Source: Flavobacterium sp. (lineage in GTDB: Bacteria > Bacteroidota > Bacteroidia > Flavobacteriales > Flavobacteriaceae). Taken from it: a stretch of 34,971 bases of DNA. The DNA lies in the NCBI GenBank assembly GCA_030145825.1, contig JAIXHM010000008.1, forward strand, positions 1 through 34,971. The letters run 5' to 3'. Below the pieces are notes generated by a model that saw only the letters and a program-made list of their open reading frames with translations, ran no database searches and was not told the DNA's origin. Shown one piece after another: positions 1-34,971 of this stretch (positions are counted from its first letter, which is position 1; each line of letters starts with the position of its first letter). A program made the position numbers and the translations under genes.

Positions 1-72
1 CACTTAGTAGACGAAGAAGGATATTACAAAGAATTATATTTAAAACAATTGACTGAAATAGAAAGTGTATAA
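1..72 (+). CDS. C-terminal end of an upstream CDS (HLVDEEGYYKELYLKQLTEIESV*), likely ABC transporter ATPase/permease
   Basis: Open frame from window start to TAA at 70-72; tail resembles C-termini of exporter-type ABC ATPases. Confidence 0.5.
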   Translation, partial: HLVDEEGYYKELYLKQLTEIESV

Positions 73-140
73 AAAATTGGTTTATAATTTTTTTTTTTAG
101 ATTTTTGAAACACTAAAACCACTAATTGAAAGATTGGATT

Positions 141-506
141 ATGAGAGAAAATGAAATGTTAGAAACAGAAGAAATCTTTTCTAAAGTATTAAGAGCTGGT
201 AGAAGAACATATTTTTTTGATGTAAGATCTACAAAAGCAGATGATTACTACATTACAATTACTGAAAGCAAAAAATTTACTGAAGAAGATGGTTCATACC
301 ACTTTAAAAAACACAAAATTTATTTATACAAAGAAGATTTTGCTGCTTTCCAAGAGATTTTAACTGAAATGACTGATTTTGTAGTTTCTCAAAAAGGAGA
401 AGAAGTAATTTCAGAAAGACATCAAAAAGATTTTAAAAGAGAAAGTTATTCTACTGAAGGTTCTTCAACAGAAAGCTTTACCGATATTAGTTTTGAAGAT
501 ATTTAA
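141..506 (+). CDS. DUF3276 / PUR-alpha-like nucleic-acid-binding protein
   Basis: ORF MRENEMLETEEIFSKVLRAGRRTYFFDVRSTKADDYYITITESKK; the track start at 126 is TTG, the ATG is at 141. Confidence 0.8.
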   Translation: MRENEMLETEEIFSKVLRAGRRTYFFDVRSTKADDYYITITESKKFTEEDGSYHFKKHKIYLYKEDFAAFQEILTEMTDFVVSQKGEEVISERHQKDFKRESYSTEGSSTESFTDISFEDI

Positions 507-522
507 TTGAAACTTAAATATA

Positions 523-552
523 AAAAAGTCCAACAATTGTTGGACTTTTTTA
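523..552. terminator. Bidirectional rho-independent terminator
   Basis: AAAAAAGTCCAACAATTGTTGGACTTTTTT, perfect palindrome with A/T tails between convergent genes. Confidence 0.85.
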
Positions 553-558
553 TTTTAG

Positions 559-583
559 AATCTGAAACAATTTCAGATTGACA
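559..583. repeat. REP-like palindrome copy A: AATCTGAA-ACAAT-TTCAGATT-GACA
   Basis: 8-bp arms, 5-nt loop, GACA trailer; paired with copy B at 28351-28375. Confidence 0.7.
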
Positions 584-600
584 AAATAGTCCTAGATTTT

Positions 601-945
601 TTATGCCATTCTTAAACCATTTTCTACTTTAAAATCAGGCGAAAGTAATACCACATCTTTATCGTCGCCTACAATTCCTAAAACTAGACATTCACTCATA
701 AACTTGCCAATTTGCTTTTTAGGAAAATTTACAACCGCAATTATTTGTTTTCCAATTAACGCTTCCTTTTGATAGCGTTTTGTTATTTGAGCAGATGATT
801 TTTTAATTCCAATTTCAGTTCCAAAATCTATATGTAATTGATAAGCTGGATTTCTTGCTTCTGGAAAATCATTTACTTCCAAAATAGTTCCTACCCTTAT
901 ATCTATTTTTTCAAAATCTTGCCAAGTTATTTCTTCTTTTATCAT
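601..945 (-). CDS. csaA: tRNA-binding-domain protein, CsaA family chaperone
   Basis: MIKEEITWQDFEKIDIRVGTILEVNDFPEARNPAYQLHIDFG... typical CsaA; ATG at 945 preferred over TTG at 963. Confidence 0.88.
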   Translation of the reverse strand: MIKEEITWQDFEKIDIRVGTILEVNDFPEARNPAYQLHIDFGTEIGIKKSSAQITKRYQKEALIGKQIIAVVNFPKKQIGKFMSECLVLGIVGDDKDVVLLSPDFKVENGLRMA

Positions 946-1044
946 GATTCCTTTTTTATTCAAATTTAAGAAAATTCATCGCTTTTGTAACATTCTCTAT
1001 ACAATTTCGTATAACAACTATAACTTCTAATTTCCAAACCAAAA

Positions 1045-1605
1045 ATGGCGCAAACTCCATCAAATATGTTAGCTCTTGGAACAAAAGCTCCTGATTTTAA
1101 TTTACCAGCAACTAATTTTAATGAACATTTTTCATTTAAAAAGATAAAAGGTAACAAAGGAACACTAGTAATCTTTATTTGCAATCATTGTCCGTTTGTG
1201 CTACATGTTATTGAAGAAATTGTAATGATTGCGAACGATTATCGCGTTCAAGGAATTGGTGTAGTTGCAATTTCAAGCAATGATGTGGTGAAGTATCCAC
1301 AAGATGCACCTGATAAAATGGCAGATTTTGCATTGGAACAAAAAATAGATTTCCCTTATTTGTTTGACGAAACGCAAGAAGTTGCCAAAGCTTATGATGC
1401 CGCTTGTACACCGGATTTTTATTTATTTGACAATCAAGATAAACTAGTTTATCGTGGACAATTAGACGATTCTCGTCCAGCAAATGGTATTCCAGTTTCG
1501 GGAAGTGATTTGCGTAATGCAATTGACGCTATTATTTACAATAGAAAGATAAATGATATTCAAAAACCAAGTATTGGTTGTAATATTAAATGGAAGTCTT
1601 CTTAG
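1045..1605 (+). CDS. Thioredoxin family / AhpC-TSA-like redoxin
   Basis: LGTKAPDFNLPATN...LVIFICNHCPFVLHV...DFYLFDNQDKLVYRGQLDDSRP. Confidence 0.85.
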   Translation: MAQTPSNMLALGTKAPDFNLPATNFNEHFSFKKIKGNKGTLVIFICNHCPFVLHVIEEIVMIANDYRVQGIGVVAISSNDVVKYPQDAPDKMADFALEQKIDFPYLFDETQEVAKAYDAACTPDFYLFDNQDKLVYRGQLDDSRPANGIPVSGSDLRNAIDAIIYNRKINDIQKPSIGCNIKWKSS

Positions 1606-1676
1606 AGTTCAGTATCCAGTTTTCAATATCTGGTCGCTGTAGACCATAATAAGCAAAGTTTACATTTAAACTACGA

Positions 1677-2177
1677 TTATTTCCTCTCCAAAACTACTTC
1701 AACTGGACTATTAGTTCTTCTACCGAACATTTTAGCTTTTTCGTTCTCTGAAGAACATAAAACGTAGAGATTGTAAGTTTGCAAAGGAAATATTTGAGGT
1801 TTGTAAATTTGGTTACTATCTTCTATTTTAATGCTAAAACTTTCTATTGGAAAGGTATTACATACCGATAAAAAATATTGATCTTGTGCATAAGGAAAGA
1901 AATAACGTACTTTTTCACCTTCTTTACTTATCAAATAATTTTGAGTAAATAAAAGCGGATCATTAGCGTTATTCCAACTGTATTTATTATTAATATTTAA
2001 AACCTCAACATTATTTTCATCAACAATTGAAATTCTAAGATTTTTAATGTTTTCAATTTTACCGTTTTCATGAACATCTACAACAATATATGAAGTAAAA
2101 TCATACCCACAATGAGGTATTTGGCCTATTGAAAAAATAGAAAAAAGAGGAAAGAGGAAAGAAAATAGATTCTTCAT
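1677..2177 (-). CDS. Hypothetical secreted protein
   Basis: 166-aa ORF with N-terminal signal-like hydrophobic segment (MKNLFSFLFPLFSIFSIGQ). Confidence 0.6.
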   Translation of the reverse strand: MKNLFSFLFPLFSIFSIGQIPHCGYDFTSYIVVDVHENGKIENIKNLRISIVDENNVEVLNINNKYSWNNANDPLLFTQNYLISKEGEKVRYFFPYAQDQYFLSVCNTFPIESFSIKIEDSNQIYKPQIFPLQTYNLYVLCSSENEKAKMFGRRTNSPVEVVLERK

Positions 2178-2223
2178 ATAAAAAATTGACTCGCATTTAT
2201 TGATATACCACGAGTTTTAAAAA

Positions 2224-2535
2224 TTATTTCATCGTTACATAGTTGTAAACTAACTCACGCTCTTCATCAGAAATTTTAGCTTTTTTTTGCATGCGTAACA
2301 TAATGGGTTGCCATTCTTCAACTGTAAAATCTTCAACTGCTGGAAGTTTATGACATCTTCCACATTTTCCTTCATAAATAGATTTCCCTTGAGCTAACTC
2401 GGGAGTTAATTCTACAACCTCTAATACAGCAATAGGTTTTGTTTTTGTTTCCGTTTTAGCAACGGCATTTTTACTAGAAGAACATGATGCTAGTAATGTT
2501 AAAGCTGCAATAATGCTTAATAATTTAGTTCTCAT
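2224..2535 (-). CDS. Cytochrome c-like lipoprotein
   Basis: Lipobox LLASCSSS and haem-binding GKCGRCHKLP (CxxCH). Confidence 0.78.
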   Translation of the reverse strand: MRTKLLSIIAALTLLASCSSSKNAVAKTETKTKPIAVLEVVELTPELAQGKSIYEGKCGRCHKLPAVEDFTVEEWQPIMLRMQKKAKISDEERELVYNYVTMK

Positions 2536-2576
2536 AGTTTATTGATTTGGGTAAAAATAGTTATTTTCAAAACAAA

Positions 2577-2605
2577 AAATCCCAAAATATAAAATTTTGG
2601 GATTT
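2577..2605 (-). terminator. Rho-independent terminator of the PPIase gene
   Basis: AAATCCCAAAAT-ATAAA-ATTTTGGGATTT just past the stop at 2633. Confidence 0.75.
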
Positions 2606-2632
2606 AATTTATTATTTAAAATAGTTTTAAAA

Positions 2633-3565
2633 CTATTTCACGTCCATTAATTCAACATCGAAAACTAAAGTTGCATTTGGAGGAATTACACCACCAGCAC
2701 CTCTACTTCCATACCCTAAATAAGAAGGAATTACAAAACGAGCTTTATCACCTACTTTTAAAAGAGCAATACCTTCATCCCATCCTTCAATTACTTGACC
2801 AACTCCTAAAGTAAAATCAATTGGTTGTTTTCTTTTGTATGATGAATCAAAAACTTGACCGTTTTCTAAAGCTCCTTGATAATGAACTGATACTTTTTTG
2901 CCTTTTTCAGCTTGTTTACCACTTCCTTTTTGAATAATTTGGTAACGTAAACCGCTTTCTGTTTTTTGAAAACCAGCCGCTAATTTTTCTAAAGCTTCTT
3001 CAGCTAATCTTTTTTCTTCAGCTAAACGTTGCTCACGAGAACCTTCAAATTTTCTAAAAGCTTCAATAGCGTTCCAGTTTTTAGCCTCATCTCCTACTCT
3101 AACAATTTCGATAGATTCTATAGCATCTCCTTGAGCGATTGCATCTACAACATCTTGTCCTTCAACAACATGTCCAAAAACAGTATGTTTTCCATCTAAC
3201 CAACCTGTTTCAACATGAGTAATAAAAAATTGAGAACCATTAGTTCCTGGTCCAGCATTTGCCATAGATAAAACTCCTGGTCCATCATGTCTTAATTCTG
3301 GATGAAACTCATCATCAAAGTTGTAACCAGGTCCACCTGTTCCTTGCCCTTGAGGACAACCTCCTTGAATCATAAAATCAGGAATAACACGGTGAAATTT
3401 TAATCCATCATAGTAAGGTTTTCCCATTGGACGAGCCGAATTCTCTAATTGTCCTTCTGCTAAACCAACAAAGTTACCAACAGTTCCTGGTGTTTTATCG
3501 TGAGTTAATTTTACCAAAATACTACCTTTTGGTGTATTAAATTTTGCGTAAATTCCGTCTTGCAT
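2633..3565 (-). CDS. Dual-domain peptidyl-prolyl isomerase (cyclophilin + FKBP)
   Basis: Cyclophilin core [13 protein letters not shown]...[21 protein letters not shown] core [21 protein letters not shown]...[31 protein letters not shown] at 3565. Confidence 0.93.
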
Positions 3566-3633
3566 CGTTTTAATAATTAAATTTGAATGCAAAATTACGA
3601 TTTTCTATTCAAAATAGAACATATTAAAATATA

Positions 3634-4431
3634 ATGGATAACGAAAAGTATTTTGAAATCAACAAACAAACCTGGAATAATAAAGTTCCCATTCATCTAG
3701 ATTCTGAATTTTACGATCAAAAAAGTTTTCTAGAAGGTAAAAATTCTCTTCCTGAAGTTGATATTGCATTATTAGGAAATATCCAAAATAAATCCATTTT
3801 GCATTTGCAATGTCATTTTGGTCAAGATTCTATTTCTATGGCGCGAATGGGCGCAAAAGTAACCGGTATCGATTTATCGGATAAAGCAATAGAGGAAGCT
3901 CAAAAAATAAATTCAGCACTGAATCTTGATGTAAAATTTATTTGCTGTAATGTTTATGATACATTAAAAAACATTGATGAAAAATTTGACATCGTTTATA
4001 CAAGTTATGGTGTTATTGGTTGGTTACCCGATTTAGATAATTGGGCAAAAATTATTTCTCAAAGTTTAAAGCCCGGCGGAAAACTAATTTTTGTTGAGTT
4101 CCACCCTTTTGTTTGGATGTTTGATGATAATTTTAAAGAAATAAAATATCATTATCATAATGAAAGACCCATTATAGAAGAATATTCAGGAACATATGCC
4201 AACAAAGAAGCCGATATAAAAGCAGATTATGTGGGTTGGAATCATTCTTTATCAGAAATATTTACAAGTTTAATCAAACACGGACTTGAAATTCAACATT
4301 TCGAAGAATACGATTATTCTCCATACAACTGTTTCAACGAAACAATAGAATTTGAAAAAGGAAAATATAGAATCAAGCATTTGGACAATAAAATCCCTAT
4401 GCTTTTCAGTTTAATTGCAAATAAAAAATAA
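3634..4431 (+). CDS. Class I SAM-dependent methyltransferase
   Basis: Motif I ILHLQCHFGQDSISMARMGAKVTGIDLSDKAIEEAQ; LKPGGKLIFVEFHP. Confidence 0.88.
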   Translation: MDNEKYFEINKQTWNNKVPIHLDSEFYDQKSFLEGKNSLPEVDIALLGNIQNKSILHLQCHFGQDSISMARMGAKVTGIDLSDKAIEEAQKINSALNLDVKFICCNVYDTLKNIDEKFDIVYTSYGVIGWLPDLDNWAKIISQSLKPGGKLIFVEFHPFVWMFDDNFKEIKYHYHNERPIIEEYSGTYANKEADIKADYVGWNHSLSEIFTSLIKHGLEIQHFEEYDYSPYNCFNETIEFEKGKYRIKHLDNKIPMLFSLIANKK

Positions 4432-4434
4432 TCT

Positions 4435-5154
4435 ATGGAAAATTTAAAAGGAAAAAAAGCACTAATTACAGGCGGAAACAAAGGACTAGGAAAAGCTACT
4501 GCCATTGCACTTGCAAAAGAAGGAGTAGATGTGGCTATTACTGGTAGAAATGAAGAACAATTAGTTGCAACTGTTAATGAATTAAAAAGTTTAGGTATAA
4601 ATGCTACTTACGCAGTTTTTAATGTTGGAAATTATGATGAAGTAAAAAGAGGAATTCAATCTATTTTTGAAGATTTTGGAACTATTGATATTTTAATAAA
4701 TAATGCTGGTATAGCGGCTTTTGGATCATTTAATGATATGGAAGTTGATACTTGGTCAAATATTATACAAACAAACGTTATGGGAATGTATTACGTTACA
4801 AAAGAAATACTTCCGCATTTAATAGCTAAAAATCAAGGAGACATAATTAATGTATCTTCTACTGCAGGATTAACAGGAAATGCAAATACTTCGGCATATT
4901 CTGCTTCAAAATTTGCTGTAATTGGATTATCAGAAGCATTAATGAAAGAAGTACGTAAAAATAATATACGTGTTTGTACCTTAACTCCAAGTACAATTGC
5001 TTCAGATATGTCTATTTCATTAGGAATTGCTAAAAAAGAAGATGTAGAAACTGTTTTACAACCCGAAGACTTTGCTGAACTTATTGTTGCTGGTTTAAAA
5101 TTACCAAGAAGAGCCATGTTAAAAGGCGCTTCATTATGGTCTACAAATCCATAA
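4435..5154 (+). CDS. SDR-family oxidoreductase (3-ketoacyl-ACP reductase-like)
   Basis: TGGNKGLGKATA, NNAG, S...YSASKFA motifs; starts 3 bp after the methyltransferase stop. Confidence 0.9.
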   Translation: MENLKGKKALITGGNKGLGKATAIALAKEGVDVAITGRNEEQLVATVNELKSLGINATYAVFNVGNYDEVKRGIQSIFEDFGTIDILINNAGIAAFGSFNDMEVDTWSNIIQTNVMGMYYVTKEILPHLIAKNQGDIINVSSTAGLTGNANTSAYSASKFAVIGLSEALMKEVRKNNIRVCTLTPSTIASDMSISLGIAKKEDVETVLQPEDFAELIVAGLKLPRRAMLKGASLWSTNP

Positions 5155-5172
5155 TTTTAAAATATCCTTATC

Positions 5173-5216
5173 AAATCCATAAGTCAGTACACTTTCTTTC
5201 TTATGGATTTTTTTAT
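5173..5216 (+). terminator. Stem-loop terminator with long loop
   Basis: AAATCCATAA-N18-TTATGGATTT followed by T run. Confidence 0.6.
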
Positions 5217-5248
5217 TATTTTTATTTCGACCAAAACAAATAATTTAA

Positions 5249-5383
5249 AGAAGATTTGCTTCTGAAGGTCACGGAGCCATTAAAAATCAAACTCATCCTT
5301 TTTTTGGCAAAATGAGTTATAACGAATGGGATAAATTACATTATATGCATTTAGATTATCATTTAAAACAGTTTAATGTTTAA
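5249..5383 (+). pseudogene. Decayed C-terminal fragment of a DUF1569 (DinB-like) paralogue
   Basis: Open frame RRFASEGHGAIKNQTHPFFGKMSYNEWDKLHYMHLDYHLKQFNV* without start codon; parallels GKHAIMKMHHPFWGKMTYHDWDKFVWDYMDNHLKRFGV of the intact ORF downstream. Confidence 0.8.
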
Positions 5384-5567
5384 TCCATTAATAAACAATA
5401 ATTTACATAACATCATCTGAATTTAATGACATTCATCGATTTTTTATAGTTAATTAACTAATATTCAATACTTTCATTTTCCAATTTTTCAAAAAAAATA
5501 GAATTCCAAATTGTATATCATAAAATATTTTGATTGTATAAATATTGTTTGACTAAAAAAATGACTT

Positions 5568-6014
5568 ATGAAAAGTATTTACAATTCTTATGATACTCGT
5601 GAATTAATTGAAAGAATTGATTTGCTTGAGGAAAATTCTAAAACTTTAGATGGAAATTTAACAGCTGAAATGCTTTACAGACAAATGCTTATCGAACTAG
5701 ATATTGCTTTTGGTAAACAAGACATTAAAGTAAGTGGATTTAAAAAATCGCTAAGTGTATTTTTCAAAAATTATTTCATAAAAAATGCACTTACTCAAGA
5801 AAGTCATGATTATTATTACAGAAAATCGCCAAAGGAATTAAATACTTTAGAATTAAAACTAGAACTCATTCAAAAAATAAATCGCATTGGGAATCAAGGA
5901 AAACATGCAATAATGAAAATGCATCATCCTTTTTGGGGTAAAATGACCTATCACGACTGGGATAAATTTGTTTGGGATTACATGGATAATCATTTAAAGC
6001 GATTTGGAGTATAA
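5568..6014 (+). CDS. DUF1569 family (DinB-like fold) protein
   Basis: 148-aa ORF with C-terminal HPFWGKMTYHDWDKF...HLKRFGV. Confidence 0.75.
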   Translation: MKSIYNSYDTRELIERIDLLEENSKTLDGNLTAEMLYRQMLIELDIAFGKQDIKVSGFKKSLSVFFKNYFIKNALTQESHDYYYRKSPKELNTLELKLELIQKINRIGNQGKHAIMKMHHPFWGKMTYHDWDKFVWDYMDNHLKRFGV

Positions 6015-6061
6015 ACATATTAAATCAATTATTATAAATTTGCATCGAAAACATTTTTAGG

Positions 6062-6739
6062 ATGCGAATTGATATCATTACCGTTTTACCCGATTTATTA
6101 AGAAGTCCATTTGAAGGTTCGATTATGAAAAGAGCCATACAAAAAGGATTAGTGGAAGTACATTTTCACAATTTAAGAGATTACAGCACTAATAAACACA
6201 AAAATGTTGATGATTATCAATTTGGTGGTGGTGCTGGAATGGTGATGATGATAAAACCTATTGATTTATGCATTTCTAAATTGAAAAGTGAGCGTAAATA
6301 CGACGAGGTTATTTACATGACACCTGACGGCAAAACTTTAAACCAAAAAATGGCAAACTCTATGTCAATGCTTGAGAATATTATAATCTTGTGCGGACAT
6401 TATAAAGGAGTCGATCAACGCGTTCGTGACATGCACATTACTAAAGAAATTTCAATTGGTGATTATGTTTTAAGTGGAGGTGAAATTGGTGCTATTGTTT
6501 TTTGCGATGCTTTAATTCGATTAATTCCCGGAGTATTAAGTGATGAAACTTCTGCTTTAACAGATAGTTTTCAAGATAATTTACTATCACATCCTATTTA
6601 TACAAGACCTGCAGAATACAAAGGTTTAAAAGTACCTGATATTTTATTAAGTGGCAATTTTCCTGAAATTGAAAAATGGCGCGAACAAAAAGCTTATGAA
6701 CATACAAAAGAAAGAAGACCTGATTTATTAGAAGATTAA
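6062..6739 (+). CDS. trmD: tRNA (guanosine(37)-N1)-methyltransferase TrmD
   Basis: [25 protein letters not shown]...[11 protein letters not shown]...[13 protein letters not shown]...[11 protein letters not shown]. Confidence 0.96.
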
Positions 6740-6780
6740 TTCTGTAAATATAACATCAAGATCTCTTTCTTTTATCTTGC

Positions 6781-8724
6781 TTAAAATGAAAGTTTTACAA
6801 CTCTAGTATAATCTTTAGAAAATTTTCTTTTACCTGTTCCATTACATAATTTACAAATACTTTTTGTATATCCATCGCTAACTTTTTGTTTAGAAACCCA
6901 AGTCGCTTTATAATCTACAGTTTGGCCTTTAGACAAATATTTTAAGCCATCTTTATAAAATATTACTGGACTAATATAAGACGAATGGTTGTAAGTATTT
7001 TTAACATCTATAATTTTAAATTTTTCTGTTAAAACCTCAGGGTTACAATTAACCTCAACTTCTTTTTTACCCATTACCTTACAGTAAACTTCTGAAAAAT
7101 CTCTTGTTATGGTAGCATAAACATTTTTTTCATCAGTTTCAATTTTAAAACTTCTATCCTTCTCATTAACTGAATGTACAATCATCTCTCTTTTTAAAGT
7201 TTTTACATATACTTTATCACCAGGTTTTAGATAGTTTAAAGAAGTTGTTTCTGCAATTTGACCTAAATATTTATATTCAAATGGAACTTCTTTATTTACA
7301 AAATTAATTCCTTCCAGCGGCATTTTTTCCCATATTTCATTATCCTCTTTTTGAATTACATTATTTAGTCTTCTACCTTTTATTAATTCTCCATTTTCAA
7401 AAATTCCTATTTGAGCATCAATTTTCATATCTAAGGGACTATATCTATCATCAGATGTGGATGAATCAATAAAGTGTTTATTTTGAAACAAATGTGTTAT
7501 TTTACAACGATAACCTAATCCATTTAACTTCCCGTTTTTAAATTGTCCTACCTTTAAATACCTAACCTGTCCAGGGAATAGGCTATCAACAGCTTTCATT
7601 GAAATACCATAACCCGAATAACTTGGTGAAATTCCGCTGTCTACATTTGCAATACAATAAGGATTAACACCATCACTCAATACCATATAATTATTTTTTA
7701 AATATTTATAGGCATCTAGCTTGGGTGCTCGCATTTTAACTATCGTTTTATAAGATTGTCCAAGCTTATTTATTAAATCATCAATATTAGGTTTATCCGT
7801 TAAATTTGCAGGCACAGTCATTTCAATTTTACCATTGATAATTAGAGCCCAATAAGCTTTTTGGGTAGTATTGTCTTCCATAAAAACAACCGAACCATTA
7901 CCTAATTCTTTTATTGTAGGCAAGAAAAAACCAGTAAAAGTAATATTTTCAATAGAATAATAACTACCCGCTGCCGTATAACCAAAATATGAATCATTGT
8001 TTTTCAATGTTTGTAAAAATGGCTGTATTGCATCTGGTGAAGGCAATCTACCTGCTCCATAATTTGTATAATAAACAGGTAATCCATTAAAATTCTCTTT
8101 TTTTCCTTCATCTCCATGTTGTTTGTCGCTCGAAAAGCGTCTTACCAAACTCCCTTCTTTATCATATTCTTCATAAACTTGAACATATTTGTTAAGAGGA
8201 TCTTTAGTTATTTTCTGATATAATTTACCATTAGGATGAAATAGGCTACTTTCAACATCAACACTTTTTAAATTGTTTCCAGGATCTTTTATAAATATTT
8301 GTCCGTTTTTATGATAAATTGGTCCATCTGGCTCAACATAATAATATGCATTATTTGAACCGCTTTGCCATTTTACTCTTTTTATTATTTTGCCTTTACA
8401 ATAAACATCATAACCTAAATTAAACGAAATCTTATTATAACTTTTATTAAAGTCACAGTTTTGCCCATCGCATTTTGCACCATTAATTTTAGGCTTGTCC
8501 TTAAAGACATTATAATTGGGTTGATAACCTACTTGGAGTTCTCTACTATTAATGATAAGATTATCAATGTTTTTAGCATTATCTCCATTATCATATCTAT
8601 TAACAGTCAAAAAACTATAGTTTCCTTCTTGAGCTTGAAATTGAATCGTAAAAAGTGCAAATAAACTTAGACCCAATTTGTTTCTGAATAATATTTTTAT
8701 TAATTCTATTTTCATTGAAAGCAT
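6781..8724 (-). CDS. Large hypothetical secreted protein with C-terminal CxxCxGTG motif
   Basis: ~650-aa ORF; signal-like N-terminus; C-terminus CKLCNGTGKRKFSKDYTRVVKLSF; ATG at 8724 preferred over TTG at 8742. Confidence 0.6.
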   Translation of the reverse strand: MLSMKIELIKILFRNKLGLSLFALFTIQFQAQEGNYSFLTVNRYDNGDNAKNIDNLIINSRELQVGYQPNYNVFKDKPKINGAKCDGQNCDFNKSYNKISFNLGYDVYCKGKIIKRVKWQSGSNNAYYYVEPDGPIYHKNGQIFIKDPGNNLKSVDVESSLFHPNGKLYQKITKDPLNKYVQVYEEYDKEGSLVRRFSSDKQHGDEGKKENFNGLPVYYTNYGAGRLPSPDAIQPFLQTLKNNDSYFGYTAAGSYYSIENITFTGFFLPTIKELGNGSVVFMEDNTTQKAYWALIINGKIEMTVPANLTDKPNIDDLINKLGQSYKTIVKMRAPKLDAYKYLKNNYMVLSDGVNPYCIANVDSGISPSYSGYGISMKAVDSLFPGQVRYLKVGQFKNGKLNGLGYRCKITHLFQNKHFIDSSTSDDRYSPLDMKIDAQIGIFENGELIKGRRLNNVIQKEDNEIWEKMPLEGINFVNKEVPFEYKYLGQIAETTSLNYLKPGDKVYVKTLKREMIVHSVNEKDRSFKIETDEKNVYATITRDFSEVYCKVMGKKEVEVNCNPEVLTEKFKIIDVKNTYNHSSYISPVIFYKDGLKYLSKGQTVDYKATWVSKQKVSDGYTKSICKLCNGTGKRKFSKDYTRVVKLSF

Positions 8725-8838
8725 TTTAAATAATACATTCAAAACTAAGTATAGTAAAAAAAGTAGTCAATAAGGCAAATGCCCTATATTCAAATCAAAA
8801 AAAATCATACATTTATGTGTTACTAATATTTTTTTTAT

Positions 8839-8846
8839 TAATTTTG
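8839..8846 (+). promoter_or_regulatory. Bacteroidetes -7 element TAATTTTG upstream of rplS
   Basis: Matches TAnnTTTG; no clear -33 TTG at ideal spacing. Confidence 0.45.
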
Positions 8847-8854
8847 CACCCACA

Positions 8855-8901
8855 TTTGGATCAACCTCTGGCGAAAGACGTGTATGTTGTTCTGATTCAA
8901 A
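8855..8901 (+). ncRNA. Candidate L19 ribosomal-protein leader
   Basis: TTTGGATCA (8855-8863) pairs with TGATTCAAA (8893-8901), 9 bp with one G-U, enclosing a CTGGCGAAAGACG-type interior between promoter and rplS ATG. Confidence 0.6.
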
Positions 8902-8919
8902 CGTTTATTTTTAAAAACA

Positions 8920-9270
8920 ATGGCTAATTTAGTAGATTTCGTACAAAACGAATTTGTAGCAAAAAAAGATTTCCCTGAATTCAACTCAGGAGACACAATT
9001 ACTGTGTATTATGAAATTAAAGAGGGTGAAAAAACTAGAACTCAGTTCTTTAAAGGAGTTGTAATCCAAAAAAGAGGCGCTGGTTTAACTGAAACTTTCA
9101 CAATTCGTAAAATGTCTGGTTCTGTAGGTGTAGAGCGTATCTTCCCTGTAAACATGCCAGCTTTACAAAAAATCGAAGTTAACCAAAGAGGTAAAGTTCG
9201 TAGAGCTCGTATCTTCTACTTCAGAGAACTTACTGGTAAAAAAGCAAAAATTAAAGAAAGAAGAAGATAA
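8920..9270 (+). CDS. rplS: 50S ribosomal protein L19
   Basis: FVQNEFVAKKDFPEFNSGDTITVYYEIKEGEKTRTQFFKGVVIQKRGAGLTETFTIRKMSGSVGVERIFP. Confidence 0.97.
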   Translation: MANLVDFVQNEFVAKKDFPEFNSGDTITVYYEIKEGEKTRTQFFKGVVIQKRGAGLTETFTIRKMSGSVGVERIFPVNMPALQKIEVNQRGKVRRARIFYFRELTGKKAKIKERRR

Positions 9271-9291
9271 TCTTCCCTTTAAGAAACTAAT

Positions 9292-9323
9292 AAAAAAACC
9301 GCAACGCTATTGCGGTTTTTTTA
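9292..9323 (+). terminator. Rho-independent terminator after rplS
   Basis: AAAAAACCGCAA-CGCTA-TTGCGGTTTTTT. Confidence 0.88.
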
Positions 9324-9441
9324 TTTTAATAATTTTACACAATATAAATTATCAATTTCATAATATTTTAATCCTAAAATATTAAATCCCTAATTCAATC
9401 GTTTTCGCTCTTAACTGGTTTATATTTAGGCTCATTTTTCT

Positions 9442-9449
9442 TATATTTG
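9442..9449 (+). promoter_or_regulatory. Candidate -7 element TATATTTG for icd
   Basis: TAnnTTTG 50 bp upstream of ATG. Confidence 0.4.
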
Positions 9450-9493
9450 TCAGGTTTTCTCTGAAAATTTTAAACAAACAAACACTAAATTAA

Positions 9494-11722
<2,229 letters not shown>

Positions 11723-11738
11723 TCAATTTAATATAGCA

Positions 11739-11767
11739 AAAAAGGCTTCCAAGATGGAAGCCTTTTT
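11739..11767. terminator. Bidirectional terminator
   Basis: AAAAAGGCTTCC-AAGAT-GGAAGCCTTTTT between convergent genes. Confidence 0.85.
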
Positions 11768-11782
11768 CATTATCTAAATAAC

Positions 11783-12442
11783 TTATTTATCTAAAGGTTT
11801 TTTATAATCAATAATAAATTTGGCCGAAACACCTGTTTTTAAATTCCAATCGTTTGTAGTAATTAAATTATCATTTTCATCATAAATTGCAAAATTTGCT
11901 GTGTTTGGACCTGCTAATCCTTGATTCAAAGCCATTATATCTAATGCATTATCCCCTTCTCTTAAGTTTACAACATATGTTTTATAATTACTTTCTAATA
12001 ATTCATTTAAAAATAATGTTTGATAATTTAGGAAAATTCTAATTCGATCTCCGTCAGGCTCCATAAAATCCCTCGTTTTTACTTTAATTGTTGAAGTCCT
12101 CACAACATATTTTCCAAAAAAAACATCCTCCCAGTTTCCTTCTTTATTAATTTCTTTATTCAATTTATCCATTACCTCATCTCCAGGATTTTTAAAATCT
12201 GTTGATGTATCTAAAATACTTTTAGGAGTTTCTTTTTCATTAGACAATATAGAATACCTACTCTTTTTAGGAGCATCAAAAACACTTTTATATTCAAGTG
12301 ATGGTAAATTAGAATCATTAGCAGAAGTTTGCTCAAACGGATTGTCTAATTTAAGTTTTAAGGGCGTACTTTTCTTAGTATCAATTTGTGCGATTGATAC
12401 AGAAACAAAAAGCAGTAATACAAGGTTTAAAAAAAATTTCAT
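11783..12442 (-). CDS. Hypothetical secreted protein
   Basis: 219-aa ORF with signal peptide (MKFFLNLVLLLFVSVSIAQ). Confidence 0.65.
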   Translation of the reverse strand: MKFFLNLVLLLFVSVSIAQIDTKKSTPLKLKLDNPFEQTSANDSNLPSLEYKSVFDAPKKSRYSILSNEKETPKSILDTSTDFKNPGDEVMDKLNKEINKEGNWEDVFFGKYVVRTSTIKVKTRDFMEPDGDRIRIFLNYQTLFLNELLESNYKTYVVNLREGDNALDIMALNQGLAGPNTANFAIYDENDNLITTNDWNLKTGVSAKFIIDYKKPLDK

Positions 12443-12565
12443 CTTCTAATTTCAACAAATCTATAGAAAAGCAATAATACAACTTATAAATTAACCAATG
12501 ATTAACAATTGTTGTGAAACAAATTATAAAAAAAATCGTCTAATTTGTATATCAAAAAATATACC

Positions 12566-14944
12566 ATGTTCACAAACATTAGGCAAGTTAGCGTTTTTTT
12601 AGTTTTTTTACTGAGTCTTATTGGATATTCACAAAAAAAATTCACAATCAGCGGAACTGTAAAAGACAGTTTATCTGGCGAAACGCTTATTGGGGTAACT
12701 ATTGCTATACTCGAACTTAAAACTGGAACTACAACTAATGAATATGGTTTTTATTCTTTAACACTTCCAAAAGGGGAGTATACTATTTGGGCAAGTTATA
12801 TAGGCTTTAGTGATTATGAACAAAAAATATCTTTAAATAGTAACCAAAAAATCAACATCAATTTAACAGAATCGCTACAAAACCTTGAAGAGGTTGTGGT
12901 AACCGATAATCCTAATAAAATAGTTCTTGATAAGCCTGAAATGAGTACACATAAAATTAATGCAACAACTATTAAAAAAATGCCCGCAGTATTAGGAGAA
13001 ACAGATTTGTTAAAATCAATTTTAACTTTACCAGGTGTAACTAATGCAGGTGAAGGGCAATCAGGCTTTAATGTTAGAGGTGGTGCTGCCGATCAAAATT
13101 TAGTTTTGTTAGACGAAGCTACACTTTACAATTCTTCCCATTTATTTGGTTTCTTTTCTGTTTTTAATACTGATGCCATTAAAGACATCAAATTGTATAA
13201 AGGTGGAATTTCCTCTCGTTTTGGAGGAAGAGTGGCTTCTGTTTTAGAAATTTATCAAAAAGACGGAAATAATACTGGTTTTCATGTAAATGGAGGAATT
13301 GGTGTTATTTCAAGTAGATTATTAGCAGAAGGACCCATTGTAAAAGATAAAGGTTCTTTTCTTTTTGCTGGAAGAAGTTCGTATGCACATCTATTTCTAA
13401 AATTAGCAGATAATGATAATTCGGCTTATTTCTATGATTTGAATACGAAATTGAGTTACCAACTCAACGCGAATAACAGTTTATTTCTATCTGGATATTT
13501 TGGTCGTGATGTTTTTAGCTTGAGTGATAGTTTTAAGAACACTTATGGAAATTCTGTCTTTAACTTGAGATGGAATCATTTGTATTCTGATAAATTATTT
13601 TCAAATCTTTCGCTTATTTACAGCGATTACTATTATGGTTTAACTCTGAATTTTGTTGGTTTCAATTGGGACAGCGGCATTAAAAATTATAACTTAAAAT
13701 ATGATTTCAAACACTACCTTTCCGATAAAACCAAACTGTTTTATGGTGTAAATGCCATTTATTATGATTTTAATCCTGGAAAAATTAATCCAACCGATGC
13801 TTCTTCTGGCATAAATCCTGATCAATTAGCTAAAAAATATGCTTTCGAACCTGCTTTTTACATTGATTCGGAACAAAAAATTTCAAATAAATTAAGCGTG
13901 AATTATGGTTTACGTTACAGTTTATTTTATCGCTTAGGAAATGAAGAAATTAATCTTTACGAAAATAATCAGGCTGTAGTTTTCAATAGTGACTATCAAA
14001 TTTATGAAAAAGCGACTCCAATTGGTACCAAAAAATATGGTAAAAACGATATTATTTCGCAATTTGGCAATTTAGAACCTCGGTTAGCATTAGCTTACAC
14101 CTTAAACGAAAAAAGCTCTATTAAAGCCAGTTATAATAGAATGTCTCAGTATCTACATTTAATTTCAAATACACAATCTCCTACTCCATTAGATGTTTGG
14201 ACACCAAGTGACGATTATTTGAAACCTCAAATTTTGGATCAAGTAGCGTTTGGATATTTTAGAAACTTTAAAAACGGTGCCTATTCCTTAGAAGCCGAAA
14301 CTTTCTTTAAAAAAGTTAAAAACCGATTGGATTATATTGATGGCGCCGATTTAATTGCTAATGATGATATTGAACAAGTAGTCCTTAAAGGAGAAGCAAG
14401 AGCTTATGGTTTAGAACTTCTAGTTCGAAAAAACAACGGAAAATTAACCGGATGGCTTTCATACACTTTATCCCGTTCAGAACAAAGAACACCAGGAAGA
14501 ACAGCCGAAGAAACTGGAATTAACAATGGAGAATGGTATAAAACAGGTTGGGACAAATTGCATAATCTTTCCGTAACTTCCATGTACCAATTGAACGAAA
14601 AATGGAGTTTTAGTAGCATTTTTACCTTACAAAGTGGGCAACCAGTTACCTATCCTAACGGACAATATCAATACCAAGGAATTACAGTTCCTACATATGG
14701 TTTACGTAATGAAAACCGACTACCAACATACCATCGTTTGGATGTTTCGGCTACTTTAGTTCCCGATAAAAATAAGAACAGAAGCTGGTATGGTGAATGG
14801 GTTTTTGGAATTTACAATATTTACAGTCGAAAAAACGCTGCCTCAATAAGTTTTAGACAAAACCAAGATTCAGGAAATAATGAAGCGGTTCGTCTTTCTA
14901 TTTTTGGAATTGTGCCAAGTGTCACCTATAATTTTAAATTTTAG
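12566..14944 (+). CDS. TonB-dependent receptor with N-terminal carboxypeptidase-regulatory-like domain
   Basis: FTISGTVKDSLSGETLIGVTI...plug GVTNAGEGQSGFNVRGGAADQNLVLLDEATLYN; beta-barrel C-terminus; ATG 12566 (track start is TTG). Confidence 0.92.
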   Translation: MFTNIRQVSVFLVFLLSLIGYSQKKFTISGTVKDSLSGETLIGVTIAILELKTGTTTNEYGFYSLTLPKGEYTIWASYIGFSDYEQKISLNSNQKININLTESLQNLEEVVVTDNPNKIVLDKPEMSTHKINATTIKKMPAVLGETDLLKSILTLPGVTNAGEGQSGFNVRGGAADQNLVLLDEATLYNSSHLFGFFSVFNTDAIKDIKLYKGGISSRFGGRVASVLEIYQKDGNNTGFHVNGGIGVISSRLLAEGPIVKDKGSFLFAGRSSYAHLFLKLADNDNSAYFYDLNTKLSYQLNANNSLFLSGYFGRDVFSLSDSFKNTYGNSVFNLRWNHLYSDKLFSNLSLIYSDYYYGLTLNFVGFNWDSGIKNYNLKYDFKHYLSDKTKLFYGVNAIYYDFNPGKINPTDASSGINPDQLAKKYAFEPAFYIDSEQKISNKLSVNYGLRYSLFYRLGNEEINLYENNQAVVFNSDYQIYEKATPIGTKKYGKNDIISQFGNLEPRLALAYTLNEKSSIKASYNRMSQYLHLISNTQSPTPLDVWTPSDDYLKPQILDQVAFGYFRNFKNGAYSLEAETFFKKVKNRLDYIDGADLIANDDIEQVVLKGEARAYGLELLVRKNNGKLTGWLSYTLSRSEQRTPGRTAEETGINNGEWYKTGWDKLHNLSVTSMYQLNEKWSFSSIFTLQSGQPVTYPNGQYQYQGITVPTYGLRNENRLPTYHRLDVSATLVPDKNKNRSWYGEWVFGIYNIYSRKNAASISFRQNQDSGNNEAVRLSIFGIVPSVTYNFKF

Positions 14945-14946
14945 TT

Positions 14947-15786
14947 ATGGTAAAGATTATACTAAAAATAACAACGTTTATCGTTCTTTTAATAGCTATG
15001 CTTTTCACACTTATTAGCTGTGAAGATGTTATTGATGTTGATTTAAGCACTGGCAAACCTAAATTAGTTATTGACGCTTCTTTAAAATGGCAAAAAGGAA
15101 CTGCTGGAAACGAACAAACTATCATTCTTTCTACAACAGCTGGTTTTTATGAGGAAAATGTTCCTGCAGCTACTGGCGCAACGGTTTTTGTTACTAATGG
15201 AAATAACGATGTATTTAATTTCATTGAAATCCCAAATACTGGTGAATATTTCTGTGATAATTTTGTCCCTGAAATTTACCAAAACTATACTTTAACTGTT
15301 ATTTATAACGGAGAAACTTATACAGCCACCGAAACTCTAATCGCAGTTCCTCCAATAAATGGTGTTGTACAAGACAACAATGGAGGATTTACAGGAAATC
15401 AAATTGAAGTTCGTTTCTTCTATGATGATATTCCTAATCTAGATAATTATTACTTAATACAGTTTAACACCAGTATTACTTTTTTACCGGAATATGATGT
15501 AATTAGTGATGAGTTTTTCCAAAACAATCAAATGTTTGGTTTATATACGAACGAAGATTTAAATGCTAATGACAACGTTACATTAACACTACAAGGAATT
15601 TCGGAATCCTATTACAATTATATGAACATTTTATTAGGAATTGCTGGCTCTAACGGAGGAAGTCCATTTCAAACACCACCCGCTACAGTAAGAGGAAACA
15701 TTGTTAACCAAACTAATTTTGATAATTATGCTTTAGGTTTTTTCAGATTATCAGAAATTGATAGTATGCAATATACGGTTGAATAA
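14947..15786 (+). CDS. DUF4249 family lipoprotein paired with the TonB receptor
   Basis: LISCEDVIDVDLSTGKPKLVIDASL...; 2 bp after the receptor stop. Confidence 0.85.
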   Translation: MVKIILKITTFIVLLIAMLFTLISCEDVIDVDLSTGKPKLVIDASLKWQKGTAGNEQTIILSTTAGFYEENVPAATGATVFVTNGNNDVFNFIEIPNTGEYFCDNFVPEIYQNYTLTVIYNGETYTATETLIAVPPINGVVQDNNGGFTGNQIEVRFFYDDIPNLDNYYLIQFNTSITFLPEYDVISDEFFQNNQMFGLYTNEDLNANDNVTLTLQGISESYYNYMNILLGIAGSNGGSPFQTPPATVRGNIVNQTNFDNYALGFFRLSEIDSMQYTVE

Positions 15787-15795
15787 TAAATTGTA

Positions 15796-15823
15796 AATTC
15801 GCAATTCGTAATTCGTAATTCAA
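15796..15823. repeat. Heptamer tract (AATTCGY)
   Basis: AATTCGC AATTCGT AATTCGT AATTCAA directly upstream of the ATG at 15825. Confidence 0.75.
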
Positions 15824-15824
15824 A

Positions 15825-16487
15825 ATGTCTTCACATCATATTGTTCGCGACGATCAAGAACCTGCTTTAATTATTGCTAACGGTGCTGCTTGCAGTAAAG
15901 AACTTATGGGACAACTTTTAGAGTGGTCGCCTTTTGTTGTAGTTCTAGATTCAGCAATAGATAGAGTTTTAAATTTAGGTATTAAAGTTGATGTTTTATT
16001 GGGTGATTTTGATCGCGATTTTAATCCCGATATTTATAAAGAATCTCAATTTCCGCTGGAAATTATTCATACACCCAATCAAGATAAAACTGATTTAGAA
16101 AAGGCATTCGATTTTTTAATAGAACGCGGACACCAAGCTGTAAATGTAATTTGGGCTACAGGAAAAAGAGCCGATCATACTATTACTAATATTACTAATA
16201 TCGTCCGTTATCGAAATATTCTAAAAATTGTTATTCTAGACGATCATTCCAAAATTTTTTTATTGCCCGAAAAGTTCCAAAAATGGTATCCTAAAAACAC
16301 GCCGCTTTCTCTTATTCCAATTGGAAAAGTTAGCGGAATTCATTCTCAAAATTTATTTTATCCATTACAAAATGATGAACTAACCATCGGTTACAGAACC
16401 GGAAGCAGTAATCACGTTTCTGAAGATGGAGTCGTCGTTATTGAACACCAAGAAGGCGATTTATTACTTATGGAATGTTGGGATTAA
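15825..16487 (+). CDS. Thiamine pyrophosphokinase
   Basis: ALIIANGAACS...FVVVLDSAIDRVLNLGIKVDVLLGDFDRD...DKTDLEKAFDFLI...TGKRADHTITNI. Confidence 0.9.
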   Translation: MSSHHIVRDDQEPALIIANGAACSKELMGQLLEWSPFVVVLDSAIDRVLNLGIKVDVLLGDFDRDFNPDIYKESQFPLEIIHTPNQDKTDLEKAFDFLIERGHQAVNVIWATGKRADHTITNITNIVRYRNILKIVILDDHSKIFLLPEKFQKWYPKNTPLSLIPIGKVSGIHSQNLFYPLQNDELTIGYRTGSSNHVSEDGVVVIEHQEGDLLLMECWD

Positions 16488-16520
16488 AAATTATAAATTT
16501 TTCAATTATACTACCTAAAA

Positions 16521-16567
16521 AACTTTCAATTCAAACTTCGTAACTTTACAACTTTAAACTTTGCAAC
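16521..16567. repeat. Degenerate 7/8-bp periodic tract upstream of uvrB
   Basis: ACTTCGTAACTTTACAACTTTAAACTTTGCAACTT immediately 5' of uvrB. Confidence 0.5.
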
Positions 16568-16576
16568 TTATAAAAA

Positions 16577-18562
16577 ATGAAATTCCAAGTAGTCTCTGAA
16601 TACAATCCTACAGGTGACCAACCTCAAGCCATAAAAAAACTTTCTGAAGGAATTTTGAATGAGGAAAAGTACCAAACTCTATTGGGAGTAACTGGTTCTG
16701 GAAAGACTTTTACAGTTGCTAATGTTATTCAAGAAGTACAGCGACCAACTTTAGTTTTGGCGCACAATAAAACATTGGCTGCCCAATTGTATTCGGAATT
16801 TAAGCAGTTTTTCCCCAATAATGCCGTGGAATATTTCGTTTCTTATTACGACTATTACCAACCCGAAGCTTATATTCCAGTTACTGGAACTTATATTGAA
16901 AAGGATTTGTCGATTAATGAAGAACTAGAAAAAATGCGTCTGAGTACTACTTCTGCCCTACTTTCGGGTCGAAGAGATGTTTTGGTTGTAGCTTCTGTTT
17001 CGTGTTTGTATGGTATTGGAAATCCTGTGGAGTTTCAAAAAAATGTCATTTCCATAGAAAACGGTCAAGAAATTTCGCGAACTAAATTATTACATCGCTT
17101 AGTTCAAAGTTTGTATGCCCGAACGGAAGCTGAATTCACTCCCGGTACTTTTAGAATTAAAGGTGATACAGTAGAAATTTTTCCAAGTTATGCTGATGAG
17201 CCTTTTCGAATTCACTTTTTTGGTGATGAAATTGAAGAAATTGAAGCATTTGATGCTAAAACTTCTCAAGTAATTGAACGCTACGAAAAACTAAATATTT
17301 ATCCGGCTAACATGTTCGTAACTTCTCCCGATGTTTTGCAAAATGCCATTTGGGAAATCCAACAAGACATGGTTAAACAAGTCGATTATTTTAAAGAAAT
17401 AGGAAAACATTTAGAAGCCAAACGGTTAGAAGAACGTACCAATTTTGATTTGGAAATGATTCGCGAATTGGGATATTGCTCAGGAATTGAAAATTATTCT
17501 CGTTATTTGGACGGAAGAGCTCCAGGAACACGACCATTCTGCTTATTAGATTATTTTCCTGATGATTATTTGATGGTTATCGATGAAAGTCACGTTACTA
17601 TATCTCAGGTTCATGCCATGTATGGTGGCGATAGAAGTCGAAAAGAAAACTTAGTGGAATATGGTTTCCGTTTGCCTGCTGCTATGGATAACCGTCCGTT
17701 GAAATTTGAAGAATTTGAAAGCTTACAAAATCAGGTTGTTTATGTTTCGGCAACTCCAGCTGATTACGAATTAAAAAAATCGGAAGGAATTTATGTAGAA
17801 CAAGTCATTCGTCCTACAGGATTATTGGATCCAATAATTGAAGTGCGTCCGAGTGCCAATCAAATTGATGATTTAATTGAAGAAATTCAATTGCGTTGTG
17901 AAGCTGACGAACGCGTTTTGGTGACCACTTTAACCAAACGTATGGCGGAAGAATTAGCGAAATATTTAACCAAAGTTGCTATTCGTTGTCGCTATGTTCA
18001 TAGTGATATTGACACTTTGGAACGCGTTGAAATTATGCAAGATTTACGCAAAGGTTTATTTGATGTTTTAATTGGCGTTAACTTATTGCGTGAAGGTTTA
18101 GATTTACCCGAAGTTTCTTTGGTAGCCATTTTAGATGCTGATAAAGAAGGTTTCCTTCGCAGTCATCGTTCGTTAACACAAACTGTTGGTCGTGCGGCTC
18201 GTAACGTAAACGGAAAAGCCATCATGTATGCAGATAAAATTACCGATTCGATGCAACGAACTATTGATGAAACCAATTATCGCAGAGAAAAGCAAATGAA
18301 TTATAACAAGGAACATAATTTGGTTCCTAAAGCATTGAATAAATCCATTGAAAATGCGTTGACCAAAAATCAAGTTTCTAATTATGGATACGATGCTCCA
18401 AAAATAGCAGCCGAACCAGAAAACGAATATTTATCGAAAACTGAAATTGAAAAACGTATACGTGAGAAACGTAAGGCAATGGAAAAAGCGGCAAAAGATT
18501 TAGACTTTATGCAAGCCGCAAAATTGCGTGACGAGATTAAAGCCTTACAAGAAAAAATGTAG
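16577..18562 (+). CDS. uvrB: Excinuclease ABC subunit UvrB
   Basis: GVTGSGKTFTVANVI, YYDYYQPEAYIP, C-terminal UVR motif. Confidence 0.98.
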   Translation: MKFQVVSEYNPTGDQPQAIKKLSEGILNEEKYQTLLGVTGSGKTFTVANVIQEVQRPTLVLAHNKTLAAQLYSEFKQFFPNNAVEYFVSYYDYYQPEAYIPVTGTYIEKDLSINEELEKMRLSTTSALLSGRRDVLVVASVSCLYGIGNPVEFQKNVISIENGQEISRTKLLHRLVQSLYARTEAEFTPGTFRIKGDTVEIFPSYADEPFRIHFFGDEIEEIEAFDAKTSQVIERYEKLNIYPANMFVTSPDVLQNAIWEIQQDMVKQVDYFKEIGKHLEAKRLEERTNFDLEMIRELGYCSGIENYSRYLDGRAPGTRPFCLLDYFPDDYLMVIDESHVTISQVHAMYGGDRSRKENLVEYGFRLPAAMDNRPLKFEEFESLQNQVVYVSATPADYELKKSEGIYVEQVIRPTGLLDPIIEVRPSANQIDDLIEEIQLRCEADERVLVTTLTKRMAEELAKYLTKVAIRCRYVHSDIDTLERVEIMQDLRKGLFDVLIGVNLLREGLDLPEVSLVAILDADKEGFLRSHRSLTQTVGRAARNVNGKAIMYADKITDSMQRTIDETNYRREKQMNYNKEHNLVPKALNKSIENALTKNQVSNYGYDAPKIAAEPENEYLSKTEIEKRIREKRKAMEKAAKDLDFMQAAKLRDEIKALQEKM

Positions 18563-18653
18563 TCCATTTTTAACAATACTTTGTATCATTTATTACATTA
18601 AATTGAAAGAAATTTCGTAACTTTAAGTATTATTAATTTAAACCAATAAAGTT

Positions 18654-18968
18654 ATGTTAGTTCAAATCAATACCGATAAGAATATAGAAGGTCACAAAAG
18701 AATGAATGATTTTTTTGAGGAAGAAATTAGAAAAGATTTAGCTCGTTTCGATGAATTAGTAACACGAATTGAAGTTCATTTAGAAGATGAAAATGGAGAT
18801 AAAGGAGGAAAAAATGATAAAAAATGTGTTATTGAAGTTCGAATTGAGAAAAAAAATCCAATAGCAGTTACATCAAATGGCGACACTCCTGAAAAAGCTT
18901 TTTATGACGCTTTACACAAAATGAAACGTTTATTAAGCAACGAAAAGGAAAAAATTAAAGCACATTAA
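18654..18968 (+). CDS. HPF/RaiA-family ribosome-associated protein
   Basis: MLVQINTDKNIEGHKRMNDFFEEEIRKDLARFDELVTRIEVHLEDENGDKGG. Confidence 0.8.
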   Translation: MLVQINTDKNIEGHKRMNDFFEEEIRKDLARFDELVTRIEVHLEDENGDKGGKNDKKCVIEVRIEKKNPIAVTSNGDTPEKAFYDALHKMKRLLSNEKEKIKAH

Positions 18969-18975
18969 TACTTCT

Positions 18976-19005
18976 AAATCCCGAGTTTATCTCGGGATTT
19001 TTTTT
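18976..19005 (+). terminator. Rho-independent terminator
   Basis: AAATCCCGAG-TTTAT-CTCGGGATTTTTTTT. Confidence 0.9.
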
Positions 19006-19009
19006 GACT

Positions 19010-19033
19010 ATTGTAACCACAAAATGTTACAAT
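19010..19033. promoter_or_regulatory. Operator-like inverted repeat upstream of the hybrid regulator
   Basis: ATTGTAAC-CACAAAAT-GTTACAAT, perfect 8-bp arms. Confidence 0.55.
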
Positions 19034-19085
19034 GTTATGTTATATTCTAAAAGAATAATTGTAGTATTGTTATAAATTTAATTTT

Positions 19086-21851
19086 ATGAGATTAGCAGTC
19101 TTTTTAATTTTCTGTATCAGTACATTTTCAATTGCTCAAATCCAAAATGATTCAATTGATGTTTATAGCCAAAATTTTGAATCTTCATTTAATGAAATGA
19201 AATATGATTTAGCACTTACTTCTGCAGAAAAACTCTACACATTTGCCAAACAGAAAAATGAATCTTCTGCTCAAGATAAAGCTAAAATTTACAAAGCCAA
19301 AGTTTACTACAAACTAAAAATGTTTGATCAATCAGTCACTATGGTTGATGAAATAGTAAAGAAGAATTATACAACAAAAGAAGAAATTACAAACTTTCTT
19401 GAAGCCAATAATATTCTAGCAAATATTCATTATTCAAAGTATGAAGACGATAAAGCCATTGCAAAATACTTTTATATAGACTCTATAAGCGAGGCAAATA
19501 ATTTTGTAAATGATGTACAATTAAGAGCACTGCAAAACATAGGCTTAATGATGTTAAGAGGTTATAATCCTTCTAACAGTAAAAAATATGGAAAAGCTAA
19601 AGACTATTTTAAAAAATCATACGAACTAGCCAAATCATCTAACTCGTTAACTGAAATGCATGTGTCTGGACTTTATTATGGTTCTACCTTTGTTGAAAGC
19701 GAAGACCCTGATATAGCAACCGCTTTACAATTTTATGACGATGCTAATAAATATTTCTTTGAAAATATGATGATAAGAGAATTTAGCGATACTTATTGGG
19801 CTTATGCTTCTTTATATCGAAAAATAAATCGAAATGATTTAGCTATCAAATATTACAAAGAGTTCATTGAAAAAAGTAAAACATTTAATGATAACAATGC
19901 TTTAATAAGAGCTTATTGGGCCTACGCAAGTTTTTTATATGAAATTAAAAACTATGAAGAAGCAATCGAAAATTATAATGCTGTTATTGAAATTTTAAAG
20001 AAAGAAAAAAATGCAGATTATAGTATTATTTCAAATTCATATTACTATCTCTCTACTATTTACAAGTCTAGAAATGAAAATAATTTAGCGTTTGAAGCTT
20101 TAGAAAATTACGTAACCTACCGAGATAGTTTAGAACAAAAAACGAACAAACAGCTTTTTAGCGATTTAGAAATCAAATACCAAACCGAAAAAAAAGAACA
20201 AGAAATTGAACTTTTAAAAGCTAAAAATGAACTTTCTGAAAAACAAAAATACATTTACATTGCAATTGCAGGCTTATTATTAGTTAGCGGATTATTCTTG
20301 TTTTTAGGTTATCGAAATAAGATTAAAACAGCTCAAAAACTAAACGAATTAAACGAACTTAAATCGCGCTTTTTTGCTAATATTTCTCACGAATTTAGAA
20401 CACCACTAACGTTAATTAAAAGTCCAGTTCAACAATTACAAAGCAATATTTCAAACGATGAGCAAAACAAACAACTACAATTAATTGACAACAATGCCAA
20501 TCGAATGTTGGAACTAGTAGATCAACTTTTAGAATTGTCCAAAATTGATAGTGGTAATCTTCAAATTATTTTGAAAAAAGGGAATCTTCAACATTTCTTT
20601 CAGTCTATAGTTGAACCTTTTTCTTTCAAAGCAAAAGATGAAAACCAAGAATTTACTTCTACAGTTGAAAATTTAGATTTCGAAACACATTTCGATAAAG
20701 ATATCATCACAAAAATTACAACCAATCTTCTAGATAATGCTTTTAAATACAACGAACAAGGGAAACCAATTGACTTTGTTGCCAAAAAAGAAAATGAAAA
20801 CTTAATTATTCAAGTACGAAATTATAATAACCAATTAAAAGAAGCTGATTACAAAAAACTATTTGAACGTTTTTACCAAAAAGACAATGCAATCTCTGGT
20901 TTTGGAATTGGTTTAGCTTTAGTAAAAGACTTAGTCGAAATGTATGAAGGAACGATTAAAACCGATTTTAGCAACCAACAAATTCATTTTACGGTTGAAC
21001 TACCTTTGAAAAAAGACCTCACAAATGCTGTTGTAATTAATGAAAATAATGAAGTTACTTCTGAAACTTCTACTCCAATTGAAATTACTTCTAATGCTGA
21101 ATTACCAATTTTACTTGTTGTAGACGATAATGCTTCAATTCGAGAAGTAATAAAGGATATTTTTGCTACTAATTATCAAATTTTAGAAGCAGCTAACGGA
21201 AAAGAAGCGCTAAAACTCGCACAAAAAGAAATTCCGGATTGTATTATTTCAGATGTTATGATGCCTGAAATGGATGGATTTGAATTTACCAACCAAATTA
21301 AGTCTAACGAATTAACGTCGTTTATTCCGGTTATTTTAGTAACCGCTAAGACTTCAGAAGAGGCGCATCTAAAAGCCTTACAAAATACGGCGGATGCCTT
21401 TTTAACCAAACCATTTAATCATGAGGTTTTAAAAGCAACGGTTTCTCAACAAATTCAAGAACGTAAAAAACTACAAGAACGCTATAGTCAGGAATTAATT
21501 TTAAAACCAACAGAAGTTATCATTAATTCTGTTGATGAAAAATTCATTGCCAAATTAGAATCTGTTTTAGAAAAGGCAATTCCAAATTCAGAATTTAATG
21601 CGGAAACTTTTGCTGAAGAAATGCATATAAGTCGTATGCAATTGCATCGTAAATTAAAATCATTATTTGGTGTTTCTGCAACAGAATTTATTCGAAATGA
21701 ACGTTTAAAATTAGCAGCTGATTTACTGAAAAATGAAAAACTCAGTGTTTCTGAAATTGCGTATAATGTTGGGTTCAATGATGTGGGATATTTCTCTAAA
21801 TGTTTTAAAGAAATGTATCATGTATCGCCTTCCGATTATCAAAAAAAGTAA
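19086..21851 (+). CDS. Hybrid two-component system protein: signal peptide, TPR-like sensor, TM, histidine kinase, receiver, AraC-type HTH
   Basis: H-box FFANISHEFRTPLTLI; N-box TNLLDNAFKYN; GFGIGLALVKDLVEMYEG; receiver VVDDNASIREV...DVMMPEMDGFEF; AraC HTH at C-terminus. Confidence 0.94.
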   Translation: MRLAVFLIFCISTFSIAQIQNDSIDVYSQNFESSFNEMKYDLALTSAEKLYTFAKQKNESSAQDKAKIYKAKVYYKLKMFDQSVTMVDEIVKKNYTTKEEITNFLEANNILANIHYSKYEDDKAIAKYFYIDSISEANNFVNDVQLRALQNIGLMMLRGYNPSNSKKYGKAKDYFKKSYELAKSSNSLTEMHVSGLYYGSTFVESEDPDIATALQFYDDANKYFFENMMIREFSDTYWAYASLYRKINRNDLAIKYYKEFIEKSKTFNDNNALIRAYWAYASFLYEIKNYEEAIENYNAVIEILKKEKNADYSIISNSYYYLSTIYKSRNENNLAFEALENYVTYRDSLEQKTNKQLFSDLEIKYQTEKKEQEIELLKAKNELSEKQKYIYIAIAGLLLVSGLFLFLGYRNKIKTAQKLNELNELKSRFFANISHEFRTPLTLIKSPVQQLQSNISNDEQNKQLQLIDNNANRMLELVDQLLELSKIDSGNLQIILKKGNLQHFFQSIVEPFSFKAKDENQEFTSTVENLDFETHFDKDIITKITTNLLDNAFKYNEQGKPIDFVAKKENENLIIQVRNYNNQLKEADYKKLFERFYQKDNAISGFGIGLALVKDLVEMYEGTIKTDFSNQQIHFTVELPLKKDLTNAVVINENNEVTSETSTPIEITSNAELPILLVVDDNASIREVIKDIFATNYQILEAANGKEALKLAQKEIPDCIISDVMMPEMDGFEFTNQIKSNELTSFIPVILVTAKTSEEAHLKALQNTADAFLTKPFNHEVLKATVSQQIQERKKLQERYSQELILKPTEVIINSVDEKFIAKLESVLEKAIPNSEFNAETFAEEMHISRMQLHRKLKSLFGVSATEFIRNERLKLAADLLKNEKLSVSEIAYNVGFNDVGYFSKCFKEMYHVSPSDYQKK

Positions 21852-21876
21852 CATTTTATATTTTAAAAACCTTCTC

Positions 21877-21903
21877 AAAGCCTCTATTTTAGAGGCTTTT
21901 TTA
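21877..21903 (+). terminator. Rho-independent terminator after the hybrid regulator
   Basis: AAAGCCTCTA-TTT-TAGAGGCTTT plus T tract. Confidence 0.88.
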
Positions 21904-21908
21904 TTGAT

Positions 21909-21936
21909 GTTACATATTTCCATGTAATGGTTACAT
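21909..21936 (+). promoter_or_regulatory. AraC-type operator candidate: direct repeat GTTACAT-N14-GTTACAT (21-bp pitch)
   Basis: GTTACAT at 21909-21915 and 21930-21936 with inverted ATGTAA between; 8 nt upstream of the -33 TTG. Confidence 0.6.
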
Positions 21937-21944
21937 CTCTCCTA

Positions 21945-21973
21945 TTGCTTTTTTGTGTTCGCGAATAACTTTG
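21945..21973 (+). promoter_or_regulatory. Bacteroidetes-type promoter TTG-N18-TAACTTTG
   Basis: TTG 21945-21947; TAACTTTG 21966-21973; followed by ORF at 21994. Confidence 0.7.
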
Positions 21974-21993
21974 TCTCAACAAAATGAAATAAA

Positions 21994-22149
21994 ATGCCTG
22001 CGAAAAAGAAATTTAATTATGAGACACATTTGGAGCAACCTCCTTCGCAAAAAATTTTACTCAATATCAATCACCTTGAAAAAGGCGATTATGAACTAAA
22101 CATTATTCACAAAAACAAAATCATTAAAAAAACAAAATTTAAAAAATGA
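21994..22149 (+). CDS. Small ORF, 51 aa: MPAKKKFNYETHLEQPPSQKILLNINHLEKGDYELNIIHKNKIIKKTKFKK
   Basis: Downstream of good promoter; TGA overlaps the ATG at 22146 (ATGA); too short for the ORF track. Confidence 0.65.
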   Translation: MPAKKKFNYETHLEQPPSQKILLNINHLEKGDYELNIIHKNKIIKKTKFKK

Positions 22150-22154
22150 CAATT

Positions 22155-22901
22155 ATGAAAACAATCAAATCTCTTCTTACATTGTGTATTCTTACATTAC
22201 TTTTTTCGTGTAGCAATGATGATAATAAAAAAGGTAATTTTCCAACAAACATTGAGTTTACAGATTACACCAATAGTGTAAATGATAAAACTGTTACTAT
22301 TAGTTACAACAATGACAATACCATTTCTCAAATAGTTTTAATTGATAATAACGGAACTAAAACGAAACAATATACTTATACAAATGGTAGAATAACAAGT
22401 GTAAGTAATTCAGGTTTTCTTAGTGGTCCAGATGTTCGAACATTCGTTTATAATTCAAACGGTAATTTATCGTCAATTGTTGATGATACAAGCGGAACAA
22501 TTGAAACTTACCCTATCAATTATAATGCGACTACAAATACGTATAGCCTTGTAGATGGTGGCGACTCTAGTTCGGTGCAATTAGATAACTCGAATAACCC
22601 AATTGTTTATGGAAGTACATTTTTTACTTCTGATTTAGAAATCACTTTAGATGCAACACAAAAAGGAGTTTTTGAGCATGTTACACCTCAAATTGCACTT
22701 CAATTTGATTTAGCTCTATTTAACAATGGCCATATTTTCTATTTCTTCAACCAAAAACAAATTAATCATTTCCAATTTGGAGTTCAAGATATTGACATTG
22801 TAAATAATAGAGATGCCAACGGAAATATTTCTTCAGTTGTTTACAATTTTACAGGTGGTGGAAGCCAAATAGACATAACATATCAAAATAGAAATCTTTA
22901 A
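22155..22901 (+). CDS. Hypothetical lipoprotein
   Basis: Lipobox LLFSCSNDDNKK; in-frame ATGs at 22146 and 22155. Confidence 0.75.
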   Translation: MKTIKSLLTLCILTLLFSCSNDDNKKGNFPTNIEFTDYTNSVNDKTVTISYNNDNTISQIVLIDNNGTKTKQYTYTNGRITSVSNSGFLSGPDVRTFVYNSNGNLSSIVDDTSGTIETYPINYNATTNTYSLVDGGDSSSVQLDNSNNPIVYGSTFFTSDLEITLDATQKGVFEHVTPQIALQFDLALFNNGHIFYFFNQKQINHFQFGVQDIDIVNNRDANGNISSVVYNFTGGGSQIDITYQNRNL

Positions 22902-22905
22902 AATC

Positions 22906-23682
22906 ATGAAAAATTATATTCTAAAATCTACTCTTTTATTCGTTAGTATTTTGATTATCAGTTGTAGTAAAGATGACAACAAAAAAACGAGACTACTACC
23001 AACACAAGTTGAAATTGAATTTCCAACAGCAACTGCATCTTATCAAACATTAGATATTACGTATAACAATCAGCTTTTGATTGAAACTGTCACAAGAACA
23101 TTTTCAAATAATTCGCAAATTATTTACACATGTAGTTATAATTCACAAAACCAACTTGCAAATCTAAGAATTGAAGAACCATCTACGGGTGATGATCGTA
23201 ATTATCAAGCAGAATACACCAACGGATTTTTATCAAAAATAATAGCCGTTTCAACAAGTGGAAATACCGAGTATAGCATCGATTATAATAGTGTTACCAA
23301 TACTTATAAGTACAATTTCCCTTACACTTGGAAATTTGATTCTGGTAATGATTTAGAATATTATTATTTTTCTAGTACTACTGCTTTTAACATAACTTAC
23401 GAAAGTGGTAATGCATTCAATTACTTTATGAATTCACAACCTGTTTTAGCGATTATGGATTCTTATTTTGCAGAAAACTTCTATCAAGATTTATTTTTTC
23501 TGAGTCAAAAACCAATTACCATGACGCGTTATGAAGATCTAATTTCATCTGATATAATTGAACATCATTATAACAACATCTACGATACAAATAATAATTT
23601 AATCACTACTGAAATACGCTATAATTCAGACGTAAATCCGTCTATGATTAAAAATGTAACCTATCAAGAAATTTCATATTAA
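22906..23682 (+). CDS. Hypothetical lipoprotein, divergent relative of the preceding gene
   Basis: Lipobox ILIISCSKDDNKK; similar layout including TNTYKYN vs TNTYSLV. Confidence 0.75.
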   Translation: MKNYILKSTLLFVSILIISCSKDDNKKTRLLPTQVEIEFPTATASYQTLDITYNNQLLIETVTRTFSNNSQIIYTCSYNSQNQLANLRIEEPSTGDDRNYQAEYTNGFLSKIIAVSTSGNTEYSIDYNSVTNTYKYNFPYTWKFDSGNDLEYYYFSSTTAFNITYESGNAFNYFMNSQPVLAIMDSYFAENFYQDLFFLSQKPITMTRYEDLISSDIIEHHYNNIYDTNNNLITTEIRYNSDVNPSMIKNVTYQEISY

Positions 23683-23723
23683 GAAATTAACTTCAAACTA
23701 ATTCATAATTAAAATTTGAAAAC

Positions 23724-24977
23724 ATGAAAACAAAATATCTATTTACCATCATCGCATTATTAAGCATAAGCTTTTCACAAGCGCAATTGTTGGATAAGTT
23801 AAAAAAGAAAGCTGAAAAAGTTGCTGAACGCACCGTTGAAAAACGTGTAGAAAAAGAAACCGAAAAGAAAACCGATGAAGCTTTAGACGAAGTTTTTGAA
23901 GAAAAATCAAGTAAAAAAAATAAAAAATCATCTAAAAAATCGAATGACGAATCTACTTCTAATAGTTCGAATAATGAAATTGTAACAGGAAGCAGTTTTT
24001 TCCCAAATGGACAAGTGCTGTTTTCAGATAATTTCAAACAAGATTCTTATGGCGATTTTCCCGTGAATTGGAATACAAATTCGGGTGGAGAAATTATCAA
24101 AGTAAATGGCGAAAAAGCTTTTAAGTTGAATCCAAGTGGAACTTACACAGCCAAAACTTCTAAATTACCAGAAAATTACGCTTTAGAATTTGATTTAGTA
24201 ACCGAAAACTTAGACTACAAAGGACTTTCAGGTTCTAATTTCGGATTAGTATTTTCTAACGAATCTACACTAAGCAAACCTAAAAGTGGCGGTAAATTCG
24301 GATTTTCATTGTGGAAAGGTTCTAACATTTGCAACCAAATAAATGTTCAAAATTGGGGCAAAACTAACGGGAAAATCGACAACAATATTCCGTTTAAAAT
24401 GCAAGAAAAATTAAATGCAATTACCCATTTTACAGTTGTGGTCAACAAAACAAGATTACGCGTTTATATTGATGGCGAAAAAGCAATCGATTTACCGTCA
24501 TTTTTAAGCAATAACTTTGGTAATTACATCCAATTCTATTTAAAAGGAACCGATCCAAAAGAAAAACACATTGTGGCTATTTCAAACGTAAAAATTACGG
24601 AAGAAGGCGAAGATATTCGTTCGATGTTATTAAAAGGTGGATTTTCAACAACTAAAATTCTATTCGATTCAGGTTCAGATAAGTTGAAAAAAGAATCGTA
24701 CGAGTTTTTAGATAAAATGGCTAAAGTTTTACAAGATGATAGTTCTATCCGATTAAACATTATTGGCCATACCGATAGCGATGGCGATGAAGTTAAAAAC
24801 ATGACGCTTTCAAAATCGAGAGCAGCAGCAGTAATGAATTATTTTATTGATAATAAAGGCTTAAACAAATCGCGTTTTATGTATCAAGGAAGAGGTGAAA
24901 ACGAACCCGTTGCCGATAATACTTCTGCTGAAGGTAAAGCACAAAATAGACGCGTAGAATTTCAAACTTTAAAATAA
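23724..24977 (+). CDS. OmpA-family protein with charged N-terminal region
   Basis: ILFDSGSDKLKKESYEFLDKMAKVLQDDSSIRLNIIGHTDSDGDEVKNMTLSKSRAAAVMNYFIDNKGLNKSRFMYQGRGENEPVADN. Confidence 0.9.
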   Translation: MKTKYLFTIIALLSISFSQAQLLDKLKKKAEKVAERTVEKRVEKETEKKTDEALDEVFEEKSSKKNKKSSKKSNDESTSNSSNNEIVTGSSFFPNGQVLFSDNFKQDSYGDFPVNWNTNSGGEIIKVNGEKAFKLNPSGTYTAKTSKLPENYALEFDLVTENLDYKGLSGSNFGLVFSNESTLSKPKSGGKFGFSLWKGSNICNQINVQNWGKTNGKIDNNIPFKMQEKLNAITHFTVVVNKTRLRVYIDGEKAIDLPSFLSNNFGNYIQFYLKGTDPKEKHIVAISNVKITEEGEDIRSMLLKGGFSTTKILFDSGSDKLKKESYEFLDKMAKVLQDDSSIRLNIIGHTDSDGDEVKNMTLSKSRAAAVMNYFIDNKGLNKSRFMYQGRGENEPVADNTSAEGKAQNRRVEFQTLK

Positions 24978-24982
24978 TTCTT

Positions 24983-26098
24983 ATGAAACTAGGCGTAAAA
25001 ATAGCGATTGGATTGGCTTCTGTAACCGCATTAGGAATGGTTACAGGAGTTATTCCTAATCCGTTTGATGTAAATTTGAATAATGATGTGCCACTTCATT
25101 TGCAACACGAAATGAAAGTTTCTTGGCATTTTGCTGGAAAACCGCAAGATATTCCCATTTTAGATCAAGTAACTCCATTTGACGATTCAAAATATTTTGA
25201 TTTAAAACCAAGCATTCAAGCCAATCCTTTACTAGCTAACGGAATCTTTAAGTTTAATTATGAAATTGAGCAATTCTCAAAATTAGGTGAACATTCTGGA
25301 ACATTTCGATATAAAGTAAATAGTAATGATAACTCAATGTATGTTCACGGAGTGGATATAACGAATAATCCTTTGTTTCTTCCTTTAAAAAACAATCCGT
25401 TTTTAGCCAATTATAGTATCGATTTTCTTATTCGAAATGCAAAAGGCGATTGGTTAGTGTATGTAAACCATTCACAACAAGGGAAAGTTTGTATTGAAGC
25501 GCCATCTGGATTGAACATTTCCGAAGTTATTACCGAAACGCATTTGAAAAATTTAGAAGTATTAAATTCTACCAAAGCAAATTCTAATTATACCTATAGC
25601 AATAACAATTTAGAACCGTATACGGGTAAATTCATCAACGAAAAAGGCGTTGAAAAAACCATTACCTTTTGGTTTGCTAAACAAGAAGCACAAATTCCTA
25701 CTGCTGTTCCTATTATGGGATTTGGCGTTGGAATATTTAAAAATGTAGTAGAGAAAAAACAACAATTTTTAGCCGTTACAGAAATCGACAACAATGTTTT
25801 AAAACTAATTGATTTACAAACCATTGACGAATGGGGAATTAATACGAATGCATATAAAGTCATTAAAATGGATTACCATTTACCAAGTGGCCAAAACCGA
25901 GTTGATGATATTGTAAGTTGGTTAAAAGACAAACAAAACGAAATCGCAGTACTAAGAGAAAAACGAAAACAATGTCCGCCACACCAATCAGGTTCAGCTT
26001 GTAGGAAAGAATATGAACGACAAATAAAAGAAGTTCAAAAAGAAATAGAAATGAGAGCGGAAGAACTCGCAGGTAGCATGATGATTCCTATTAAATAA
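24983..26098 (+). CDS. Hypothetical exported/membrane-anchored protein
   Basis: 371-aa ORF 5 bp after the OmpA gene; N-terminal hydrophobic segment. Confidence 0.7.
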   Translation: MKLGVKIAIGLASVTALGMVTGVIPNPFDVNLNNDVPLHLQHEMKVSWHFAGKPQDIPILDQVTPFDDSKYFDLKPSIQANPLLANGIFKFNYEIEQFSKLGEHSGTFRYKVNSNDNSMYVHGVDITNNPLFLPLKNNPFLANYSIDFLIRNAKGDWLVYVNHSQQGKVCIEAPSGLNISEVITETHLKNLEVLNSTKANSNYTYSNNNLEPYTGKFINEKGVEKTITFWFAKQEAQIPTAVPIMGFGVGIFKNVVEKKQQFLAVTEIDNNVLKLIDLQTIDEWGINTNAYKVIKMDYHLPSGQNRVDDIVSWLKDKQNEIAVLREKRKQCPPHQSGSACRKEYERQIKEVQKEIEMRAEELAGSMMIPIK

Positions 26099-26130
26099 AA
26101 AAATCCCAAGCTAACGCTTGGGATTTTTAG
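26093..26130 (+). terminator. Rho-independent terminator
   Basis: AAATCCCAAGC-TAAC-GCTTGGGATTTTT. Confidence 0.88.
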
Positions 26131-26186
26131 TTTACAAGTTAACATTAAAACTAATGTGTTGTATTTAATTTGTAAGATATTTTTAA

Positions 26187-26194
26187 TATATTTG
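26187..26194 (+). promoter_or_regulatory. Candidate -7 element TATATTTG for the NACHT gene
   Basis: TAnnTTTG match; no -33 TTG at ideal spacing; ACATTA-AAAC-TAATGT inverted repeat at 26142-26157. Confidence 0.35.
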
Positions 26195-26281
26195 AAAACG
26201 TTAGTTTATATAATTCGGTGAATATGCGATACTAAATAATGCATATAAACAAGTTAGATGCTAAACAAAAAACTTAATAAC

Positions 26282-28096
26282 ATGAACGAAATACTTTTAA
26301 AAACAATCATTGCAGAATTTTCAAAACAATCTACAACGATTTTGAAAGACATAAAAGGAGAAACAAATCATTTTTTTAATGATGGATTGAGCAACTATCT
26401 GGAAAAACAAAGGGCAAAGTTTGTCAATATTAAAACATTATTACATCGAACTACTCCAGTTCCATTTTATGATATTTATCTTCCAACAAGATTATCTTGC
26501 AGAAATAAAAGTATTGAAACCAGCTCAATCAATAGAGTTTTTTGGGAAACTCAATTTGTCACAATTATTGGAGATGCTGGAAGTGGAAAAAGCACATTAA
26601 TAAAACATTTGTTTTTAAACTCAATATCTGAAAAATTTTGTATTCCAATTTTAATTGAATTAAGATATTTAAACGATTATAAGGGTTCAATTGAAGATTA
26701 CATCAGAGAGAATATTTTTGAAAACAAATTATCACCAACTGAAAAAATTCTTAATAGATTACTAGAAAATGGGAAATTCGTATTTTTTCTTGATGGCTAT
26801 GACGAAATCAAATCCGATTCTAAAAAATTTGTTGTTGAAAAATTAAACGCATTTATTGACAAATACAGACTAAACCGTTTTTTGCTTACTTCTCGTCCAT
26901 ATTCAAACATTGAACTTTTACCACTTTTCCATAATTATAGAATAGAAAAATTAAATGATGTTGAAATTAAAAAATTTATTTCAATTCAAAAAATTGAAAG
27001 CGAGCTGGCTCAAAAAATAATCAAATCCGTTTCTGAAAATAAAGTTCTATATTTAAAAAGTTATTTAACAAATCCATTACTTCTCTCTCTTTACATATTA
27101 ACATTTTCAACAAATTCATCAATTCCAGATAAAAAATATATATTTTATAGAAGGGTTTTAGATGTATTGTTTAAGGAAAATGATAGCATTACAAAAATAG
27201 GTTATGAACGTGAATTAAAAACTAAGCTAAGTCAAGAAGGATTCGAAGAAATTCTAAAAATATTCTCTTTCATTAGTTATTTTGATAGTGAATATGATTT
27301 TACTAAAGATTATCTATTTGATTTATTAAATAAAATTAAGGAGAAACGTACTTCTTTTAATTTTGACAATAATGATTTAATTGAAGACTTAAAATCCGCA
27401 ATAGCGCTTTGGACAGAAGATAGTGGTGTTTACTCTTTTGCACATCGATCGATGCAAGAATATTTTGCCGCACTTTATATCAAAGGAATAAATGACAATA
27501 AAAAAGATGCCTATAAAAAAATTCATAGTAAACTTTTTGAAAATAGAAGAAATAGAGAAACTGCTAATTTTTTATCATTATGTGATGAAATGGATAGTTA
27601 TAATTACAAAAAATATATGTTATTACCAACATTAAAGTCAATCAATAAAAAGATTAACCGTCAAGATGACAGAACAATAATAAAATCTTGTTTATTACTT
27701 TTTTTTAGTAATATAGAATTTGAAATATCTAGTACAGAATCAAGAATGGTAAGTCTTAGTGGTGTAAAAGGAAGTTCTAAATATTTATTTGCAGTCGAAA
27801 AATTTGAAGGTGTTTTTGTGAATGAAATTTTTAAACGAGGTAGAACTAAAAGTATCTTTGATAAAGTCAAGAAAAATAAAGTTAAAGTTACTTCTCGGAA
27901 AAGTGATTCTGATAAAGATATTTTTACAATTAATTTCAAAAATCTAGACGAAAATGATTTAGAATTACTTTCAACAACAGAACTATTAAAATTCTCAAAA
28001 CAATTTAGTGAACATGTAATTACAAGTATTCAAGAAATTGAAACTTTTCTAAAAGAAAGTAATGAATATGAAAAAAATCTTATTGAATTGATATAG
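26282..28096 (+). CDS. NACHT-domain STAND NTPase (candidate anti-phage bNACHT)
   Basis: Walker A GDAGSGKST; Walker B FVFFLDGYDEI; RFLLTSRPYSN; NPLLLSLYILTF; winged-helix-like FAHRSMQEYFAALYI; ATG also at 26258. Confidence 0.88.
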   Translation: MNEILLKTIIAEFSKQSTTILKDIKGETNHFFNDGLSNYLEKQRAKFVNIKTLLHRTTPVPFYDIYLPTRLSCRNKSIETSSINRVFWETQFVTIIGDAGSGKSTLIKHLFLNSISEKFCIPILIELRYLNDYKGSIEDYIRENIFENKLSPTEKILNRLLENGKFVFFLDGYDEIKSDSKKFVVEKLNAFIDKYRLNRFLLTSRPYSNIELLPLFHNYRIEKLNDVEIKKFISIQKIESELAQKIIKSVSENKVLYLKSYLTNPLLLSLYILTFSTNSSIPDKKYIFYRRVLDVLFKENDSITKIGYERELKTKLSQEGFEEILKIFSFISYFDSEYDFTKDYLFDLLNKIKEKRTSFNFDNNDLIEDLKSAIALWTEDSGVYSFAHRSMQEYFAALYIKGINDNKKDAYKKIHSKLFENRRNRETANFLSLCDEMDSYNYKKYMLLPTLKSINKKINRQDDRTIIKSCLLLFFSNIEFEISSTESRMVSLSGVKGSSKYLFAVEKFEGVFVNEIFKRGRTKSIFDKVKKNKVKVTSRKSDSDKDIFTINFKNLDENDLELLSTTELLKFSKQFSEHVITSIQEIETFLKESNEYEKNLIELI

Positions 28097-28310
28097 GGCA
28101 AACAACTAAATGACTTACTGTAACCAATAGCGGTTTTAAAAATTTCGAGGATAATTTTAGAAGATTGGACATCAAAATCTTTACACCAATTTAAGCTTTT
28201 TTCCTTCAAAATTTTGGGTATATAAGTAAACATCAGTTACAAAAAACTCAGTCCCTGCAACAAGTATCGAAACCTAAGAAAATTTTTTAGCTGCTCACTA
28301 TTTTAAAATA

Positions 28311-28341
28311 AAAAAATCCCGAGCTCACACTCGGGATTTTT
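28311..28341. terminator. Bidirectional terminator of valS
   Basis: AAAATCCCGAG-CTCACA-CTCGGGATTTT. Confidence 0.88.
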
Positions 28342-28350
28342 ACTTTTTAG

Positions 28351-28375
28351 ATTCTGAAACGAGTTCAGAATGACA
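28351..28375. repeat. REP-like palindrome copy B: ATTCTGAA-ACGAG-TTCAGAAT-GACA
   Basis: Same architecture as copy A (559-583), with a compensatory base-pair change. Confidence 0.7.
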
Positions 28376-28380
28376 ATATG

Positions 28381-31008
28381 TTATTTCAAACTTGCTAAAC
28401 TTTGCTCTAAAGTGGCAATTTTTGCTAAAGCATCGGCTTCTTTTTTGCGTTCGTTTGCAATTACTTGCTCTGGTGCTCCGCTAACAAATTTTTCATTAGA
28501 CAGTTTCCCTTGCACTGAACGTAAGAACCCTTGTGTGTATTTCAATTCTTCTTCTAATTTAGCGATTTCGGCATCTAAATCTACATTTCCTCCTACTGGA
28601 ATAAAATATTCATTCGATTTTACGCGATACGATAACGCTCCGTTTACTTTTTCAGCTACATAAACTAAATCCACAACGTTACCTAATTTCATAATCACTG
28701 AATCGAAATGCGTTGAAGCATTTTCGTTGTTCACAACTTTCAACTCAATCGTTTCTTTAAACGAAATGTTTTTGTCTTTTCGAATTGTTCTAATTCCTGA
28801 AATAACTTCTGTAGCAAAATCGAAATCAGTAATTAATTTTTCATCAAATGCTTCCATTTCTGGCCAAGAAGCAACGATTAAAGCTTCTTCCGGAGTTCTT
28901 TCTGCTATGTGCTGCCAAATTTCCTCTGTTAAGAAAGGCATAAACGGATGTAACAACTTCAAATTTGCTTCTAACATTTCAATAGCTTTATCGAAAGTTG
29001 TTCTGTCAATTGGTTGTTGGTAACCTGGTTTTATCATTTCTAAGAACCACGAACAGAAATCGTCCCAAACCAATTTATAAATGGCCATTAAGGCATCAGA
29101 AATTCTATATTTCTCGAAGTTATCTTCAATTTCTACTAATGTTTTTTGCAACTTCGCTTCGTACCATTCGATGGCTACTTTTGATGATTCTGGTTGTGCA
29201 ATATCTGCAACTTCCCAACCTTTAATTAAACGGAATGCATTCCAAATTTTATTAGAAAAACCTTTTCCTTGGTTACATAATTCTTCATCAAATAAAATAT
29301 CATTACCCGCAGATGCACTCAATAACAATCCTACACGAACACCATCAGCACCAAATTTTTCAATTAATCCAAGTGGTTCAGGTGAATTTCCTAAAGATTT
29401 AGACATTTTACGTCCTTGTTTATCACGAACTAATCCCGTTAAATATACATTTGAGAATGGTTTTTCACCCGTGTATTCATAACCTGCGATAATCATACGA
29501 GCTACCCAGAAGAATAAAATATCTGGTCCTGTTACTAAATCATTAGTTGGATAGTAATATTTGAATTCCTCATTTTCAGGATCTAGCATTCCACCAAAAA
29601 CAGAAATTGGCCATAACCAAGAAGAAAACCAAGTATCGAGTGCGTCAGGGTCCTGACGTAAATCGTTTATGGTTAATTGTTTGTTGTTTGTGGTTTCTTG
29701 TGCTAACTTTAAAGCTTCATCTTTGCTCTCAGCAACTACGAAATCTTCTTTACCATCGCCATAATAATAAGCTGGAATTTGTTGACCCCACCATAACTGA
29801 CGTGAAATATTCCAATCGCGAATATTGTTTAACCAATGCGCATAGGTATTATTAAAACGAGAAGGATGTAATTTTATGTCGTCTGATTCTAAAACGGCTT
29901 TGATAGCTGGTTTTACTAACTCTTCCATTTTTAAGAACCATTGGTCTGATAATCTTGGCTCGATTACCGCTTTTGTTCTTTCAGAAGTTCCCACGTTGTT
30001 TACGTGATTTTCTACTTTTACTAAAGCACCAATAGTTTCTAATTCTTTTTCTATTTCCTTACGAACGTCAAAACGATCTTTACCTTCATAGTGTAAACCA
30101 AACGAATTTAAAGTCGCATCTTCGTTAAAAATATCGATGATTTCTAATCCGTGTTTGTCACCTAAAGTTTTATCGTTTACATCGTGAGCAGGCGTTACTT
30201 TTAAACATCCTGTACCGAATTCCATATCTACATAATCATCGAAAATAATAGGAATTACTCGGTTGCAAATAGGAACGATTGCTTTTTTACCTTTTAAATG
30301 GAAATAGCGTTCATCTTCTGGATGAATACAAATTGCAGTATCACCTAAAATCGTTTCAGGACGTGTTGTTGCAATGGTTACATATTCGTTGCTACCTTCA
30401 ATTTGGTAACGTAAATGATATAATTTTCCTTGTCTTTCTTCGTAAATTACTTCTTCATCAGACAAAGTAGTTTTAGCTTCTGGATCCCAGTTAACCATGC
30501 GATAACCACGATAAATCATGCCTTTGTTATACAAATCAACAAACGACTTGATAACTGAAGCCGACATATCGTCGTCCATGGTGAATTTGGTTCTGTCCCA
30601 ATCGCATGAACAACCTAATTGTTTCAATTGCTCTAAGATAGTTCCACCATATTTTTCTGTCCAATCGAAAGCATGTTTTAAAAACTCTTCGCGAGATAAA
30701 TCAGACTTATTAATTCCTTCCGATTTTAATTTCGCTACAACTTTAGCTTCGGTTGCAATAGAAGCGTGATCGGTTCCTGGAACCCAACACGCGTTGAATC
30801 CTTTTAAACGTGCACGACGAATTAATACATCTTGAATAGTATTGTTTAACATGTGTCCCATGTGTAACACTCCAGTTACGTTTGGTGGCGGAATTACAAT
30901 TGTATATGGTGTTCTATGGTCGGGAGTTGAATGAAAATATTTGTTTTGCATCCAATAGTCGTACCATTTCTTTTCTACTTGTTTGGCATCAAATTGAGCT
31001 GGAATCAT
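28381..31008 (-). CDS. valS: Valyl-tRNA synthetase
   Basis: [63 protein letters not shown]-terminal coiled coil. Confidence 0.98.
29662..29696. repeat. In-frame degenerate heptamer tract inside valS
   Basis: ATCGTTT ATGGTTA ATTGTTT GTTGTTT GTGGTTT, five 7-bp units encoding [11 protein letters not shown]. Confidence 0.55.
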
Positions 31009-31013
31009 TTTAT

Positions 31014-31041
31014 GTTAGATGTTAGATGTTAGATGTTAGAT
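31014..31041. repeat. Perfect heptamer tandem repeat (GTTAGAT)x4 in the valS 5' region
   Basis: Four exact units ending 5 bp upstream of the valS start. Confidence 0.95.
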
Positions 31042-31106
31042 GTTTTTTACACTCTAAATTCTAAAATATTATTAATAAGTATACAAAAATTAAATAGTTT
31101 ACCGCT

Positions 31107-31153
31107 TAGCCCCGATAGAACAAGCACCGCGTGCAAGTGAAAGCGGGAATAAG
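31107..31153 (+). repeat. Structured intergenic element copy 1 (TAGCCCCGAT...AGCGGGAATAAG)
   Basis: CCCG/CGGG outer pairing; internal hairpin GCAC-CGC-GTGC; matched by 34454-34502 (-). Confidence 0.7.
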
Positions 31154-31169
31154 GTTTACAAATACAAAC

Positions 31170-31184
31170 TGCAGACTCGCTGCA
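31170..31184. repeat. Small hairpin TGCAG-ACTCG-CTGCA
   Basis: Perfect 5-bp arms, 5-nt loop, next to structured element copy 1. Confidence 0.5.
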
Positions 31185-31314
31185 AAAAACTATTTTGGTA
31201 CACTTTTTGTAAATTTTATACAAAAGTAACGATATCTACTAAAATAAAAAAAGTTAAATTGCTTGTTTGTAGTAATTAAAGTACATATTTTTACGATAAC
31301 CCAAAAAATATAAA

Positions 31315-31704
31315 ATGATGAAAAATTTACTTAATTTACTAATACTTTTTGTTGGTTTGGCTCTTTCGGCTCAAGAGGGTGCTAAAATTGAATTTAAAAC
31401 GGAAACTATAAACTATGGTGACGTTGTGAAAGGTAAAGATGATGGTGTTCGCGAATTTGTTTTTACAAATACTGGCGATGCTCCTCTTATTATTAAAGAT
31501 GTAAAATCGAGCTGTGGTTGTACAGTGCCTACTAAGCCTACTGAACCTATTATGCCTGGTAAAAGTGATAAAATTGTGGTTAAATACAATATGAATCCAG
31601 GTCCGATTAGTAAAACTCTTACTGTTGAAACAAATGCGGTGAATAAACCAAATGGTATTATTCCGTTAAGAATAAAAGGAAACGTCATTCAGGATAAAAA
31701 ATAA
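31315..31704 (+). CDS. DUF1573 domain secreted protein
   Basis: KIEFKTETINYGDVVKGKDDGVREFVFTNTGDAPLIIKDVKSSCGCTVPTKPTEPIMPGKSDKIVVKYN. Confidence 0.9.
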   Translation: MMKNLLNLLILFVGLALSAQEGAKIEFKTETINYGDVVKGKDDGVREFVFTNTGDAPLIIKDVKSSCGCTVPTKPTEPIMPGKSDKIVVKYNMNPGPISKTLTVETNAVNKPNGIIPLRIKGNVIQDKK

Positions 31705-31734
31705 AAAAAGGCTCTCAAATTGAGAGCCTTTTTT
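31704..31734. terminator. Bidirectional terminator
   Basis: AAAAAAGGCTCTCAA/TTGAGAGCCTTTTTT between convergent genes. Confidence 0.9.
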
Positions 31735-33028
31735 ATAGTATTTTTTCAAGATAAAATTCAAATTCTAAAAGTTTTCCATCTCTTTCGACTATAATTTTTA
31801 TTTTTTTTCCTTCTTCCGATTGAAACAATTCAGTAATTTTTTGAATGGTATAATTGTGACTACTTTTATTGTTGATCTTTATTATTATATCTCCTGCCAA
31901 TAGGCCTGCTTTAGCTGCTGGAGAATTTTCTCTTACTTCATAAATTTGAAAATTAGGTTTAAGGGTGTATTTATAGTTATATACTTTACTTATATATTCT
32001 GTAGCGTTTACTTCACCCTTACCACTAACATTTGTGAAACTGTCTAACTCTTTAACCCATTGTTGTCCAAAATGATGTACTTCTAAACCAGACATATTAT
32101 AATTAAAAGGTTCATTAAAAAGATTATTTTGTTTGTAATAAAAAAAATGATTTTTGTAATCTAAAATCCAATTAAATCTCTTAATTATTTCTCCTCCTAA
32201 AGAGCCGTCCCTTCCTTTAAATAAATCAAACTCACTTAATTTTATATCTGGATAAGAAACTAATGCATGATGTAGAATAAATTTGTCTAATTGCAAACTT
32301 TCTATTCTAGACTTTTTTCCCTTTACGTCTCCGCTTAACCCTCTTCCTAAAAAATCTATAAAATATCGTTCCTTACATTTAATTGAATCACTTTCAAAAA
32401 GCCACAAACCATCGCCTAATCCACTATCAAATAGCAATTTGGCATTGTGATTTTCATCACTATTTTCAATTTTTAAATTTACATAAGGTTTATTTTGATA
32501 AATTTCAATTTGAGTCTTTTCATATCTACTCATTTTTTTTGTGATAGTTTCAAAATCTTTGTATAAGTAAAGTTTCTTTTTGGAATAATTTATTTCAACT
32601 AAAAAATCTTTAAAAAAAGAAGAACCAATAATTCCATTTATTTGAATACCAAGTTTGTCAATTAAGCTTATATCTTGGTTAGTAACCAATAAAACTTGAA
32701 AATTTCTATCTACTAAACCATTTATTTCAAACTTATTCTTCTCTGAAATATAAGCATTTAGCTCTTTTCCATATCCCAAACCCCGAATACTAATTGTTTT
32801 TGGATTATAAAAAGCTATACTATCATTTTTTGGAAAACTAAACATAAGATTCTTTTCTGAACCAGTATCCAGAATCATTTTTAAATCAACATCATTTACT
32901 TTTACATCTACAATTATTAAATTGTAAATCAATTCAAACGGAATTTCAATCTTATTTTTATGAGAAATCCAGTTCAGTTGGGCAAAAGTACACTGACTAA
33001 TAAATAATATGAAAAGTAATCTTAACAT
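31733..33028 (-). CDS. Secreted retropepsin-like aspartyl protease with C-terminal PDZ domain
   Basis: MILDTGSEKN and LLFDSGLGDG; PDZ VRENSPAAKAGLLAGDIIIKINNK. Confidence 0.82.
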   Translation of the reverse strand: MLRLLFILFISQCTFAQLNWISHKNKIEIPFELIYNLIIVDVKVNDVDLKMILDTGSEKNLMFSFPKNDSIAFYNPKTISIRGLGYGKELNAYISEKNKFEINGLVDRNFQVLLVTNQDISLIDKLGIQINGIIGSSFFKDFLVEINYSKKKLYLYKDFETITKKMSRYEKTQIEIYQNKPYVNLKIENSDENHNAKLLFDSGLGDGLWLFESDSIKCKERYFIDFLGRGLSGDVKGKKSRIESLQLDKFILHHALVSYPDIKLSEFDLFKGRDGSLGGEIIKRFNWILDYKNHFFYYKQNNLFNEPFNYNMSGLEVHHFGQQWVKELDSFTNVSGKGEVNATEYISKVYNYKYTLKPNFQIYEVRENSPAAKAGLLAGDIIIKINNKSSHNYTIQKITELFQSEEGKKIKIIVERDGKLLEFEFYLEKIL

Positions 33029-33259
33029 TAAGTAATAATTATTGTAACAATTTACTACATATTTAATGCTAAAAAAAAATATTTTTATAATTATTTAACA
33101 AAAAACAATATAAAAATTAAATACAAACAAATACCTATTAAAAGTGTACTTATCTAATTGTTAAAACAATACACTAAATAAATTAAGCTAACATAAGTTG
33201 TTATTTATTTTATAAAGAGCGAAAAAAAATGCAATTTTGCAATTCCAAACAAACAAATT

Positions 33260-34450
33260 ATGCCAAAAATATCAAACAAAGGGCAACAAATGCCTGAATC
33301 ACCAATTAGAAAACTGGTTCCTTTTTCAGAAACTGCGAAGAAAAAAGGTCATAAAGTATATCATTTAAACATTGGTCAACCCGATATTAAAACTCCAGAT
33401 GTTGCTATTAATGCCGTTAAAAATGCAAACATTGAAGTATTAGAATATTCTCATTCTGCTGGTTTTGAAAGCTACAGAAATAAACTTTCGCAATATTACA
33501 AAGCTCACGGATTACCAATTGACACACAAGATATTATCATTACTACTGGTGGTTCTGAAGCTTTATTATTTGCTTTAGGAAGCACAATGGACACTAATGA
33601 TGAAATTATTATTCCTGAACCTTTTTATGCAAATTATAATGGTTTTTCAACTGCATCAGGGGTAAAAGTAGTTCCTGTAATGTCATCTATTGAAGATGGT
33701 TTTGCTTTACCTCCAATTGAAGCTTTTGAAAAATTAATTACTCCTAAGACTAAAGCAATCTTAATTTGTAACCCTGGAAATCCTACAGGATATTTGTATT
33801 CTCAAGAAGAAATCTTAAAATTAGCAGAAATAGTAAAGAAACATGATTTATTCTTAATTGCTGATGAAGTTTACAGAGAGTTTACTTATGATGGATTCCA
33901 ACATTTCTCGGTTATGAATGTAGAAGGTTTAGAACAACATGCTATTATGATCGATTCTGTTTCTAAACGTTATAGTATGTGTGGCGCAAGAATTGGTTGC
34001 ATTGTTTCTAAAAATAAAGAAGTTATGGCAACAGCGATGAAATTTGCTCAAGCGCGTTTAAGCCCACCAACTTATGCTCAAATTGCTAGTGAAGCAGCTC
34101 TAGAAACTCCTCAATCTTATTTTGATGAAGTAATTACTGAATATAAAGATCGTAGAGATACTTTAGTTAACGAATTAAATAAAATTCCTGGTGTAAAAGT
34201 AGCAGTTCCTAAAGGTGCTTTTTATTGTATTGCAAAATTACCTGTCAAAAATGCGGATAACTTTGCGCAATGGTTATTAGAGAGTTACGATTTTAATGGA
34301 GAAACCGTTATGGTTGCTCCTGCTGCAGGATTCTACTCTACTCCAGGTGTTGGTTTAGATGAAGTTCGTATTGCTTACGTTTTAAAGAAAGAAGATTTAA
34401 TTAAATCTGTTCAAATATTAAAAGAAGCACTAGCTGTTTATAATAATTAG
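33260..34450 (+). CDS. PLP-dependent aminotransferase (class I/II)
   Basis: CNPGNPTGYLYSQEEI...IADEVYREFTYDG...DSVSKRYSMCGARIGC. Confidence 0.93.
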   Translation: MPKISNKGQQMPESPIRKLVPFSETAKKKGHKVYHLNIGQPDIKTPDVAINAVKNANIEVLEYSHSAGFESYRNKLSQYYKAHGLPIDTQDIIITTGGSEALLFALGSTMDTNDEIIIPEPFYANYNGFSTASGVKVVPVMSSIEDGFALPPIEAFEKLITPKTKAILICNPGNPTGYLYSQEEILKLAEIVKKHDLFLIADEVYREFTYDGFQHFSVMNVEGLEQHAIMIDSVSKRYSMCGARIGCIVSKNKEVMATAMKFAQARLSPPTYAQIASEAALETPQSYFDEVITEYKDRRDTLVNELNKIPGVKVAVPKGAFYCIAKLPVKNADNFAQWLLESYDFNGETVMVAPAAGFYSTPGVGLDEVRIAYVLKKEDLIKSVQILKEALAVYNN

Positions 34451-34453
34451 AAG

Positions 34454-34502
34454 CTTATTCCCGCTGTACGTGCTACAAGGTAGCTTACTTCCATCGGGGC
34501 TA
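34454..34502 (-). repeat. Structured intergenic element copy 2
   Basis: Reverse complement TAGCCCCGATGGAAGTAAGCTACCTTGTAGCACGTACAGCGGGAATAAG; internal hairpin GCTAC-CTT-GTAGC. Confidence 0.7.
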
Positions 34503-34507
34503 AAAAT

Positions 34508-34537
34508 AAAAAAGCCACTCATTTGAGTGGCTTTTTT
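34508..34537. terminator. Bidirectional terminator
   Basis: AAAAAAGCCACTCA-TT-TGAGTGGCTTTTTT. Confidence 0.9.
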
Positions 34538-34550
34538 GTTGTTTTATTAT

Positions 34551-34971
34551 CTATCGTTTTAATGAAAAATGCGCTTTAAACTCTTTCATTATTCCATTCT
34601 CTTCATATTCTAAACTAAACCAATAGTCCGTCGATGGTAATGGTTCCCCATTCAATGTTCCATCCCAACCATTGCCTTGGTTCGCTCCTAAAGTATTAAT
34701 CTGCTTGATTAACTTTCCATATCTATCAAAAATGTAAACTTAGCATTCTCCTGTTCTAATCCTATTATATTCCATGTGTCATTATAGCCATCTCCGTTTG
34801 GTGTAAAGAATTTTGGATAATCTACTACCAATACCGGAATCGTGAAATAGGTACAACCTTGTGTATCTACTACTGTTATGGTATGTGGTCCTGCTGATAC
34901 TCCCGTAAATACATTAGAACTCTGGAACTCACCTTCATCTAATTGATATTCTAAAGTTCCATTTCCATCTG
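34551..34971 (-). pseudogene. C-terminus of a gliding-motility/T9SS type B sorting-domain protein, apparently frameshifted; continues beyond window
   Basis: Minus strand encodes ...VVDYPKFFTPNGDGYNDTWNIIGLEQENAK, then after a 1-nt shift VYIFDRYGKLIKQINTLGANQGNGWDGTLNGEPLPSTDYWFSLEYEENGIMKEFKAHFSLKR*. Confidence 0.8.

Follow-up and report, generated by a model that had tools for sequence, protein, structure and literature searches.

The bNACHT12 protein (WP_021519735.1) belongs to clade 14 and is a SNaCT-bearing protein without discernible effector, which protects against both DNA and RNA phages, MS2 among them (PMC12169576). We analysed a stretch of 34,971 nucleotides of Flavobacterium sp. 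(assembly GCA_030145825.1, contig JAIXHM010000008.1, positions 1 to 34,971; hereafter the window), in which an earlier note had proposed a lone NACHT/STAND NTPase gene as a candidate single-gene anti-phage system. The gene is a real ORF of 612 codons at positions 26258-28096 of the forward strand; the interval 26131-28310 given in the earlier note is that between two terminator-like hairpins. As detailed below, this gene probably encodes a STAND ATPase of the bNACHT type that acts as a single-gene anti-phage system, from the short SNaCT-type branch devoid of an enzyme domain to which bNACHT12 also belongs.

All the motifs quoted in the earlier note were located in the 612-aa protein. Within the NACHT nucleotide-binding domain (residues 98-245, positions 26549-26992, delimited from the Pfam NACHT match and the invariant columns) are found the Walker A motif GDAGSGKST (residues 105-113, 26570-26596), the Walker B motif FLDGYDEI (residues 177-184, 26786-26809) and the sensor-1 motif LTSRP (residues 210-214, 26885-26899). 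They are followed by NPLLLSLY (residues 272-279) and FAHRSMQEYFAALYI (residues 394-408). The HD1 and winged-helix region (residues 246-412, 26993-27493) was recognised from NPLLLS, FYRRV and HRSMQEYFAA, from the AlphaFold2 model and from Foldseek, and the remaining residues 413-612 (27494-28093) comprise, according to AlphaFold2 and profiles, HD2-like helices, then a fast-evolving alpha/beta part and a long helix at the end. The Pfam NACHT match (4.2e-13) exceeds the curated cut-off and is the sole NACHT match of the 2.83-Mb genome, and PHROG 18297 covers residues 8-596 (E 4.1e-86); judged from these two values, the NACHT assignment should be regarded as far above chance. The AlphaFold2 model of the protein (pLDDT 83.6) had NLRC4, NOD2 and NLRP3 as its top matches among solved structures when compared with the PDB by Foldseek. 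Nothing useful was obtained with phmmer against the PDB sequences, and the fold search in BFVD returned a single NLR-like siphovirus protein with a poor fit. An alternative start at ATG 26282 would yield a protein of 604 aa whose N-terminus has the length found in its nearest relatives, with 99 residues ahead of GxGKS compared with 96-101 in the Colwellia, Aliarcobacter and L102 relatives, and may be the true start.

A single-sequence search of the genome contigs and viral contigs yielded no relatives, whereas the alignment-based search did detect them. The set used here was formed by the best 80 of 237 genome loci together with 53 viral-contig loci. The resulting subfamily consists of proteins of about 570-630 aa, mainly from Bacteroidota, sharing 36-49% identity in the matched part. 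Among the loci listed, the nearest kin are a Colwellia (49%) and an Aliarcobacter (47%) protein, which form one clade with the present protein (SH-aLRT 99). This clade points to a transfer across phyla; both records are MAGs, for either of which a binning error is possible, less so for both. In the tree, the present protein lies in a Bacteroidota-rich branch and the enterobacterial bNACHT12 branch is separate. The bNACHT12 protein aligns with residues 46-457 of the present protein at 27% identity (E 2e-38); this limited identity and the end of the alignment at residue 457 count against the defence reading. Resting on homology to the tested bNACHT12 and on the distribution of the family, this reading is nonetheless well supported.

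The N-terminal region (residues 1-97, 26258-26548, delimited by AlphaFold2 and profile comparison) is predicted to contain two helices (residues 2-28 and 30-56), followed by a linker that contains an HR and a DIYxP motif. Its length of about 97 aa corrects the 70-80 aa proposed earlier. No recognised enzyme domain is present in residues 1-97, and no match was found ahead of residue 67 in Pfam, NCBIfam or PADLOC. The region is not the unfamiliar effector suggested in the earlier note, since it is common to the whole family: the pre-NACHT profile of the subfamily matched that of the bNACHT12 branch with a probability of 90.5% and those of other branches with 93-98%, and two proteins, L147 and L143, carry an Mrr-like domain, weak and under the Pfam cut-off, fused ahead of this same region. 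Because the profiles link all branches and the Mrr-like fusions precede the common region, the N-terminus is the family's own short region, bNACHT12 included, and not an effector peculiar to the present protein. A similarly long N-terminal extension, with no meaningful Pfam match, is found in L160. We considered the helices as membrane inserters and dropped this idea: their hydrophobic moment is somewhat above that of shuffled sequences (0.51 vs 0.41, sd 0.09) but their hydrophobicity is not raised (0.34 vs 0.29, sd 0.15). A tentative view, to which we give clearly less than even chances, is that the family-wide helical region of about 60-100 residues could itself be the output device, on membranes or via a recruited host protein. 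With the same reserve, this non-enzymatic region might act upon formation of a NACHT ring, being retained even behind a fused Mrr-like nuclease. If so, these proteins would be one-gene NLRs of minimal build, whose effector is not an enzyme.

The C-termini of the subfamily match Pfam SNaCT9 in 10 and SNaCT8 in 8 out of 35 proteins (18/35 together), and those of other branches match SNaCT5 or SNaCT7. Neither the present protein nor bNACHT12 has a direct Pfam SNaCT match. Taken together with its two nearest kin, the C-terminus of the present protein could be aligned with the SNaCT8-type set over 161 columns with 97.5% probability; taken alone, the residues from 458 on did not significantly match the profile of any group, which counts against the reading. 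We also compared the predicted C-terminal elements with those of L195, a proxy of bNACHT12 with which it shares 42% identity (AlphaFold2 pLDDT 80.9). The same order was observed in both: 4-5 helices, a strand pair, 2 helices, short strands, a helix and a long final helix. This likeness is one of predicted secondary structure, the mid-region of both models is of low confidence, and the L195 alignment took in five subfamily members. The C-terminus thus seems to be of the SNaCT type, too divergent for the Pfam models, and the order of elements supports this assignment without proving it. The novel C-terminal sensor suggested in the earlier note would accordingly be of a type already described, though past the reach of Pfam, and residues 413-612 can be annotated as a putative divergent SNaCT-type sensor. 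This region evolves fast: in pairs of relatives with NACHT domains 81-91% identical, the part aligned to residues 481-572 is 36-67% identical, as expected for a sensor engaged in an arms race. The protein exemplifies a C-terminal region whose evolution greatly outpaces that of the other parts.

The order of the three parts (N-terminal region, NACHT, C-terminal region), seen in the AlphaFold2 model and in the alignment, is consistent with the following scheme, in which the two ends would have the roles of output and sensing. At rest, the NACHT domain would be nucleotide-bound and held closed by the C-terminal domain (residues ~430-612). A phage product, or a phage-induced change, would engage the C-terminal domain, and nucleotide exchange would then lead the monomers to oligomerise via NACHT-WHD. 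The N-terminal helices (residues 1-57), once clustered, would cause growth arrest or cell killing, directly or via a host protein. The switch step is proposed because of the motif set and the known mechanism of STAND proteins; we infer the sensing and output steps.

The NACHT gene is separated from the hypothetical gene upstream by a hairpin with a T-run (26099-26128), which is terminator-like and was scored on the minus strand. A second hairpin with T-runs, terminator-like both ways, lies at 28312-28341 between the NACHT gene and valS. The NACHT gene is therefore probably a separate transcription unit. As to the orientation, for which the earlier note had set the gene apart from both of its neighbours, it is convergent with valS but has the same direction as the upstream OmpA-like and hypothetical genes. 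Its G+C content is 25-26%, compared with 33% for the upstream gene and 35% for valS; the PDZ gene past valS is also low. None of the scanned genes of the window could be recognised as a known defence gene, a point against the defence reading. Elsewhere in the window, an ORF of 653 aa lies at positions 6781-8742 of the minus strand, for which Pfam gave no match at 1e-5.

Around 38 subfamily loci, setting aside duplicate contigs, no gene recurs at a fixed place as an operon partner would. This bears on the proposal that the protein is a STAND regulator of host physiology, involved in transcription or signalling as MalT is and gained by horizontal transfer. STAND proteins do include regulators, and no effector enzyme can be recognised in the present protein; however, the latter has no DNA-binding domain and no conserved neighbour as a possible regulatory target, and the patchy, phage-borne distribution and fast-evolving C-terminus of the family speak against a regulator of this kind. 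We consider a regulatory role very unlikely. The earlier note had named clear orthology to a non-defence STAND protein as a possible refutation of the defence reading; none to a known protein of this sort was found.

To the right of the gene, the valS-DUF1573 block is kept in 20 relatives. The sequence past the valS 3' end varies between these genomes: the NACHT gene is found there in none of the 20, and one relative carries a KAP-type NTPase. To the left, a relative genome (G121) has an upstream block about 90% identical as far as position 26198, and the intergenic similarity stops at TATAAACAAGTTAG (26244-26257, forward strand), a sequence present once per genome which comprises the last common bases and marks the left junction of the acquired segment. 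In G121 it is followed by a DUF5655 gene and an attC-like element. Since the gene content of relatives differs at this place and the G121 similarity ends at TATAAACAAGTTAG, the junction of the NACHT gene looks like an exchange spot. When positions 8504-9898 of the corresponding G121 locus (L220, contig C18) are compared with 26098-26258 of the window, the upstream genes and the spacer are alike and a DUF5655/HSDR_N-like gene follows. The attC-like element of G121 (TGCTAAC...GTTAGCA) folds strongly and occurs at 5 places in that genome, whose site is possibly one of cassette exchange in Flavobacterium. A search with the same attC-like sequence, allowing up to 3 mismatches, gave no match in the present genome, and the DNA 3' of the NACHT gene showed no strong fold. 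An integron-cassette origin of the present copy was dropped on these two counts.

Matches with E <= 1e-30 were detected in 6 of 398 genomes of the order (about 1.5%) and in 6 of 396 genomes of the phylum sample. Core-genome conservation at the locus, which the earlier note regarded as a possible refutation, was looked for and not found among the relatives compared. The relatives are carried by prophages, a tailless Vibrio phage and plasmids, one plasmid copy adjoining a CBASS operon. The relatives found by tblastn comprise a protein of a 14.8-kb tailless Vibrio phage, which bears the depositors' label NLR_like_bNACHT01, and others, at varied distances, on 233 plasmids. In the PM2-like tailless Vibrio phage 10N.286.49.B11_PE003, a lone bNACHT-type gene (12520-14310) ends the genome. 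In a Spirosoma prophage (L109/L164, 5941-7827), a subfamily member lies antisense and moron-like among tape-measure-like and tail-region genes. Two other neighbourhoods contain a Schlafen group 3-like helicase gene followed by a related NACHT gene, near possible conjugative-element genes (L065 of G291, 6276-9829), and Septu-like AAA_21 ATPase and HNH nuclease genes about 3 kb from an Mrr-like-fused NACHT gene (L066 of G144, 14635-17755).

Relatives borne by plasmids, prophages or a tailless phage would have a use for an anti-rival system, and the same STAND mechanism could be directed against plasmids or superinfection for the benefit of the carrier prophage or plasmid. We hold such a conflict system with another target to be rather improbable: like many of its relatives, the present gene stands alone on the chromosome with no adjoining mobile element, and bNACHT02 and bNACHT12 act on phages in tests (PMC12169576). 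Several copies detected in the order and phylum searches are interrupted by stops. In the same genus, a 44%-identical NACHT homologue adjoining the nuo operon (L064 of G309, 8134-10860) is in two parts, with an IS982-like transposase gene and its matching terminal repeats inserted between them. Given such broken copies among relatives, one could ask whether the present gene is a decaying non-functional remnant. This is the least probable of the alternatives weighed here, as its frame is unbroken over 612 codons and all the catalytic motifs and subfamily-invariant residues are kept. For the bNACHT-type reading that we favour, hallmarks of a mobile defence gene are present: its occurrence is patchy, its nearest kin are in other phyla, its C-terminus evolves fast, it has no partner gene, and a relative carries another gene at the same junction. 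The proposal of a lone, single-gene anti-phage candidate is strengthened by the kinship to bNACHT12, the phage- and plasmid-borne relatives, the patchiness in the order and the lack of a recurring partner. How proteins without an enzyme stop phages is directly testable here, with one small ORF, no partner and an N-terminus of about 60-100 residues.

No named system was found for the present protein with the PADLOC (2023 models) and NCBIfam collections, so that the PADLOC check proposed in the earlier note gave no fitting model, a further point against the defence reading. An Avs/AVAST identity was discarded, there being no PADLOC Avs match and 612 aa compared with the large effector-STAND-TPR build; so was EruA (NCBIfam NF058535), which scores 32.8 bits in the NACHT core only, compared with the more than 1000 bits along about 1318 positions that are needed. 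In Flavobacterium pectinovorum (L147/L004) and in L143, the Mrr-like-fused NACHT proteins share the pre-NACHT helices and the NACHT core with the present protein, but begin with the weak Mrr/PD-(D/E)XK-like domain that it does not have. The Colwellia (L082) and Aliarcobacter (L086) proteins have the same architecture and likewise no Pfam SNaCT match; they come from other phyla and their residues 481-572 are just 9% identical. The SNaCT8 and SNaCT9 proteins of Bacteroidota (such as L102, L104, L083 and L092) are lone and of the same length, with 36-44% identity over the N-terminus, NACHT and WHD, but Pfam PF22714 or PF22715 recognises their C-termini and not that of the present protein. The Klebsiella plasmid protein WP_015632533.1, which we take to be bNACHT01, is likewise encoded by a lone gene and has 609 aa, with 28.5% identity over residues 46-475; it differs in its C-terminal sequence and in its location, on a conjugative plasmid next to a CBASS operon.

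Finally, bNACHT12 and the present protein are both encoded by lone genes and both have 612 aa, the same order of parts, a homologous N-terminal region and a homologous NACHT-WHD-HD core. They lie on separate branches of the tree, their C-termini cannot be aligned past residue 457, and their hosts are Enterobacteriaceae (an E. coli plasmid) and Bacteroidota, respectively; of the two, bNACHT12 is the one with demonstrated anti-phage activity. The central NACHT module and the tripartite make-up place the present protein among the bNACHT proteins, and its anti-phage activity would follow from the homology to bNACHT12. It is an undescribed member of an already known kind, the single-gene bNACHT proteins, with a C-terminal variant not modelled by Pfam, and through it the single-gene NLR-like defence proteins gain a Bacteroidota/Colwellia/Aliarcobacter branch.
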